From Fodinibius salinus (GTDB lineage Bacteria > Bacteroidota > Rhodothermia > Balneolales > Balneolaceae), in assembly GCF_008124865.1 (NCBI RefSeq), contig NZ_VNHY01000001.1, forward strand, positions 1 through 64,000: a stretch of 64,000 nucleotides of DNA, read 5' to 3'. A model generated the notes under the pieces. That model did no database searches. It was not told where the DNA came from and saw only the letters and a list, made by a program, of their open reading frames with translations. The position numbers and the translations under genes are program-made. The first letter of the stretch is position 1. Each line of letters starts with the position of its first letter. This document shows positions 1 through 64,000 of the stretch, piece by piece.

Positions 1-49
1 GCGCCGATGGTACTGGCCAACCGGCCGGGAGCGTAGGTCCCCGACTGCT
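1..49 (+). rRNA. rrf: 5S ribosomal RNA, 3' end (partial)
   Basis: The first ~49 bases match the 3' part of a bacterial 5S rRNA: the conserved GCGCCGATGGTACTG helix/loop segment followed by GGGAGCGTAGGTC and the closing 3' strand. The 5' two thirds lie outside the window. A perfect rho-independent terminator follows directly, so this is probably the end of an rRNA operon. The exact 3' end cannot be fixed because the pairing 5' strand is missing. Confidence 0.85.
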
Positions 50-60
50 CGTTATTATAT

Positions 61-93
61 AGCCCTTTGCGCCCTGCGCAAAGGGCTTTCTTT
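61..93 (+). terminator. rho-independent terminator of the rRNA operon
   Basis: A perfect 12-bp stem (AGCCCTTTGCGC, positions 61-72, pairing with 76-87) with a 3-nt loop is followed by a T-rich tract to about 93. It lies immediately after the 5S rRNA end. Confidence 0.9.
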
Positions 94-182
94 GTAGAAA
101 AAAGATGGAGCTCCCACAAAAAAATATTTTATAGTTGGCAGATGTTTTTCTATAGGCATTAAATTCGCTATATTATAGGCAA

Positions 183-1757
183 TTGATTGATATCAATTTT
201 GAGTCTTTTTCTAGTGATAAATACTTTTCAATCCGATTTAAGGACATGGATTTTTCTTCTTTTATAACCCGCTATAAGACAAAGCTGCATAACTTATTTA
301 ATGTCCAGAACGATATTGATGAGATAAGTCTGGATCGTGGGTTGCCTCGGGATATTATAGATGAGGCAATGAATTGTAAGCCTCTCAGCGTTTTTATCCC
401 GGAAGAGTATGGTGGGCGGGGAGCACAGACACACGAGGCGCTTTCGATGTTAGAAGTTAGTTCTTACGAATCGCTTCCACTTTCCTTGATGATGGGTATT
501 AATGGAGCGTTATTTCTACAACCGGTCGTTAACTATGGTTCTGAGCAAATAAAGCAATCTATTTTTGATCGTTTTCTTCAGGAAAACAACATGGGTGGGT
601 TGATGATTACGGAGCCAAACTACGGTTCTGATGCCCTACACATGGAAACTTCTTTTAGGAAGGTGCAAAATAATGGTGAAGCTGTATATAATGTGTCCGG
701 TACCAAACATTGGGCGGGACTAACTGGGGCCGCTGACTTTTGGCTTATCACTGCTCGTAAAGAAAATGGAGGTGGAAAGCTCGGACGAGATATTAATTTC
801 TTTATTCATGACAGCCGCCGTGGAGGTATTGAAGTTGAAGAGTATTACAATAATTTAGGACTTTACATGCTTCCGTATGGACGTAACAACATCAATATTA
901 CAGTACCGGAAGAGTATAGGCTGCAACCAAAATCTATTGGCATTAAAATGATGCTTGATGTGTTGCACCGCAGCCGCCTTCAATTTCCTGGAATGGGCAT
1001 GGGCTTTTTAAAACGTATGTTAGATGAAGCCATAACTCATTGTAAAGAACGGTACGTGGGGGGGCAAAGTTTATTCAATTATGACCAGGTGAAAAAGCGC
1101 ATTACCCGACTCCAATCATCGTTTACCATCTGTTCAGCCATGTGTGCGTTTACGAGCGAGAATGTACCTATCAATAAAGATGTATCCGATATGGATTTAA
1201 CTGCAAATGCTATTAAATCTTATACCACTGATTTAATGCATCAGGCTGCCCAGTCATTGGTACAGTTAAGTGGTGCAAAAGGATATCGATTGGATAATAT
1301 TGCCGGCCGGTCAATGGTTGACAGCCGTTCTTTTCAGATATTCGAGGGATCCAATGATATTTTGTATCAACAAATATCTGAATCAGTCTTGAAGAATATG
1401 CGCAAGTTGAATTTGCGTAACCTCTATACTTTTTTGAGTGATTTTAGACTAACCGAGCGTGCTGCTGATTATTTCTCAGATTTGCTGGATTTTAAAATTA
1501 ACCAAAAACTTACACAAGATCGGTTGGTAGAATTGGGTCGTATTTTGAGCCGAATCATTTCGCTGGAATTCACCCTTCGATTGGGAGATAAGGATTTTAA
1601 TCAGAAATTGATTAATAATGCTGTTAAGGTCTTGAGAACAGATGTTAAGCGGATGACAGCGTCATTTGTTCGTGACGAAGCGGCTGAGGTGGTAGAAGAT
1701 TACGAAGAATCCAGTTCGTGGTTGGACTCCATTACTCCGGAACTTGTTCACAGTTAG
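183..1757 (+). CDS. acyl-CoA dehydrogenase family protein
   Basis: The 524-residue flavoprotein has the acyl-CoA dehydrogenase layout: alpha-helical N-terminus, beta middle domain with the TEPNYGSD signature, and a C-terminal helical domain. The C-terminus contains GAKGYRLDN and the IFEGSNDILYQ block, whose Glu corresponds to the catalytic base of the family. It would oxidise an acyl-CoA to an enoyl-CoA using FAD; the substrate cannot be told. The longest frame opens with TTG at 183. An in-frame ATG at 246 is an alternative start that would remove 21 residues. There is no clear Shine-Dalgarno at either. The next gene starts 21 bp downstream on the same strand. Related acyl-CoA enzymes lie 30-40 kb away but are not linked to it. 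Confidence 0.88.
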   Translation: MIDINFESFSSDKYFSIRFKDMDFSSFITRYKTKLHNLFNVQNDIDEISLDRGLPRDIIDEAMNCKPLSVFIPEEYGGRGAQTHEALSMLEVSSYESLPLSLMMGINGALFLQPVVNYGSEQIKQSIFDRFLQENNMGGLMITEPNYGSDALHMETSFRKVQNNGEAVYNVSGTKHWAGLTGAADFWLITARKENGGGKLGRDINFFIHDSRRGGIEVEEYYNNLGLYMLPYGRNNINITVPEEYRLQPKSIGIKMMLDVLHRSRLQFPGMGMGFLKRMLDEAITHCKERYVGGQSLFNYDQVKKRITRLQSSFTICSAMCAFTSENVPINKDVSDMDLTANAIKSYTTDLMHQAAQSLVQLSGAKGYRLDNIAGRSMVDSRSFQIFEGSNDILYQQISESVLKNMRKLNLRNLYTFLSDFRLTERAADYFSDLLDFKINQKLTQDRLVELGRILSRIISLEFTLRLGDKDFNQKLINNAVKVLRTDVKRMTASFVRDEAAEVVEDYEESSSWLDSITPELVHS

Positions 1758-1778
1758 TAACACCAATTCTTAGTACTG

Positions 1779-2462
1779 ATGAAAAAGATTGTTGTGCTCA
1801 CCGGTGCGGGGATGAGCGCAGACAGCGGACTCAAAACATTTCGTGGTTCCGATGGTTTGTGGGAAGGGCATGACGTGAGCGAAGTGGCAACTCCCCAAGC
1901 TTGGCAAAGAGATAAAGAGCTAGTACTAAAGTTTTACAATGAGCGAAGACAACAAGCTCACGCTGTAGATCCTAATGAAGGTCATACTGCCCTAAATAAG
2001 CTTGAACAGCAGTACGATGTACAAATTATAACACAGAATGTAGATAGCCTCCATGAGCAAGCCGGCTCATCACAGGTCCTGCATTTACATGGGCAGCTGT
2101 CAAAAGTCAGGAGTGAAAAAGATCGTTCCTTGGTTTATGAGATCGGTGGCGATACAATTGAACTGGGGGATACGGCCGAAGATGGTGCTCAGCTGCGTCC
2201 GCATGTCGTATGGTTTGGAGAACCGGTTCCAAATATGCGAAAAGCATCCAAAATTATGCCGGAAGCCGATATATTAATTGTTATCGGTACTTCGTTGGTG
2301 GTATATCCTGCTGCGGGATTGGTAGACTTGGTTCCCGACGGTATTCCAAAATATGTTATAGACCCTGCTACTCCGGAATTGATTGATGAAGAATGGAATC
2401 ATTTGCAAAAACGAGCTGAGAACGGAACTCCAGAATTAGTTAATATACTTTTAGAAAACTAA
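1779..2462 (+). CDS. cobB: Sir2-family NAD-dependent protein deacylase (zinc-less)
   Basis: The 227-residue class III (SIRT5/CobB-like) sirtuin removes acyl groups from protein lysines while consuming NAD. Visible motifs are the NAD-binding GAGMSADSG (residues 9-17), FRGSDGLWE, TQNVD (85-89) and HLHG with catalytic His104. Tyr53-x-x-Arg56 (FYNERR) matches the pair that binds succinyl/malonyl groups in SIRT5-type enzymes, so desuccinylase activity is inferred. Unusually, the protein has no cysteine at all, so the four-Cys structural zinc site is absent; the segment after HLHG is correspondingly cysteine-free. It is probably co-transcribed with the acyl-CoA dehydrogenase upstream (21-bp gap), which fits a role in limiting acyl-CoA-derived lysine modification (inference). 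Confidence 0.9.
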   Translation: MKKIVVLTGAGMSADSGLKTFRGSDGLWEGHDVSEVATPQAWQRDKELVLKFYNERRQQAHAVDPNEGHTALNKLEQQYDVQIITQNVDSLHEQAGSSQVLHLHGQLSKVRSEKDRSLVYEIGGDTIELGDTAEDGAQLRPHVVWFGEPVPNMRKASKIMPEADILIVIGTSLVVYPAAGLVDLVPDGIPKYVIDPATPELIDEEWNHLQKRAENGTPELVNILLEN

Positions 2463-2488
2463 CACAATAATTTTTTTAGTTAATATTT

Positions 2489-3439
2489 ATGGCTGATTAT
2501 TTAGCTAGTGATGAAGAAAAAGAAGTACTCGAAAAATACTTACTACAGTTTTTGAATCTTGAAAAACGATACCCATTGTTACCGGGTATAGAAAATGAAG
2601 AAGCCATAGCTGGCTTAATGGGGCTTGAACACAGTGAGCTAAAGAAGTTGCGCGATCGATTTAGTTCAAATGCAAAGCAGGCTGCTATTGAGCTTCTTGA
2701 GGATCCTGAAGTAGCTGAGTGGATTGAGGAACTTCCCTTTGAAGATGGAGATACTATCGTGGCTCTCGGTGATTCTATAACTGATGACCTCCAGAGTTGG
2801 TTTCATATTTTTGAGCATGTACTTGAGATAGGGCTGGAAGGAAGTGAATATACCTTTATTAACAGTGGTGTGTCGTATAATAGTTCTACTGAGGCACTCA
2901 AGCGATTGAACCGAGATGTGCTGGATCACGAACCGGACTGGGTCATTGTGGCACTTGGTACTTTTGATGCACAGCGGTTGCATGTAGCTCCTGATCGCCC
3001 CATGGTTTCACTTGCTGATTACTGGGAAAACCTAAATACTATTGAAGCGAATGTTTCGGAAGTTACGGATAACCCACTTATTTGGATGACGCCACCGCCC
3101 GTTATTACAGAGATGCTGCAACAAATTCGGTTGTTTAATTTCAATTTGTTTGAAGAAGACTTGAGTAGTATCCGGGAGATTTTGACGGGCAAGAAAGGAT
3201 ACATTATAGATCCTTTGGGAGAGAGAATGCACGACGAAGACCAAGAAGAGCACGAAGGTGAAGAAAATGGAGGGCCAGCACCATGGAATTACCTCAGTGA
3301 CGGTCTCCATCCATCACTTTCTGGTCACACAAACACAGTTAAAGAGCTAGTACGATTTTTAGCATTGGCAAAAGATCCCGAAGAAGGAGCCCAGCTGGAA
3401 ACTCCGGACGATTTTGATACAGGAGAAGACGAAGATTAA
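2489..3439 (+). CDS. SGNH/GDSL-like hydrolase
   Basis: The 316-residue protein has GDSL-hydrolase blocks after an ~80-residue helical N-terminus: VALGDSITDD with nucleophile Ser96 (block I), INSGVSYNSS with Gly127 (block II) and SDGLHPSLSGH (block V, catalytic Asp and His). Block III reads GTFD at 157-160 where the family normally has G-x-N-D, so the oxyanion-hole Asn appears to be Phe. There is no signal peptide, so it is probably cytoplasmic. The C-terminus is acidic. Substrate unknown; esterase/lipase activity is inferred from the family. Its stop overlaps the end of the convergent gene by 4 bp. Confidence 0.8.
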   Translation: MADYLASDEEKEVLEKYLLQFLNLEKRYPLLPGIENEEAIAGLMGLEHSELKKLRDRFSSNAKQAAIELLEDPEVAEWIEELPFEDGDTIVALGDSITDDLQSWFHIFEHVLEIGLEGSEYTFINSGVSYNSSTEALKRLNRDVLDHEPDWVIVALGTFDAQRLHVAPDRPMVSLADYWENLNTIEANVSEVTDNPLIWMTPPPVITEMLQQIRLFNFNLFEEDLSSIREILTGKKGYIIDPLGERMHDEDQEEHEGEENGGPAPWNYLSDGLHPSLSGHTNTVKELVRFLALAKDPEEGAQLETPDDFDTGEDED

Positions 3440-4116
3440 AAACCTAGCTGTAGTTGTACAATGTTGATTGCCGGTCGGTGGGTAACTGTTACCGACTGGC
3501 TATTCATTGTCTTTTGCTCAATCATATCAGGTTTCAGCATACCTACTTGAAGAGACTCAGATTTATTGCTGTAGGTTATCAATCCGCCAACATCTTGTTG
3601 GGATATTGAAGTCTGCTGCCCGTAGTTGGGACCTGTAGCAAATACAAATGTATCAATAAGTCCAAAGCCAAAACCAGCCCAAGCGCCAACCCCCGACCCA
3701 TATTGTAATGCATCAAGAAGTGGATTTTGACCAACAAGCGCAATAGAAGAAGCTATGATTGCGCCACCAGCTGCACCGTAAATAGTGTCGAGCAGTACAA
3801 TTACCGAAGAGTTAGTACCGTCGTTAAAAGTACCGGAAATATAAAACTGTTGACCTGCATCTACTTGTGTAATATCATAAATTCCTATTCCGATGCCGTA
3901 AAGTGTGCCACCGCCGAGCCCTACGCGTACAGGAGCAAGGTCTTCGCTATTTTTAAGAGCCATGGTAGCTCCTCCGAGCAGTACTCCATTAATGGCTCCA
4001 TTTAATGTGTTGCTGCCCAAAAGTTTAATAGATTGAGCAGATGAATTGAAAACAGGTCCCGTAATGAATGCAGCTGCTAAGAAAAGAGAAATTAAAAGTT
4101 TTTTCACGACTCTCAT
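3436..4116 (-). CDS. exported glycine-rich hypothetical protein
   Basis: The 226-residue protein starts with a clear signal peptide (basic n-region MRVVKK, hydrophobic core, cleavage near NSSAQS). The mature part is rich in Gly and small residues, with patches such as GVLLGGATMAL, GLGGGTLYGIGIGIY and GSGVGAWAGFGFGLID. These could be glycine-zipper-like membrane segments or beta-hairpins of an envelope protein. I do not recognise a family. It is monocistronic and convergent with the SGNH hydrolase (4-bp overlap of 3' ends). Confidence 0.7.
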   Translation of the reverse strand: MRVVKKLLISLFLAAAFITGPVFNSSAQSIKLLGSNTLNGAINGVLLGGATMALKNSEDLAPVRVGLGGGTLYGIGIGIYDITQVDAGQQFYISGTFNDGTNSSVIVLLDTIYGAAGGAIIASSIALVGQNPLLDALQYGSGVGAWAGFGFGLIDTFVFATGPNYGQQTSISQQDVGGLITYSNKSESLQVGMLKPDMIEQKTMNSQSVTVTHRPAINIVQLQLGF

Positions 4117-4180
4117 ATTGTGATTAAAAATTAAAAAGTAATGTAGAAAATATACGATACTATTCCCACTACAGTACGTT

Positions 4181-4876
4181 TTATTCCGGGTCTTCTAAGG
4201 CAACCGGCAGGATTTTTCCATTATATAATTCAGATCCGTTGAGTGCAAAATCTGCAATATAGTCACCCATTTTTTTTGCGGATACTGGAGCTTCAATCCC
4301 CGGAAAAGCTTGTTCCAGCATTTCGGTTTGCACTGCTCCCAGACATAGCGCATTTGCTTTTATATTTTGATCAGATAATTCTACAGCCAGACATTCTGTA
4401 AGGGTACTTAAAGCCCCTTTGGAAACGCTGTATGCTGCCAGACCGGGAAATTTGGCACTTCCTTGAAAACCTCCCATACTGCTGATATTTACGATATGGG
4501 CACTTTCATTTAGTGATGGTAGCAATTGTTGTGTTAGGTTAACGGCAGTAATCAAATTACTCTCAATTTGAGCACGCCAATCAGACAGGGAAAGTTCGCT
4601 GAATGATTTATTAATAAGTGCACCGGCATTATTAATAATGATGTCAACACCGTTTTTGTACTCTTCTATACGCTTTGTCAGCTTTGCAACGGCTTGTTCA
4701 TCTGTAAGATCTACAGGCATTGTGTAGATATACTCAGGATATTGCTCTTCGAGTGTAGCTAGTTTATCCTGGGATCTGGCTACTCCCATTACGTGATGTT
4801 CTTTGCTGGCAAGCGTTGTACAAATTTCAAATCCAATGCCACGACTAGCACCGGTTACTACTGCAAATTTTGACAT
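4181..4876 (-). CDS. short-chain dehydrogenase/reductase (SDR)
   Basis: The Rossmann-fold NAD(P) oxidoreductase of ~231 residues has the classical TGASRGIG cofactor motif at the N-terminus, NNAG, and catalytic Ser-Tyr-Lys (ISSMGG followed by YSVSKGAL). I start it at the ATG at 4876, giving MSKFAVVTGASRG; the frame extends upstream to 4942, but those 22 residues precede the usual first beta strand and are not SDR-like. Substrate unknown. It is divergent from hisC, 165 bp away. Confidence 0.85.
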   Translation of the reverse strand: MSKFAVVTGASRGIGFEICTTLASKEHHVMGVARSQDKLATLEEQYPEYIYTMPVDLTDEQAVAKLTKRIEEYKNGVDIIINNAGALINKSFSELSLSDWRAQIESNLITAVNLTQQLLPSLNESAHIVNISSMGGFQGSAKFPGLAAYSVSKGALSTLTECLAVELSDQNIKANALCLGAVQTEMLEQAFPGIEAPVSAKKMGDYIADFALNGSELYNGKILPVALEDPE

Positions 4877-5041
4877 AATTGTATGGTTCTTTGCCAGTGA
4901 AAGTAATAAGCTAATGTTGTTCTTACAATATTGATTTATCAAAAAAATTTAGCCTTCATTCGTTGTGTAAATGAACTAATTTCGGCATATTAATAACGCT
5001 TAATTTCGTTATTAATAGTTCAATAAAGTTGCTGTAATTTT

Positions 5042-6172
5042 ATGTCGAAACTGGGTAATCGTCCGTTGGTTCCTCTTAATATTCGTGACCTTTCGCCATA
5101 TGTGGCCGGCAAGACTATTGCCGAAGTGAAAGAAGAATACGACCCACCGGAAATTTCAAAGCTCGCATCCAACGAAAATAGGTTAGGGTGCAGTTCGCAC
5201 GTGCAGCCACAGGTTGTTAAGGCAATGCAGGAAATTCAGGATTATCCAGATCCGGCATCGGGGCAATTACGCGAAGTATTAGCTGATGAAAATAATATCG
5301 ATCCGGAGAATATTATTGTAGGTGCTGGATCAGAAAGCCTCATTGCCAATCTTTGTCGAACTTTCTTCTTGAATAACGAAGAAGCCGTAACTGCCGACGC
5401 TACCTTCGTCGGTTTTTTTGTGCAGGGTAATATTCGAGGCATATCTATAAAAAAGATTCCGGTAACTGATGATTACCGATACGACTTAAATGCTATGGCT
5501 GATGCCATTTCTGAGCGGACGAAGATGGTGTATATCGCCAATCCAAACAACCCAACCGGCACGTATATTACGAGATCAGAGTTTGAGCAATTTATGCGCA
5601 AGGTACCCAGTGACGTGCTGGTAGTCATGGATGAAGCCTATTTCGAATTTGCACAGGATGTATCTGACTATCCTCATTCACTGCGATACGATTTTGATAA
5701 TGTGATTACCTTACGCACTTTTTCGAAAGCGTATGGATTGGCAGGTTTTCGAGTGGGATATGGTATTGCCTCGAAAAAGATTATTACCGAAATGATGAAA
5801 ACAAAGTTGACTTTTGAACCAACAGTAGCAGCCCAGGCAGCTGCACTTGCGGCATTGGGAGATCCGGCTTTTCTAAAAAAAACCAAGGATGTAGTTAACG
5901 AGGGCAAAAAGAGACTCTACAAATTTTTTGAGGAGCACGGTGTATCATATGTTTCTTCAATATCTAATTCGGTAATGATGGTATTGCCTACCGAACAAGC
6001 AGCGATAGATTTTACGCAAAAGATGTTAGAGCAGGGGGTAATCCTGCGACGTATCAACGCTTTTGGATTACCGAATTGCGTGCGTATAACAATCGGTAGG
6101 AAAAAGGAGATGCGCCATTTTGAGCGGAGTTTTAAAAATCTTATAGAAGCACAAGAATTACCAAGTATTTAA
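5042..6172 (+). CDS. hisC: histidinol-phosphate aminotransferase family (class I/II, PLP-dependent)
   Basis: The 376-residue fold-type I PLP aminotransferase is closest in pattern to HisC, which converts imidazole-acetol phosphate and glutamate to histidinol phosphate. Motifs: KLASNENRLG at the N-terminus, NPNNPTGTY, the VMDEAYFEF aspartate block, and TFSKAYGLAGFRVGY with PLP lysine Lys229. No other his genes are nearby. The next gene, an E1 2-oxoacid dehydrogenase, starts only 11 bp downstream, so a role in branched-chain or aromatic amino-acid transamination is an alternative to histidine synthesis. Confidence 0.8.
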   Translation: MSKLGNRPLVPLNIRDLSPYVAGKTIAEVKEEYDPPEISKLASNENRLGCSSHVQPQVVKAMQEIQDYPDPASGQLREVLADENNIDPENIIVGAGSESLIANLCRTFFLNNEEAVTADATFVGFFVQGNIRGISIKKIPVTDDYRYDLNAMADAISERTKMVYIANPNNPTGTYITRSEFEQFMRKVPSDVLVVMDEAYFEFAQDVSDYPHSLRYDFDNVITLRTFSKAYGLAGFRVGYGIASKKIITEMMKTKLTFEPTVAAQAAALAALGDPAFLKKTKDVVNEGKKRLYKFFEEHGVSYVSSISNSVMMVLPTEQAAIDFTQKMLEQGVILRRINAFGLPNCVRITIGRKKEMRHFERSFKNLIEAQELPSI

Positions 6173-6183
6173 CTTAGATATTT

Positions 6184-8286
6184 ATGTCAACCTCACAAAC
6201 AAATAACAAAGAAATACCAACTACCGCAGCATCAGTTGACTGGAACAGAATTACTAAATTAATGCTGCGTTCACGGGCCATGGACGACAAAGAAGAGAAT
6301 GAATTAGTACCCAACGGAGATGTATTATATCAATTTTCTGCTCGGGGACATGAACTGGGACAGATGTTATTAGGTTCACAATTGAACCACCAGCACGATG
6401 CTGCCAGTGCCTATTATCGTTCACGGCCGCTGTTGCTTTCACTGGGATTATCCCTAGAGGATGCCATGGCTGCTCCAATGGGCAAGTCCGGTGGTTATAG
6501 TGATGGTCGCGATATCGGTGTTGTATGTAATAAGCCGGGCATTGAGGGGGCAACTGTATTACCTATGGCCGGTGATGTGGGTTCCCAGTATACACCCGCT
6601 GTTGGATGGGCTCAGGGGATCCGGTATCATGCCCAAACGCTTGGTAATGAGGAGTATGAGAAAGCTATTTCAGTTGTATTGGGAGGTGAGGGGTCTGTAG
6701 CAACAAATGGTTTTTGGTCGGCTTTGACGATAGCAACTACCCAGGATTTGCCCATATTGTTTTATGTTGAGGATAACGGCTACGGGATCTCGGTGCCCGG
6801 TGAATATCAGACACCCGGCGGAAATATTGCTAACAACCTTTATTCATTTAAAAATATTCGCATTTTTGATGGTGACGGTACCGATCCGGTAGAATCCGCA
6901 GACCTTATTGACCAATCAGTAAGTTATGTACGTGACAGGAAGGGACCGGCCTTAATACATCTGACGATGCCACGGTTAAATGGTCATTCGTATCAGGATA
7001 ACCAAGCCTACAAATCGGAAGAACTTATAGAAAAAGAACGCCAGAATGATCCGCTTGATAAGGTGAAATCGTTTCTAGTTCCGGATCAAATTTCTGAAAA
7101 GGAGTGGACAACATTTGAAGAGGATGCAGCAGATGATATTGAAGAAGCAAGCGAAGCGGCATTGGACCGTTCTGCTCCCGATAGCAGTGAGACGACACGG
7201 TATGCTTTTGAAGAAAAGAATGAAGATGGCAGTCCCGATATCCAAACAATTGGCGGACTGGCTCCATCTGATCATTCATTTCCGGAAAGTGCAACAACTC
7301 CTGAGCCAAGTAAACAGCGGATCAATATTGTAGAAGCTATTCGCAAAACGCTGGATTATGAGCTGGAGACTAATCCCAAACTGATGGTATTTGGGGAAGA
7401 TGTAGCCGCCAAAGGCGGGGTACATGCTGCAACAATGGGGTTGCAGACTACCCATGGAGAGTCTCGTGTGTTTGATACCAGTTTATCAGAAGAGGGTATT
7501 ATAGGTCGTGCTGTGGGGCTTGCTTACTCGGGGATGATGCCGGTGGCCGAAATTCAGTTTAGAAAATATGCCGATCCTGCTACTGAACAGTTAAATAACT
7601 GTGGTACTATCCGTTGGCGTACGGCCAATAAGTTTGCCGCACCCATTGTTGTTCGGATGCCCGGCGGCTTTGCAAAGTGTGGTGACCCGTGGCACAGTCT
7701 CTGTAACGAAGTATTCTTTGCTCATGCAGTTGGTTGGCAGTTGGCTATGCCAAGTAATGCCCGCGATGCTGTGGGGCTGCTACGGTCGGCTATGCGCAGT
7801 AATAATCCTACTATATTTTTTGAGCACCGAAATTTGTTGGATGCGAAGTATGCGCGTTGTCCTTATCCAGGAGACAAATATGTTGTGCCGTTTGGGGAAG
7901 CTCAAATTCTCCGAGAGGGTAATGATATTACCCTGGTTACTTGGGGCGCAATGTGTGAACAGTGCGAGCTTGCTGTTGAAGAATCAAATATTGATGCAGA
8001 AATTATTGACTTGCGTACGCTTATGCCGTGGGATAAAGAGGCGGTGTTGCGATCAGTACAGAAAACCAATCGTTGCTTAATTGTCCATGAGGACACACAA
8101 ACGGCGGGATTTGGCGCAGAAATAAGTGCTATCCTTTCTCAAGAAGCATTTAAATATCTGGATGCACCCATCGAGCGACTTACTATGCCTGATATCCCTG
8201 TTCCCTACAATGTTGAGCTCATGGATTCCGTTTTGCCCGATAAGGGAAAAATTATTCAAAAAGCACAAGATTTGCTTTCTTTTTAA
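6184..8286 (+). CDS. fused 2-oxoacid dehydrogenase E1 component, alpha and beta subunits (branched-chain type)
   Basis: This single 700-residue polypeptide carries both E1 halves. Residues ~20-300 are E1alpha, with the TPP-binding GEGS...N segment ending in VEDNGYGIS. An acidic linker spans ~300-375. Residues ~375-700 are E1beta, beginning INIVEAIRKTLDYELE and including VFGEDVAAKGGV and the C-terminal transketolase domain. The fusion would catalyse thiamine-dependent decarboxylation of a branched-chain or related 2-oxo acid and hand the acyl group to a lipoylated E2. No E2 or E3 gene is in the window. The TPP motif begins with GEG instead of the usual GDG, a conservative change. It is probably co-transcribed with the aminotransferase upstream. 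Confidence 0.9.
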   Translation: MSTSQTNNKEIPTTAASVDWNRITKLMLRSRAMDDKEENELVPNGDVLYQFSARGHELGQMLLGSQLNHQHDAASAYYRSRPLLLSLGLSLEDAMAAPMGKSGGYSDGRDIGVVCNKPGIEGATVLPMAGDVGSQYTPAVGWAQGIRYHAQTLGNEEYEKAISVVLGGEGSVATNGFWSALTIATTQDLPILFYVEDNGYGISVPGEYQTPGGNIANNLYSFKNIRIFDGDGTDPVESADLIDQSVSYVRDRKGPALIHLTMPRLNGHSYQDNQAYKSEELIEKERQNDPLDKVKSFLVPDQISEKEWTTFEEDAADDIEEASEAALDRSAPDSSETTRYAFEEKNEDGSPDIQTIGGLAPSDHSFPESATTPEPSKQRINIVEAIRKTLDYELETNPKLMVFGEDVAAKGGVHAATMGLQTTHGESRVFDTSLSEEGIIGRAVGLAYSGMMPVAEIQFRKYADPATEQLNNCGTIRWRTANKFAAPIVVRMPGGFAKCGDPWHSLCNEVFFAHAVGWQLAMPSNARDAVGLLRSAMRSNNPTIFFEHRNLLDAKYARCPYPGDKYVVPFGEAQILREGNDITLVTWGAMCEQCELAVEESNIDAEIIDLRTLMPWDKEAVLRSVQKTNRCLIVHEDTQTAGFGAEISAILSQEAFKYLDAPIERLTMPDIPVPYNVELMDSVLPDKGKIIQKAQDLLSF

Positions 8287-8400
8287 AAAGTACTCATTCT
8301 TTTAAGTAAGTTGGGATACATTTCATCGTCGGTACTTTTTGATATTCTATTAGCTCTTACAGAAAATTGATCTTGGGTAACGGCTTAACAAATCATTTAT

Positions 8401-10230
8401 ATGAAGCTTAGAACTAAATTGATACTGAGCTTTACGATTGTTGTAATTCTTGTTGGGGGAATAGGTATAACCTTTTCATACATCAATCAGTCGGTAAAAG
8501 ATAAAGTTACATCCGAAAGTGAAGAGGCGATCCGCGAGGTTAATTTAGTTGGTGAAATGACAACACAGCTTTTTCGAAGTATTACCCAGATGCAGTATTT
8601 GCTTGGTAATCAGTACCGCAAGAGTCTGTCTATGAACTTTAGCAGAAGTGAAAAATCACCGGAAGCACTGAATGCAGAGTTAGATTCTACCCTTAACCGG
8701 TTTAAAAGTAGTTTTAGTCAGATGCAAAAGCTGGTTAAAAAAGATTCTGCGAAAAGCCAGACAGTGAATGGCCGAACTGCTCGAATGATATCGCTTTTAG
8801 ACAGGTTACAAAATAAATTTCAAATTTATGCTTCTCTGACACAGCGATTTCAGCAACTAAGTTCCAAAAATTATGAGGATGGCAAAGAGTTCTTTACGGT
8901 GACCATTGAGCCTTTTTTCCGGAGTAATCTCATTCCGCTGATCGAGGATGTGCGCCGAGAAACGAAGATGAATCATGAGCAAAAAATTGCCAGCCTTAAT
9001 GATCGGTTAGATAAAACAAGTTCTATTTTGGGATTTGCAACGTTGGCAGCTTTAGTTATAACTATTATCATTACCTCTTTTCTGTATCGTTCTATTGCCA
9101 ATCCTGTTCAAAGAATTGCACAAGCTGCCCAAAAAATTGGTCAGGGTAACTTGGATGAGCGTATTGATTATCATTCCAATGATGAGTTGGGCCAGCTCAG
9201 CAATACCTTTGACGAGATGGTCGAGAGCCTGCAGGAAACTACGGTATCGCGTGATTATGTGGACAGCATTATTGAAGCTATGGCTGATCTGCTGGTTGTA
9301 ACGGATAAAAATTATAATATAACCCGGGTTAATTCTGCGGGAGCGACCATGGTTGACAAGCAGGAAGATGAGCTATTGGGTCGTCCGCTTGGTACTATTT
9401 TTGATGAGCTGCCTGAAGACTTGTTGCAAGATAGTTCGGCAGAAGGCATAAAAAGCCGCAATGCAAAACTCTTTGTAGAAGAAACTTCAGAAATTCCGGT
9501 AAGTGTTTCCAAGGGCACCATCAAAGATAAATCAGGTGCTATATCGGGATATGTAATTGTTGCCAGTGATATTAGTTCTGAAATTGAGGCCCGTAAAAAG
9601 ATATCTGAGTCACTAAAAGAGAAAGAAATTTTAATTAGTGAAATCCATCATCGGGTAAAGAATAATCTTGCCGTTATATCGGGATTAATAGAGATGCAGC
9701 TCTGGCAGGCTGAGAATAAATATGCCGTTTCGGCCCTGCAGCAAAGTCAGCTTCGGGTACAAAGCATTGCACTGGTTCATAAAAAACTATATCAGACGGA
9801 TAATCTTTCCTTTATTAAGTTTAAAAAATATAGCCGTGAACTACTCAATGCTATTCGTAATACCTATCTTAGTGAAGATTCCGATATTGATATCAGTCTT
9901 CATGTTGATGATTTGGCATTGAATATTAACCAGGCCATTCCGTGTTCGCTGTTGATAAATGAGCTGGTTGTGAATGCTTTAAAGCACGCATTCGAGGATA
10001 GTAGTAAAGGGACTATTGAGGTAACATTACAAAAGGATGATTCTCATATTATTCTTCGCGTGCAGGATAATGGGCGTGGATTTGATGAAGATCCACAAGT
10101 AGATGAGTCACTGGGGCTCACACTCGTTTCTACGTTATCAAAACAGCTAGATGCAGAACTTTCTTTTAAAAATGACAATGGAGCTTTCATAGAAGTAAAA
10201 TTTACTGCTGAAGATGTGGTAAACTCTTAA
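8401..10230 (+). CDS. membrane sensor histidine kinase (HAMP-PAS-HisKA_2-HATPase)
   Basis: In the 609-residue two-component sensor, TM1 lies near residues 7-27. A periplasmic helical sensor of ~180 residues follows, then TM2 near 212-232, HAMP (~233-285), a PAS domain (~290-400), and a HisKA_2 dimerisation domain with ISEIHHRVKNN (phospho-acceptor His416). The HATPase has intact N-box NELVVNALKHAF and G-box DNGRGF. HisKA_2 kinases often signal to stand-alone response regulators or sigma-factor antagonists; no response regulator is adjacent. The gene ends 23 bp before the convergent enoyl-CoA hydratase gene. Confidence 0.9.
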   Translation: MKLRTKLILSFTIVVILVGGIGITFSYINQSVKDKVTSESEEAIREVNLVGEMTTQLFRSITQMQYLLGNQYRKSLSMNFSRSEKSPEALNAELDSTLNRFKSSFSQMQKLVKKDSAKSQTVNGRTARMISLLDRLQNKFQIYASLTQRFQQLSSKNYEDGKEFFTVTIEPFFRSNLIPLIEDVRRETKMNHEQKIASLNDRLDKTSSILGFATLAALVITIIITSFLYRSIANPVQRIAQAAQKIGQGNLDERIDYHSNDELGQLSNTFDEMVESLQETTVSRDYVDSIIEAMADLLVVTDKNYNITRVNSAGATMVDKQEDELLGRPLGTIFDELPEDLLQDSSAEGIKSRNAKLFVEETSEIPVSVSKGTIKDKSGAISGYVIVASDISSEIEARKKISESLKEKEILISEIHHRVKNNLAVISGLIEMQLWQAENKYAVSALQQSQLRVQSIALVHKKLYQTDNLSFIKFKKYSRELLNAIRNTYLSEDSDIDISLHVDDLALNINQAIPCSLLINELVVNALKHAFEDSSKGTIEVTLQKDDSHIILRVQDNGRGFDEDPQVDESLGLTLVSTLSKQLDAELSFKNDNGAFIEVKFTAEDVVNS

Positions 10231-10253
10231 ATTCCCTTTCTTAGATATTGGTA

Positions 10254-11015
10254 TTATCCATTCTTGAAATTATCAATAAAGGTTTTAGTAAAGTCGGATA
10301 GCACCAGCCGCCCGCTTATCTCTGCGCGTTGCTCCAGTAGTTCGTCCCAGTTTTCTGTCCCTTCCCAAAATATTTTTTTCAATTCCTTCATAGCTTCTGG
10401 GCTGTAATCGGCAAGCTGCTCAGCCAACCGATCTACCTCTTGATCAAGGTCATCATGGGATTGACAAACATAAGAAAACAGCCCCTTTCTGCGAGCCCAC
10501 TCAGCATCATTCCAGCTGCTGGCATCAACAGATAACGAGCTAAAAGCCGAAGTACCTACTTTCCGTTTTACAGCTGGTCCAACGACAAAAGGACCGATAC
10601 CAAGGGCCAGCTCACTTAATTTTACCGAGGCTGCCTTGTGTGCAATGGTGTAATCTCCGGCAGCAGCAATACCAACCCCACCCCCGACTGTTTTACCCTG
10701 CACACGTACAATTGTCAGTTTTGGACACTGCCGCATGGCGTTAAGAACGTGAGCAAAGCCCATAAAAAAGTGTTTGCCTTCCTCGTAGTTATCAATGGCA
10801 ATAAGCTCATCAAAGGAAGCGCCGGCACAAAAAGCCCCGTCTCCACGACTTTTCAAAACGATGACATTTGTATCGGGATTTTTACCTATGTCTGTGATTG
10901 TCTCCGCAAGTTCACGCAGCAGTTTACCAGGCAGTGAATTTCCTTTGGGATGGTAAAATTCAATGGTTCCGATGTTATTAGTGATGTCTGTAGTAATTTC
11001 TCCGTTTTGGGACAT
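10254..11015 (-). CDS. enoyl-CoA hydratase/isomerase family protein, last gene of the paa cluster
   Basis: The 253-residue crotonase-fold protein has an oxyanion-hole segment FCAGASFDEL and GGGVGIAAAGDY. By position it could supply the PaaF (2,3-dehydroadipyl-CoA hydratase) step. However, of the two hydratase glutamates only the one in KLSELALGIG is visible; the first (normally in GGGCELA) is Gly, so an isomerase or other crotonase chemistry is equally possible. It lies 84 bp downstream of paaZ in the same direction, and I see no terminator between them. Confidence 0.8.
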   Translation of the reverse strand: MSQNGEITTDITNNIGTIEFYHPKGNSLPGKLLRELAETITDIGKNPDTNVIVLKSRGDGAFCAGASFDELIAIDNYEEGKHFFMGFAHVLNAMRQCPKLTIVRVQGKTVGGGVGIAAAGDYTIAHKAASVKLSELALGIGPFVVGPAVKRKVGTSAFSSLSVDASSWNDAEWARRKGLFSYVCQSHDDLDQEVDRLAEQLADYSPEAMKELKKIFWEGTENWDELLEQRAEISGRLVLSDFTKTFIDNFKNG

Positions 11016-11099
11016 ACTTACTTAAATATTTTTGGCCGCGCATGAGCGCGAGCTTAGGTTATTATTATCTATCTAAATCTGTATAAAATCTGCGGAAAA

Positions 11100-13148
11100 T
11101 TAGTTTTCCTCTTCGAAAATATCCATATCCAAGGTGTGCTTACGCTTGATGAGTGTCAATATCGTGTATTCAGCGACAATCTCGTTATCCTGATTAGTGA
11201 CTTCTACGTCCCAGTAAACAATACCAAAAGGAAATTTGTCTTTGGCTTTCTTTTGGCGGACAGTCTTCCGTTTTACAATCAGCTTTGCCTGAATGGTATC
11301 GCCGGGAGAAACCGGAGCCACAAATCGCAGGTTTTCTAATCCATAATTAAGTAATACGGGACCTTCATCAGGGTGAACAAACAAACCGGCTGTTGCTGAA
11401 AGTACAAAATATCCGTGGGCCACAATTTCTCCGAATAGGGAACGTGCTGCTGCATCCGGATCAGTATGGGCGTAAAACTCATCACCGCTCAGTTCGGCAA
11501 ATTCTTCTATATCCTCTTTAGTAACTGTGCGTTTTTCGGTAGTACGGGCATCCCCCACCTCAAGTTCTTCAAAATACTGCTGGAAAGGATGGGTATCCGC
11601 TTCGTTCGTTTCGGCACCCTTGATATACTGATTGGTAATATTTTTGAGTGTGGTTGGGGATCCCTGCAATGCTACCCGCTGCATATTGTGGATAACGGCC
11701 CGTGCGCCGCCTTGTTCTTCGCCACCGCCCGCGCGGCCCGGTCCACCGTGAATAAGTTGTGGCATCGGAGAACCATGTCCGGTTGACTCATCAGCAGAGT
11801 CACGATTAATAACCATGAAACGACCATGGTAAGGGGCGCAGCCCAGCGTAATTTCGCGGGCAATATCATCATCCGCCGTAAATAGTGATCCTACCAGCGA
11901 ACCATCAGCTTTATTGGCCAAGGCAATAGCTTCATCATTAGAGTCGTAAGGCATTACGGTAGTCATTGGTCCAAAAGCCTCAACCTTGTGGACTTCGTCA
12001 ACATCCAGCGGCTGATGGCAAAGTAATACATGGGGACTTGTAAATGCTCCTTTTTGTTCGCCGTTACCGTAAACGGATTTTGTAACGTTGGTGAGCGTAG
12101 TAAGCTGTTCATCAAACCGATCGGCTTGTAACTTACTAGCCAAAGGACCCATTTGTGTCTCTTTTTCGGCAGGGTTTCCAATTGTTGTTTGATCAAGGTT
12201 TTCATTCAGGGCTTCAATGACATTATCTACTTGATTTTCCGGGACGATCGTCCGCCGAATGGCTGTACATTTTTGTCCTGTTTTTACGGTCATTTCTTCG
12301 GCTACTTCATCAATAAAGAGGTCAAACTCTTCCATATCTGGTGTTACATCCGAGCCGAGGATGGAGCAGTTCAGGGAATCAGCTTCCAGGTTAAAACGAA
12401 CATTGTTGGCAACGATATTAGGATGGGCTTTAAGCTTGCGCCCTGTTTCTGCTGATCCTGTGAAGGCCACGGAATCCTGACTGTTCAGATGATCCAGCAG
12501 ATCACCCGGTTTATCAGCGGCAATAAACTGAATGGAACCTTCAGGAAGAATTTCAGATTCTACCATGTCTTTGAATACATTATAAGCCAAGTATGAACCT
12601 ACTGGTGATGGTTTGATAATAGCGGGCATCCCGGAAATAATGGTCGGGGCCAGCTTTTCCAACATTCCCCAAACCGGAAAGTTGAACGCATTAATGTGTA
12701 CACCCACTCCGTGCCGCGGCACGCAGATATGTTGTCCCACAAAAGTACCCTCGCGCGACAGTTGCTCATGGCTCCCTTCGACATGGTAGGGCAGGTCAGA
12801 AAGATTGATCCGCGATTTGCTGGATAGGGAAAACATGCTGCCGATGCCACCCTCAATGTCAATCCATGAATCTTGTCGCGTTGCACCGGTATGCGTGGAA
12901 AGCTCGTAATAGTCTTCTTTACGTTTGAGTAGATATTGTGCCAAAAACTTGATTTTAAATGCCCGCTCGTGAATTGACATTGATCGGAGTTTAGGTCCGG
13001 CCTGCTGGCGGGCATATTCACAGGCACCTTTGTAGTCAAGATCGCCTTCTACCATTTGGGCGACCGTGTCACCGGTTACTGCGCTGATGAGATCGGTCTC
13101 TTTACCTTCGTTTATCCATTGGCCTTTAATATAACTTCGTACTTTCAT
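11100..13148 (-). CDS. paaZ: bifunctional oxepin-CoA hydrolase / 3-oxo-5,6-dehydrosuberyl-CoA semialdehyde dehydrogenase
   Basis: The 682-residue fusion is typical of PaaZ. Residues ~1-515 are an aldehyde dehydrogenase (NLEADSLNCSI with the general-base Glu; TVKTGQKCTAIRR with the nucleophilic Cys). Residues ~530-680 are a MaoC-like hydratase that hydrolyses the oxepin ring (DEFYAHTDPDAA with catalytic Asp/His, then GEIVAHGYF). It opens the ring of oxepin-CoA and oxidises the resulting aldehyde, giving 3-oxo-5,6-dehydrosuberyl-CoA. It sits between paaY and the crotonase gene, with all genes in the same direction. Confidence 0.95.
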   Translation of the reverse strand: MKVRSYIKGQWINEGKETDLISAVTGDTVAQMVEGDLDYKGACEYARQQAGPKLRSMSIHERAFKIKFLAQYLLKRKEDYYELSTHTGATRQDSWIDIEGGIGSMFSLSSKSRINLSDLPYHVEGSHEQLSREGTFVGQHICVPRHGVGVHINAFNFPVWGMLEKLAPTIISGMPAIIKPSPVGSYLAYNVFKDMVESEILPEGSIQFIAADKPGDLLDHLNSQDSVAFTGSAETGRKLKAHPNIVANNVRFNLEADSLNCSILGSDVTPDMEEFDLFIDEVAEEMTVKTGQKCTAIRRTIVPENQVDNVIEALNENLDQTTIGNPAEKETQMGPLASKLQADRFDEQLTTLTNVTKSVYGNGEQKGAFTSPHVLLCHQPLDVDEVHKVEAFGPMTTVMPYDSNDEAIALANKADGSLVGSLFTADDDIAREITLGCAPYHGRFMVINRDSADESTGHGSPMPQLIHGGPGRAGGGEEQGGARAVIHNMQRVALQGSPTTLKNITNQYIKGAETNEADTHPFQQYFEELEVGDARTTEKRTVTKEDIEEFAELSGDEFYAHTDPDAAARSLFGEIVAHGYFVLSATAGLFVHPDEGPVLLNYGLENLRFVAPVSPGDTIQAKLIVKRKTVRQKKAKDKFPFGIVYWDVEVTNQDNEIVAEYTILTLIKRKHTLDMDIFEEEN

Positions 13149-13271
13149 AGTAAATACTTAATTGATGTTGAAGATATTACTCATGTGATTGTGAGAGAGC
13201 AGAGTAACCGCTGCGATTTTTAGAGGTTGATTCAGAATCAAAATGAAGATGCTTCCAATGATCCTCCATAA

Positions 13272-13868
13272 CTATTCCTTTCTATTTCCCCATGTCTCAT
13301 ACTTAACCGACTGACTGGGATGATCTTCTGACTCCTCCCGCAGCGGTTCACATTCTTTGAGCGTATCATGTAATTGCTTGGGTAATTTTTGATACAGTTT
13401 TGTACCTTCTGTTTTCCATTTGATCATCTCATCGGATACATCTTTAACAATTTTTGCGGGATTCCCGACCACCAGTTTTCGCTTTGGAATGTCCATGCCT
13501 TCTTTCAAAAACGACATGGCTCCCACAATACACTCTGCTCCAAGATCTACATTATCCATGACGACGGAATTCATTCCCACAAGACAGTTCTGCCCGATAT
13601 GTCCGCCGTGAATGATGGCTCCGTGCCCGATATGTGCACTTTCTTCGAGCACTACGGTTACACCGGGGAACATGTGAATAGTGCAGTTTTCCTGAACGTT
13701 GCACCCGTCTTTGATGATGATTTTACCCCAATCACCGCGAATGGCAGCTCCGGGCGCGATATAGACATCTTTGCCGATGACTACGTTACCTGTTACTGCT
13801 GCCTGTGGGTGTACATAAGCACTTTCGTCAACAACCGGCTTGTAACCATCAAATTCGTATATAGCCAT
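13272..13868 (-). CDS. paaY: PaaY-type hexapeptide-repeat (gamma carbonic anhydrase fold) thioesterase
   Basis: The 198-residue left-handed beta-helix protein has repeated hexapeptides (AYVHPQAAVTGNVVIG, GAAIRGDWGKIIIKDG) and three conserved metal histidines (TIHMFPG, HIGHG, IIHGG). This is the gamma-carbonic-anhydrase family to which PaaY belongs. PaaY hydrolyses dead-end CoA adducts such as 2-hydroxycyclohepta-1,4,6-triene-1-carboxyl-CoA and so protects the pathway. Its position between paaJ (42 bp upstream) and paaZ supports this assignment over a generic carbonic anhydrase-like protein. Confidence 0.88.
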   Translation of the reverse strand: MAIYEFDGYKPVVDESAYVHPQAAVTGNVVIGKDVYIAPGAAIRGDWGKIIIKDGCNVQENCTIHMFPGVTVVLEESAHIGHGAIIHGGHIGQNCLVGMNSVVMDNVDLGAECIVGAMSFLKEGMDIPKRKLVVGNPAKIVKDVSDEMIKWKTEGTKLYQKLPKQLHDTLKECEPLREESEDHPSQSVKYETWGNRKE

Positions 13869-13910
13869 TTTTGTTGGTTAATGGTTAGTAGTTTATGCTA
13901 GCTGTTATAT

Positions 13911-15116
13911 TTATGTTTTTTCCAGAATCACCGCCATGCCTTGTCCTACGCCCACGCACAGGGTACACAGTGCATATTGCTTGTTCTGTTCGTGCAGCTC
14001 AATAGACGCTGTTTGCAGCAGTCGAGCTCCTGACATGCCCAGCGGGTGACCAAGAGCAATAGCTCCTCCGTGAGGATTCACACGGGGATCATCATCGTCA
14101 ATACCTAACTCTCGCAGTACAGCTAAGCTTTGGGCTGCAAAGGCCTCATTAAGTTCAATAATATCAATATCATCAAGAGACAAGTTTGTACGACTTAACA
14201 CTTTACGGCTGGCGCCTACCGGACCCATCCCCATAATACGGGGTTCCACACCCACCACGGCCGAAGCTACAATGCGGGCCATTGGTTCCAGGTCGAAATC
14301 CTTAATGGCCGAATCGCCGGCTACCAGCATAGCACAGGCCCCGTCGTTGATGCCACTGGCATTGCCGGGCGTGACTGATCCACCGTCACGGAATACTGCC
14401 GGTAGTTTATTAAGTACTTCCACCGTAGTTTCCGGGCGAATAAACTCATCTTCCTCAAAAATTTTGGGATCACTTTTTCTTTGGGGAATTTCCACTGGCA
14501 TAATTTCTTTGGCCAGTCGACCGTTTTCGGTAGCGCGGGCTGCTTTCTGTTGTGATTGGGCCGCAAACTTATCTTGGTCTTCGCGGCTTACGCCAAATTT
14601 CTCTACAATATTTTCAGCTGTTTCGCCCATTGCTTCGCTGCCATACTCTTCGTCCATCTTGGGATTTACGAATCGCCATCCAAAGGTGGTATCATGCATC
14701 TCGTTGGTACCGGAGTAGGGCGCTGACCCTTTGCCCAGTACCATGGGCCCGCGGGTCATATGCTCCATGCCGCCCGTAATGAAGAGGTCACCTTCGCCTA
14801 CGTTAATAGATTTATAAGCTTGTACGGTACTGCTCATGCCCGATGCGCAGAGCCGATTTACCGTTTCCCCGGGCACCGAAGTGGGTAGGCCTGCCAGCAG
14901 GGCAGCCATACGAGCTACGTTTCGATTATCTTCGCCTGCCTGGTTGGCGCATCCCAAAATAACATCTTCAATACGTTCGGGATCGATGTCACTATTACGA
15001 TTCATGAGCTCTTTTATCGGTAGTGCTGCCAAGTCGTCAGCACGGATGGGAGAGAGCGATCCGCGATACTTTCCAATGGGAGTTCGGATAGCGTCAATAA
15101 TATAAGCTTCAGACAT
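13911..15116 (-). CDS. paaJ: 3-oxoadipyl-CoA / 3-oxo-5,6-dehydrosuberyl-CoA thiolase
   Basis: The 401-residue thiolase has the full catalytic set: Cys90 in NRLCASGMSS, His357 in GGAIALGHPLG and Cys387 in TLCVGVGQG. The length and the N-terminus AYIIDAIRTPIGKYRG fit the PcaF/PaaJ class. In phenylacetate degradation it performs the two thiolytic cleavages that yield acetyl-CoA and succinyl-CoA. The leader contains ACTTTCTACT at 15122-15131 (reverse strand), also found upstream of other catabolic genes in the window. Confidence 0.92.
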   Translation of the reverse strand: MSEAYIIDAIRTPIGKYRGSLSPIRADDLAALPIKELMNRNSDIDPERIEDVILGCANQAGEDNRNVARMAALLAGLPTSVPGETVNRLCASGMSSTVQAYKSINVGEGDLFITGGMEHMTRGPMVLGKGSAPYSGTNEMHDTTFGWRFVNPKMDEEYGSEAMGETAENIVEKFGVSREDQDKFAAQSQQKAARATENGRLAKEIMPVEIPQRKSDPKIFEEDEFIRPETTVEVLNKLPAVFRDGGSVTPGNASGINDGACAMLVAGDSAIKDFDLEPMARIVASAVVGVEPRIMGMGPVGASRKVLSRTNLSLDDIDIIELNEAFAAQSLAVLRELGIDDDDPRVNPHGGAIALGHPLGMSGARLLQTASIELHEQNKQYALCTLCVGVGQGMAVILEKT

Positions 15117-15163
15117 AAGCTAGTAGAAAGTTTAAGGTGTTAAATAAAAAAGTTTCTTCAATT

Positions 15164-15592
15164 TCAATTCTGCTCAAAATGTTGTTCTTGCGTTCTAAAA
15201 ACAGTGCCTCGGAATGTGGCTATAGTATCATCATGCTGGTTCATAATTGTAACATTATATACGCCGATGCGGTTTCCGAGGCTTAGCTCTTCGGTTGTTG
15301 CGGTCAGCATATCGCCGGCCGTAACTTTTTTTATAAATGAAATATTATTTTCGAGAGCCAAGGATATTCTGCCGTAGCTGTTGGATGCAAAGGCTAAAGC
15401 GCTGTCTGCCAGCGAAAAAGCTATACCCCCATGGGATACGTTAAATCCATTGGTCATTCCTTGCCGCACTTCCATCTTCAGGGTTACAGATCCTGGAGTA
15501 ATATCGATGACTTCAATCCCCAGCCACTGGCTAAAGGCGTCATCAGCCATCATTTTTTCAACCACATTTTCTGCTAGTTTTTGTTTATCCAT
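15164..15592 (-). CDS. paaI: hydroxyphenylacetyl-CoA thioesterase PaaI (hotdog fold)
   Basis: The 142-residue hotdog thioesterase has the PaaI signature SHGGIAFSLADSALAFASNS, with catalytic Asp in the long helix and GGI. PaaI releases CoA from ring-hydroxylated phenylacetyl-CoA products when the pathway stalls. I use the ATG at 15592; a TTG three codons upstream only extends the frame. It lies 50 bp downstream of paaH and 47 bp upstream of paaJ. Confidence 0.9.
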   Translation of the reverse strand: MDKQKLAENVVEKMMADDAFSQWLGIEVIDITPGSVTLKMEVRQGMTNGFNVSHGGIAFSLADSALAFASNSYGRISLALENNISFIKKVTAGDMLTATTEELSLGNRIGVYNVTIMNQHDDTIATFRGTVFRTQEQHFEQN

Positions 15593-15642
15593 AGGCTGCA
15601 AGTTTATACCGATCGGTACGGATTAATTGATGGTATCTGTGG

Positions 15643-16809
15643 CTAATAAAAGGTTTCGTTATTTCTGACTTTTCGTTTCAATAATGGATTCGGGCGATAG
15701 CGATCTTCACCGTATTCCATCTGCAGAGCAGTCATTTGCTCTAAAACTTGTTCCGGTCCTATATCATCTGCCCATTTTAATAGTCCTTTGGGATAGTTGA
15801 CGCCTTTAGTCATAGCAAGGTCTACATCTTCGACGGTCGCCACATTCATAAATACAGCATCTGCTGCCTCGTTGATGAGCATGGCAACAATGCGATCGAC
15901 AATATCTTGCCCCAATTCTTCATCTTTGGTTGGTTCGGGATTGTTGGCACCATCGCCGTATTCGTAAAATCCCTTTCCGGATTTTTTGCCCAGATATCCG
16001 GCTTCTACCATCCGTTTTTGGGTAAATGAAGGTTTGAAACGTGGATCGTAGAAGAACTCTTCAAATACTGTTTGGGTTACTTTGTAATTTACATCGTGAC
16101 CGATAAAATCCATAAGTTCAAAAGGTCCCATCCGAAAGCCACCGATCTCTTTCATAGCCCAGTCTATAGTGGCTACGTCGGCCACGCCTTCTTCAAGCTG
16201 GCGAATAGCTTCGCTATAAAATGGTCGCGCTACACGATTGACAATAAATCCGGGTGTATCTTTAGCCAGCACCGTAGTTTTGCCCCAGTCATCAATGAGC
16301 TGGCGGGCAGTTTTGGTTGTCTGATCGGTAGTAGTAATACCCGGCACAATTTCCACCAGCGGCATAATAGGAGCAGGATTAAAAAAGTGAATCCCAAGAA
16401 ATCGCTTTGGCTTTTTTAGTGCGGATGAAATAGAAGCAATGGAGAGGGAAGAAGTATTTGTGGCTAAGATAGCATCACGCGGCACAATACCTTCGAGTCT
16501 TTGAAATACATCCTGCTTGATCTCTAGATCTTCAACCACAGCTTCGATGACAAGTTCGCATTCATCAAACTTGACAAGATCATCTTCAAAATGGATGCGC
16601 TCCATAATGCCGTCAACTTCTTGCTGGGTCATCCGTTCTTTTTCAACTTGGCGCTGTAAAATTTTTCTGAGAGCATGCTTGGCATTTCCAAGCTGATCTG
16701 CATACGCATCATACAAATAAACCTGATGTCCGTATGTTGATGCAATTTGGGCTATGCCTTGTCCCATTGTTCCGGCGCCAACTACACCAATTGCCGCTGA
16801 CTGATCCAT
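15643..16809 (-). CDS. paaH: 3-hydroxyacyl-CoA dehydrogenase (3-hydroxyadipyl-CoA dehydrogenase)
   Basis: The 388-residue protein has an N-terminal NAD Rossmann domain (VVGAGTMGQGIAQIAS) and the catalytic His/Glu region (LGIHFFNPAPIMPLVEIV). A complete C-terminal 3HCDH domain and a second partial C-terminal repeat (~290-388, ALAMTKGVNYPKG-like) follow. This makes it longer than single-domain 3-hydroxybutyryl-CoA dehydrogenases (~285 aa) and similar in plan to PaaH. It oxidises 3-hydroxyadipyl-CoA to 3-oxoadipyl-CoA. It heads the second block of paa genes after a 561-bp non-coding gap. Confidence 0.92.
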   Translation of the reverse strand: MDQSAAIGVVGAGTMGQGIAQIASTYGHQVYLYDAYADQLGNAKHALRKILQRQVEKERMTQQEVDGIMERIHFEDDLVKFDECELVIEAVVEDLEIKQDVFQRLEGIVPRDAILATNTSSLSIASISSALKKPKRFLGIHFFNPAPIMPLVEIVPGITTTDQTTKTARQLIDDWGKTTVLAKDTPGFIVNRVARPFYSEAIRQLEEGVADVATIDWAMKEIGGFRMGPFELMDFIGHDVNYKVTQTVFEEFFYDPRFKPSFTQKRMVEAGYLGKKSGKGFYEYGDGANNPEPTKDEELGQDIVDRIVAMLINEAADAVFMNVATVEDVDLAMTKGVNYPKGLLKWADDIGPEQVLEQMTALQMEYGEDRYRPNPLLKRKVRNNETFY

Positions 16810-16907
16810 AAATGAAGTATATCTAAATGTTAATATTTGGTAATTTTGAAAATAACGATTTCAATCTTAAAACCAACCCATTAACTATACGAGATGCCGC
16901 CGTTGAG

Positions 16908-17044
16908 TTTTAGAAGGCTTTGTAAAACTATCTCTATGTTGTCATTCTGAACTTGTTTCAGAATCTCATGTCAGTTGTTGCGTTTAAATCAAGATCCTGA
17001 ACGGAATTTGGGATGACAAGCTAGGTTTTGCAAGCCTTCTTTTA
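16908..17044. repeat. palindromic MITE/REP-like element
   Basis: Two arms of about 60 nt are imperfect reverse complements. The left arm runs from 16908 (TTTTAGAAGGCTTTGTAAAA, then TTGTCATTCTGAACTTGTTT at 16939-16958). The right arm, read on the opposite strand from 17044, gives TAAAAGAAGGCTTGCAAAAC, then TTGTCATCCC. The TTGTCATTCTGAA... and ...GGATGACAA edges resemble dispersed intergenic repeats common in Bacteroidota genomes. The related element at 33703-33829 shares the GGCTTTG...AAAC tip followed by TTTGTCATT. No transposase is present. Confidence 0.7.
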
Positions 17045-17370
17045 ATAAAATAGTAACTTCATAATAAAAGATCTGTAATTATGCCCAACAATGGGCTATT
17101 TTGAGGTGTTGATGCGATATTGACTAAAAAATTACGCAAGAAGGAGCCCCCAATGGTTGCTTTGAAAAGAGGGAACAGTTTCGAGCATTGCCGTATCATA
17201 CAATTTCTTATGGCATAACAGCTAGGCTTTCTTTCCGGCTGTCAACGGTAGCTTGCCACACATTATATGATGCTGAGTACCTAAGGTGGCCGTTGATGAT
17301 GCAAGGATATTCTATCTGGTGATAAAAGGTTGACCAAGGCGGGCAAGCAGCTACGTTACTGAATCCTATT
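17045..17370. other. intergenic stretch without a recognisable gene
   Basis: These 326 bp separate the palindromic element from the 3' end of paaG. Short open frames exist, for example a plus-strand run ending in FEHCRIIQFLMA and stopping near 17219, and a minus-strand frame 17208-17486 that overlaps paaG in another frame. Neither looks like a known protein and neither has a convincing start. The stretch may be decayed sequence that arrived with, or was displaced by, the adjacent element. Confidence 0.5.
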
Positions 17371-18153
17371 TTATTTACCCTTGTAGTCAGGTTTACGTTT
17401 CTCCAAAAAAGCCTGCACGCCTTCCTTATAGTCATCCGTTTTACCGGCCCGGGTTTGTAGGTCTGCTTCAACTTCCAAATGCTCATCTAGATTATTCGAC
17501 AGCGATTGATTCATGGCTTCTTTGTAGAGTCCAAATCCTTTGGTGGGCATACTTGCCAGTTTTTGGCATATTTGCTTGGCTTCGTCGATTAACTTAGCTG
17601 GTTGAACGGCTTTATAGATCAGCCCGATTTTTTCGGCTTCTTGTGGAGAAATTTCTTCATCCAGCAAGTACATGGCATTTGCACGCTGCATGCCAACTAA
17701 GCGAGGCAAGAAAAAGGTTCCGCCACAGTCAGGGATGAGCCCAATTTTACTAAAAGATTGCACAAAAACAGCTTCTGTTGAAGCTAGTACCAAATCACAG
17801 CATAGGGCAAGATTTGCCCCAGCGCCTGCAGCCGTGCCGTTAACGGCACAAACGACTGGTTTTTCAATAGTGCGAATGGCTTTGACAATGGGATTATAGC
17901 TGGATCGAACAGCATCCCCAAGCTCAAAATCTTCTGCTTGTTCAGCAGCTTCTTTTAAATCCTGTCCCGCGCAAAATGCCTTTTCTTTACCGGTAATCAG
18001 AATACAACGCACCTCATCATTTTCTGCTGCGTCAGCCAATGCATTTTGCAGCTGTTTGGCCATAGGCCGAATAAAGCTATTGTATTTTTCAGGCCGATTA
18101 AGTCTGAGAGTGAGAATGCTGTCAGTAAGCTCTTGTTCAATAAATTGACTCAT
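17371..18153 (-). CDS. paaG: ring 1,2-epoxyphenylacetyl-CoA isomerase (crotonase family)
   Basis: The 260-residue crotonase has the PaaG pattern: RPEKYNSF, FCAGQDLKEA and KIGLIPDCGGTFFLPR, with Asp in place of the second hydratase Glu, as known for PaaG. It isomerises 1,2-epoxyphenylacetyl-CoA to oxepin-CoA (and moves double bonds later in the pathway). It follows paaD by 71 bp in the same direction. The 561-bp gap before paaH contains a palindromic element that may separate two transcription units. Confidence 0.9.
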   Translation of the reverse strand: MSQFIEQELTDSILTLRLNRPEKYNSFIRPMAKQLQNALADAAENDEVRCILITGKEKAFCAGQDLKEAAEQAEDFELGDAVRSSYNPIVKAIRTIEKPVVCAVNGTAAGAGANLALCCDLVLASTEAVFVQSFSKIGLIPDCGGTFFLPRLVGMQRANAMYLLDEEISPQEAEKIGLIYKAVQPAKLIDEAKQICQKLASMPTKGFGLYKEAMNQSLSNNLDEHLEVEADLQTRAGKTDDYKEGVQAFLEKRKPDYKGK

Positions 18154-18224
18154 TAGTAATTATCTTGTTGGGTGCAGATTTTTAAGCTTATGAATTGTGG
18201 TCTCAAATTTAAGTAGATGAGCAG

Positions 18225-18737
18225 CTAAATACATTTAAAATGTTCAAAAGGCTCATCACAGTCATGGCAGTAGTATTGTGATTTACAGGCTGTGGAGCCA
18301 AACTCACTCTGCAATTCCGTATTTTGAGAATCACAATAGGGACACGAGATAGTTTTGTCGGATTGTTTGAGTGAAGATAGGAAATCCTCATCCGGGTCGG
18401 TTTTGCCCGGTGGAGAAATTCCGTAATCTTTAAGTTTTTTTTTGGCGTCGTCCGACATCCAGTCTGTGGTCCATGTTTCTGAAAAATCTTTTCGGACCTC
18501 AAAATTTTGGATTCCGTTTTTGCGAAGTGTTTTTTCAATTTCATCTTCAATAGCCTTCATCGCGGGACATCCGGAATAGGTGGGCGTAATTTTAATCACA
18601 TACGTATCATCTTCGCGTTCAACGCTGCGAGCAATACCCAAATCAACGATAGTCAATACGGGAATTTCGGGATCGGTTACTTCAGCGATAAGCTCCCAGA
18701 TATCCTCTTTGCTATATTTGGTTACGGGTTCAGGCAT
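18225..18737 (-). CDS. paaD: phenylacetyl-CoA epoxidase accessory subunit PaaD (MIP18 family)
   Basis: In this 170-residue protein, residues ~8-95 are a MIP18/DUF59 domain (EVTDPEIPVLTIVDLGI, TYSGCPAMKAIEDEI). The C-terminus carries a zinc-ribbon-like set of cysteines (CPYCDSQ at ~133-139, then CKSQYYCHDCDEPF). This is the PaaD (PaaJ in other nomenclature) architecture, required for maturation or activity of the PaaABC epoxidase. It is encoded 89 bp downstream of paaC. Confidence 0.92.
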   Translation of the reverse strand: MPEPVTKYSKEDIWELIAEVTDPEIPVLTIVDLGIARSVEREDDTYVIKITPTYSGCPAMKAIEDEIEKTLRKNGIQNFEVRKDFSETWTTDWMSDDAKKKLKDYGISPPGKTDPDEDFLSSLKQSDKTISCPYCDSQNTELQSEFGSTACKSQYYCHDCDEPFEHFKCI

Positions 18738-18826
18738 AACTACTTATTTAACGAAACACGAGCTTACATATTGAAAAAAATATCAGGTTAATAAATCTGG
18801 TTACAAATCATCAACCCTGTAACCTA

Positions 18827-19612
18827 TCACTCCCAGTTGGCATCAGGATAGGAGCGTCGCAAGTGCTGCATTTCAGCCAAAAGGTGGCCAAGATGTTCGG
18901 TATGCAGTCCTTTACGTCCTCCTTCGGCCATATATTGATCGAAATCAGGAACTTCCAGTGTTGCTTCTTTTAGAGTATCCGATACAAGGTTTTTCCAGTC
19001 AGTTTTAAAACTTTTGGTATCAGCAGCTATCTCTTCATCCTGTAAGAGGTCATCAATTTCATCTTGATAAAATAGGGCACCGGTATAGGTCCAAATTTCG
19101 TCGAAGGCATCCTGAATACGTTGGTGACTTTCTTCGGTGCCGTCGCCAAGCCGCAGTACCCACTCGCGGCTGTGTCGCAGGTGGTATTTTACTTCCTTCA
19201 GGTGTTTGGCCGCCATGCCGCTGAATTGTTCATCATCGGCATCAGCCAGAATTTGATACAGGTAAAAGCTAAATGCTGAGAACAAAAATTGTCGGGCAAT
19301 AGTAAATCCAAAATCGCCTTTGGGCAGTTCAGTAATCTTTAGGTTAGTGTATTCGGGATCATTGCGAAAATAGACCAAGTCATCTCGATGGCGCCCTTCA
19401 TCTTCAATTTCTACTGCATACTCATAAAGTGAAGCGGCATGACCGATATAGTCCAGTGCAATATTTGCTAGTGCAATATCCTCTTCTAGGATGGGACCGT
19501 GTCCACACCATTCCGAAAGCCGATGGCCAAGAATCAGGCGATCATCAGCCAAGCGAACTAAATAATCGAAAAGTGCTTCTTTTTTTGTCAATGTTTTTGT
19601 TTGTGTAGTCAT
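18827..19612 (-). CDS. paaC: phenylacetyl-CoA epoxidase structural subunit
   Basis: The 261-residue ferritin-like PaaC forms the non-catalytic partner of PaaA in the 1,2-epoxidase. Recognisable parts are LADDRLILGHRLSEWCGHGPILEED at the N-terminus (an interrupted match to PaaC), HRDDLVYFRNDPEY, and KEVKYHLRHSREWVLRLGDG. The start overlaps the paaB stop by 4 bp, indicating translational coupling. Confidence 0.95.
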   Translation of the reverse strand: MTTQTKTLTKKEALFDYLVRLADDRLILGHRLSEWCGHGPILEEDIALANIALDYIGHAASLYEYAVEIEDEGRHRDDLVYFRNDPEYTNLKITELPKGDFGFTIARQFLFSAFSFYLYQILADADDEQFSGMAAKHLKEVKYHLRHSREWVLRLGDGTEESHQRIQDAFDEIWTYTGALFYQDEIDDLLQDEEIAADTKSFKTDWKNLVSDTLKEATLEVPDFDQYMAEGGRKGLHTEHLGHLLAEMQHLRRSYPDANWE

Positions 19613-19923
19613 GATCGTCGTTTTGTAGATCGGGGGACATCGTAAAATTGCGGGTGCCGATAGGGTTTGTCATCAGCAGGATCGAAAAAAGGACCTGCAT
19701 CTTCACCTTTGGATGCCACAATTTCTTCGCTGGGCACTACCCAAAGGTTTACGGCTTCTTTACGCCGCGCATAGACATCTCGGGCATTTTCGAGCGCCTT
19801 TTCGGCATCAGGGGCGTGGAGGCTCCCTGCATGCTGATGGGGCTTGCCGTCTCTGGGTTGAGTAAATACCTCCCACAGCGGCCATTGGGTGTCTTTGTTT
19901 TCTGATTTTTTATCGTTGCTCAT
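19609..19923 (-). CDS. paaB: phenylacetyl-CoA epoxidase subunit PaaB
   Basis: The 104-residue protein matches PaaB: WPLWEVFTQPRDGKPHQHAG, followed by SLHAPDAEKALENARDVYAR, RRKEAVNLWVVPS, and a C-terminal FDPADDKPYRHPQFYDVP. PaaB links electron delivery to the PaaAC heterodimers. It overlaps paaC by 4 bp and lies 104 bp downstream of paaA. Confidence 0.95.
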   Translation of the reverse strand: MSNDKKSENKDTQWPLWEVFTQPRDGKPHQHAGSLHAPDAEKALENARDVYARRKEAVNLWVVPSEEIVASKGEDAGPFFDPADDKPYRHPQFYDVPRSTKRRS

Positions 19924-20027
19924 GTTTAACTTTTGTTCAGAATATAGATTAATTCTTAAAAGGTTATGGGATAGTTATTCATTAATAGAAAAATCCAAGT
20001 AACGAATAATTATTAACCGGTAATCAA

Positions 20028-20975
20028 CTAACTTGCTTTTTCTTTGCTTAATTTCTGTTTGCGGGCGTATTCTTCGGCTGCTTCGCGTACCCATTCGCCA
20101 TTTTCGTGGGCTTCTCGGCGTGCCTTCATCCGCTGTTTATTCATGGGGCCGTTGCCTTTAACGACATTCCAGAACTCATCCCAGTCAATTTCCCCAAATT
20201 CCCAGTGGCCGGTTTCTTCATTGTACTCCAGGTCTGGATCAGGAATTTCAAGTCCTACAGTATGGGCCTCTTGCACATGCCGGTCAACAAAACTCTGGCG
20301 TAACTCATCATTGGTTTTAGATTTCACGCCCCACTTAATTAGCTCTTCGCTGTTGGGCGAATCTTCGTCGTGGGGGCCAAACATCATGAGTGTAGGCCAC
20401 CACCAGCGATCCACAGCATCCTGAATCATTTCTTGCTGCTCAGATGTACCATCAGCCATCTGGGCTACCATTTCGTATCCTTGCTTTTTGTGGAAACTCT
20501 CTTCTTTACAGATGCGGACCATTGCCCGTGAGTAGGGGCCGTATGAGCTTCGTGCTAGCATAGTTTGGTTAATAATAGCTGCCCCATCTACCAGCCAGCC
20601 AATAACGGCTACGTCAGCCCAGCTGAGCGTAGGATAGTTAAAAATACTTGAGTATTTGGCTTTACCTTCTAGTAGCTGGTTGATTACTTCTTTCCGGCTG
20701 GCGCCAAGTGTTTCGGTAGCACTGTACAGATAAAGACCATGGCCGGCTTCATCCTGTACTTTTGATAACAAGATCATCTTACGGCGCAACGAAGGGGCAC
20801 GGGTAATCCAATTTCCTTCGGGCAGCATACCCACAACTTCAGAATGCGCATGCTGAGACATCATCCGGATGAGCTGTTGGCGATAACGATCCGGCATATC
20901 ATCTTTAGGTTCAATAGTTTCGCCGTTGTCAATTCGTTCTTGGAATGTTTTTTTATTTGTTGATTCTTCACTCAT
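20028..20975 (-). CDS. paaA: phenylacetyl-CoA 1,2-epoxidase catalytic subunit
   Basis: The ~315-residue di-iron monooxygenase subunit carries the conserved blocks [51 protein letters not shown] and [12 protein letters not shown], with carboxylate and His iron ligands in the helical bundle. It inserts one oxygen atom into the aromatic ring of phenylacetyl-CoA. I start at ATG 20975 (MSEESTNKK); the frame is open seven codons further upstream. paaE, the reductase that normally supplies electrons, is not present in this window. Confidence 0.95.
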
Positions 20976-21009
20976 AAGTACAAGAATTTGGAGCACATTT
21001 TTGTTACTC

Positions 21010-21052
21010 AGAACATATACATGAACGTTAAATTAAACAAATGCATTCATGT
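21010..21052 (-). promoter_or_regulatory. candidate paaA promoter with overlapping operator dyad
   Basis: In the 200-bp divergent region between paaA and the hydroxyphenylpyruvate dioxygenase gene, ACATGAA (21019-21025) and TTCATGT (21046-21052) form a perfect 7-bp inverted repeat with 20-bp spacing. On the minus strand, TTTG (21041-21038) and TATGTTCT (21017-21010) are 20 nt apart. They resemble the Bacteroidota -33 TTTG / -7 TAnnTTTG promoter, the second box imperfectly. The dyad would straddle this promoter. No regulator gene is adjacent. Confidence 0.35.
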
Positions 21053-21175
21053 CTCGATTTAGTATTATTTTTATAAGCTAAATAGATATTTCACTTAAAT
21101 AATTTGAGACGTTACCGGTAGGATACTATATTAAAGTTTACAGTAGTTAAAATGATAACTGAGTCGGAGTAACGT

Positions 21176-22321
21176 ATGAAAGCTGATCCCAATAGTGCAA
21201 CCTTGGAACGTCCCGTTGAAGAGGAGTTTGATGACCATTTAGGTCTTCAAGATGTTGATTATATAGAACATTACGTCAGTAATGCAAAGCAGGCGGCTCA
21301 CTTTTATCAAACAGTATTTGGATTTGAACTTAAGGCCTTTAGTGGACTTGAAACGGGTAACCGAGACTGCGTTTCATATTTGCTTCAGCAGGGCAATATT
21401 CGATTTTTGCTAACTTCGGCATTGTCCAGTGATTCTTTTATAGCTAAACATGTTTTACAGCATGGGGATGGTGTTCGCGATATTGCCATGCATGTAAAAG
21501 ATGTTGATCGGGCCTACCAAGAGACGGTCAAGCGTGGGGCGGAAAGCGTAGAAGAACCACATGATCTTGAAGATGAGCATGGAAAAATACGCAAAGCGGC
21601 CATAGCAACCTATGGTGATACTATTCATACGCTTATTAATCGTGTGGAATATGACGGGATTTTCATGCCGGGTTTTGAAGCTACAGAATCCCCACTGAAA
21701 GATGTGAGTTCAGTTGGTATCCAGTATGTAGATCATTGTGTGGGAAATGTTGAACTGGGTGAAATGGAAACGTGGGTTGATTTTTATCGCGATGTGATGG
21801 GCTTTACCCAGTATATCCATTTTGATGATGATGATATTTCTACAGAATATTCGGCGCTTATGTCGAAAGTAATGGCTGGTGGGCGCGGGATGATCAAATT
21901 TCCAATTAATGAGCCTGCTGACGGCAAGAGGAAATCCCAAATTGAGGAATATATTGATTTTTATGAAGGACCGGGCGTTCAGCATATTGCATTGTTGACG
22001 GGTGATATTATTGAAACAGTTGAAAAGTTACAAAACCGCGGACTCGAATTTTTACACGTGCCTACTACTTATTATGAAGAACTCGAGAGTCGGGTTGGTA
22101 CTATTGACGAACCCATTGACAAGCTGGAAGAGTTGGGCATTTTGGTTGACAGAGATGATGAAGGATATTTGTTGCAAATTTTCACAAAGCCAGTTGTAGA
22201 TCGTCCGACACTATTTTTTGAAATTATCCAGCGTAAAGGAGCTCGTGGTTTTGGGAAGGGTAATTTTAAAGCGCTCTTTCAGGCAATAGAACGCGAGCAG
22301 GAGCGGCGCGGAAATCTTTAA
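21176..22321 (+). CDS. hppD: 4-hydroxyphenylpyruvate dioxygenase
   Basis: The 381-residue vicinal-oxygen-chelate protein has two beta-alpha-beta-beta-beta halves (residues ~25-160 and ~180-350). The iron ligands are all visible: His187 (VDHCVGNVE), His270 (GPGVQHIAL) and Glu349 (LFFEIIQRKG). The C-terminus GFGKGNFKALFQAIEREQ is characteristic of HPPD. It converts 4-hydroxyphenylpyruvate to homogentisate, the substrate of the enzyme encoded next. It is divergent from the paa cluster. Confidence 0.96.
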   Translation: MKADPNSATLERPVEEEFDDHLGLQDVDYIEHYVSNAKQAAHFYQTVFGFELKAFSGLETGNRDCVSYLLQQGNIRFLLTSALSSDSFIAKHVLQHGDGVRDIAMHVKDVDRAYQETVKRGAESVEEPHDLEDEHGKIRKAAIATYGDTIHTLINRVEYDGIFMPGFEATESPLKDVSSVGIQYVDHCVGNVELGEMETWVDFYRDVMGFTQYIHFDDDDISTEYSALMSKVMAGGRGMIKFPINEPADGKRKSQIEEYIDFYEGPGVQHIALLTGDIIETVEKLQNRGLEFLHVPTTYYEELESRVGTIDEPIDKLEELGILVDRDDEGYLLQIFTKPVVDRPTLFFEIIQRKGARGFGKGNFKALFQAIEREQERRGNL

Positions 22322-22407
22322 ATTTAGTCGAAGGTCCTAAGTACTGGGTAAAAGGTACTTTGTTAGGTACTATAACTCTGAACTTTTGACTTTCTACTCT
22401 CTACAAA

Positions 22408-22419
22408 AAGGAGGTCACC
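22408..22419 (+). promoter_or_regulatory. strong Shine-Dalgarno for homogentisate dioxygenase
   Basis: AAGGAGGT at 22408-22415 is an extended match to the anti-Shine-Dalgarno, four bases before the ATG at 22420. It fixes the start codon. It stands out because almost no other gene in the window has a recognisable Shine-Dalgarno; the gene starting at 32946 (GGAGG) is the other clear case. Confidence 0.8.
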
Positions 22420-23604
22420 ATGATTTATCACCAGCTAGGAAAAATCCCCCCCAAGCGGCATACACAGTTTCGACGTCCGGACGGGGAACTGTACCAAGAG
22501 CAACTGTTTGGAGCAGAGGGTTTTCACGGAAGTTCATCACTGCTTTATCACCATAACCCACCAACACGAACAACCAAGGTAGAACGCGGAGAAGAGATTA
22601 ATATCGAAAAGTGGGATGAAGGAATACTTCGCCATCACCACCTGCGTACGGCCAATGTTGCCAAAGGTGGCGATCCAGTAATGGGACGAAAAGTGTTGCT
22701 CTACAATAACGATGTTCAAATTGGTGTGGTACGTCCTACGGAATCGATGGATTATTTCTATAAAAATGGAGAGCATGATGAGCTGCTTTTTATCCACGAG
22801 GGGGAAGGATACGTGCAGACTATGTTTGGCAAGCTCGATTTTGGATATGGAGATTATATTTTCATTCCGCGCGGCACAATTTATCAGATGGTATTTGAAA
22901 CCGAAAAAAATCGCATGCTCACGGTAGATTCAACCGGACCTATTGACGTGCCGGATCGCTATTTGACCGAAAAGGGACAATTTGCCGAGAATAGTCCCTA
23001 TTGTGAGCGTGACATTCGCCGCCCCGAAGGACCAATTTTTGTTAACAAACAAGGTAAATTTGAAGTCCGGATTAAAAAACAGGGACGTTATACATCATAT
23101 TGGTACGAACACCATCCCTTTGATGTCGTTGGTTGGGATGGGTACCTGTATCCATGGATTTTTAATATCAAGGATTTCGAGCCGATTACGGGACGTGTCC
23201 ATCAGCCGCCACCCGTTCATCAGACGTTCGAAGGCCCCAATTATGTGGTGTGTTCATTTTGTCCTCGCAAGTTCGACTATCATCCCAAATCTATTCCCGC
23301 ACCTTATGCTCACTCCAATGTTGATTCGGATGAGGTGTTGTACTATGTAGAAGGTGATTTTATGAGTCGAAAAGGTGTAGAAACAGCCAGTATTACGCAG
23401 CATCCCGGTGGTATCCCTCATGGGCCGCATCCTGGGAAATATGAGGGTAGTATCGGTAAAGAAGAAACTGATGAGTATGCGGTGATGATTGATACCTTCC
23501 ATCCGTTACATCTCACCACCGAGGCCAAGAAGCTGGATGACGATGGTTATCCCTACTCTTGGATCGAGGATGGGGAGAAGGAAAAAATCGAAGCGGAAGA
23601 ATAA
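22420..23604 (+). CDS. hmgA: homogentisate 1,2-dioxygenase
   Basis: The 394-residue cupin-fold dioxygenase has an iron-binding region in the C-terminal half: YAHSNVDSDEVLYY, with His298 and Glu305, then PGGIPHGPHPG, with His334/His337. The N-terminal half has the HGD-like HHHLRTANVAKGGDP block. It cleaves the homogentisate ring to maleylacetoacetate. The genes for maleylacetoacetate isomerase and fumarylacetoacetase are not in the window. It lies 98 bp after hppD and is followed by a clear terminator, so hppD-hmgA is a likely unit. The leader contains ACTTTCTACT at 22389-22398. Confidence 0.93.
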   Translation: MIYHQLGKIPPKRHTQFRRPDGELYQEQLFGAEGFHGSSSLLYHHNPPTRTTKVERGEEINIEKWDEGILRHHHLRTANVAKGGDPVMGRKVLLYNNDVQIGVVRPTESMDYFYKNGEHDELLFIHEGEGYVQTMFGKLDFGYGDYIFIPRGTIYQMVFETEKNRMLTVDSTGPIDVPDRYLTEKGQFAENSPYCERDIRRPEGPIFVNKQGKFEVRIKKQGRYTSYWYEHHPFDVVGWDGYLYPWIFNIKDFEPITGRVHQPPPVHQTFEGPNYVVCSFCPRKFDYHPKSIPAPYAHSNVDSDEVLYYVEGDFMSRKGVETASITQHPGGIPHGPHPGKYEGSIGKEETDEYAVMIDTFHPLHLTTEAKKLDDDGYPYSWIEDGEKEKIEAEE

Positions 23605-23625
23605 TCTACTCAATAACACTTATTT

Positions 23626-23666
23626 AAAGCCTGTCGCTTCTATTTACGGCAGGCTTTTCTTTTTTT
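23626..23666 (+). terminator. rho-independent terminator after hmgA
   Basis: AAAGCCTGTCG (23626-23636) pairs with CGGCAGGCTTT (23647-23657), one G-T pair, across a 10-nt loop. It is followed by a T-rich run to 23666. It closes the hppD-hmgA unit. Confidence 0.88.
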
Positions 23667-23778
23667 CAAGCTATTGTAGAATAGGTACACATGTTTGGAA
23701 TTTCTGTTCATCTTCTTTCTGTTACTAGGTAGCATCATCAAATTAAAATACAGATTAGTTAGATAGTAGAATAAAGCG

Positions 23779-26013
23779 ATGGAACATATTTTAATCACTG
23801 AGATTGACAATCAGGGACCGGGAGATATTCTGGGAGCCATCGGCGGTGAAACAGATATTGATCCCGCTATAATTGGCAATATTGATATAAATGGCTCAAA
23901 AGCTTTTGTAGAAGTTAATGGCAAAAAAGCGACGAAGCTTGCGAAACAGCTGGATGGCAAGAAAGTAGGTCAGTCACGGGTATCGGTTCGGGATGTCGAT
24001 ACGGAAAATTTTGAAGATTTAGAGACGGTTTTTGAATACTCGGATCGTTTAAAACAGCTGGTTGAACTGGAACGCGAACAGGAGATGCGGGAGCACGAAG
24101 AAAGTATTCGCACACTTTCAGGTCAGCAGCGAGAGGCCGATGGAAAAGCTATTCTTCATTTGAGAGGCCGCGACGAAGGCAATGCGCTTGAAGGAAAGCT
24201 GGTGAAATTCATGCGTCAGCACAAAGGAGAGCCCCTGCCGGAAACTGAGATTTCGGTTGGCGACCTGGTGATGATTTCCCACAGAGATCCTCTGCTGAGT
24301 GATAATCCTACCGGAACGGTAGTACAAAAGACAAACTATTCGATTACAGCAGCTTTCGACCAGCCCCGAAGTTTTATATTCGGTAAGGGACTGCGTATGG
24401 ATCTTTATGTCAATGATATTACCTATCAGCGGATGAAGGATGCATTAACTCAGCTGGAAGAGGCTAAAGGAGCATTAGCTGAGTTGCGCAATATTTTTGT
24501 GGGGATCCAAGCTCCAATACCTTCTGACGACAAAGAGGTAGAGGAGTGGTTTAATGGTGATTTGAATGAATCCCAGAAAAAGGCGGTCTCTGCTAGTTTG
24601 GGAGCCGATGATTTCCATCTGATTCACGGGCCGCCCGGCACGGGGAAGACGACCACAGCCATCGAAGTTATTGAACAGGCCATGGCAGATGGAAAGTCCG
24701 TCTTGGCCACGGCGGCTTCGAATACGGCTGTTGACAATATCCTTGATTTTCTGCTGGATCGCAGCAAAGAAGCCGTTCGCGTAGGTCATCCAGCTCGTGT
24801 AACACCAAAGCTGAAAGAGCATACGCTGGACAGTTTGATTAAAGAACATCCGAAATTTAGTCAGTCAGAAGAGTTACGGAAACAGGCATTTGAAAAAAAG
24901 GAAGAGCAGGAAGAATTTACGCATCCATCAGGAAAATACCGGCGGGGAATGAGCAATAGTAAAATTAAAGAACTTGCCGAAGACGGACGAAGCTCGCGCG
25001 GTGTTTCAGCTGACAAGATTCAGGAGATGGCGCAGTGGATTGAGATTCAGGATGATATTGAAGAACTGTTCGAGGAGGCTGACCAACTTCGGGAAGAGGC
25101 CGTTGATGAGCTCCTTGACAGCAAGCAGGTTATTTGTACGACCAACAGCACTGCTGGCAGTGAACTGTTGGAGGGACGCCATTTTGATCTTGTAGTCATT
25201 GATGAGGCTACGCAGGCCACTGAGCCCAGCTGTTTAATTCCGATTACCCATGGCAGAAAAGTGATTATGGCCGGTGATCATCGGCAGCTTCCACCGACGG
25301 TGAAAAATCGTAAGGCTGCTGAACAGGGATTTAAAGAGACCCTTTTTGAGCGATTGGCTGAGAAATATTCCGGCAAAAGAAGTATGCTCGACATACAGTA
25401 TCGCATGCATGAGAAAATTATGGACTTTTCTAGCCGTCAGTTTTACGAAGAGGGACTTTCTGCTGATGAAAGCGTAAACACTCACACGCTTACAGATCTC
25501 CAGCTCGATATTAATGCGTTTGATAATGAGCTGATGGATATTCTTGATCCAGCTGAGCCGGTTGTGTTTGTCGATACAGTTCAGTTAGATGCGGCAGAAC
25601 GATCCCGGCAGGGATCAACGTCGAAAGAAAATCCTGAAGAAGCGCTGTGGGTAAGCAATATGGTTGATAACTTGCTCCGTGCCGGAGCGTATCCCTCTGA
25701 TATTGCTGTTATCAGTCCGTATGACGATCAGGTTGATTTGCTCGACCGAAAAATTGATGTCGAAGACCTGGAGGTGAAGACGGTGGATGGATTCCAGGGA
25801 CGTGAAAAGGAAGTAATCATTATTTCGCTGACGCGCAGTAACAAAGACGATCAGATTGGTTTTCTTAAGGATGTGCGAAGGCTTAACGTATCGCTAACCC
25901 GTGCCAAGCGAAAACTGATTGTCGTGGGGGATAGTGCTACGGTGACGTCGCACGAAACGTACCGTGAATTTGTGGATTACGTTAAAAGTTGGGGGCGGGT
26001 AGTAAGATTATAA
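23779..26013 (+). CDS. IGHMBP2/UPF1-like superfamily 1B DNA/RNA helicase
   Basis: The 744-residue SF1B helicase has Walker [10 protein letters not shown] at 284-292, Walker [15 protein letters not shown] (motif II DEAT), motif [13 protein letters not shown], motif IV/V region DIQYRMHEK, and [15 protein letters not shown] and [17 protein letters not shown] (motifs V and VI). The ~240 residues before the core hold an extended beta-barrel-like region, as in IGHMBP2 and related bacterial proteins. The long acidic insert at ~345-440 corresponds to the stalk. Role unknown, probably nucleic-acid repair or RNA handling. It starts after the hmgA terminator. Confidence 0.9.
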
Positions 26014-26051
26014 TTTCAATTCCTAGTCGAGGCTGTTAGGATGGGTAATAG

Positions 26052-26384
26052 TATTACTGGGTACTTTTGATTAATCACTTTGATCTGTTTGGTTTACGGC
26101 AGGTATACCTGCATCTGAAAAATAACGAAATAACTCCCATTGGGTTCCAGGAGCCCAGTTTTTACAAGTATGTTCGGCATCCGCTCATGCTGGGTTTTAT
26201 TATTGCTTTTTGGGCGACGCCGCATATGACCCTGGCACATCTGGTGTTCTCAATAGCAACGACCGGCTATATTTTTGTCGGCATTTGGTTTGAAGAACGT
26301 GATTTGATCCGATATCACGGTAAAAAATATAGAAAACACCGTGAGCGGGTGAGCATGCTTATCTCAATACCCAAAAAGGATTAA
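26052..26384 (+). pseudogene. mddA: C-terminal remnant of methanethiol S-methyltransferase (MddA-like)
   Basis: The segment [19 protein letters not shown], followed by [20 protein letters not shown] and [18 protein letters not shown], matches the C-terminal half of MddA-like membrane methyltransferases (PEMT/ICMT fold; about 250 residues when complete). Only about 110 residues remain. The reading frame continues upstream as YYWVLL, which also fits the family, but meets TAG at 26049-26051. The first ~130 residues are absent, and the helicase gene ends only 38 bp before the remnant. An initiation from TTG at 26067 is formally possible, but the product would lack half of its transmembrane helices. 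Probably non-functional. Confidence 0.75.
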
Positions 26385-26428
26385 AAGGTTAATCATTTTT
26401 TAAATCTAATATTATAGCTGATCCGCAA

Positions 26429-26563
26429 ATGGTAAAAGAAGCATTCGAGCACTATCAGAAAGCAATAAAGCTTTGTCCTTCTGCGGGTAAAAGTACGGCC
26501 ACGACGAAGGTAAGCCTGCACAATAGTTCTGAATATGAGGCGCCTGGGAGTTTGTGGTTGTAA
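26429..26563 (+). CDS. small ORF, possibly decayed
   Basis: A 44-codon frame starts at ATG 26429; the frame is also open to the left, back to 26393. The beginning (VKEAFEHYQKAIKLCP) is reminiscent of one TPR-like helix pair, but the rest (KSTATTKVSLHNSSEYEAPG) is not. It lies between the mddA remnant and the convergent protease gene, so it may be leftover coding sequence rather than a gene. Confidence 0.2.
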   Translation: MVKEAFEHYQKAIKLCPSAGKSTATTKVSLHNSSEYEAPGSLWL

Positions 26564-26578
26564 CAGGATACTTTTGTC

Positions 26579-28258
26579 TTATTTATTGCTCACCTTCTCT
26601 GCTGCCTGGAGAGCCCGATATACATTGACTACTCCGCCGGTAACCGAAAGGGTGTCAAAATCAGCTAAGGTTCCTTCTGCATTAGCTTTGTGGGGAATGA
26701 TAACATCTTGGTTGGGATATTTCTTCACACTCTCCATAATGACAGAACGAATCTGGTTGGACGTAAGATTGGGATAGTAGCTCATGAGGAGAGCGGCGGT
26801 GCCCGAAACAACTGGTGCGGCCATGCTGGTTCCCTGATTACGTTCATATTTACTGTCAGGAGTTGTGGAATAAATATCTACTCCCGGAGCAAATAGGTCA
26901 ACCCGCTCAGCACCGTAGTTGCTGAAGGAGCCCACAAAAGAAGAGTCCGGTTTCCATGAGCTGGCTCCGATAGAAAGCCAGAGGTCAGCAGTTTCAGATC
27001 CTTCAAAATAGTCGCCATAAGTATCGGTAGGGTAGTTCTCTTTTTGATCTGTATTCTCGGATGAGTTCCCTGCCGCGTGTACCATTAACACGCCTTTTTT
27101 ATTGGCATAGCGTATGGCTTTATCCACCTGTTTCTTATATGGTGAATAAGATTTCCCAAAGCTCATATTGATAACATCAGCTCCATTATCAACGGCATAG
27201 CGGATGGCATTGGCTACATCTTTATCACGTTCATCGCCGTCAGGCACGGCACGTATTGGCATAATTTGTACATTGGCAGCTACGCCGTTCATGCCAATTC
27301 CGTTATTTCGCACAGCTCCGACAATTCCAGCTACATGAGTACCATGGCTCGGATCGGGACCGATCACGTCGTTGTTCCCGTAATAACGCTCCGTTTTATT
27401 ATCATAGTCATCGCCCACAATATCACGAGGTGAAAAGTCCGGGTTATAGCCGTACTTCATAAATTCGTAAAGCTGTTTTTTCTGCTCGGCAATAACAGTA
27501 GAATCAATGTCGTTTTCCAGCACATAGGTCATTACATCTTTGGCAAAAGCCATTTGTTTATCCTGAGGCTGTATTGCCTGTATATCCTCATAGGTATAAG
27601 AGCCACTAAAATAATTCGAAAGAATTTTCTCTGCTTCCTTCTTGCTGTCCTCAAGTGAGCTTATATTATTATATTGCCGTTGTTGTTTGTTAATCTGATA
27701 AGCATAGGCTTTTTTGATTTTTTTATAGTATTCGTACTTCTTTTGGGCTTTGGCTGATAATACGGTGGTGTCGGCATCGGCAAATTTTGGGTGAAGTCGG
27801 GCGTAAATCCGGGTTACTTCAAAAGTATCATTATTCACATTCTTACCGTCAGCACCGCCAATAAAGTTCCAGCCGTTTACATCATCTTTGTATCCATTCT
27901 GGTCGTCATCTTTTTGATTATTAGGAATTTCGTCACTGTTAGTCCAGATATTTGCTTGAAGGTCACTATGTTTAATATCAACACCGCCGTCAATAACCGC
28001 TACTATTATTTGTTTTTGGGACGAACGATCTTGAAAAATTGTCTCGTACGTTAATTTGCTGCTTATCCCCCGAAACTGGGTTTGCTGTTCGTCTAAGTGG
28101 TGCCAGTTTTTAGGTGGGGTTTCTAAAGTTGAAAAATCTACTGTTTTTTGAGTTGTATCTACGGACTGCTCTATAGAAGGCTGAGTAACTTCTTTGGTGG
28201 AGCTACAGCTGTAAAATGTGATAGCGCAAATAAGTGTGATAACGAGTCGGTTAGTCAT
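26579..28258 (-). CDS. subtilisin-like (S8) serine protease, predicted lipoprotein
   Basis: The 559-residue protein has an N-terminal lipoprotein-type signal (ITFYSC, Cys18) and a complete S8 triad: Asp90 in VAVIDGGVDIKH, His305 in SHGTHVAGIVGA and Ser478 in GTSMAAPVVSG; VHAAGNSS supplies the oxyanion Asn. The Asp-to-His spacing of 215 residues is far above the ~30 of classical subtilisins. The insert (~110-290) includes a KDDDQNGYKDDVNGWNF block, known in Bacteroidota S8 proteases, and a long Lys/Gln/Tyr-rich helical stretch. It is probably anchored in the outer or inner membrane facing the periplasm or surface. It is followed on the same strand by the gene ending at 28305 (46 bp upstream). 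Confidence 0.92.
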   Translation of the reverse strand: MTNRLVITLICAITFYSCSSTKEVTQPSIEQSVDTTQKTVDFSTLETPPKNWHHLDEQQTQFRGISSKLTYETIFQDRSSQKQIIVAVIDGGVDIKHSDLQANIWTNSDEIPNNQKDDDQNGYKDDVNGWNFIGGADGKNVNNDTFEVTRIYARLHPKFADADTTVLSAKAQKKYEYYKKIKKAYAYQINKQQRQYNNISSLEDSKKEAEKILSNYFSGSYTYEDIQAIQPQDKQMAFAKDVMTYVLENDIDSTVIAEQKKQLYEFMKYGYNPDFSPRDIVGDDYDNKTERYYGNNDVIGPDPSHGTHVAGIVGAVRNNGIGMNGVAANVQIMPIRAVPDGDERDKDVANAIRYAVDNGADVINMSFGKSYSPYKKQVDKAIRYANKKGVLMVHAAGNSSENTDQKENYPTDTYGDYFEGSETADLWLSIGASSWKPDSSFVGSFSNYGAERVDLFAPGVDIYSTTPDSKYERNQGTSMAAPVVSGTAALLMSYYPNLTSNQIRSVIMESVKKYPNQDVIIPHKANAEGTLADFDTLSVTGGVVNVYRALQAAEKVSNK

Positions 28259-28304
28259 ATTATATGACAGCTAACAGTTGTGATTGTTGATTTGTTTAAA
28301 TGTT

Positions 28305-29120
28305 TTAGATGCTTTCAACAGATGATAAAAATCGTTCTTCAGCTTGCTTATAGGCGTGATGAATAGATTTTGTTATGGCATCTTTTAGCCATTTTCCGGA
28401 GGGGGTTTGATAAAATTTTGCATAGCTTGCTAAAGTATTACCATCTATCCCGTGATACATTACAAGCAGTTGGTTTTGTATTTGCTGGTCGATTTGCTGT
28501 TTAACCCTGTTGCGGAAATTGCCGACAATACCTTCAATTTGTGAGGAACCGAGTGTTCGCTGTTGGTTTAGAGTATTGAAGGCTGAAACAAGCGATCGAA
28601 AGATGATGATATTGGATTCAATTTTAAAATTTGCTGCTGATGTATTTTCAGCAAGCTTGCGTATTAGTTTCTTCCTTGATTCGGCAGGGGGCGTTTGTTC
28701 AAGCTCATATTTGTTGACAACTTGCTTTCGCTGACCTTCCAGCGTATAAAATTCTTTTCGTTTGCTAAGCACTTGCTCACTTTTCTCCATGTTCATCCAG
28801 CGGATGACAGAGTCAGCATATGTAGCATTATAATTTTTTTGGAAAGCCTTTTTTGCATCTCTATAAAGTGCCTGCTTTTGGTATGCTTGCTCAAACAAGT
28901 TCATCATTCGTTTGTTCTTGGCGGCAGGTAACCCAAATGGGTTTTGCTGAAATTGTTGATGCAGTTTGTCAGGTACTTCATAGGCGATATCTTGCAATGG
29001 GATGTTGTTGAGTATATCGCTGATCGTTTGATCGGAATCCTCAGATTGCTGACCAACTGTTGTAAATGGTAATACTGCAAAACAAATCAAAAAAAGTAAT
29101 ATTCGAGATAACGTACTCAT
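28305..29120 (-). CDS. exported DUF2059-like protein
   Basis: This ~271-residue protein, started at ATG 29120, has a signal peptide (MSTLSRILLFLICFAVLPFT, cleavage near VGQQ). The frame extends to 29267, but the extra residues precede the signal sequence. The mature part is helical. Its C-terminus has the pattern LASYAKFYQTPSGKWLKDAI, resembling DUF2059 domains (a helical fold of unknown function), but the match is by eye only. It lies upstream of the S8 protease in the same direction and may be co-transcribed. Confidence 0.65.
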   Translation of the reverse strand: MSTLSRILLFLICFAVLPFTTVGQQSEDSDQTISDILNNIPLQDIAYEVPDKLHQQFQQNPFGLPAAKNKRMMNLFEQAYQKQALYRDAKKAFQKNYNATYADSVIRWMNMEKSEQVLSKRKEFYTLEGQRKQVVNKYELEQTPPAESRKKLIRKLAENTSAANFKIESNIIIFRSLVSAFNTLNQQRTLGSSQIEGIVGNFRNRVKQQIDQQIQNQLLVMYHGIDGNTLASYAKFYQTPSGKWLKDAITKSIHHAYKQAEERFLSSVESI

Positions 29121-29325
29121 AGACAAAGCTAAAGGCTTTATTATTTCTTTATTTATGTAAAAGCTAAGCATAATTTGGGCTTTAAAACAGAAAATGATTA
29201 TTAAAAGATGTTTTTTAAATAGGTTTTGCTTGAATTTATAGCTGATATCCATTAGAATAATCTTCAATTCTTAAAGGTTTCAGAGAGAAATAAATGGTAA
29301 TTTTTAAATATAGGGGTCGCTTGAT

Positions 29326-29390
29326 TAGTACAGAGCTGGACTATAATTAGCAGATTACAATAAAATGCTAATTACAATCTTTTTGTACTA
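29326..29390. promoter_or_regulatory. nested dyads and direct repeat upstream of the sensor kinase
   Basis: The 321-bp divergent gap 29121-29441 contains two nearly concentric perfect 7-bp inverted repeats: TAGTACA (29326-29332) with TGTACTA (29384-29390), and ATTAGCA (29346-29352) with TGCTAAT (29366-29372). The 8-mer ATTACAAT also occurs twice, at 29354-29361 and 29371-29378. The block ends 51 bp before the likely ATG of the kinase. It could be an operator array or an RNA hairpin. The rest of the gap is AT-rich, and I see nothing else in it. Confidence 0.4.
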
Positions 29391-29441
29391 GTGCATTAGC
29401 TATTGAGTAACGGCTTTTCGGACTCCCAAAACTTTTTAATT

Positions 29442-31019
29442 ATGGCAGAAAATAATGACGGTTTACACACACCGATATCACGGGGGCATTGGCGTCCTTT
29501 ACCGCTCGGTCATCTGTTAGAGAACTATAATTTGTTCGATAAGCGTGTAATCCTGGTTGTAGGAGGATGGTTAGTTCTTTTTGCATTAAGTCTTTTATCA
29601 GTAGTATATCTGGTACCCACAGATTGGGGGTCGTTGGCAACCGACCAACAAGCTATTTCTATTTTCTTGCTATATTATCCGCCGTTATTGATATGTAATT
29701 TCTTACTGTTTTGGCTGGGGTTTGAATGGGGATTTATACCTGCTTACCTATCTACATTTATGGTGGCTTTAGCGTCACAAATGCCTGTGCAATGGGCTAT
29801 GCTTTTCGGCGTTGCCGTTGTGCTTAGTATGGCTATTTTCGCACTTGTATATTATAGTACGCACTTTAAATATACGTTGGACAGTCTTAGCGATCTTGCC
29901 TTTTTTGTTGGGGTAGCCTTGGTAGCATCTATGGCGTCATCACTCGGTTCATTAATATGGAGCCATGTACAAGAATTAACAATTGAACAAACTCTTGTTG
30001 CCTGGAAAAGCTGGTGGACAGGTACTTTTCTACAAATTGTGCTTATCAATGGCCCTATTTTATATTTGGTAGGAGATCGTGTAGAGCGGTTAAAAGATAA
30101 GTATTTTGATGTCCCCAATCGTCCGGAAATTACTCTTCGATGGGTTTACACATCTATTATTGCCGTTGTTGTGGTGCTAAGTATTTTTATCCTTTCAGCC
30201 GAAAAACTGGGCTCGTTACGTATTCAAGAAGCACTCTTGAATTCTCCTGAAGATATAGGAACTGAAATTGTCGGAGCTTCCCAAACTTTCAAACTTACAG
30301 CCTGGATATCTATCATTATTTTGGTGACTGTTGGGCTAAGTGGCATACGGCTTGTGGATACATGGAACAGTACGCTCAAAGAGCAGGTTCGGGTAAAACG
30401 TGCCCTTATTTCTGAGATACATCACCGTGTGAAAAATAACATGCAGCTTATCGCGGGATTAATAGAGCTTCAAATTCATGATTCCAAGAGTGAGGAAGTA
30501 GGCAAAGAACTTCAAAAAAGTCATTCCCGTATTTATTCCATGGCAAAAGTTCATGAGCAGACCTATCAGCAACAAGACGCTGCTGATGTCAATATTGAGG
30601 GGTTCGCTCCGCAAGTAGTACAAAAGATAGAAGCAAATTTTATAGAAGGAAACAACGTTAACTTCAAACTGAATATCCCTTCTGTAAAACTTGTTATTAG
30701 TCAGGCAGTCAATTTTGGACTTCTATTGAATGAGCTACTGAGATATGCTGCAAAAATATCGTTCAATGATGAACGTGTTATATCTGTAGATATCGAAGAG
30801 AATGATGAAAGGATAACTGTTCACATTCATGATGCTGGAGGTGCATTGCCGTCTGTTGAGGATATCAATACGGACAAGACATTAGATTTGACACTTATTA
30901 ATAGATTTTGTCGCCAGCTAAATGTGCAATTAGATGAAGATGTAGCGGAGGGAGAAGGAGAAATATTGGCATTTTCTTTTGAACGCAGAACACCCGACCC
31001 TGATCAGGTGATAGGTTAA
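29442..31019 (+). CDS. membrane sensor histidine kinase homologue with degenerate ATP-binding domain
   Basis: This ~525-residue protein, started at ATG 29442 rather than TTG 29403, has an N-terminal integral-membrane sensor of about eight hydrophobic segments (MASE1-like in appearance). Another TM helix precedes the HisKA_2 domain, which has an intact ISEIHHRVKNNMQ and His327 as phospho-acceptor. The HATPase part is eroded: the N-box reads NELLRYAAKI instead of NELxxNAxKHA, and the G1 box reads IHDAGGALP instead of DNGxGxP. ATP binding and kinase activity are therefore doubtful. It may act as a partner or sensor that heterodimerises with another HisKA_2 kinase such as that at 8401-10230 (inference). 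Confidence 0.85.
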   Translation: MAENNDGLHTPISRGHWRPLPLGHLLENYNLFDKRVILVVGGWLVLFALSLLSVVYLVPTDWGSLATDQQAISIFLLYYPPLLICNFLLFWLGFEWGFIPAYLSTFMVALASQMPVQWAMLFGVAVVLSMAIFALVYYSTHFKYTLDSLSDLAFFVGVALVASMASSLGSLIWSHVQELTIEQTLVAWKSWWTGTFLQIVLINGPILYLVGDRVERLKDKYFDVPNRPEITLRWVYTSIIAVVVVLSIFILSAEKLGSLRIQEALLNSPEDIGTEIVGASQTFKLTAWISIIILVTVGLSGIRLVDTWNSTLKEQVRVKRALISEIHHRVKNNMQLIAGLIELQIHDSKSEEVGKELQKSHSRIYSMAKVHEQTYQQQDAADVNIEGFAPQVVQKIEANFIEGNNVNFKLNIPSVKLVISQAVNFGLLLNELLRYAAKISFNDERVISVDIEENDERITVHIHDAGGALPSVEDINTDKTLDLTLINRFCRQLNVQLDEDVAEGEGEILAFSFERRTPDPDQVIG

Positions 31020-31174
31020 ATAATAAATTTGTGTAGTTTAAAATGTAAATCTGTTCACTACTGAGTTGATTGATTTTATGGATTGTGGTCTTTTTAGGTA
31101 TTACGTGCTTGCCTTTCCGTTGCTCATAAACTAACATAGAACAAACGGGAAAGTTAACATAGAATGTTTCCTCA

Positions 31175-32827
31175 ATGGATTTTCAACAGCTTCAGGAAAA
31201 GATTGATTATGCTCGTAATACAAGTCACTCACAATCACCGCTTGAGGTTGATGATTTTAAAAAATTGTTACAGCAGCGGACAGAAGATGACGAAAGCTAT
31301 TTAACATACATTGATGAAGATGACAATAGAGTAGAAATAAGTTACAGCGAGTTTTATCAACATGTCTTGGGCTGCGCAAGATTTTTACAAAATCATGGAT
31401 TAAGGCATGGTGATCGGATTGCAACAATTTCCCATAATCATTGGCATACAGTTATCCAATACTATGCGGCCTGGCTGCTGGGATTAGTAGTAGTACCTGT
31501 AAATCTGGGTGAAGATGATGAACGTATCGCTTACATTCTGGAAAATGGTAATGTAGAGCTGGCTTTTGTACGAACAGAATACCGAGAGCGGTTTAGGAAG
31601 ATCCTCGAATCTTATGGTTATTTAAAGCATATAGAGTGGATTGTATGCGAAGGGAAGTTGGAAAACTTTACGCGAGACCAGGGTGAGCTAACGTTGCCCG
31701 AAGATTCGCTGGCCGAATCAGAGTCGTTAATCGTATTTACTTCGGGCACCACCGGGGCACCTAAAGGTGTAGTATTAAGTCAGCGGAATCTGCTGGAAGA
31801 TGCTCGAAGCATTGCGCAATGGCACAACATTGATGAGAATACACGTATGATGTGTGTGCTGCCTATCCATCACGTAAACGGCACGGTAGTAACATTGATC
31901 ACGCCCTTTTTTGCAGGAGGATCGACTGTACTGAATCAGCGGTTCAGGGCCAGCCGATTTTTCGAGATTGTTCGCGACGAGAAGGTACATATTGTTAGTA
32001 TGGTTCCCACGCTGTTACAATATTTAAACAGTTATTACGAGGAGAAACAACGGCCTAAGACTCCTTCGTTGCGACACGTTATTTGTGGTGCCGGTCCACT
32101 AACCGTAAAAGTGGCAGAAACCTTTGAAGATGAAATTGATGTGCCGATTATTCATGGCTACGGACTTTCGGAAACAACCTGTTATTCTTGTTTTGTACCT
32201 GTTGATATTGATCGGGATGAGCACAACAAATGGCGCAGCGATTATGGATATCCCAGTATTGGTATTCCCGTCTCAGCCAATGAGATGGCTATCCATGATG
32301 AAGAGGGGAATGAGCTTGGAGAAAATGAGCGTGGCGAAATTGTGATCCGCGGCGTAAATGTGATGCTCGGATACTATAATAACAAAGAAGCTAACGAAGA
32401 AACTTTTAAAAACGGATGGTTTCGTAGTGGTGATGAGGGATTTTATATCAATGACGAAGAGGGGCGTCCTTACTTTTTTATCACCGGACGTCTTAAGGAG
32501 CTTATCATTCGCGGAGGGGTAAATTTAGCTCCGTTAGAAATTGATGAGGTTATTAATAAAGCCCCGGGTGTAAAAGCTGGCATTGCCGTAGGTTTTGAGA
32601 ATGATTGGTATGGTGAGGAGGTCGGAGCCTATGTCGAACTTGAAGAAGGAGCGGAAGAAGATGAGGAAGCTATTTTAGCTTTTTGCAGAGAACACCTGCC
32701 GTTTAGTAAATCGCCCAAGGTAGTGGTCTTTGGAGATCAGATTCCCGTTACTTCAACCGGAAAATATCAGCGCCGTAAGGTGACGCACCATTTCAAGGAA
32801 TGGAAAGACGTACAGTTTAGAAAGTAA
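31175..32827 (+). CDS. acyl-CoA synthetase / AMP-dependent ligase
   Basis: The 550-residue class I adenylate-forming enzyme has the P-loop-like FTSGTTGAPKGVVLS, motif GYGLSETTCYS, the hinge/acidic motif FRSGDEGFYI, ITGRLKELIIRGGVNLAP (A8 region) and the C-terminal catalytic lysine in STGKYQRRK. It activates a carboxylic acid to acyl-AMP and then to acyl-CoA. It is more similar in pattern to medium-chain or aryl-acid ligases than to the long-chain ligase at 34423. It does not have the PaaK pattern and length (~430 aa). Substrate unknown. Confidence 0.88.
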   Translation: MDFQQLQEKIDYARNTSHSQSPLEVDDFKKLLQQRTEDDESYLTYIDEDDNRVEISYSEFYQHVLGCARFLQNHGLRHGDRIATISHNHWHTVIQYYAAWLLGLVVVPVNLGEDDERIAYILENGNVELAFVRTEYRERFRKILESYGYLKHIEWIVCEGKLENFTRDQGELTLPEDSLAESESLIVFTSGTTGAPKGVVLSQRNLLEDARSIAQWHNIDENTRMMCVLPIHHVNGTVVTLITPFFAGGSTVLNQRFRASRFFEIVRDEKVHIVSMVPTLLQYLNSYYEEKQRPKTPSLRHVICGAGPLTVKVAETFEDEIDVPIIHGYGLSETTCYSCFVPVDIDRDEHNKWRSDYGYPSIGIPVSANEMAIHDEEGNELGENERGEIVIRGVNVMLGYYNNKEANEETFKNGWFRSGDEGFYINDEEGRPYFFITGRLKELIIRGGVNLAPLEIDEVINKAPGVKAGIAVGFENDWYGEEVGAYVELEEGAEEDEEAILAFCREHLPFSKSPKVVVFGDQIPVTSTGKYQRRKVTHHFKEWKDVQFRK

Positions 32828-32945
32828 TCTTAAAAGCTAATACTTTGATCCTCTACCAGGGTTTTACAATATTTCTTACTCTTGGTTGCGTTAGTACGTA
32901 AAGTACAGAAAAGCAAAATGCTGAGTAATATTTTTGGAGGTTCTT

Positions 32946-33668
32946 ATGAGTACGTCCCCGCTCACACTTGATTTGTTTACACAAGTTCAATCTGATTTTG
33001 AATCTTCACAATATAAAATCTTAGCTGGACTCAAGTCGGTTTCTAAAGAGTTTAAAAACAATAAAATATATCCCCACCTCAGTCACTTGGTAGAGTTGTA
33101 TTCCACCCTGTCAGATATTCTGAATCAATTGCAGGGGCTTCGGGATAAGTTTCCCAAGCGCATTAAGAAGATCGATTTTATCAATGAGAAAATTGAACAC
33201 GAGGTAATCTTTGTACCCGGTGCCGATATTAACAGGGTAGAAGAACTTATAGAATGGGGATTACCCTACATCAAAGATCATATTGAAGAAGGAAAAACTA
33301 TTTTTGAATTTGTAGATGATGAGATTAATCTTGAAAAGGTAGGGATTGTACCGGGTTATACCGATGAAGGATACTTCTTTGTACCTGATAACGAAGAATC
33401 TCGATTGTTGTTATTCCAATATGAGGTGACGGTTTTTGAAAGTGCCAAGGATAAGTATCGCTCACTAAAAACAACCTTCAAAAAAGCGATCGAAAAAGGG
33501 AAAGCTCATCGATCACCCAACGCCATCAAGCTGGAGCTGATCAACGAAAATGAAGAATTGCCTAATCCTGCTACTTACGCATTTAATACCGATCTGTATT
33601 TTCCTTTTCGAGAGACTATCTTTCCGGTAACCAAGCGAAAACTGCTGCAGCAATTATTTAAAGAATAA
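32946..33668 (+). CDS. conserved hypothetical protein, acidic, helical
   Basis: The ~240-residue protein is started at the ATG at 32946, which is preceded by Shine-Dalgarno GGAGG at 32936-32940; the frame can also open at TTG 32934. It has no signal peptide or membrane helix. The first 100 residues are mainly helical, with heptad-like spacing (LVELYSTLSDILNQLQGLRD). The middle is acidic with EGYFFVPDNEESRLLLF, and the C-terminus contains FNTDLYFPFRETIFPVTKRK. I do not recognise a family. It sits between an acyl-CoA ligase and a thioesterase gene, which gives no firm clue to function. Confidence 0.75.
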   Translation: MSTSPLTLDLFTQVQSDFESSQYKILAGLKSVSKEFKNNKIYPHLSHLVELYSTLSDILNQLQGLRDKFPKRIKKIDFINEKIEHEVIFVPGADINRVEELIEWGLPYIKDHIEEGKTIFEFVDDEINLEKVGIVPGYTDEGYFFVPDNEESRLLLFQYEVTVFESAKDKYRSLKTTFKKAIEKGKAHRSPNAIKLELINENEELPNPATYAFNTDLYFPFRETIFPVTKRKLLQQLFKE

Positions 33669-33702
33669 AATATTGCCCCTTTTATTCACTACTCATGATT
33701 AT

Positions 33703-33829
33703 AGGGCTTTGCCAAACTTTGTCATTGCGAATGGAGGGAATAGAATGAACGGAATGTAGTAATCTCCACGCCCCAAATATCGTGGGGCTCGCGATGAAAA
33801 TTTCAGATTGTGTGGTTTTGTAAAAGGCT
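33703..33829. repeat. palindromic dispersed-repeat element, relative of the one at 16908
   Basis: In this 183-bp convergent gap, the left side AGGGCTTTGCCAAACTTTGT at 33703-33722 followed by CATTGCGA is mirrored on the opposite strand from 33829 by AGCCTTTTACAAAACCA, with a TCATCGCGA sequence further in. Internal short hairpins occur around 33767-33788. The start GTCATTGCGAATGGAGGGAA resembles dispersed intergenic repeats widely seen in Bacteroidota and related genomes. The outer tip and the following TTTGTCATT are shared with the element at 16908-17044. Confidence 0.6.
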
Positions 33830-33851
33830 CGATTAAATACCTCCTACTATT

Positions 33852-34280
33852 TTATCTATCAACCACAGCCAACGTACATCGCGAGCTACAAACTAATTGA
33901 TTTCGACTATTTGTAATTTTCGTTTCCCACACTTGTACAGATCGTCCCTTGTGAATAGGTGTAGAAACGCCACTAACTTCACGGCCTTTTTTTACGGCGC
34001 GCATATGATTAGCATTAATCTCGATGCCAACAGCTGATTGATCATTATTATCCAGGTTTAGCCAGGCTCCTACCGATGCCAATGTTTCGGCCAGTGTTAC
34101 TGATGCCCCGCCGTGTAAAAGGCCAAAGGGTTGTATGGTGTTTTTATCCACCGGCATCGAGGCTTTTACTTCATCCGTCTTGAATGAAGTAAAAGAAATG
34201 TTGAGTACATCTCCCATATGTTGTTGGGGAGCATCTAAAAATGTTTTAACGCGATTTTTAATTTCTGGCTGGATATACAT
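33852..34280 (-). CDS. PaaI/MenI-type hotdog thioesterase
   Basis: The 142-residue single-hotdog protein has the YdiI/PaaI-like signature QPFGLLHGGASVTLAETLAS, including HGG and the catalytic acid in the helix (here Glu), and VGIEINANHMRAV. It hydrolyses an acyl-CoA or aryl-CoA thioester; a menaquinone-pathway role (DHNA-CoA) is one possibility, housekeeping of CoA esters another. It is on the opposite strand from the surrounding beta-oxidation genes, with a repeat element downstream. Confidence 0.85.
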   Translation of the reverse strand: MYIQPEIKNRVKTFLDAPQQHMGDVLNISFTSFKTDEVKASMPVDKNTIQPFGLLHGGASVTLAETLASVGAWLNLDNNDQSAVGIEINANHMRAVKKGREVSGVSTPIHKGRSVQVWETKITNSRNQLVCSSRCTLAVVDR

Positions 34281-34422
34281 AATCGATTCTGTTACAATTG
34301 GTTTATTGTTTTAATATAATGGAATCGAATCACAAAAAAATAAAATAAGACTTTAAAATAATCCTTAAAGGCTTAACTTAGGATTAGATAACGCTGTTAT
34401 TTTTACTCAATAATGCACTATT

Positions 34423-36219
34423 ATGGAATATGAGCCAAGTACTATTATTTCGGAAGTTAAAAAGGGGCTTAACAAGCACGATAAAGATGTGCTAATTGCT
34501 ACTAAAAGAGAAGGCCAATGGGTAAAAACCGGCCGAGAAGAATTTACCACTAATATTAAAAAGTTGGCGCTTGGCCTATATGAGTTAGGGGTTCGCAGGG
34601 GAGATAAAGTGAGTCTCCATTCCGAAAATAGTGCAGAATGGTTGATGTGTGATCAGGCAATATTATCGTTAGGTGCTGTTAATGTACCTATTTATACAAC
34701 CCAACCGGCTGATCAGATTAAATATATATTAGATGATTCTGGAGCAAAAGTACACATTGTGTCTAACGATCAGCTTTTTGAGGAAACTCGGTCTATCAGA
34801 GATACTATTGAGAATGTAGAAACCTATATTTCGATTTTTGAGTCTGGGCATGATGAGGTTCGTAATTTGGACGAGATTATCCAGTTGGGAGCTCAGAAAG
34901 ATGAAGAAGATCCGCAGCTTTTTGAACAGCTTAGAGGACAAGTAGATCCGCATGACCTGGCCACTCTTATATATACATCCGGTACTACCGGGGCACCCAA
35001 AGGAGTGATGCTTACGCATAATAATATTGCTTCGAATGTGCAGGCCTCTCTCGAGCGGGTCCCTTTTGATACTACTGTACGGGAACATGAACAGATGCTT
35101 TCTTATCTGCCGCTCTCACATGTCTTTGAGCGAATGATGACCTATCTATATTTGCGTCTGGGGTATCCCATTTACTATATCGAGGATATAGAAGAGATCA
35201 GAGAAGACTTAAAAGAAGTTGAGCCACATTATTTTGCTACGGTCCCCCGACTGCTGGAAAAAATACATACTGGCGCTAAAGTAAAGGGACAAGAAATGAG
35301 TGGGCTTAAAAAGCGTTTGTACTACTGGGCGATTAATAGAGCTGAAGAGTTTGATCCTGAAAATCCTCCGTCCGGGCTTGAGGCCATAAAGCATAAAATT
35401 GCTGATAAGCTTGTTTATTCTAAGATCAGGCCACTTTTTGGGAGACATCTTGCCGGCATGGTTAGCGGGGGTGGTGCGCTTTCTTCCACGATCTTCCGTT
35501 TTATGAATGCAGTTGGAGTAGATTGCCGACAGGGATATGGGCTAACAGAAACTTCGCCTGTTCTTTCTGTGCAAGATGATGATCATTTAATGCCCGGTAG
35601 TTCTGGTGCACCGCTTTCTAATGTGGATATTAAGATTGCCGAAGATGGCGAGATACTGGCTAAAGGTCCTAATGTGATGGAAGGGTATTATAATAATGAG
35701 GAAAAGACCAAAGAAGTATTTACCGAAGACGGCTGGTTTAAAACTGGTGATATTGGGAAACTTGAACGAGGCAATCTGTGTATTACGGACCGAAAAAAAT
35801 CTGTTTTTAAATTATCAACAGGTAAATATATAGCTCCGCAAATTATTCAAAACTTGTTAACTGAAAGTGGGTATATCGATCAGGCGGTTGTTATTGGCTA
35901 CAAACGAAAATTTTGTTCAGCACTTATTGTACCAAGTCTCGAAAATATTAAAAAACATTTTGGGAACCGAGATATAGGTTCACTGGATGATATTAAGGAT
36001 AATCCTAAGGTTCGCGAGGTTATTCAGAAAGAAGTGGATAAAGTAAATGTGAACTTATCACCCTGGGAAACAGTTAAAAAGTTTGTACTGCTTTCGAAAC
36101 CGTTTACTATTGAATCTGGTGAGTTAACGCCTACCCATAAAATAAAGCGATCTGATATTAAAGAGAATTATGCCGATGTAATTGATAAGATTTATGAGGA
36201 TGCTGATGAGGAAGAATAA
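34423..36219 (+). CDS. long-chain fatty acid-CoA ligase
   Basis: The 598-residue AMP-forming ligase of the long-chain (FadD15/ACSL) class has YTSGTTGAPKGVMLTHNN, SYLPLSHVFERM, GYGLTETSPVL, a GWFKTGDIGK acidic motif, and the ITDRKKSVFKLSTGKYIAP segment of this subclass. It activates fatty acids for beta-oxidation. The fadN-like gene follows 64 bp downstream on the same strand, so the two are likely co-regulated. Confidence 0.92.
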   Translation: MEYEPSTIISEVKKGLNKHDKDVLIATKREGQWVKTGREEFTTNIKKLALGLYELGVRRGDKVSLHSENSAEWLMCDQAILSLGAVNVPIYTTQPADQIKYILDDSGAKVHIVSNDQLFEETRSIRDTIENVETYISIFESGHDEVRNLDEIIQLGAQKDEEDPQLFEQLRGQVDPHDLATLIYTSGTTGAPKGVMLTHNNIASNVQASLERVPFDTTVREHEQMLSYLPLSHVFERMMTYLYLRLGYPIYYIEDIEEIREDLKEVEPHYFATVPRLLEKIHTGAKVKGQEMSGLKKRLYYWAINRAEEFDPENPPSGLEAIKHKIADKLVYSKIRPLFGRHLAGMVSGGGALSSTIFRFMNAVGVDCRQGYGLTETSPVLSVQDDDHLMPGSSGAPLSNVDIKIAEDGEILAKGPNVMEGYYNNEEKTKEVFTEDGWFKTGDIGKLERGNLCITDRKKSVFKLSTGKYIAPQIIQNLLTESGYIDQAVVIGYKRKFCSALIVPSLENIKKHFGNRDIGSLDDIKDNPKVREVIQKEVDKVNVNLSPWETVKKFVLLSKPFTIESGELTPTHKIKRSDIKENYADVIDKIYEDADEEE

Positions 36220-36283
36220 TTATTGATGAGTGAGTGCTTCAAGACTCTTTAAATTTAAACCTGTTTACTAACGCAAATATTTT

Positions 36284-38656
36284 ATGAGTACTTCTGATTA
36301 CGATATTCAAAAAGTAGCTGTACTTGGGTCGGGAACGATGGGATGCCAAATAGCAGCCCATTGTGTAAATGCCGGACTCCAGGTTTGGTTACTCGACCTT
36401 AAAGATGAAGAAAGTGACAATCCCAATCAGCAGGTGGTTGATAATATAAAGGAACTCACGAAAATGAATCCCGCTCCATTGGGCAATCCGTCGGATGCTG
36501 AAAAAATAAAACCGGGTAATTTTACTGATGATCTTGATATTATTGCCGAAATGGATTGGGTATGTGAGGCCATCGTCGAAAAAATGGACATCAAACAAAG
36601 TATGATGGCCGATATTCAGGAAGTCCGCACGGAAGGTACCATTGTGACTTCCAACACATCAGGATTACCAATTGGAGATATTAGTGAGAATTGTTCAGCT
36701 GAATTTCGAAAACACTTTTTGGGGACGCACTTTTTTAATCCCCCCAGGTATATGAAACTTCTGGAAGTTATCCCCACCTCAGATACGGCAGATTCGGTCA
36801 CTGAATTTATGGCCACTTTTTGTGAGAAAATGCTGGGCAAAGGCATTGTGCGGTGCAAAGATACCCCAAACTTTATTGCCAATCGAATTGGAATCTTTTC
36901 GATGGCTAACATGATGCCGTATTTCTTTAACGGTGATTTCCGAGCCGAAGAAATCGACTTTTTAACAGGCACACTCACCGGTTATTCCAAAGCAGCGACC
37001 TTTCGTACGGCTGATATGGCAGGACTGGATGTCACCCATCATGTAGCTAACAATTTGTACCCATCTATACCTGATGATGAACGGCGCGATGTTTTCCAGC
37101 TGCCGGATGAATTTGATACCATGATTGAAGAGGAGAAACACGGTAATAAAACAGGCGAAGGTTTCTATAAAAAAGTTCGCACTGAGGAGGGCAAAGAATA
37201 CAAGGTTATTAATCCCGATACGCTGGAATACGAATCGCAGATAGATCCTGAGTTTGAAAGTGCAAACAAAGCGAAAAAGAAATTCAAGACTCCAGAGGAA
37301 CGGCTCAAATTTCTGGTTAAACAAGATGACAAAGTGGGGCAGTTTTTGTGGGATATTCATTGCGATTTGTTGCTCTATTCAGCAAACAGAATTCCAGAGA
37401 TAACTGAATCCGTTGAAGCCATTGATCGTGCGATGAAGTGGGGCTTTAACTGGGAGCTGGGACCCTTTGAGCGCTGGGATGCCATTGGCGTGAAAGAATC
37501 AGTGCAACGCATGCAGGATGAAGGGTTGGATGTTCCTGAATCAGTAGTACAGATGCTTGAAAAGGGCCGCAACCAATTTTATGATCAAAATGAGGGAACG
37601 GTATACAATTTGGCAACTGGAGAAGTGGAGCAGTTGAGTCCGCCTGCTCAAGGTGCCATCGAGATATCAACACTCAAAGCTAACGACAGGGAAGTATTCG
37701 GCAACGATCATGCTGGTTTATATGATCTTGGGGATGGCGTTGCGCTCTTTGAATTTCGTACGAAACGACAGACACTTGGTTTTGAGCTTGTCCAAGCGCT
37801 ACAGAAGTCCTGTGACATTGTTGCCCGCCAATTTGATGCACTCGTCATCAGTCATGACAATGACAACTTTACGTATGGTGCGAATCTGATGGAAGCCATG
37901 CAGGCGTGGAAGCAGGGTGACAAGGAGCGCGTGAAAACTGCAGTACAGCATTTTCAGGATACTGCAGTGGGACTTCGTTATCAGCCATTTCCCGTGGTAG
38001 TTGCTCCTTTTGGGCGATCGCTGGGCGGTGGTGTAGAATTTATTATGCATGCCGATAAGGTGGTTGCTCATCACGAACTGTATGCTGGACTGGTAGAAGT
38101 AGGGGTTGGTTTGTTGCCCGCAGGCGGTGGGACGAAGGAATTGCTCTACCGTGCCATGCATCAGGTGATGGACGATGAGCAGGTGGATCCCATGCCGTAT
38201 ATTAAAGAAAATTTTAAAACGATTGGTATGGCTAAAGTCTCGGATGGAGCGCCCAAAGCACAGCAGTTGGGATATCTCCGGGATTCTGATTCCATTATTA
38301 TGAATCGCGATCTGCTAATTTCCAATGCCAAAGATGAGGCTCGTCGTATGGCTGATTTGGGTTACCACCCGCCCGCAAAACCGACGATACAGGTACAGGG
38401 TAAGAAGGCACTGAGCTCGTTAAAGCTGATGCTTTATATTATGCATGAGGCAAATTTTATCACCGATTACGATAAAGTTGTTGCTGAAAGGGTGGCTTAT
38501 GTAATGAGTGGAGGTGATTTGAGTGAACCTCAAGAAGTATCCGAAGACTATTTGCTAAAGCTCGAAAGAGAAGCCTTTTTAAAACTTCTTGAAGACGAAC
38601 GAACCCAAGCCCGAATAGAACACATGCTTGAGAAAGGGAAACCGCTGAGAAATTAG
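36284..38656 (+). CDS. fadN: 3-hydroxyacyl-CoA dehydrogenase / enoyl-CoA hydratase fusion (FadN/FadB-like)
   Basis: The 790-residue beta-oxidation enzyme starts with the dehydrogenase half (VAVLGSGTMGCQIAAHC NAD motif; FLGTHFFNPPRYMKLLEVI with catalytic His). C-terminal 3HCDH domains continue to ~residue 430. A crotonase-like half then follows (~465-690: FGRSLGGGVEFIMHADKVV, with Glu, and GLVEVGVGLLPAGGGTKEL). The dehydrogenase-first order is that of Bacillus FadN rather than E. coli FadB. It is grouped with a ligase upstream and a thiolase downstream, from which it is separated by a four-helix-bundle gene. Confidence 0.93.
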   Translation: MSTSDYDIQKVAVLGSGTMGCQIAAHCVNAGLQVWLLDLKDEESDNPNQQVVDNIKELTKMNPAPLGNPSDAEKIKPGNFTDDLDIIAEMDWVCEAIVEKMDIKQSMMADIQEVRTEGTIVTSNTSGLPIGDISENCSAEFRKHFLGTHFFNPPRYMKLLEVIPTSDTADSVTEFMATFCEKMLGKGIVRCKDTPNFIANRIGIFSMANMMPYFFNGDFRAEEIDFLTGTLTGYSKAATFRTADMAGLDVTHHVANNLYPSIPDDERRDVFQLPDEFDTMIEEEKHGNKTGEGFYKKVRTEEGKEYKVINPDTLEYESQIDPEFESANKAKKKFKTPEERLKFLVKQDDKVGQFLWDIHCDLLLYSANRIPEITESVEAIDRAMKWGFNWELGPFERWDAIGVKESVQRMQDEGLDVPESVVQMLEKGRNQFYDQNEGTVYNLATGEVEQLSPPAQGAIEISTLKANDREVFGNDHAGLYDLGDGVALFEFRTKRQTLGFELVQALQKSCDIVARQFDALVISHDNDNFTYGANLMEAMQAWKQGDKERVKTAVQHFQDTAVGLRYQPFPVVVAPFGRSLGGGVEFIMHADKVVAHHELYAGLVEVGVGLLPAGGGTKELLYRAMHQVMDDEQVDPMPYIKENFKTIGMAKVSDGAPKAQQLGYLRDSDSIIMNRDLLISNAKDEARRMADLGYHPPAKPTIQVQGKKALSSLKLMLYIMHEANFITDYDKVVAERVAYVMSGGDLSEPQEVSEDYLLKLEREAFLKLLEDERTQARIEHMLEKGKPLRN

Positions 38657-38677
38657 TTATTTAGTAGAAAGTATATG

Positions 38678-39164
38678 GTATTGAGTAGAGAGTATATTGC
38701 ATTAAAGTTTCTTCAATTAATCTGTAAGAAAATTGTCATAAAAAGGTCTTAATGGTAAGTGTAAATTATTAACTAAATTCACTTACTATGAATAATTTTA
38801 GAGAATTAGATGTTTGGAAGAAAGCCGTCGAACTTGCTACCAGAATTTATCAACTAACTGATGATTACCCTAAACAAGAAGTATATGGTTTAACTTCTCA
38901 AATCCGAAGATGTACTGTTTCTATCAGTTCAAATATTGCTGAGGGAGCAGGACGAAGGAGCGAAAAGGAATTTCAAAAATTTCTCGATATTGCAACAGGA
39001 TCTTGTTACGAACTCGAAACGCAATTAATTATTTCAAATAACTTACAGTATTTAAATGAGGCGGAGTATAAAAATATCAAAGGTAAACTGATTGAAATCC
39101 AGAAGATGATTTATGCTCTAAGACAGAGTTTAGCAGAGTAATTTTTAAACTTTCTACTTAATAC
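38678..39164. repeat. inverted-repeat pair flanking the four-helix-bundle gene
   Basis: GTATTGAGTAGAGAGTAT at 38678-38695 and the reverse complement of 39147-39164 (GTATTAAGTAGAAAGTTT) match at 15 of 18 positions. They bracket the small gene 38788-39141, which interrupts the otherwise tight fadN-thiolase order. The arms suggest that this segment was inserted as a unit. Confidence 0.5.
38788..39141 (+). CDS. four-helix bundle protein (S23/IVP family)
   Basis: The 117-residue all-helical protein is of the family found in 23S rRNA intervening sequences and as free genes in many Bacteroidota. Typical blocks are FRELDVWKKAVELA, YGLTSQIRRCTVSISSNIAE, GAGRRSEKEFQKFLDIA and CYELETQLIIS. It is related in fold to the diversity-generating-retroelement accessory protein Avd, but no reverse transcriptase or variable repeat is nearby. 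It lies between fadN (131 bp) and the thiolase gene (32 bp), within inverted repeats. Confidence 0.9.
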   Translation: MNNFRELDVWKKAVELATRIYQLTDDYPKQEVYGLTSQIRRCTVSISSNIAEGAGRRSEKEFQKFLDIATGSCYELETQLIISNNLQYLNEAEYKNIKGKLIEIQKMIYALRQSLAE

Positions 39165-39173
39165 TTTTTACGT

Positions 39174-40361
39174 ATGACTAACAGAGAAGCCGTAATTGTC
39201 GCCGCAGCAAGAACGCCAACCGGAAAAGCCAATAAAGGATCACTCCGGTTCACGCCACCCGACACGCTGGGTGGAGAAGTAATTAAATCGTTGCTGGAAA
39301 GAGCACCTTCCGTAGAGCCGGAAATGGTTAATGACGTAATTATGGGATGTGCCTTTCCCGAAGCTTCGCAGGGGCTTAACGTGGCCAGGCAGTGTGCTGC
39401 TCTCGGTGGATTACCAGCGTCAGTTCCTGCTGCCACCGTGAATCGTTTTTGTTCGTCCGGGCTGCAGACCATAGCGCAGGCCTCCGAAAGGATTATGACT
39501 GGTGCTGCTGATATTATTATTGCCGGTGGTGTTGAATCGATGTCAAAAGTGCCGATGGGCGGATTTGTTGTAGAGCCCAATCCCGAACTGGTTGAAGAGT
39601 ATCCCGAAATTTATATCAACATGGGGCTGACGGCCGAAAACGTAGCTGATAAGTATGATGTTAGTCGTAAAGATCAGGATGCTTTTGCTTATCGGAGTCA
39701 CCAGCGGGCGATTAAGGCTTGGGAAGAAGATTATTTTGCTGATCAAATTGTGCCCATTGAAGTGACCGAAAAGAAAGTGACTGCCGGTGGAGAAGTGGGA
39801 GAACAAGCGTTTACCTTTGATACCGATGAAGGACCTCGTAGTGATACTTCTGAAGAAATCTTAGCAAAATTAAATCCTGCCTTTAAAAAAGGAGGCACGG
39901 TAACAGCTGGCAACTCTTCACAAATGAATGATGCTGCTGCAGCTGTGATGGTTATGAGCAGAGAAAAAGCCGAGGAGCTGGAGCTTACACCGATGGCCCA
40001 ATATCACGGGTTCTCAGTTGCAGGTGTACCACCCGAGATTATGGGGATTGGTCCTGTGGAAGCCGTACCCAAAGTGCTTGATCAAACTAACATGGATCTG
40101 AACGACATTGATCTTATAGAATTGAACGAAGCTTTTGCCGCACAGTCAGTGGCTGTTATACGCGAACTTGGCCTCGATGAAGATATTGTCAACATCAACG
40201 GTGGGGCTATTGCTATGGGACATCCACTTGGTTGCACCGGTGCAAAGCTTACTACGCAGATTTTGCATGATCTACAGCGCCTTGACAAACAGTTTGCTAT
40301 GGTTACCATGTGTGTAGGTGGTGGCATGGGGGCAGCAGGCATTTTTGAGAATTTAAATTAA
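39174..40361 (+). CDS. fadA: acetyl-CoA C-acyltransferase (3-ketoacyl-CoA thiolase)
   Basis: The 395-residue thiolase has Cys93 ([11 protein letters not shown]), His350 ([14 protein letters not shown]) and Cys380 (TMCVGGGMG), the complete catalytic set. It cleaves 3-ketoacyl-CoA with CoA to shorten the chain by two carbons. Together with the fused dehydrogenase/hydratase at 36284 it forms the core beta-oxidation pair. The leader contains TTAAACTTTCTACT at 39145-39158, a 14-mer also present upstream of paaJ. Confidence 0.94.
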
Positions 40362-40368
40362 CTTTAAT

Positions 40369-40453
40369 AGAACACAGATGTAGCGAATAAAACTGCTTTT
40401 CATTGTTATATGTAGTCAGTGAAAATCTGTCCGATCCGTGCCATCAGTGTTCT
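40369..40453. repeat. dispersed palindromic repeat (AGAACAC...GTGTTCT)
   Basis: AGAACACAGATG at 40369-40380 and CATCAGTGTTCT at 40442-40453 are reverse complements with one mismatch in 12. The interior includes CAGTGAAAATCTGTCCGATC. This wording is familiar as a non-coding repeat dispersed in many environmental bacterial genomes (recollection, not a search). It lies between the thiolase and the reductase gene, so it would be transcribed through. Confidence 0.55.
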
Positions 40454-40466
40454 AAAATTATGTTTT

Positions 40467-41321
40467 ATGTTCAGAGAAGACACTCTTAAGAAGAAAACAA
40501 TATTAATAACCGGCGGTGGAAGTGGCTTAGGTTTGGCAATGGCTAAAAAATTTGCTTCTGTAGGCAGTAATATCGCCATTTGTGGTCGAACACAGTCAAA
40601 GTTGGATAATGCCGCCGATGAAATTGCAAATGAAGGTGATATCCAGGTTGAAACTTATCAATGTGATGTCAGAGATCACGACCGAGTCACCGAAATGACC
40701 CAAAGTATTGTAGAAGATTTTGGCGCCATGGATGGACTGGTTAACAATGCGGCTGGTAACTTTCTGGCAGCCTCTGAAGATCTTAGCCCGGGTGGCTTTA
40801 AAGCCATTATTGATATTGTGCTGCACGGTTCGTTCAATTGCACTCATGCTTTTGGAAATTATCTGATCGATAGCGGCCGGGGAGGTAATATCCTGAATAT
40901 TGTAACAACCTATGCTGATGATTTTGGATCATCATTTGTGCTCCCCTCGGCTTGTGCTAAATCCGGAGTACTAACCATGACGCGTTCACTGGCATATGAA
41001 TGGGCTACATATGATATCAGGTTAAATGCTATTGCCCCCGGACCTTTTCCCACCGAAGGGGCATGGACGCGTTTGGTTCCTGATGATAGTTTTGAAGAAA
41101 AATTTCTTTCCAAGATACCTGCTGGCAGGTATGGTGATCCCGAAGAGTTGGCAAACTTAGCTACGTTTATAATGTCAGATATGTCACCGTATATGACGGG
41201 TGAATGTGTAACAATTGACGGTGGTGAGCGTTTGTCTGCCGGGCAGTTTAACTTTATTGATAAGCTGGCTTCCCGGGATGAGCTGAAAGAATTCTTTCAA
41301 ATGATGAAAGAGAAATCTTAA
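40467..41321 (+). CDS. fadH: 2,4-dienoyl-CoA reductase-like SDR
   Basis: The ~284-residue SDR is started at ATG 40467 (MFREDTLKKKTILITGG); the frame can be extended to GTG 40419 inside the repeat. It resembles the DECR/FadH SDR class: TGGGSGLGLAMAKKF, NNAAGNFLAASEDLSP, IVTTYADDFGSSFVLPSACAK (with Tyr and Lys outside the usual YxxxK), and NAIAPGPFPTEGAW. It would reduce dienoyl-CoA intermediates of unsaturated fatty acids, which suits its place after the thiolase. Its stop overlaps the convergent gene by 4 bp. Confidence 0.85.
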   Translation: MFREDTLKKKTILITGGGSGLGLAMAKKFASVGSNIAICGRTQSKLDNAADEIANEGDIQVETYQCDVRDHDRVTEMTQSIVEDFGAMDGLVNNAAGNFLAASEDLSPGGFKAIIDIVLHGSFNCTHAFGNYLIDSGRGGNILNIVTTYADDFGSSFVLPSACAKSGVLTMTRSLAYEWATYDIRLNAIAPGPFPTEGAWTRLVPDDSFEEKFLSKIPAGRYGDPEELANLATFIMSDMSPYMTGECVTIDGGERLSAGQFNFIDKLASRDELKEFFQMMKEKS

Positions 41322-42169
41322 ACCCGGGCTAGCTTTTTCTCAACTTTTTCTATTGTTTTCGTTAACTCCAGCAGGTGGTGGCCGTTATAAATAGCTGGCC
41401 GATTTAACTGGATAGATTTGATAAATTCTAAGGCCGCCATTTCTGCTGATTTTGAAGCATCAAAATGATGACGTTTAAAGTATAAATGGTCTTTTTTTGA
41501 GGCTTCTCCCAATCTTACGGATTGTTCATGTACATTACAGTCGAGCAGGTAATTATTATTTGCAACTACTCTGTGGTGTGAAGTTTCTCCTGCAGCAGTA
41601 TTAATATATATACTGGCCGTTGCTCCACTGTCGAACCGAAGAAACATTTGTATAGCCTGTATTGTATCTTCGATAACTGAAATTGTTTGTAGATCCATAT
41701 GATGAACAGCCCCGTTAACCCACCGGAGGCATAGAGCAAGTTCGTCAATCCAGTAATAATTGAAGTTATATTCAGATTCGAGATGATCAGTATGATTAAT
41801 CTCGCGTTTTACCTGTATAAATGAAGGGCGCTTAATTTTTTTGTGCATCCATTTTGTGGCTGGTGCGAGTGTAGGCCAGTGCGAAAACTGGAGCAGTACA
41901 TTTGATTCTTCGGCAGTATGATAAATTTTTTGAACTAACTGTTTATCAGTAGGTAGCGGAGAAACCAAAAAGGTATGGTAGCCATTTTTGACTGCATCCA
42001 GCATGTGCCGTATCCGTTGCTTGCTTTTATCCAGTAAAATACAAGCGTCAACATTACCGATATCGGCAAGTTTAGAGGTGATAACAACTTCGGAAACTGT
42101 TTTATGGGGACGCAGATGCTGTTCCCAGGCTATTGCACGATCTGCCGATCCGACGATCCCTATCTTCAT
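41318..42169 (-). CDS. Gfo/Idh/MocA-like oxidoreductase, divergent
   Basis: The 283-residue protein has an N-terminal Rossmann start (MKIGIVGSADRA) and the order of a small Gfo/Idh/MocA dehydrogenase: DACILLDKSKQRIRHMLDAV, then LVSPLPTD where the family usually has EKPLA, then a C-terminal alpha/beta region ending in FIKSIQLNRPAIYNG. The usual catalytic Lys of EKP is missing (Ser-Pro here), so activity is uncertain. Monocistronic. Substrate unknown. Confidence 0.6.
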   Translation of the reverse strand: MKIGIVGSADRAIAWEQHLRPHKTVSEVVITSKLADIGNVDACILLDKSKQRIRHMLDAVKNGYHTFLVSPLPTDKQLVQKIYHTAEESNVLLQFSHWPTLAPATKWMHKKIKRPSFIQVKREINHTDHLESEYNFNYYWIDELALCLRWVNGAVHHMDLQTISVIEDTIQAIQMFLRFDSGATASIYINTAAGETSHHRVVANNNYLLDCNVHEQSVRLGEASKKDHLYFKRHHFDASKSAEMAALEFIKSIQLNRPAIYNGHHLLELTKTIEKVEKKLARV

Positions 42170-42249
42170 ATTGTTGTGAATATATGAGTATTTACTTCAC
42201 ATATTTATGAAATGGGGATCAACTTTCAAAATAGAAATGGTTGATTTAT

Positions 42250-42432
42250 TTAATCAGGCATGACGAGGGCCAGAATAAAATAGAGTAATACCGGAGCTCC
42301 TGAACCCAGAAATGTGATAACCACAAATATGATTCTGACAATGGTTGGATCCCAGCCCAAGTATTCGGCAATACCTCCGCATACACCGGTAAGCATTTTA
42401 TCAGTACGTGATTTTCTTAATCGAGCTCCCAT
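42250..42432 (-). CDS. PspC domain protein
   Basis: This 60-residue protein consists of a single PspC domain: KMLTGVCGGIAEYLGWDPTI, followed by a C-terminal hydrophobic helix of about 25 residues. PspC proteins are small inner-membrane proteins linked to envelope stress. It is 54 bp downstream of the phosphatidyltransferase gene in the same direction. Confidence 0.92.
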   Translation of the reverse strand: MGARLRKSRTDKMLTGVCGGIAEYLGWDPTIVRIIFVVITFLGSGAPVLLYFILALVMPD

Positions 42433-42486
42433 ATTGGTAGTTATTAAGTTGAAGTAGTTGATGTTCTTTACAGGTGTACGTATATA

Positions 42487-43170
42487 CTAATCAGATGTTA
42501 CAGCAGGATTCCAGTTTAGATAAAACGAAAGTCCAAAATAGTAAAAGGGGAACAGGAATGAGCTGTAAATTAATGTAGGAGAAGAATCATCAAAGTAATA
42601 CATGAGTGCAAAAAGTTGCAGGACAAAAACACTCCCCAGCAGTAAGGTTAGGGGTCGTAGAAAGGTAGTGCGCGTGGGATATAAAAATTTAACCGGTAGA
42701 AAGGTGACAAGGGCAAAAAACAATAAAATGCCTGAGGCAAATATGACAGGCAAATCCAGCAGAAAGATATAGAAGACAACAATATTCCAGTACGAGGGAA
42801 ATCCAAGGAAAAAGTGGTTGTCAGTTTTGGCCTGTTTATTCGAAAAGCCAAAGACGCTGGCTAGGGCACAGATCATCAGCACCCATATTGGTAATCGCAT
42901 AGTGGCGTAAATCCACAACAACGGAGCTACTGTCCACGTCAAAAAGTCGATGATATTATCCATCAGAGCACCGTCAATTTGAGCAGCATATTTTTTTGTG
43001 TTCACCAGTCGAGCAAGTGCCCCGTCAATGGAATCAATAATAGCTGATAATGCTAGTATCCAGATAGCTTCTTGATAAAAGCCATCGTAAATAAGGATAA
43101 TAGCCCATAACCCTAAACTGGCACCTAAGGCCGTTAAAATATGTACCCCATATGCAGCTGTCTTTTTCAC
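42487..43170 (-). CDS. pcs: CDP-alcohol phosphatidyltransferase, phosphatidylcholine synthase-like
   Basis: The 227-residue membrane enzyme has about seven hydrophobic helices and the CDP-alcohol phosphotransferase motif DSIDGALAR...GALMDNIID (D-x2-D-G-x2-A-R ... G-x3-D-x3-D). The following HFFLGFPSYWN strongly recalls phosphatidylcholine synthase, which condenses CDP-diacylglycerol with choline. The C-terminus ends with several TM helices. No choline transport gene is adjacent. The assignment to the superfamily is sure; the choline specificity rests on the FPSYWN region. Confidence 0.82.
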   Translation of the reverse strand: MKKTAAYGVHILTALGASLGLWAIILIYDGFYQEAIWILALSAIIDSIDGALARLVNTKKYAAQIDGALMDNIIDFLTWTVAPLLWIYATMRLPIWVLMICALASVFGFSNKQAKTDNHFFLGFPSYWNIVVFYIFLLDLPVIFASGILLFFALVTFLPVKFLYPTRTTFLRPLTLLLGSVFVLQLFALMYYFDDSSPTLIYSSFLFPFYYFGLSFYLNWNPAVTSD

Positions 43171-43230
43171 ACCTAAATTATTCTAATATGTAAATTGCCT
43201 TCCGATATTTAGTTCCTTAATAAAATAAAA

Positions 43231-43257
43231 AAAGCGGAACCTATGAAGTCCCGCTTT
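43231..43257 (-). terminator. rho-independent terminator after the BlaR1-like gene
   Basis: AAAGCGGAAC (43231-43240) pairs with GTCCCGCTTT (43248-43257) with one mismatch and a 7-nt loop. Read on the minus strand, the stem is followed by a T-run (43230 downward). It lies 46 bp after the stop of the M56 gene and before pcs. Confidence 0.8.
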
Positions 43258-43302
43258 AAAATCATATAGAAATGTGAAAGTTACCTCTTAAATATCAGTA
43301 AT

Positions 43303-44934
43303 CTATGATTCGTTTTTACTATCTGGTAACTTATAAGTAATAGGGAGTGAATACTGCACGCGTACTGGCTGACCTTTTTGCATACCTGGTTCGAACTGTG
43401 CTTGTTTTACAACCCGAATTGCCTCTTTGTCAGCTCCTCCACCGATACCCCGAATTACTTGTGGGTTTTCGACTTCCCCTTGTTTATTAACAATAAACTG
43501 TACGATTACTCGCCCTTCTATACCGGCTTTTTGGGCCATTTCAGGATAGTTTATTTTTTTCTGTAGTCCAGCTAAGCCCCCTTTAATCTCAGGCATCTGT
43601 TCGACTTCTACAAAAAAGTCTTGATGTTCTAAATCACTTACATTGCTGTTTTCTTCTTTTAGATCTGTAAATGCTTTCTGTTTTGTTTCATTCCAAATAT
43701 GAAGTTCAACTACACCATCTTTGGCTTTTGGACCGTATTTTTCAACGGCTTTATCTCCTTTTAAAATATCAATTGATTTAATGTATTTTGATTTTAAACG
43801 GCTCAATTTTTGAATTTTCTCATCGCTGGTTACTTGTTCGCCATTCACAAAAAATAACTGTTGTTGGTTCGTACTTTGTATTTGGGATTGGGCTTGTTGA
43901 ACCTCTGAATTTGTGATACCATTCTCAGCCATGTCGGTACAAGAAATGGTCAGCACCACAAGTGTGGCCGAAACCACTGTCATTAAAACGCTCGATCGGA
44001 ATTTTGAGGAAATATTGGTTTGAGAAGACATAATTTGGATTCGTTTTTTGAGTGAAGAAGGATTAATAGCCATGCTCATGGCCAATTGGGTTTGATGTTC
44101 GCGTTTTGCAAGTTTGTAGAGCAGGGAGGCATACTTCTTTTTGGAAAATTGTTTGTTAGCCAGCACTTCACTATCACAAGTGATTTCCCGGTACTCTTGA
44201 CTGGAATTGTGTAGATAATGGACCAGTGGATGAAACCAGAATACGGCTTTAATAAATACCAGCAGACCGTTGAGCAAATAATCGCGATGTTTAATATGCA
44301 TCAACTCGTGTTGTACGGCCATTGCCAGGTTTTGGCTATCTGTTTTTAAATCAGAAGGAATCACAATTTTGGTTTTTCGCCATCCGTAAGTAAAAGGTAT
44401 AGTGGCTATATTTGAATATGCTAACAGTGTATTCGTATCATGTTTTTCGTTGATGGATAGGGCATCGGCAAGCTCAGAGCAGGAGTGCAATGGTTGGAAC
44501 TGAAGATGTTGCTCCATCTTTTTAAGCTGAACGAAATCAGTTGCCATCTTGCATAAATACAGCACTATACCCAAGACAACAAGAGTTCCCAGCAGCCCCA
44601 GCCAGATATTAGGTCCATAGGTGGTAAGAGCTAAAGAAGATTCGGAAGACCCCGGACCGACAGTGATAGGATTTTGGACAACGATAAAAGCTGTTGATGC
44701 TGTTTCCGAGCTTTTAGCCAGAAAATCAGTCAGCAAGGCACCTGCGATGCCTAGTGGCAGCACCAGTGCCAGTGCAATACGGCTATGATACTGATATACT
44801 GCCGGCATTGATTTCGTCCAGCGAAGATATCCGGTGATAGGAATAGCGATACATGTCCAGACCAGCAGCGGGAACAAAATATATTCCAGCATCTGATCTC
44901 CAAAATACTGTAAAAAATTGATGATTTGTGTCAT
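43303..44934 (-). CDS. BlaR1-like M56 membrane metallopeptidase with TonB C-terminal domain
   Basis: The 543-residue protein has hydrophobic helices near 16-35, 53-72 and 108-128, then the M56 peptidase domain with zinc motif HELMH at 209-213 (VQHELMHIKHRDY) and another membrane segment near 312-330. The region after it has a TonB-receptor-plug-like wording (IKSIDILKGDKAVEKYGPKA, then KDGVVELHI). The last ~95 residues are a TonB C-terminal domain (INYPEMAQKAGIEGRVIVQF). Classical BlaR1 has a penicillin-binding sensor at this end; here it is absent. Its start overlaps the BlaI-type repressor stop by 4 bp, so this is the expected sensor/protease for that repressor. Confidence 0.92.
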   Translation of the reverse strand: MTQIINFLQYFGDQMLEYILFPLLVWTCIAIPITGYLRWTKSMPAVYQYHSRIALALVLPLGIAGALLTDFLAKSSETASTAFIVVQNPITVGPGSSESSLALTTYGPNIWLGLLGTLVVLGIVLYLCKMATDFVQLKKMEQHLQFQPLHSCSELADALSINEKHDTNTLLAYSNIATIPFTYGWRKTKIVIPSDLKTDSQNLAMAVQHELMHIKHRDYLLNGLLVFIKAVFWFHPLVHYLHNSSQEYREITCDSEVLANKQFSKKKYASLLYKLAKREHQTQLAMSMAINPSSLKKRIQIMSSQTNISSKFRSSVLMTVVSATLVVLTISCTDMAENGITNSEVQQAQSQIQSTNQQQLFFVNGEQVTSDEKIQKLSRLKSKYIKSIDILKGDKAVEKYGPKAKDGVVELHIWNETKQKAFTDLKEENSNVSDLEHQDFFVEVEQMPEIKGGLAGLQKKINYPEMAQKAGIEGRVIVQFIVNKQGEVENPQVIRGIGGGADKEAIRVVKQAQFEPGMQKGQPVRVQYSLPITYKLPDSKNES

Positions 44935-45314
44935 TGGTCATCCTCCATTTTATCGATCATATCTTTAATCTCCATGAGATCTTTGTCGGTCATGTCATCA
45001 CTATTGACGAGCGTTTGAATGAGCTGTTTCGGTGATCCCTTGAAGACCTTTTTTATTAATTCTGATATAAGATTAGAACGTACCGATTCGGGCTCCTCGG
45101 CGGGACTGTAAACGTATGTGACCCCCTCTTTACGATATTGTAGATATCCTTTCTCTTCCAAGTTTTTCATCACCGTCATAATAGTGGTATAAGCAACCTC
45201 TCGGCTTTCGAGAATGCGTTCGCGCACCTGTTTGACTGTTGCTTCACCTAAGTCCCACACATGGTGCAGTACTTCCATTTCTGTTTCTCCAAGGGGAGTC
45301 AGTGATTTCTTCAT
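44931..45314 (-). CDS. BlaI/MecI/CopY-family transcriptional repressor
   Basis: The 127-residue winged-helix protein has the PLGETEMEVLHHVWDLGEAT start and an AYTTIMTVMKNLEEKGYL recognition-helix region typical of BlaI/MecI. A C-terminal helical dimerisation tail (SDDMTDKDLMEIKDMIDKM) follows. The family represses its own operon and adjacent genes until cleaved by a BlaR1-type protease. It is encoded as the first gene of the pair and is divergent from two beta-lactamase-family genes. Three dyads in the 179-bp intergenic region are candidate operators. Confidence 0.94.
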   Translation of the reverse strand: MKKSLTPLGETEMEVLHHVWDLGEATVKQVRERILESREVAYTTIMTVMKNLEEKGYLQYRKEGVTYVYSPAEEPESVRSNLISELIKKVFKGSPKQLIQTLVNSDDMTDKDLMEIKDMIDKMEDDQ

Positions 45315-45373
45315 CTTTTTATTGTTGAATTATTATTGAATGGTTTTGCTTAATGTTAGGTCCTAATTATTTA

Positions 45374-45391
45374 GTACTAACATAATAGTAT
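45374..45391. promoter_or_regulatory. candidate BlaI-type operator 1 (weaker)
   Basis: GTACTAA-CATA-ATAGTAT follows the 7-4-7 dyad of the two sites at 45433 and 45454, with two mismatches in the left arm. It overlaps the 10-bp palindrome TTAGTACTAA at 45371-45380. It is the site nearest the repressor gene. Confidence 0.5.
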
Positions 45392-45432
45392 TAATATTTG
45401 TATAAAGCAATTTTACCCTATTTTGAATCTAC

Positions 45433-45450
45433 ATACTATTTCCGTAGTAT
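45433..45450. promoter_or_regulatory. candidate BlaI-type operator 2
   Basis: ATACTAT-TTCC-GTAGTAT is a 7-4-7 inverted repeat with one mismatch. Its centre is 21 bp from that of the perfect site at 45454, two helical turns, so repressor dimers could bind on the same face. Confidence 0.6.
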
Positions 45451-45453
45451 TTA

Positions 45454-45471
45454 ATACTATCTAAATAGTAT
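45454..45471. promoter_or_regulatory. candidate BlaI-type operator 3 (perfect dyad)
   Basis: ATACTAT-CTAA-ATAGTAT is a perfect 7-4-7 inverted repeat ending 22 bp before the start codon of the beta-lactamase-family gene at 45494, where a bound repressor would block transcription. Confidence 0.65.
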
Positions 45472-45493
45472 ATCGTATAAGGTTTTATTCGTA

Positions 45494-46477
45494 ATGGCCC
45501 GTTATTCTCTATATTTGTTCCTATTTATTATAACTATTCCCAATATTGTATATGCACAAACAAATAGTATTGATCATCACCAACTCCAAAAACTAATACA
45601 TACAACAGATACTACTAAGGCAAGTAAAGCCTTGGTTATTCATAATTCTGAAGTTATAGGATCCTTCAATTCTAATAACTGTGACAAAACTTATATGGGT
45701 ACCGCTTCAATGGTTAAATCTTGGACGGGCTTGGCTGTGGGTATATTAGTTAAGAAAGGATTTATCAAGAGCGAGAATGAACAGATTTGCAATTATGTGC
45801 CGGAATGGAAGTCTGGATGTGAAAATAATATCACGATAAAACAGTTACTTACCATGTCTTCAGGTCTTCAAAGGATTAGACCTGCATCTGAGTCTATCTT
45901 AGCTCAAGACGATATGGATAGTTTTGCTCTAAATCAGGATGTGACAAAAGAACCTGGAAAGGATTTCTCATATTCAAATGAAGGGGTTCAATTGCTGGGT
46001 ATTTTAATTGAAAACGCCAGTGGACTAAGTGCTAGTGATTTTTTTCAGGATTACCTTTTCAAACCACTGGAAATGGATTCTACAAGTCTAATGGTTGATG
46101 AAAGTGGTAATGATATTGTTTATGGGGGTGCTCAAACTACCATTCAAGATGCTTCAAAAATTGCATTGTTGATGTTGAATGAGGGAAGCTACAAGGGGAA
46201 ACAGATTGTACCCCCGCAATGGGTGGGAAAGTCAACAACTCCTTCACAAACTCATGAGAGTTATGGTTACTTATGGTGGATAAATACAGAACACTATGGT
46301 TCTCAAATGGAAAATTATTCAGCAATGGGTGATTTTGGGCAGTTAACAATTATTTTTCCCAAAAAGAATTTAATCTACTTAAGAGAGCAAGCCTGTAATA
46401 AAAAACCAGGTACTAATATGAAATGGATGGGGCAAGATTTTATAAATATAATTGGAAAAGTCATCATACGTAATTGA
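45494..46477 (+). CDS. class C beta-lactamase-family serine hydrolase (S12), exported
   Basis: The 327-residue protein has a signal peptide (hydrophobic YLFLFIITI, cleavage near VYAQ). It has a complete S12 active site: Ser72-x-x-Lys75 (ASMVKSWTG), Tyr160-Ser-Asn162 (FSYSNEG) and SYGYLWW near the C-terminus. The family includes beta-lactamases, D-amino-acid peptidases and esterases. The sequence does not resemble a known clinical beta-lactamase, so the substrate could be a cell-wall peptide or another ester/amide. It lies next to BlaI-type operators and is divergent from the blaI/blaR1-like pair, so induction by envelope signals is inferred. The next gene begins one base after its stop. Confidence 0.9.
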   Translation: MARYSLYLFLFIITIPNIVYAQTNSIDHHQLQKLIHTTDTTKASKALVIHNSEVIGSFNSNNCDKTYMGTASMVKSWTGLAVGILVKKGFIKSENEQICNYVPEWKSGCENNITIKQLLTMSSGLQRIRPASESILAQDDMDSFALNQDVTKEPGKDFSYSNEGVQLLGILIENASGLSASDFFQDYLFKPLEMDSTSLMVDESGNDIVYGGAQTTIQDASKIALLMLNEGSYKGKQIVPPQWVGKSTTPSQTHESYGYLWWINTEHYGSQMENYSAMGDFGQLTIIFPKKNLIYLREQACNKKPGTNMKWMGQDFINIIGKVIIRN

Positions 46478-46478
46478 A

Positions 46479-47534
46479 ATGAAAACAACACTCAGATATC
46501 TACAACTTTCCCTATGTCTAGTTCTATTTATTAACTGTACTACCTCAAAAGAGATTAGAACAATAGATAACAATTCGCTGGAACTTGCTAAGGAATACTC
46601 CGAGAATAAATCTGGAGAAGCACTGCTAGTTTGGGCTGATGGTGATCTTATCTTGGAAGACTATCACAATAATACTTCACCCGAAAAAAGGTATGCACTT
46701 GCTGAAGTAAGTACTTTGTTTTCTGGTCTCATTGCATTGGCTGCGAGGGATGATGGTTTGCTTAAACTTGATGAGCCAGTATCAGCAACCATCACTGAGT
46801 GGCAACATGATCCCTATAAATCCAGCATAACTATTTCACAGCTCCTCCATTTGACAAGTGGAATTACTCCGGGTAGTTACAAATCTATGCCCCCGGTAAA
46901 AAAGGTACTCAAAAGACCTTTAATTCAACCACCAGGGCAAGAGTTTCGTTATGGGCCTATCCCATTTCAAGTATTCGGACTCGTTATTCACGAAAAAGGG
47001 GTTTCTAATTACTTAAAAGATAGAATTCTTAACCCTATCGGTATAGAAGGAGGATATTGGAAAATAGATCAAGAAGTATTTACTAGCGAGACTAATAGTT
47101 ATACCATTCCGCGTTTTTTTGACGGTTCTAGCCTGACTGCTGAAGAATTGGGCCGGGTTGGAAAATTATTGCTCAATCAAGGTAAATGGAAGGGGAAGAC
47201 CATTATTAATGATATAAGTCCGCTCACACAACCATCACCAGCAAGTCCGGGCTACGGGCTTGGCGTGTGGCTCAACAAGAACATTAAAACAAAATCGGAC
47301 AGCTCGTTTATTAGCAATTTGCCTGATAACATCATGTTGCTAAGAGGCACTAATAAGAAAAAATTTATATATGATAAAGCCCCCTCTGATTTATATATGG
47401 CAGCTGGTCGTCTTAATCAACGTCTTTATATTATTCCATCAAAAGATATAGTTATCGTTCGTTTAGGTGGTGCTGACCTAAGATGGAGTGATGCAAAGTT
47501 TTTAGCTCGATTATTAAATGGTCAACATTTATAA
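46479..47534 (+). CDS. catalytically degenerate beta-lactamase-family lipoprotein
   Basis: The 351-residue paralogue of the preceding gene is started at ATG 46479 (the frame opens at TTG 46452 inside the upstream gene). The N-terminus is a lipoprotein signal (LVLFINC, Cys20). The fold landmarks are kept: ISQLLHLTSGI, GYGLGVWLNK, Gly-rich ends. However, the S-x-x-K motif aligns to EVST (Glu76 for Ser, Thr79 for Lys), and Y-S-N is Y-G-P (158-160). It therefore cannot use the family's serine chemistry. A role as a ligand-binding or regulatory envelope lipoprotein is inferred. Translation is probably coupled to the upstream active copy. Confidence 0.85.
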   Translation: MKTTLRYLQLSLCLVLFINCTTSKEIRTIDNNSLELAKEYSENKSGEALLVWADGDLILEDYHNNTSPEKRYALAEVSTLFSGLIALAARDDGLLKLDEPVSATITEWQHDPYKSSITISQLLHLTSGITPGSYKSMPPVKKVLKRPLIQPPGQEFRYGPIPFQVFGLVIHEKGVSNYLKDRILNPIGIEGGYWKIDQEVFTSETNSYTIPRFFDGSSLTAEELGRVGKLLLNQGKWKGKTIINDISPLTQPSPASPGYGLGVWLNKNIKTKSDSSFISNLPDNIMLLRGTNKKKFIYDKAPSDLYMAAGRLNQRLYIIPSKDIVIVRLGGADLRWSDAKFLARLLNGQHL

Positions 47535-47539
47535 AATAT

Positions 47540-47701
47540 TTAATCTAATAAGCCGGCATTCATTACACCCACATTTCTACCGCCTGTTTAGAGAATCCAA
47601 CCCTGTCTAGCAATTAATTTCCCCAGTTCATAGGCATAATCAATATCCTTTTGAGAGGCTCCATCACCGGGACCCATGACACCTATAATAGACTTGTTCA
47701 T
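47540..47701 (-). pseudogene. fragment of a SLOG-domain (TIGR00725-type) protein with an internal stop
   Basis: Reading from ATG 47701 on the minus strand gives MNKSIIGVMGPGDGASQKDI and ...YELGKLIARQGWIL, then TAA at 47590-47588, then in the same frame TGGRNVGVMNAGLLD and TAA at 47542-47540. Together this is the first ~52 residues of a TIGR00725/lysine-decarboxylase-like (SLOG) Rossmann protein, including the glycine-rich TGGRN loop. It is broken by one nonsense codon and truncated before the PGGxGT region. The complete protein would be about 160 residues. Confidence 0.75.
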
Positions 47702-47778
47702 AGTAAATATACTTTATTGGAACTTAGCTGCTATCAAATATATTGATATAACTCATTCATTAAATACAATTCTGAAAA

Positions 47779-49353
47779 ATGTCATCTCGATCGTATCTCA
47801 AAGAAATTGACAACCGTATAAATTACTCCGATCCGGGTGCTTTTGGTCAAGCTGTTTTTGTGCTACATGATCAGTTAAATATGTCGGTTTGGCCGGATTG
47901 GGTACGTAGAGAAAAACCGTTATTGATATTTGTTGAGGCGAAAGCCAAAGGGGAATCATTACCCTATCACAAAAAGAAATTGGCTTATGTCCTCAGTTCC
48001 ATGCGTCATTTTGCGGTAGAGTGCTTCGAGAACGGTTATCCTGTTTACTATCATGCAACTGACCAGCATTTTGGCGAAGGGGCGTCAGAGATTCTGGAAG
48101 ATTATGAAGATTTGTCTCTCACCTATATGACTCCTTCGGAATGGGATAGCCGCAAGCGGCTTCGGGAGGTGAAAAACAAATTTGAGAATAGGGTCATGGA
48201 AACCCACAACACCTTCTTTTTTGCTGATGCTGATCAATGGAAAGAGAATATTGCGCCCGGATATCGTATGGAATATTTCTATCGGGATATGCGCAAGAAA
48301 ACCGGTTACCTAATGAACGGCGATGAGCCTGAAGGAGGTGAATGGAACTATGATGAGGATAATCGGGAATCGTTGCCTAAAGAATATTCCGTTCCAGAGG
48401 TTACATCCTTTGAGCCGGATGAAATTACTCAAGAAGTGATAAACCTCGTAGAAGACCGGCACCCGCATCATTTTGGCAAGATCGATGATTTTCGTTTTGC
48501 AGTGAACAGAAAACAGGCACTCCAATTGCTTGATGAATTTATTGAGGAGCGATTGGCTGACTTTGGTCCTTATGAAGATGCCATGGCTACAGATGAGCCA
48601 ACACTTTTGCATTCAATACTGTCACTGTATTTGAATAATGGATTGTTGCTGCCTTGGGAAATTTGTGCACAAGCAATTAAAGCGCATGAGAAGGGTAAAG
48701 CACCTATTAATTCTGTTGAGGGATTAGTACGCCAAATTCTGGGGTGGCGCGAATTTGTCCGTATTTATTATGAGGCGATGATGCCAGAGGTTCGTGATAC
48801 TAATTTCATGGACTTTGAAAAGTCGCTGCCCGAACTATTTTGGACCGGTGATACGAACATGCACTGTATGCAACAAAGTTTAAAACCAGTTATTGAACAG
48901 GGGTATTCACATCATATTCAGCGACTGATGGTACTCAGTAATTTTAGTAATCTTACGAAAACTGATCCACGGGAGCTCAATAAGTGGTTTTGGTTTGCCT
49001 ATGTGGATGCCTATGAATGGGTAGTGCTGCCTAATGTACTGGGCATGTCAACCTTTGCTGATGGAGGTATTCTTGCCTCAAAACCATATGTGAGCAGCGG
49101 GAATTATATCAACAAAATGAGCAATTATTGTACATCATGTGAATACAGTGTTACCAAGAAGACAGGGGAAGAAGCCTGTCCGTTTAATTATTTATATTGG
49201 AATTTTGTAGATGAGCAGCGCGAAGCATTTGAAGTAAGTGGTCGCAATAGCTTTATGGTGAATATGTTCGACAAGAAATCTGATGAGGATAAAAAGGCCA
49301 TTAAAGAATCGACGAATCAGTTTTTAAATCAATTAGAGCGGTATTCAGATTAA
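47779..49353 (+). CDS. FeS-type prokaryotic (6-4) photolyase / cryptochrome (FeS-BCP)
   Basis: The 524-residue DPRP-family flavoprotein has four cysteines that would bind a [4Fe-4S] cluster: Cys363, Cys451, Cys454 and Cys467. Each is exactly 13 residues later than the cluster ligands of Agrobacterium PhrB (350, 438, 441, 454; remembered values). Conserved core blocks include VRQILGWREFVRIYYEAMMP, HHIQRLMVLSNFSNL and LGMSTFADGGILASKPY. It repairs (6-4) photoproducts in light or acts as a photoreceptor. It is the first gene of a run with an aldo-keto reductase (18 bp later) and a class II photolyase. Confidence 0.95.
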   Translation: MSSRSYLKEIDNRINYSDPGAFGQAVFVLHDQLNMSVWPDWVRREKPLLIFVEAKAKGESLPYHKKKLAYVLSSMRHFAVECFENGYPVYYHATDQHFGEGASEILEDYEDLSLTYMTPSEWDSRKRLREVKNKFENRVMETHNTFFFADADQWKENIAPGYRMEYFYRDMRKKTGYLMNGDEPEGGEWNYDEDNRESLPKEYSVPEVTSFEPDEITQEVINLVEDRHPHHFGKIDDFRFAVNRKQALQLLDEFIEERLADFGPYEDAMATDEPTLLHSILSLYLNNGLLLPWEICAQAIKAHEKGKAPINSVEGLVRQILGWREFVRIYYEAMMPEVRDTNFMDFEKSLPELFWTGDTNMHCMQQSLKPVIEQGYSHHIQRLMVLSNFSNLTKTDPRELNKWFWFAYVDAYEWVVLPNVLGMSTFADGGILASKPYVSSGNYINKMSNYCTSCEYSVTKKTGEEACPFNYLYWNFVDEQREAFEVSGRNSFMVNMFDKKSDEDKKAIKESTNQFLNQLERYSD

Positions 49354-49371
49354 TCAAAATTATTGTAGAGT

Positions 49372-50355
49372 ATGGAGTTTAGACAAGTAAGCGATTTGAA
49401 TTTTAATATTTCGAGAGTCACGCTTGGAACTTGGGCGATTGGCGGTTGGATGTGGGGTGGGTCCGACGACCAGCTGGCGGTAGGTACGGTAATAGAAGCC
49501 CTCGAAAAGGGTATAACGACCATTGATACTGCTCCAGTGTACGGCTTCGGTAAGAGCGAAAAATTGGTCGGTCAGGCTCTACAGGAGTTCGGCAATCGTG
49601 ATGAGATTCAGCTTGCAACGAAGTTTGGTTTGGAGTGGGATGATGAGGGTAATGTCCAACGCAATTCAACCCGCGAACGCATTCTTAAAGAGGTAGATGA
49701 TTCGCTCCGGAGGTTGCAAACTGATTATATTGATATTTACCAGGTGCACTGGCCGGATTTGGATACCGATTTTTCAGAAACGGCTGAGACACTGCAAGAG
49801 CTTCTTGACAGTGGAAAAATAAGAGCTATTGGAGTGTCTAACTTTTCTCCGGAACAAATGGATGAATTTCAGCAAACAGCGCCTATTCACGTTTGTCAGC
49901 CACCGTATAATTTATTTGAGCGCGGTATTGAGAAGGATGTTATTCCATATTGTAAAGAAAATGGCATTACGCTGCTTACGTACGGGGCGCTGTGTCGCGG
50001 GTTGTTATCCGGGAAGATGAGTAAAGATCGAACCTTCAATAAAGGGGATATGCGCCGTGATGCGGACCCGAAATTTCAGGGCGAAACATTTGATAAACAT
50101 CTCGAGGCCGTTGAGAAACTGAAAGAATATGCGGATAAGAATTTTGATAAAAAAGTTATTCACCTGGCCGTCCGTTGGATTCTGGACAAAGGAATTGATT
50201 CAGCGATATGGGGAGCCCGAAAGCCCGAGCAGGTGACCTTTGATAATGCGTTCGGCTGGAAATTTTCGCACAAGCAGGTCAAAGGAGTTGAGGAAATCGT
50301 AGAAACAATTGTTGAAGACCCGGTAAGTCCTGCTTTTATGGCTCCGCCTGAGTAA
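49372..50355 (+). CDS. aldo/keto reductase
   Basis: The 327-residue TIM-barrel NADPH oxidoreductase has the AKR tetrad visible: Asp and Tyr in TIDTAPVYGFG, Lys in LATKFGLEW and His in IYQVHWPD. The cofactor region is GVSNFSPEQM. It is similar in pattern to AKR families acting on reactive or sugar aldehydes; substrate unknown. It is sandwiched between two photolyase genes with 18- and 26-bp gaps, so it is probably co-transcribed with them, perhaps handling aldehydes formed under photo-oxidative stress (inference). Confidence 0.92.
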   Translation: MEFRQVSDLNFNISRVTLGTWAIGGWMWGGSDDQLAVGTVIEALEKGITTIDTAPVYGFGKSEKLVGQALQEFGNRDEIQLATKFGLEWDDEGNVQRNSTRERILKEVDDSLRRLQTDYIDIYQVHWPDLDTDFSETAETLQELLDSGKIRAIGVSNFSPEQMDEFQQTAPIHVCQPPYNLFERGIEKDVIPYCKENGITLLTYGALCRGLLSGKMSKDRTFNKGDMRRDADPKFQGETFDKHLEAVEKLKEYADKNFDKKVIHLAVRWILDKGIDSAIWGARKPEQVTFDNAFGWKFSHKQVKGVEEIVETIVEDPVSPAFMAPPE

Positions 50356-50381
50356 CAATTTACAGATTTTGAGTATCTATT

Positions 50382-51863
50382 ATGAAAAATATCAACAGCA
50401 AACGTGTTTTTAAACGGAACGGAACGGAACCTGATTCTGATGGCGATTATGTACTGTATTGGATGCAGATAAATCGGCGTTTTCAATACAATTATGCACT
50501 GGAATATGCTGTAGGATGGGCTAATAAGTTAGATAAGCCGCTACTGATTTATGAAGGGTTAAGTTGCGATTATCCGTGGGCCTCTGATCGTTTCCATCAC
50601 TTTCTGATGGAGGGGATGAAAGAAAATTTGTCCTATGCTGAAGAGGAGAATGTTAACTATTACTCCTATCTGGAAGACAAACCGGGAGCGGGGGATGGAC
50701 TACTTTATGAGTTAGCCGAAAATGCCTGTGCCGTCATTTCAGATGAATTCCCGGTCTATATCATCCGAGAGCATAATGAGAAAGTTGCGCCTAAATTAGA
50801 AACCCCTTACATCACGGTAGATTCCAATGGTATTATTCCACTTGGGTTGACGGAGAAAGCCCCTTACAACGCTTACTTTTTCCGCAAAATAATGCAACGC
50901 AATTTTGTAGAGTGTTTTACGAATTCTCCTAAGAAAGATCCGTTGGCCGATCTTGAAAACCTGTCAAAGGTTAAGTTGGGTGATGAGTTTTTGTCAAAAT
51001 ATCCCCCGGCTGATAAGAAACTCGAGAATCAAGAGTCTTTTATTGGCTCCTTACCTATTAATCATGATGTGAGTAAAATTGCGTTGGAGGGCACCCGTCA
51101 GTCAGCGCTGGGCAAATTAGGCCAGTTTATTCAGTACGGCCTGTCGAAATATGATGAGAATCGTAATGATCCCGACGAAAATGCCGCCAGCGGATTAAGT
51201 CCGTGGCTCCATTTTGGCAAGATATCGGAGTATGAGATTGTGGATGCTGTGCTTGATCACCAACCCAAAGGATGGGACTTAGATAATATTACATTTAACA
51301 AAGGGTCCACCGGCGGATTTTTTAATGGTGATCCCAATGTGGATTCTTTTTTGGATGAAGTAATAACGTGGAGGGAGGTCGGGTTCCATTTTGCACATCA
51401 CGAGCCTGATTACGATCAATATGAAACGTTGCCAGACTGGGCATTGGAAAGCCTTGAAGAACATAAAGATGATCCGCGGGAATACATTTATGAGCTGGAA
51501 GAGTTTGCACAGTCCAAAACCCATGATGAGATCTGGAATGCTGCTCAGACCCAGCTCAGAGAGGAGGGGGTTATGCAAAACTACCTGCGTATGCTGTGGG
51601 GAAAAAAAGTGCTGGAGTGGACGCCTAATCCCGAGACCGCACTGGCTTATTTGATTGAGCTCAACAATCGTTATGCTATTGACGGACGTGATCCCAATAG
51701 TTATTCGGGTATCTTTTGGATTTTTGGCCGTTTTGATCGGGCCTGGCAAGAGCGTCCTATTTATGGTAAGGTGCGCTATATGACGAGCGACAGTACGCGT
51801 CGTAAACTAAAACTGAAGGAGTATCTGGATAAATATGGGAACCAGAAAACGTTAGATATGTAA
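50382..51863 (+). CDS. phr: class II CPD photolyase
   Basis: The 493-residue protein has the class II hallmarks: N-terminal alpha/beta domain (YWMQINRRFQYNYALEYAV), SGLSPWLHFGKIS (FAD-binding helix region), VMQNYLRMLWGKKVLEW and LNNRYAIDGRDPNSYSGIFW, then RPIYGKVRYM. It repairs cyclobutane pyrimidine dimers. With the FeS-type protein upstream, both major UV photoproducts would be covered by one operon. Confidence 0.95.
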   Translation: MKNINSKRVFKRNGTEPDSDGDYVLYWMQINRRFQYNYALEYAVGWANKLDKPLLIYEGLSCDYPWASDRFHHFLMEGMKENLSYAEEENVNYYSYLEDKPGAGDGLLYELAENACAVISDEFPVYIIREHNEKVAPKLETPYITVDSNGIIPLGLTEKAPYNAYFFRKIMQRNFVECFTNSPKKDPLADLENLSKVKLGDEFLSKYPPADKKLENQESFIGSLPINHDVSKIALEGTRQSALGKLGQFIQYGLSKYDENRNDPDENAASGLSPWLHFGKISEYEIVDAVLDHQPKGWDLDNITFNKGSTGGFFNGDPNVDSFLDEVITWREVGFHFAHHEPDYDQYETLPDWALESLEEHKDDPREYIYELEEFAQSKTHDEIWNAAQTQLREEGVMQNYLRMLWGKKVLEWTPNPETALAYLIELNNRYAIDGRDPNSYSGIFWIFGRFDRAWQERPIYGKVRYMTSDSTRRKLKLKEYLDKYGNQKTLDM

Positions 51864-51964
51864 TTGGTCCGTCACGGGTATGCGCAGATCAAAAACTATA
51901 ATCTTATTAATGGGATAATATAAAATTAGTGCATATCCGTTTGATTTGAATGATCCGCGTTCAT

Positions 51965-52756
51965 TCAAAGTTTTGCAACCAATTCTTTAACAAGTTTTGC
52001 AAAATCCTCTTTACGGGAATCAGCGGCAGCTTTAACTTCATCATGATCAAGTTTTTCGCCGGTAACTCCTGCAGCCATATTACTAATCAGCGATATAGCT
52101 ACTGATTTAAGTTCGAGTCGCGCTGCCTCGAATAGCTCAGGTGCGGTGGACATTCCCACCGCATCAGCACCCATTTTACGAAAGGCACGAATTTCGCTCT
52201 TGGTTTCGTAATTGGGGCCGGTAGAAAAAATATAAGTACCTTGTTGGGTAACGAGTCCCAAATTAGCGGCAAGTTGTCGAACTTCATCAACCCATTGGTG
52301 GTGCAGATACCGGTGTTTAGTATTCCCGCGCGGAGAAATAGCCAGATTATTACGAATGATACCTTCAATGACCATCAAGTCGCCCACCGAAAAAGATGTA
52401 TTGATTCCGCCGGCTGCATTAGAAACGATAAGCTTGTTAGCCCCCAACGATTTAGCTATGTAAACTGGGGTGGCTGCCTGTTCGAAAGAAAAGCCCTCGT
52501 AGTGATGAAAGCGACCGGAAAATGCCATAATATTTTTACCACTCACTGTTCCAAAGATGAGTTCACCGGCATGACCTTTTACTGATGAAACGGGCATGCC
52601 GGGAATATTGCCGTAGGGTATGGCTTGAGGATTTTTAATTTCATCAGCAAACCCGCCCAGACCGGAACCGAGGATTATAGCCGCTTCAATTGCATCAGGA
52701 ATTTCTTGTTGTTGCAGGTAATCAGCTATTTGATCAGTAAAGTCAGGTAGTTTCAT
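51965..52756 (-). CDS. punA: purine nucleoside phosphorylase (PNP-I, trimeric type)
   Basis: The 263-residue enzyme has the family motifs AIILGSGLGGFADEI at the N-terminus, FSGRFHHYEGFSFEQA, SNAAGGINTSFSVGDLMVI, and TGPNYETKSEIRAFRKMGAD followed by VGMSTAPE. It splits purine nucleosides with phosphate in salvage. Convergent with the photolyase gene. Confidence 0.94.
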   Translation of the reverse strand: MKLPDFTDQIADYLQQQEIPDAIEAAIILGSGLGGFADEIKNPQAIPYGNIPGMPVSSVKGHAGELIFGTVSGKNIMAFSGRFHHYEGFSFEQAATPVYIAKSLGANKLIVSNAAGGINTSFSVGDLMVIEGIIRNNLAISPRGNTKHRYLHHQWVDEVRQLAANLGLVTQQGTYIFSTGPNYETKSEIRAFRKMGADAVGMSTAPELFEAARLELKSVAISLISNMAAGVTGEKLDHDEVKAAADSRKEDFAKLVKELVAKL

Positions 52757-52851
52757 AGCTTACAAAGTTAGTTTACGCAGAAATGAAAAGTCGCAAGGAT
52801 GTAATAGGATTGGTAAAATATTGCGCCTTGGGGATGTAGCCTGCGCATTTT

Positions 52852-53649
52852 TTACATAGGTTCAATTTTATATCCTTGTTGTTCATCGTAGTCCGTCAGG
52901 TTAAATAGGGGGTGATGTGAATCGTGATAGCCCATTACCGTGTAATCTTCTTCGTAGGCTAATTTTGTTAATTCTTGACGGGCTTCCATGCTACGGTCGG
53001 CGTCAAAATCATATTTGGCAGCGAATTTCCGGTTTACTTCACCTCTGTTGGCAAGCACATCGCCACCCATCAGGTATTTTTGGTTACCGTCATCAAAAAG
53101 TAGGACCTGTGAAAACTCAGTATGTCCGCCAATCTTTTTAACACTAATTTCGGGATAGGGCTGATCCTCCTCATCCAAGAAATTTAAATCAGCTTTGGCA
53201 TCTAAGAAATGAGTAAATTCTGTTTTTTCGTCATCATAATATTCATCCATATCCATTACTTTTTGCCATCCTTTTTTCGAAACCCAAACATTGGCATCGG
53301 GAAAGGTGAGTTCCCAAAATCCTGATGATTTACCTGCAAGCCCGCCTATATGATCGTAATGCAGATGGCTGGCAAAAATATCAGTAATCTCATAGTCAGT
53401 GACTCCCAGCTGATCGAGATTATCTTTGATGGTGTCAGTACTGGTATCTTCTCCAAAGTCGCCGATACCTACATCAAAAAGAATATTTTTGTCTTTAGAT
53501 TGAATCAAAAAGGGATTGAGAGATATTTTAAGTGCTCCTTTAGCAGGCGGGTCGTCACGGTCAATACGATTGAATTTCTTGTCAAGCCCAACGCTAAAGG
53601 TACCTTCGTAAAGCGGATATGCAAGACTTTTTTGGGATATTTCGGTCAT
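52852..53649 (-). CDS. MBL-fold metallo-hydrolase
   Basis: The 265-residue metallo-beta-lactamase-fold hydrolase has the zinc motif ASHLHYDHIGG (HxHxDH), a second His in KKIGGHTEFSQ, Asp in MGGDVLANRG and a terminal His in VMGYHDSHHP. N-acyl-homoserine-lactonase-like and other small-molecule hydrolases share this plan; substrate unknown. It lies 69 bp downstream of the phoH gene in the same direction. Confidence 0.88.
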   Translation of the reverse strand: MTEISQKSLAYPLYEGTFSVGLDKKFNRIDRDDPPAKGALKISLNPFLIQSKDKNILFDVGIGDFGEDTSTDTIKDNLDQLGVTDYEITDIFASHLHYDHIGGLAGKSSGFWELTFPDANVWVSKKGWQKVMDMDEYYDDEKTEFTHFLDAKADLNFLDEEDQPYPEISVKKIGGHTEFSQVLLFDDGNQKYLMGGDVLANRGEVNRKFAAKYDFDADRSMEARQELTKLAYEEDYTVMGYHDSHHPLFNLTDYDEQQGYKIEPM

Positions 53650-53718
53650 TAATAGTAGGGGGTTTGAATTGTAAGTTTTGAATGTTGAATGGAGTCATTC
53701 AAAACTCAGAATTCATTG

Positions 53719-54651
53719 TTATGAATTCTTTTCTTCATGTTGATCATAGGCTTCAATAATTTCGCGAACGAGTCGATGCCGAACCACATCATCCTCATCA
53801 AGATAGACAAACGAAATTCCATCAATATCTTCTAAAATATGCTGTATGGATATGAGTCCCGATTGTTTTTTGCGAGGCAGATCTGTTTGGGTAATATCAC
53901 CGGTAATAATAGCGCGGCTGTTAAAGCCTATACGCGTCAAAAACATTTTCATTTGCATGTTTGTGGCATTTTGTGCCTCATCGAGAATCACGAACGCATC
54001 GTTAAGAGTACGTCCCCGCATATAGGCCAAGGGTGCTATTTCGATGTTGTTTTTGGCTAGTTGCAGTTCCAGCTGGTCATATTCAATCATGTCCTCAAGT
54101 GCATCATAAAGCGGGCGGAGATAGGGATCAATTTTCTCGCGGAGATCGCCAGGAAGGAATCCCAGTGTTTCGCCTGCTTCTACGGCAGGACGGGTAAGGA
54201 TAATTTTTTTCACCTTACGTTCTTTAAGTGCTTTCACCGCCAGTGCAACTGAAGTATATGTTTTTCCCGTTCCTGCCGGACCAATAGTAAAAACTATGTC
54301 GTTTTCCGCAGATGATTTGAGAATTTGTTTTTGACCCGGTGTTTTGGCTGTTATTGTTTGGTCGTCAAAGGTGTGGAGGATAAACTCTTCTGAATTGCTA
54401 TCATCTTCGAGCGGATTCGGTCTTTCAGGTTTCCGGTCTTCTTTTTTAAGGGCCAGTACCGTATCAATATCGCTATCGTTGAGATTGCCGTTTTCAACGG
54501 CCATTTTTTCAAGCTCGCTAAAAATATTAACCAATTCTTGACGGTCTTTGTCCGGGCCGTCAATTTTAATCGAGGCACCGCGAGCAGTAAGCGTAGTATC
54601 GGGATACGCTTCGTCGAGCTGCTTTAGGTGCTCGTCATGGAATCCCAACAC
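53719..54651 (-). CDS. phoH: PhoH family ATPase
   Basis: At least 310 residues: the C-terminal ~200 are the PhoH RecA-like ATPase, with Walker A TIGPAGTGKTYTSVALAVKA, LTRPAVEAGETLGFLPGD, a Walker B VILDEAQNATNMQMKMFLTR and ITGDITQTDLP. The N-terminal ~90 residues are the associated KH-like region. The listed start is GTG 54651. The frame is open upstream to 54732 and reads ...YQIEDVEPVLV, which fits the first strand of PhoH proteins (…LENVDPV…), yet contains no ATG, GTG or TTG. The real start may therefore be a non-standard ATT (54720 or 54732). It is probably involved in RNA metabolism. Confidence 0.9.
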   Translation of the reverse strand: MLGFHDEHLKQLDEAYPDTTLTARGASIKIDGPDKDRQELVNIFSELEKMAVENGNLNDSDIDTVLALKKEDRKPERPNPLEDDSNSEEFILHTFDDQTITAKTPGQKQILKSSAENDIVFTIGPAGTGKTYTSVALAVKALKERKVKKIILTRPAVEAGETLGFLPGDLREKIDPYLRPLYDALEDMIEYDQLELQLAKNNIEIAPLAYMRGRTLNDAFVILDEAQNATNMQMKMFLTRIGFNSRAIITGDITQTDLPRKKQSGLISIQHILEDIDGISFVYLDEDDVVRHRLVREIIEAYDQHEEKNS

Positions 54652-54813
54652 GAGAACAGGTTCGACATCCTCAATTTGATACGTTTCGTTGCTGATAATA
54701 GATTGATCTGCGATAGAAATATCAGGATTAATTCAAAATAGCATCGTAAAGATAAGGAAACTGAATGAACATTTTATAAATATTGATATTATTGGCAGTA
54801 CATAAGGATATTG

Positions 54814-55500
54814 TTAGACAACTGTTTCTTTACCTTTTTGTGCTTTTTCGTTCAGTCTTTTTATGCGTTCAGCAATGTTTTGAGCTTTAAAAACAGCACT
54901 GCCGGCCACCAGCACATCAGCCCCTGAATGGGTAATATTAGTAATATTATCTGGTTTAACCCCGCCATCCACTTCTATAAGAAATCCGGCTCCCTTTTCT
55001 TTGCGCATATTTCTGAGATCTTGTAATCGTTGGAGGGTGGCCGGGATAAATGATTGACCGCCAAAGCCGGGATTAACGCTCATCACAAGTACCAGGTCGA
55101 GTTCATTCAGCACGGGAGTGATAGACTGCAGTGATGTTCCCGGATTGATCGCCACGCCGGCGGTGATGCCATACTGATGAATATTTTGGATTGTTCGGTG
55201 TAGGTGTGGGCAAGCTTCTTGGTGAACGGTGATTTGATCTGCTCCGGCATCTACAAAAGCCTCAATATATTGATCCGGATTTTCAATCATAAGGTGTACG
55301 TCCAGAAAGGCGTCAGTACAGTGATTCGCATCTTCTACAATACTCGGTCCATAGCTAATGTTGGGCACAAAATGACCGTCCATAATATCACAGTGAATCC
55401 ACCGGACACCGGCGGCATTACATTCCTCAATTTGTTCGCCAAGCTTACTGAAGTCAGCGGCTAAAATGGAAGGAGCAATGATGGGAAGTTCAAAATCCAT
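54814..55500 (-). CDS. rpe: ribulose-phosphate 3-epimerase
   Basis: The 228-residue TIM barrel has the epimerase signatures IAPSILAADFSKLGEQIEEC, HCDIMDGHFVPNISYGP, DVHLMIENPD, MSVNPGFGGQSF and EVDGGVKPDN, including the metal His/Asp residues. It interconverts ribulose-5-P and xylulose-5-P in the pentose phosphate pathway. It is 6 bp after the PASTA gene in the same direction, so co-transcribed. Confidence 0.96.
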   Translation of the reverse strand: MDFELPIIAPSILAADFSKLGEQIEECNAAGVRWIHCDIMDGHFVPNISYGPSIVEDANHCTDAFLDVHLMIENPDQYIEAFVDAGADQITVHQEACPHLHRTIQNIHQYGITAGVAINPGTSLQSITPVLNELDLVLVMSVNPGFGGQSFIPATLQRLQDLRNMRKEKGAGFLIEVDGGVKPDNITNITHSGADVLVAGSAVFKAQNIAERIKRLNEKAQKGKETVV

Positions 55501-55506
55501 AGTATG

Positions 55507-56331
55507 TTATTTGTTTGTGGAATCGGGAGAAGCAATATTAGTTGTAGTATCGATGACAGCTCCCGACTCACTTTCTTCTTTTACATTAAATCGTTCAGAA
55601 ACAGTTAATTTAATTGTTTCACCAATGACAATTTCTTCTTTTTTAGGTGAAAAATCGAGAATGACATTTGGTTCAAATTCTTTACTGGGCTTGAAGCGAA
55701 TTTCGCCTACCCGCAGACCTACTTCCTGTAGTTTTTGTTGTGCTTCCGAAAGCCGGAGTCCGCGAATATTAGGTACTTGTACCACCTTTTCTCCCAAGCC
55801 GTCACTGACAGCAAGATCCACAACAGTACCTTTGGGCACTACTTTGCTTGCGGGTACCGATTGGCGTAGTACGCTGTTTTTAAATCGTGAAGACTCATAG
55901 CTTACCGTTCCTACCTTGAGTCCATTGTTTTGGAGTTGAATCTTTGCATTTCGATACGAAAGACTAGTCACATCAGGTACTTTAACTGTTGGGTTACTTT
56001 CGGTATTTACGGTTAGATAAATTTTGCGATTTGGTTTAACGATTTCAGCAGGAGAGGGGGTTTGGTCAATGACATAATCAGCTGGATAGGCTGTGTTTGA
56101 ACGTCGTTCTGCCACTTCGTACTGCAATCCATAATTTGTGAGCTGTTGCTGAGCTTCTTCCAGCGAAATCTGTGAGACATCCGGTACTGTTAGCCCCTCA
56201 TCATAATTAGTGTAAGCAGGCATAATAACGGTATCAACCAGTAATAGAAGCAGTGCTCCTATTATGATAATGGCTGCTGCACCGATATACGTTTTTTTAC
56301 TTGTGAAGAAACGTTTTATTGCTGAGATCAT
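55507..56331 (-). CDS. membrane-anchored PASTA domain protein
   Basis: The 274-residue protein has one N-terminal TM helix (~17-37, AAAIIIIGALLLLLVDTVIM), then three PASTA domains (~48-113, ~114-182, ~183-252), each beginning V-P-[DN]-[VI] and containing a paired-strand A...L..G...V pattern. A short Ser/Thr-rich tail follows. There is no kinase domain, unlike PknB/StkP, so this resembles the stand-alone PASTA proteins often found in Bacteroidota, which may sense or bind cell-wall fragments. It is 30 bp downstream of the gene at 56362 and 6 bp upstream of rpe. Confidence 0.92.
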   Translation of the reverse strand: MISAIKRFFTSKKTYIGAAAIIIIGALLLLLVDTVIMPAYTNYDEGLTVPDVSQISLEEAQQQLTNYGLQYEVAERRSNTAYPADYVIDQTPSPAEIVKPNRKIYLTVNTESNPTVKVPDVTSLSYRNAKIQLQNNGLKVGTVSYESSRFKNSVLRQSVPASKVVPKGTVVDLAVSDGLGEKVVQVPNIRGLRLSEAQQKLQEVGLRVGEIRFKPSKEFEPNVILDFSPKKEEIVIGETIKLTVSERFNVKEESESGAVIDTTTNIASPDSTNK

Positions 56332-56361
56332 ATATCAAAAAATCGAACTTTAAATAGTAAA

Positions 56362-57297
56362 TTAAAAGTGAAATTTAACCGAAAGTGTTTCTTGGGGATT
56401 GATCAGATTAGTATCAGTTTCTATCCTGGCATTTTTCAGCTTAACAGTTAAGAAGGCATCAAAAGCAGACAAGAAATGGTTTATCAGAAGTAATGAAATC
56501 ATATTTCTGGCAATACGATAGCTATCGTTAAAGTTTTCGGCTTGTTGCGAACCGCGCATAAAATTCATGGGCATTGCGCTTCCATCCCAAGGTAGCTGGT
56601 ACTTATTGTTGATATTTGTACCAAAACCTTTCCATCCGCTGCCAAACTGGTAATATTTGCTGATCAGCTCATAATATTGTTGTGAACCGAAGTCGGGTGT
56701 TACATGGGAAAAAGTATTGCCGACCTCATTATCCGGGTACACAAATCGAGTATTTCGTTCAACTTTTCGGAGCAAGTCCAGTTTTACTTTTTCCCAGTCT
56801 TGAGTGCTGTATGAAGGAGTGATACCGCTAACCTGATTTCGAAGATCATCAATATGGGGATTTTGCAGCTGGGGATTTTGGTCGTGATAGTTTACAAGCC
56901 ATTTGGCATAGGAGACTACACTCCAGTTGTTGTTGGCAAATTGATTATAACGGCGCTGCTGACGATGTGCATCATTAATCTGTTTAAAGTGGATGCCGAG
57001 TAAAACAGCATCGGCAAGTAGATATGCTCCGGCGCGGATCCATTTCTTATTGGCCGCTTGCCCGCTGCCGGGGATGATAGCAGAACTAAGCAGTGCCAGA
57101 CCGGCTTTTTTGCGAACAGGCTGGTAAAAAGGATCGGAGTTACTGTAATTGATTGTCGGTTTTAAATCCTGCATAGTGATTTGCTCAGCGGTGGATGGTT
57201 CCCCGGATTTGATTACCGGTTGGGCATAGCATGCTAGAGAAAGACTGATAAAAAATAATCCCCAAACCGTAATTTTATTGACTATGGTTGAAAACAT
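56362..57297 (-). CDS. exported membrane protein of unknown function (DUF5683-like N-half)
   Basis: The 311-residue protein has a signal peptide (KITVWGLFFISLSLACYAQ). A helical pair (KKAGLALLSSAIIPGSGQAA, then KKWIRAGAYLLADAVLLG) is reminiscent of DUF5683 proteins of the Bacteroidota envelope. The remainder contains YNQFANNNWSVVSYAKWLVN and a C-terminal MRGSQQAENFNDSYRIARNM, followed by a hydrophobic LLLINHFLSAFDAFLTVKL. The start at 57297 overlaps the upstream gene by 23 bp, which favours coupled translation. Confidence 0.75.
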   Translation of the reverse strand: MFSTIVNKITVWGLFFISLSLACYAQPVIKSGEPSTAEQITMQDLKPTINYSNSDPFYQPVRKKAGLALLSSAIIPGSGQAANKKWIRAGAYLLADAVLLGIHFKQINDAHRQQRRYNQFANNNWSVVSYAKWLVNYHDQNPQLQNPHIDDLRNQVSGITPSYSTQDWEKVKLDLLRKVERNTRFVYPDNEVGNTFSHVTPDFGSQQYYELISKYYQFGSGWKGFGTNINNKYQLPWDGSAMPMNFMRGSQQAENFNDSYRIARNMISLLLINHFLSAFDAFLTVKLKNARIETDTNLINPQETLSVKFHF

Positions 57298-60200
57298 TAA
57301 AATCGAAAGTTAATCCAAAATGGAAAATAAATTCTTTACCGTATGATATCTTTCCTCCAGATGTTTCGGTGATAAAATTATCAGGTAAAGTAACATCAAA
57401 AGTATTAAATCCATAGGCGCCGCTCACAAAGAGTTTTACTGGGAACAGGTAGTAGCTGTTAAAGGCAAACCGAAGCTCTCCGCCCAAGCCTGTTTTAATA
57501 GTATTACCGATCTGTAGCGGGCCGTCCCAGCCATTGCCACCTTCCGCAAATAAACGTAGATAAAGCTTATCCATTGTGTGACGTCCTATTTCTTTATTGA
57601 TACCGCGCAGAAGCGGGAAGGTATATGAGAGCGTTAACATAGCAGTCGTGTTGCCTCCCAAAGCAAAATAAGGGTAGCTGCGCATTCCTGAAAAGCCACC
57701 GATGTAGTCGAGATAGAAAAAGTCATTTGGTTTATTAAGGTAGCTGAATCCACGTCCGTACAGATTTACTGCTGTATTGGTTGATACCGGAAATCCATAT
57801 CTCACTGAAGCTTGTACAGAATGATTTTTAACCGTTTCATAAACAGGGGATAAAGTACCACCACTAATTTCATATTCTTCCAATAACTTGTTTGGCTCGT
57901 AGGAATATCGCAGGGAGGTCCGAAGCCCTAGTGGAGCTACATCTGCGTGTGGATATGACCAAAATTGCTCATAGGTGTAAGCGGCGGTAAATCTGGTTCC
58001 CCGAAAGTATTCTGATGAAGAGGAAGGTACGAACTGTTGTAGTTCTTCAGAGAAAAAACCGTCGGTCTGTACTTCGTAGGGACTGTATCCCACGCCCAGT
58101 TCTATAATATTTTGGGCATTAATTTTACTACGTAAAAATAGGTTAGCCTCCCAGATATTATAAGCTATATCGGTAGTAGTAGTATCGGGCAGACATGACG
58201 TACAGGGAAATTCTTCGATTGAAAGCCCGTCAGCTACATTGCGCCGCTGACTGTAAAATTCCAGAGATATCGTAGGAGACCACCGTTTTTTGATAAAGGG
58301 GAGCCCTTGGTATTCGGTGATTAAAAACAGATCTCGATCAATATCAGTAAGTCGGGAGGGAGAGAAGAAGTCTCCAATACCGCTAGCTGATTCTGAGGCA
58401 GGTCCAATCAAAAATCCGCCAAAAATATTGAGCTGATCAGTGACATCACGAGAGCTAAAATAGGTTCCAATTTTTAAATCCCGCAGTAAGTTTTCTCCAA
58501 GAGCTCCAAACTTTCCATTAGTGAGCAACCTGCCATTTGGACCATTTTTTTTCGAATAGTTGTCAAATCGGATGACTGGATAAAAGCTTATGCTGGTAAA
58601 ATTATTATCATAGGGGTGCAAAAAGGCCGGGTTGCCACTATTAGATTCTTTCTGATTTAATGATAAAGAATCAGAGCGACCGAGCTTTTGTAATTTTTTT
58701 TGTGACAGACTTTCTATCTCATCCAGTGAAGGCCGATCGGTAAGGCGTGATGAGTCAGGTATTTTAAAGTTAGTGAGCTCAGAACGTTGGTATGAGTGAT
58801 TTAGATTTAATTTGTCGTCGGATTTTTCGGGTAGCTCAGTAGATGCGATTTGGTATCCTTCGGCAGTAAATTTGGAGAAGTATAACATATCGTCCGAAGT
58901 ATGCGGCATAAAGGCTCCGCCCAGCACACTGGTAATTTTTTGGGGCTGTGACTGATCTTGGTCTAAGGGCAGACAGTAGATATTGAAAATACCATCGGGG
59001 TCAGCAGCATAATATAGGTAGTTGCCTGATGCATCAATATAAGGGTCACGGAAATCGGTGAGCGTGTCTTTTAATACAACGTTCGTGCGATTGGTGTTAA
59101 TGTTGTATGAATAGATATTACGCGAATAATGGTTAGCAGCAGAAAAATAAATATGTTGGGCATCTGGGTGCCATGACGGGGTAAAGATGACTTCGCCCTC
59201 AGAAAAATTAGTCAACTGTTTTATCTGACCCGTAGAGATATCAAGCTCTACGATGTTTTGCGTTCTATTTTTTTGTTGAACGGCGGCTAATTTATTTTGC
59301 TGTGGGTGCCAGGCCGGTGATGACAGGCGCTTACTTTTGCTTATTGGGATAATTTGTTGAGTATCAACATCATAGATATACAGACCGTTGTACTGTTCCC
59401 CAAACTTATTTAGGCTCTGCTTGCTAAAGGCTAATTGTTGACCATCTTTAGAAAAGGAATAAGCCGACTTAATTTTTTTGATAATGGGCTCTTGATAATG
59501 CCCGGAATGTTGGTTTGGAGAAGATTTTTGGAGTAGCCCCAAATTTATAACCTGTCCAGAGCTATTACTGTCCAGTGGCTGAATAAAGAGCTGTGTACCA
59601 AGTGCTTTCAGGTTTTTGTTTGAGAGGTAAGCCAGTTTTGAACCGTCGGGAGAAAGCTTGGGATATAAGTTTAAAAACCCTTGATCTTCAATATTATTGG
59701 TTGCCGTCACTTCCAGAGAATCTATTGCTCGTTTATACTGCTTTTTGGAAGTGTGAATAAAACTATCAAATAATTGTTGAGCAGATTCCCCAGTGGATTT
59801 TTCCAGTGCTTCATCAATGGTAAATACCCCAGACTGTCCGAGTGAATCAGAAATTTTTGGGATAATGGATTCTCCGTATTGCTCGGCTAAATAGGTGGTA
59901 AAAGCAAAGCCTTGGTTGTAAATTTGTTCTCGTTCTAAACCATTTTTGGACGTAAAAAAACTCATTTCTTGAAAATCGATTGGCTCATCCGCCAGCAGGG
60001 ATGTGCGCAACAGCATATCGCGGTGCGAATCCCAAAAGTCGTGGTAAAGTTGTTGACGCTGATACTGGGCCACCCCTTCTGCAAACCAGGCAGGTACATT
60101 AATAGAAGAAAATGGATAGGTGATAATGCCTTTGGGAAATCCATAAAGTACATCGGGACGCCGGACATTAGCATATGAGAGCCACTGAAAGTAGATAGCA

Positions 60201-60649
60201 GGGAAGCGCCGGTTCCTCTTCATAGCCGTTTGTAGCTGAACGATATGTGTGAACTCGTGGGTAATCACATCCCAGAGCCAGTCATGGGTGCCGCGGAAAG
60301 GCGTATCCAAAGCAGAGACCCAAATATCGATATGGTTGTCAAAAAAGTAAGCCGCCCCGTTGGAGTAGTCTTGCCGATCCCTGAGTACGATATCTGTTTT
60401 AGTATCGGGCTCGAAATTGTACAGCGAAGTTATAGGTGGATAGACTTCTTCAGCGATTCGAGACGTTACTTGCGCGGATTGACTGTTACCTTCTTGAAAA
60501 TGTATCTGAAAATGGTCAGTCTCTATGGAATACCAGGGCAGGTGATTTTGGGGATAATTATAAAGGTCGGGTGATAGCTGAGCAGTGGCACTACTCACCA
60601 TCAATACCCAAAATATGCAGTATAATATGTATGATGCGATATTTTTCAT
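57275..60649 (-). CDS. gluzincin peptidase / TolB-like propeller / outer-membrane barrel fusion
   Basis: The 1124-residue exported protein has a signal peptide (~1-24) and an M1/peptidase_MA-like gluzincin domain (~40-330) with HEFTH at 131-135 and third ligand Glu191 (PAWFAEGVAQY), both intact. A WD40/TolB-type beta-propeller (~330-620) follows, with repeated LSPDGSKLAYLSNK, FSKDGQQLAFSKQ and WHPDAQHIYFSA units. The C-terminal ~400 residues are rich in alternating aromatic/hydrophobic strands (RTSLRYSYEP, VQASVRYGFPVSTNTAVNLY) and look like an Omp85/surface-antigen barrel ending in Phe-rich GLTFDFNVF. The start codon overlaps the upstream stop by one base (TAATG). Confidence 0.85.
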   Translation of the reverse strand: MKNIASYILYCIFWVLMVSSATAQLSPDLYNYPQNHLPWYSIETDHFQIHFQEGNSQSAQVTSRIAEEVYPPITSLYNFEPDTKTDIVLRDRQDYSNGAAYFFDNHIDIWVSALDTPFRGTHDWLWDVITHEFTHIVQLQTAMKRNRRFPAIYFQWLSYANVRRPDVLYGFPKGIITYPFSSINVPAWFAEGVAQYQRQQLYHDFWDSHRDMLLRTSLLADEPIDFQEMSFFTSKNGLEREQIYNQGFAFTTYLAEQYGESIIPKISDSLGQSGVFTIDEALEKSTGESAQQLFDSFIHTSKKQYKRAIDSLEVTATNNIEDQGFLNLYPKLSPDGSKLAYLSNKNLKALGTQLFIQPLDSNSSGQVINLGLLQKSSPNQHSGHYQEPIIKKIKSAYSFSKDGQQLAFSKQSLNKFGEQYNGLYIYDVDTQQIIPISKSKRLSSPAWHPQQNKLAAVQQKNRTQNIVELDISTGQIKQLTNFSEGEVIFTPSWHPDAQHIYFSAANHYSRNIYSYNINTNRTNVVLKDTLTDFRDPYIDASGNYLYYAADPDGIFNIYCLPLDQDQSQPQKITSVLGGAFMPHTSDDMLYFSKFTAEGYQIASTELPEKSDDKLNLNHSYQRSELTNFKIPDSSRLTDRPSLDEIESLSQKKLQKLGRSDSLSLNQKESNSGNPAFLHPYDNNFTSISFYPVIRFDNYSKKNGPNGRLLTNGKFGALGENLLRDLKIGTYFSSRDVTDQLNIFGGFLIGPASESASGIGDFFSPSRLTDIDRDLFLITEYQGLPFIKKRWSPTISLEFYSQRRNVADGLSIEEFPCTSCLPDTTTTDIAYNIWEANLFLRSKINAQNIIELGVGYSPYEVQTDGFFSEELQQFVPSSSSEYFRGTRFTAAYTYEQFWSYPHADVAPLGLRTSLRYSYEPNKLLEEYEISGGTLSPVYETVKNHSVQASVRYGFPVSTNTAVNLYGRGFSYLNKPNDFFYLDYIGGFSGMRSYPYFALGGNTTAMLTLSYTFPLLRGINKEIGRHTMDKLYLRLFAEGGNGWDGPLQIGNTIKTGLGGELRFAFNSYYLFPVKLFVSGAYGFNTFDVTLPDNFITETSGGKISYGKEFIFHFGLTFDFNVFNHSQ

Positions 60650-63600
60650 TAGTGGACGACAACCATTTTGATCATCTTTCGAGCTTGTTCTCCATTAATT
60701 TTTGCTGTTACCATCGCTAAATACAGACCACTGCTCCAGTCTTTGGTTGAAATACGATGTTCTTCAGCAGTCCCGCCCGAGGCATTAAATTGCTTTTCTA
60801 GCACGACAGTACCACCTGCCGTAATCACTTTTAAATCTACATGTCCGGATCCGGAAGTTTTAAACCGTATATTGGTAAAGTCTTTAGCGGGATTGGGCCA
60901 GTTATAGGTTTCTTCTTTAACTAATATTGATTTTTGGTCACCATGATTTGAAGAAGGACTTGTATTATTAATACCGGATACTTTATTGAAAGGTGCATTC
61001 CCATATCGATTTCCCCAGAGCACTTTTGTAATATTATTGATCTTCCAGGCTTTTATTGATCCCTCGTGACTGACAGCATAAAGTATATTCGTTTTTAATA
61101 TTGGGTGTACCGGCTGGTTTTGTTGGTTATTTACGGCTCCAACATAAAGCGGAAATCCATCTAGTTCCTTCCCATTTTTGCTGTAACCATAAATATTTAT
61201 CCCTACACTGTCTTGGGCAGTTATGTAAATGTGTGGAGAATTAGAGCTGCTAGTATTGGCAATTAGTGGGGTGCCAATGAATGAGCTGCCTTTGGGAGGG
61301 GAGAGCGGAAAGTGGGCAAGCATGGCACCGTTGATGTTACGGGCTTCTAACTTTTGCGTAGATTTATTGACAAATAGAAAATCAATCTTTCCATCTTCAT
61401 CAAGATCTGTCATGGCTGGCCATTCCAGGGGAGTCCCTTCAATAATTTCGTTGGGATTTATAATATCATTGGGATTAAAAACCAGTAGCTGTTCATCAGT
61501 AAGTAAATAGAATCGAATTTTTTTAGCTGAAAGCTTAACAACGCCCGTATAACGTCTGTTCGTTGCTGACGTCATGGCGAAAGAGCCATTCCCCGAAGAA
61601 ATTTGGAGCTTACCATTTTGGATGCTAGAAAACTGACCGTCAATAATTTCTGAGCGTTGTTTAGGTTGGGCCAGTGGTGAAGAAAAGGAGCCGTTATTGG
61701 CATTAATTTGCTGGTCAGTAAAATCCAGCGACAGGGTTTGGGCATTGTTAGCACTGATAAAAGCATCGTTTGCGTTTGCAGAATTAGTCCAGTTGGTATT
61801 CCAGCTGCTTCCGTCCCAATTCCACGAGCTAAGCATAATTTGGTTGCCGATTGGGGGCTGGCCCAGTACAAGTTGGCTGCCTTGGAAAGGTTGTTGAATG
61901 TTCCCTGATTGAAAATCAAAGAGTGAATTCGAATTGTTACCTAAGTTGATGGCATAGGCTGACTGCCGGCCGGGAATAATCAAAAATGAATCTGACTGTG
62001 CTTTATACAGTGATAGCTGGAGCGGATAAGATTTATAATAATCTTCGTTGGCACTGGTAAATGCCTGATCAGGAATTTCATCTTCAGCCAGCGGTATGGT
62101 CGAAATATTATCGCCGGATGTCGGACGAACACGAAAAGTAGCCGTGGATTGATTGGCCGAAAAATTAAAAAGCTCAAAAAAGTTGCGGGCTCCCGAATTA
62201 CTTTCATTTGAAGGACGGGTATTAGGGCCAAATCTATTTTCATAGAAGCTTAACGTATCTCCCGACAGTGTAATAACGGAAGCGTCATTGTCAGACCACC
62301 AGAAATCAAAAGCGGTACCCCGTGCTTGTTGACTAAAATCATCACTTGCTGGGCGGCCGATATCTTGGGCACCATCAGCTTCCTCCAGATCTACCCCCCG
62401 CCGTTGTGGATTGGCATTTACGGTTTGGTCTGTCAGCGATCGTTCAATAACAGCCTCATCGATATGCCATATAAGTATGCCACCGTTGAGTATGCGGTCA
62501 TCGGATGTGCCTGCCTTCCCGTCTGTCCCAACATCAATACCACCGGGCAAACTCCAGTCAAAATTACTGACATCAGTAAGCACACCTTTTGGGAAAAGAT
62601 CTGTAAATCCGTCTGATTGATTCGTAAATATCTGATCGGTATTACTAAAATTTTTAGTTGTTTCAGTGCCATCCGGTTGTTGAAAGGTAAGAGTAAGATT
62701 GTTGCCGGCAGGAGCGCGATGACGGTTTTCAATCAAAAAGTATTCGCTGCGGGATAGGGAGTATTTAGCAATGCTGTTATTTTGATGAAAGGCAACTGCC
62801 GGTAGTGCGATGGGGCCGCCGGTATTTTTTGAAATCATGAAGGGAGACTGCCATCCCAAAAAAATCTTTTCCCATGCTGAGGGTTCGGGCGGGAACAAGC
62901 CCCGATAGGAGAAAAAACTTTCACCGTCCATCAGTCCAAATCGCCCGATGCCGGAACTTCCCGTAGTGGTATTAAAAAGGTCTGGTAAGCCCAAGTAACT
63001 GCCGATTGAGGCTGTGAACAGTCCATTGATAGAAAGTTGTAGCACAAATTCTTCGCCCACTGCATTTTTTCCTTTGCGGGAAAGGGTACGGGGTAGTACC
63101 ATTGAATTGGTTATCCGGAATGAGGTGTTGTTGATGGCAAATCCATCAAAGGCGGGGGCATTTAACAAATCTCCCAGTGTATTCTGGTTCATGAACAGCG
63201 AAGGAATATCCTGCGGAGTTTTATCTAAGTTAGTGCCGATAAGCTCGATATCTCGTCCGACGCCGGCATGAAAAATAACAAAGGCGGTTTTTTGGGGATC
63301 CAGGGTGTCGGTTGAGAATCCACCGTTATTTTTTACGGCTTGCCAGGAATCCCTGACCAATTGTGCTACTTTTTCATTAGTAAAGTTTTGGCCGGTCGGA
63401 GAATATCTTTCCATTTTATTATTGAGCTGATAGATAGGACCCAAAACACGGTATTCAACGTGCATTTGCTGTCCTGACACAGTCTCGAAATAATTTTTTG
63501 CAAAGCGGAGATGGGACTTAAAGTAGGATTCGTTGTGGGGCAGAGGATCCAGTGTTATATCAGGCCTATCAAGATATGAAAGGTTCCCGTCCTGGAATGT

Positions 63601-63828
63601 ACCGTTACCTGTTGTTAAACGGTTATTATCTTCTTGGAACTGTATCCGTATAGCAATAATTGTCAGTGAATCGGGGGCTTTGGCAGTTAATTGCTGGCCA
63701 TTGTTTAAGGAATGACTTCGTTTTGGAATCGTTTGTTGCGCTTTAGCAAGTAGCGGGTATAACAAAAAAGGCATGCTCAATAAGAACATGCCTGTAAATA
63801 TGCGGGCAACAACGGTGTTATTCATCAT
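60649..63828 (-). CDS. T9SS cargo with M6-peptidase-like scaffold lacking the zinc site
   Basis: The 1059-residue exported protein has a signal peptide (~1-30). Residues ~55-480 follow the M6 (immune-inhibitor-A-like) metalloprotease plan: TAFVIFHAGVGRDIE, LGLPDLFNTTTG, RFGLMDGESF, SAWEKIFLGW, LIENRHRA and GGILIWHIDEAVI. Yet the position of HEFGH before LGLPDLF reads ASIGS (273-277), so zinc ligands and catalytic Glu are gone. The middle has beta-rich, VCBS-like sequence (DLDEDGKIDFLFV). The last ~85 residues are a T9SS type A sorting domain (NWPNPAKDFTNIRFKTSGSG start, KDWSSGLYLAMV, KMIKMVV end). It is 15 bp downstream of the porV gene and coupled to the next gene by TAATG. Confidence 0.9.
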   Translation of the reverse strand: MMNNTVVARIFTGMFLLSMPFLLYPLLAKAQQTIPKRSHSLNNGQQLTAKAPDSLTIIAIRIQFQEDNNRLTTGNGTFQDGNLSYLDRPDITLDPLPHNESYFKSHLRFAKNYFETVSGQQMHVEYRVLGPIYQLNNKMERYSPTGQNFTNEKVAQLVRDSWQAVKNNGGFSTDTLDPQKTAFVIFHAGVGRDIELIGTNLDKTPQDIPSLFMNQNTLGDLLNAPAFDGFAINNTSFRITNSMVLPRTLSRKGKNAVGEEFVLQLSINGLFTASIGSYLGLPDLFNTTTGSSGIGRFGLMDGESFFSYRGLFPPEPSAWEKIFLGWQSPFMISKNTGGPIALPAVAFHQNNSIAKYSLSRSEYFLIENRHRAPAGNNLTLTFQQPDGTETTKNFSNTDQIFTNQSDGFTDLFPKGVLTDVSNFDWSLPGGIDVGTDGKAGTSDDRILNGGILIWHIDEAVIERSLTDQTVNANPQRRGVDLEEADGAQDIGRPASDDFSQQARGTAFDFWWSDNDASVITLSGDTLSFYENRFGPNTRPSNESNSGARNFFELFNFSANQSTATFRVRPTSGDNISTIPLAEDEIPDQAFTSANEDYYKSYPLQLSLYKAQSDSFLIIPGRQSAYAINLGNNSNSLFDFQSGNIQQPFQGSQLVLGQPPIGNQIMLSSWNWDGSSWNTNWTNSANANDAFISANNAQTLSLDFTDQQINANNGSFSSPLAQPKQRSEIIDGQFSSIQNGKLQISSGNGSFAMTSATNRRYTGVVKLSAKKIRFYLLTDEQLLVFNPNDIINPNEIIEGTPLEWPAMTDLDEDGKIDFLFVNKSTQKLEARNINGAMLAHFPLSPPKGSSFIGTPLIANTSSSNSPHIYITAQDSVGINIYGYSKNGKELDGFPLYVGAVNNQQNQPVHPILKTNILYAVSHEGSIKAWKINNITKVLWGNRYGNAPFNKVSGINNTSPSSNHGDQKSILVKEETYNWPNPAKDFTNIRFKTSGSGHVDLKVITAGGTVVLEKQFNASGGTAEEHRISTKDWSSGLYLAMVTAKINGEQARKMIKMVVVH

Positions 63829-63843
63829 GACCAGCTTACTGAA

Positions 63844-64000
63844 TTAGAAGTTCAGCAGCAAGCCAAATCGTGTTGTATTGGCCAGTGGGTGATTTTTGTC
63901 GCCGATCGTGTAAATATAGCTAAAATCAATACCAAAGAATTTATATCGCAATCCTGCACCTAAAGTCATAAACTGGCGATCTCCGTTATTTGGATCTTCG
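63844..64000 (-). CDS. porV: T9SS outer-membrane protein PorV, C-terminal end (partial)
   Basis: The last 51 codons of a minus-strand gene end at TAA (63846-63844) and run off the window edge. They read GDRQFMTLGAGLRYKFFGID, then FSYIY, DKNHPLANTTRFGLLLNF. The combination of ...LGAGLRYKF..., a PLANTTRFGL segment and a terminal aromatic residue matches the C-terminal barrel strands of PorV (LptO), the T9SS shuttle protein that hands cargo to the PorU sortase. The bulk of the gene lies outside the window. Confidence 0.8.
   Translation of the reverse strand, partial: EDPNNGDRQFMTLGAGLRYKFFGIDFSYIYTIGDKNHPLANTTRFGLLLNF

Follow-up and report, generated by a model that had tools for sequence, protein, structure and literature searches.

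The closest described relatives of the locus reported here are the BlaI-BlaR1 and MecI-MecR1 systems of staphylococci and bacilli. In the excerpted sources, proteases of the BlaR1/MecR1 type carry HExxH and ExxxD motifs (PMC9834060), and BlaI/MecI operators have a TACA/TGTA core (PMC7253601). The former excerpt also describes the BlaR1 homologue of Mycobacterium tuberculosis as a protease without the usual sensor domain, and the accessible part of a study on Clostridium thermocellum reports small BlaI regulons with tandem inverted repeats and autoregulation (PMC8457756). In TonB-dependent cell-surface signalling, as outlined in portions of PMC7593790, a transporter signals to an anti-sigma factor and proteolysis links transport to transcription. 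A further paper whose text contains "BlaI", "M56" and "TonB" (PMC12578637) proved unrelated. BlaI/M56 pairs, which their family name makes look like beta-lactamase regulators, occur in 143 of 296 genomes sampled from the phylum, as counted by BlaI matches.

We analysed a window of 64,000 nucleotides (positions 1 to 64,000 of contig NZ_VNHY01000001.1) of Fodinibius salinus. It contains a relative of the staphylococcal penicillin-resistance switch, which we consider probable to operate as a BlaI/M56 derepression switch with a TonB-mimicking sensor and with both local and trans targets. The features, by position in the window, are:

43303-44934, minus strand: M56 sensor/anti-repressor, 543 aa, with a BlaR1-type membrane zinc-protease core, a plug-like linker and TonB_C (Pfam Peptidase_M56, 3.2e-32)
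43327-43554, minus strand: TonB_C domain of the sensor, residues 461-536 (Pfam, 8.7e-23)
44931-45314, minus strand: blaI, BlaI repressor, 127 aa (Pfam Penicillinase_R, 6.5e-30; MecI structures match)
45375-45390, unstranded: predicted autoregulatory operator, TACTAACATAATAGTA
45434-45449, unstranded: predicted distal S12 operator, TACTATTTCCGTAGTA, 21 bp from the proximal operator
45455-45470, unstranded: predicted proximal S12 operator, TACTATCTAAATAGTA, a perfect 7-4-7 dyad
45494-46477, plus strand: S12a, secreted serine hydrolase with SxxK and YxN (Pfam Beta-lactamase, 7e-28)
46479-47534, plus strand: S12b, degenerate S12 paralogue with displaced motifs, probable lipoprotein with a lipobox recognized by eye (Pfam Beta-lactamase, 1.4e-18)
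47552-47701, minus strand: remnant of a LOG-like gene, its first 50 codons with one stop, 82% identical to the intact gene of genome G019

BlaI scores 104.3 bits against Penicillinase_R (PF03965; cut-off, 22.6), and its recognition-helix segment reads AYTTIMTVM. The layout given in a preliminary description of the window was accurate: blaI and the M56 gene (44931-45314 and 43303-44934, both on the minus strand) overlap by 4 bp, and a gap of 179 bp separates blaI from the S12 gene start at 45494. The three dyads reported within that gap are also there, with no mismatch at 45454-45471, one at 45433-45450, and two at 45374-45391. Inverted repeats do exist, but their conserved arms are 5-6-5, not 7-4-7, and the operator is best written TACTA-N6-TAGTA. 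The copy at 45374-45391, called "weaker", is the conserved one. We therefore predict that 45375-45390 is an old, autoregulatory operator, and that 45434-45449 and 45455-45470 are candidate operators proper to a lineage-specific S12 replacement. At up to three mismatches, the 7-4-7 motif matches nine times in the 64-kb window (4.09 expected), and 2 of 100 shuffles reach nine, so that the loose motif is weak taken alone. Only three sites in the whole 2.86-Mb genome match with at most one mismatch, two of them in the blaI-S12 gap, which likewise holds three of the six perfect TACTA-N6-TAGTA cores found genome-wide.

Conservation of the dyads in relatives had been set beforehand as a test, and it held. 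Within 100 bp of blaI, 26 of 27 family loci (shuffle mean, 0.025) have a perfect core, as do 25 of 39 relatives outside the family but 0 of 20 loci of other BlaI subfamilies. The dyad conserved in this way is the "weaker" one, however, the two stronger copies being lineage specific. The core of BlaI/MecI operators, TACA-N2-TGTA, occurs in none of the 28 family blaI operators. The remaining 14 of the 39 nonfamily blaI genes have no perfect core, and in three second copies the AYTT helix goes with a TACGA dyad. A strict helix-to-dyad code, in which AYTT always goes with TACTA, held in the first 20 loci and was broken by 19 further matches. Since the bare core is rarer in the genus than a backward control (56 versus 200 sites), single core sites prove little. 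The comparison across loci supports the predicted operator sequence and its link to the BlaI subfamily.

The sensor part had been proposed to differ from BlaR1, and it does: a domain search of the window's sensor found no penicillin-binding domain and, in its place, TonB_C (PF03544, 81 bits; cut-off, 24.6). The sensor's score against the generic BlaR1 model is 87.3 of 400 bits. HExxH and ExxxD are invariant in 21 sensor orthologues, and the structure model of the sensor matches both BlaR1 (E 1.4e-7) and TonB C-terminal domains (CTDs), with no significant structural match for the linker in the same search. TonB_C ends 21 of 21 sensors in the family and 19 of 20 outside it. The protein does not have the build of TonB transducers, i.e., a single N-terminal membrane helix and a proline-rich linker; the M56 core precedes the domain, and the window's sensor contains no long proline-rich linker. 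Identities suggested repeated capture of the TonB domain, which we set aside (p-AU 0.267).

The locus had been viewed as a compact module, a view at odds with the recurrence of operators at unlinked genes. The switch probably controls envelope genes at scattered places, the adjacent S12 pair among them. The commonest predicted target is an FGE-fold lipoprotein gene, with the core in 29 of 39 orthologues (shuffle mean, 0.02); it is also the clearest unlinked target in this genome (C2:785425), and its operator region shares 90% identity over 30 bp with 45451-45480. Formylglycine-generating enzymes have an active-site cysteine pair after a GGS motif. The FGE-fold protein of L007 has an FGE-sulfatase domain, but that pair was not found in it, its cysteines being only at 18, 113, and 246. 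Counting against the proposed switch, G067 has the lipoprotein operator although no blaI and no full-length M56 relative could be found in it, and G033, an only 82% complete genome, has the operator with no blaI found; five genomes with blaI (G031, G069, G055, G063, and G051) lack it. In G003, the start of the lipoprotein gene could not be placed. Further predicted targets are a TonB paralogue, a redoxin-domain protein, and a fasciclin protein. Pfam assigns a 492-aa target to AhpC/TSA, which led us to drop its reading as an esterase. A G012 site considered as a fasciclin-gene operator falls within the coding sequence of that gene (L054) and was also dropped. TonB is not a general target: no site accompanies this genome's canonical TonB. 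Of the 12 genus genomes, five (G009, G010, G012, G013, and G014) have an operator before a tonB gene, which is a divergent paralogue in G010, G012, and G013; G016 has an ambiguous site some 0.8 kb ahead of its first intact tonB. The envelope response suggested in the preliminary description is plausible, because the recurrent targets look secreted, lipid anchored, or periplasmic from their N termini, as judged by eye.

Comparison supports the trans targets, the domain make-up, and the intact protease motifs of the proposed switch; we infer that BlaI binds and represses its targets and is cleaved, and what kind of signal is at work. A BlaI dimer would bind TACTA-N6-TAGTA. From 45375-45390 it would repress the operon that it shares with the M56 anti-repressor, and from the tandem operators (45434-45449 and 45455-45470) the two divergent S12 genes. 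Unlinked genes would be repressed in trans, most clearly here the FGE-fold lipoprotein gene. The trigger would be a change in what the TonB_C domain contacts in the periplasm, most likely some TonB partner such as a TonB-dependent transporter; the protease thus activated would cut BlaI and turn on the envelope regulon, sensor operon included.

The S12 genes raise two questions, that of their membership in the regulon and that of their function. They fit the initial account of an active-site-complete hydrolase and a degenerate paralogue reasonably well: S12a has SxxK at residue 72 and YxN at residue 160, and the SxxK/YxN matches of S12b (residues 41, 62, 67, and 337) are at none of the corresponding positions. 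The likeliest S12b start is ATG 46479, one base past the S12a stop, and not TTG 46452 as in the mechanical ORF list. The pair is no old partner of blaI: in relatives that place is taken by DPRP photolyase-related, LOG-like, or other genes, and a LOG remnant survives in the window. The S12 block is a recent local replacement that destroyed the LOG-like gene, cutting off the remnant 47552-47701. Such an origin would suit a chance arrival outside the regulon, the two dyads before the pair being incidental or another regulator's, as would the absence of a nearby site from two (G032 and G035) of the three closest S12a homologues in other genomes. We regard this as unlikely: the homologous pair of G015 is on a different contig from blaI and carries TACTATTATATTAGTA, the operator found most often at blaI genes, and therefore the regulon would act in trans; a site lies 32 bp before a different S12 gene in G014; and this blaI is absent from G032. 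More improbable still is a beta-lactam-inducible resistance module, in which the switch would sense beta-lactams or wall damage and S12a would hydrolyze the drug. The classical system is likewise built from BlaI and an M56 protease, and S12a combines its motifs with a Pfam Beta-lactamase match. Yet the penicillin-binding domain missing from the window's sensor is also not among all seven families listed for the 20 nonfamily sensors; S12a reaches 37 bits with the curated class C beta-lactamase model, far under the cut-off of 415; its best solved relatives are Lsa45 (the nearest, E 2.9e-21) and 6-aminohexanoate-dimer hydrolases, ahead of AmpC; and blaI has no S12 neighbour in most relatives. On these grounds we rejected beta-lactam resistance as the main reading; the beta-lactam response first envisaged is not supported.

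The signal itself is less certain. That it comes from a TonB partner is, taken alone, a possibility that we place somewhat below even. TonB_C could instead be a mere tether, e.g., to peptidoglycan or other sensors, with general envelope stress (membrane or wall strain) and no TonB partner as the signal. The linkers vary strongly among genera, the targets are mixed envelope proteins, and Plug matches are weak and present in 7 of 21 family sensors, all of which would suit a tether; the window's own sensor has no Plug match. Against a tether, the CTD is the best-kept outer part of the sensor, and the C-terminal 98 aa of the sensor are 77.6% identical to this genome's own TonB; in eight of ten other genomes (not G010 or G013) the CTD resembles the resident TonB at least slightly more than it does the window's sensor; and five genomes have the operator at a tonB gene. 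We consider the tether possible but doubtful. With similar reserve, we tentatively suggest that the M56 protease probes outer-membrane transporters at their plugs or TonB boxes, or competes there with TonB, and that BlaI destruction adjusts an envelope regulon which may include an accessory TonB in some species. If true, several families of the class would have a gauge of TonB-dependent transport that works by proteolysis and is distinct from anti-sigma cell-surface signalling. A TonB domain that reads transport state would be an unfamiliar coupling of outer-membrane import to gene expression.

One BlaI subfamily can now be described by an operator defined from sequence, a predicted regulon, and a sensor with a TonB domain as its outer part, and this testable model can take the place of the label. 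As in BlaI-BlaR1 and MecI-MecR1, a repressor and a membrane M56 protease share an operon divergent from serine hydrolase genes, and the 16-bp dyad, the repressor fold, and the protease motifs are alike. In contrast, the sensor domain is TonB_C and not penicillin binding, the operator arms are TACTA and not the TACA/TGTA core of the excerpted account, and the predicted trans targets are envelope proteins. The AYTT helix segment recurs in 2g9w, which we take to be M. tuberculosis BlaI; that repressor is said, by Sala in 2009, to have a wider regulon. For the M. tuberculosis BlaR1 homologue, the available excerpt mentions no TonB domain. The C. thermocellum regulons resemble this one in being small and autoregulated with tandem inverted repeats, but their half-sites are GTCTAT and GACTAT, and the accessible part of that study mentions no TonB-type sensor (PMC8457756). 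Like TonB-dependent cell-surface signalling in its excerpted description, the proposed switch would couple outer-membrane TonB-dependent transport to transcription via proteolysis; here, however, the TonB-type domain is on the protease itself, and the output would be the BlaI repressor.

The intergenic region described here separates a BlaI/M56 gene pair from two S12 hydrolase genes in the following order:
43303-44934, minus strand, M56 sensor gene
44931-45314, minus strand, blaI
45375-45390, predicted operator on the blaI side
45434-45449 and 45455-45470, predicted operators on the S12 side
45494-46477, plus strand, S12a
46479-47534, plus strand, S12b
47552-47701, remnant of a LOG-like gene between S12b and the DPRP gene (first 50 codons with one in-frame stop, 82% identical to the intact gene of G019), the rest having given way to the S12 block

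The window sequence bore out the preliminary description: the genes lie in this order, with a 4-bp overlap, a gap of 179 bp and three dyads. The window is the first part of a 1.08-Mb contig in a 2.86-Mb genome, and the nearest named relative found for the M56 protein is from Fodinibius halophilus (60% identical). A family search recovered a BlaI match in 75 of 92 genomes, and its table counts 69 with a nearly full-length protein at 55-100% identity. Of 30 loci with the best BlaI matches, 27 were scored, the window included; L023 was left out with only 28 bp of upstream sequence, as were L012 and L013, where an extra gene lies between blaI and a site pair ~507-531 bp upstream of blaI. A perfect TACTA-N6-TAGTA core occurs within 100 bp of blaI in 26 of these 27 orthologous regions, the exception (L022) having one mismatch, against a mean of 0.025 and a maximum of 1 in 200 dinucleotide shuffles. 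The blaI-side dyad, previously ranked as the weaker one, is therefore the conserved one. In L012 and L013 (genomes G014 and G010), the extra gene heads the blaI operon behind an operator pair 23-24 bp apart. The blaI strand carries an upstream TTGAC in 19 of 29 loci, and in many of these the spacing places a -10-like TATATT within the operator, which we read from the sequence as a probable promoter. Unlike those 19 loci, the window has no -35-like TTGAC at 45391-45410, possibly the junction of the S12 block.

Outside the blaI gap, only one further position in the genome, C2:785424, matches the 18-mer ATACTAT-N4-ATAGTAT with no more than one mismatch. An FGE-fold lipoprotein gene has its start codon 22 bp downstream of this site. 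Among all 39 orthologues with at least 49% identity, 29 carry the perfect core no more than 110 bp upstream of the gene (on average 0.02 and at most 1 in shuffles) and two (G042, G030) a core with one mismatch. The core was not found in the remaining 8 of the 39: G036 and G032 also lack this blaI; G031, G069, G055, G063 and G051 have it; and the gene start could not be placed in G003. Two genomes run against the pattern, having the lipoprotein site and no blaI found: G033 (82% complete) and G067 (97% complete), the latter also without a full-length M56 relative. The lipoprotein has cysteines at positions 18, 113 and 246 only and thus lacks the cysteine pair of FGE enzymes; a binding or structural role is more likely than an enzymatic one.

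Perfect cores number 56 in 12 genomes of the genus, compared with 200 for the backward control, so a bare core proves little; what counts as target evidence is recurrence at orthologous genes. A second genus gave 34 cores in 10 genomes, compared with 193 for the control, with a core before blaI in 10/10 and before the lipoprotein gene in 8/10; no close lipoprotein orthologue was obtained in G021 and G024 of that genus. The remaining cores of the first genus lie within ORFs or before genes met once or weakly similar.

Genes preceded by the core, with the basis of assignment
Genus, tonB gene: five genomes (G009, G010, G012, G013, G014); genus contexts
Genus, FGE-fold lipoprotein: three genomes (G000, this genome; G010; G014); domain annotation
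Genus, fasciclin protein (a small secreted protein is encoded divergently): three genomes (G010, G014, G017)
Genus, AhpC/TSA-domain protein: three genomes (G009, G013, G015); Pfam on the G013 protein, the others by similar N-termini
Genus, S12 hydrolases: three genomes (G000, G014, G015)
Second genus, DUF4350-type genes: four genomes; sequence similarity
Second genus, 6-bladed-propeller lipoproteins: four genomes; sequence similarity
Second genus, DUF4440-type genes: three genomes; sequence similarity
Second genus, redoxin-type gene: one genome; sequence similarity

In relatives, blaI faces the DPRP gene directly, or through an intervening LOG-like gene, or other genes. Together with the LOG remnant and the lower G+C of the S12 genes (0.354 and 0.386 vs 0.405-0.459 in four neighbours), this marks the S12 pair as a replacement at this locus and not an old partner of blaI. 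The two operators of the pair lie at a distance of 21 bp, which recurs upstream of blaI in six loci from another genus, and window positions 45451-45480 share 90% identity with the lipoprotein operator region across 30 bp. G015 encodes homologues of both S12 proteins (34.6 and 57.6% identical) in reversed order, with TACTATTATATTAGTA preceding the S12a homologue on a different contig from its blaI, and G014 has a site 32 bp 5' of a different S12 gene. The nearest S12a relative (47%, G032) has no site and its genome lacks this blaI, and another (40%, G035) is without a site though blaI is present. Among solved structures, S12a matches Lsa45 best (E 2.9e-21), and AmpC enzymes rank behind it.

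A search across 296 genomes from the phylum showed the same BlaI type in other families too. All 39 non-family matches listed (~42-68% identity) were scored: the first 20, mostly the best per genome, gave 17 perfect cores, two with one mismatch and one with two, and the remaining 19, which include many second copies, gave eight perfect, six with one mismatch, four with two and one with three, for 25/39 perfect overall. None of 20 control BlaI genes, which belong to other subfamilies at 29-35% identity (mostly matches that follow in the list, plus this genome's second BlaI), is preceded by the core. TACGA-N6-TCGTA precedes 13/13 controls with a YTTTLK helix; the other seven have TACGA (one), TACA-N2-TGTA (two, including this genome's second BlaI) or none of the three dyads (four). 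The AYTT helix is found in 20/20 of the first non-family set, and TACGA in 0/20. Across L269-L327, recognition helix and 16-bp dyad seem paired, YTTTLK with TACGA and most AYTT with TACTA. A strict code was rejected, since three second copies (G104, G206, G124) have TACGA despite an AYTT helix (AYTT.MSVMKKL); the helix is thus a guide. The second BlaI/M56 pair of this genome (G000:C1:708266-708610; L005, L308) differs in its recognition helix and is preceded by a TTCTACATTTGTAGAA dyad.

The suggestion that the sensor part differs from BlaR1 held among 21 aligned family orthologues. Peptidase_M56 and TonB_C occur in 21/21, an additional CarboxypepD_reg domain in 6/21 and a weak Plug match in 7/21 (best 8.7e-4), with none in the window's own sensor. 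No penicillin-binding domain appears in the window sensor's domain list or among the 25 families listed, out of 32, for the 21 sensors, each of the other families matching at most one sensor; 20 non-family sensors likewise show none among all seven families matched by them, and 19 have TonB_C. None of the 21 varies in HExxH or ExxxD, the BlaR1 protease motifs (PMC9834060). The AlphaFold model (mean pLDDT 74.7, pTM 0.53) matches Staphylococcus aureus BlaR1 (E 1.4e-7) and TonB C-terminal domains (CTDs), best that of a structure which includes the FoxA transporter (E 4.3e-5); transporter matches such as Cir were below significance (E 0.39). Identity between the sensor CTD and the TonB of this genome is 77.6%. 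Ten other genomes were compared: in eight, the sensor CTD resembles that genome's own TonB more than it does the window's sensor, with a margin above 5 points for G012, G016 and G020 and a small one for the remaining five; G010 and G013 do not show this. A tree intermingles sensor and TonB CTDs, and a single origin was not rejected (p-AU 0.267). A cysteine at residue 332, just after the last membrane helix and invariant in the 21 sensors, resembles an internal lipobox, through which the outer domain could in principle be lipid-anchored or released. On the same strand, 132 bp downstream of the M56 gene, a CDP-alcohol phosphatidyltransferase gene (42487-43170) resembles phosphatidylcholine synthases and scores under their cut-offs.

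In the mechanism we propose, BlaI dimers would occupy promoter-overlapping TACTA-N6-TAGTA sites, the M56 protein would act as anti-repressor, and its TonB-like periplasmic end would take the place of the penicillin sensor. The predicted operator and regulon are highly likely; an anti-repressor role, drawn from family membership, is likely; and a TonB partner is a tentative candidate for the signal. The whole reading, a predicted BlaI/M56 switch with a TonB-mimic sensor, is put no higher than probable because the complete non-family scoring was weaker than that of its first subset.

We found no description of such a system in the open-access literature searched. Domain databases may well list the M56-TonB_C architecture already; the apparent novelty lies in the TonB-mimic idea together with the operator and regulon. 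The TACA/TGTA core given for BlaI/MecI/CopY operators (PMC7253601) occurs in 0/28 family operators and is not used by the window system. The window sensor is no BlaR1, the BlaR1-type sensor domain being absent, and the likeness to BlaI/BlaR1 lies in the layout and the protease core.
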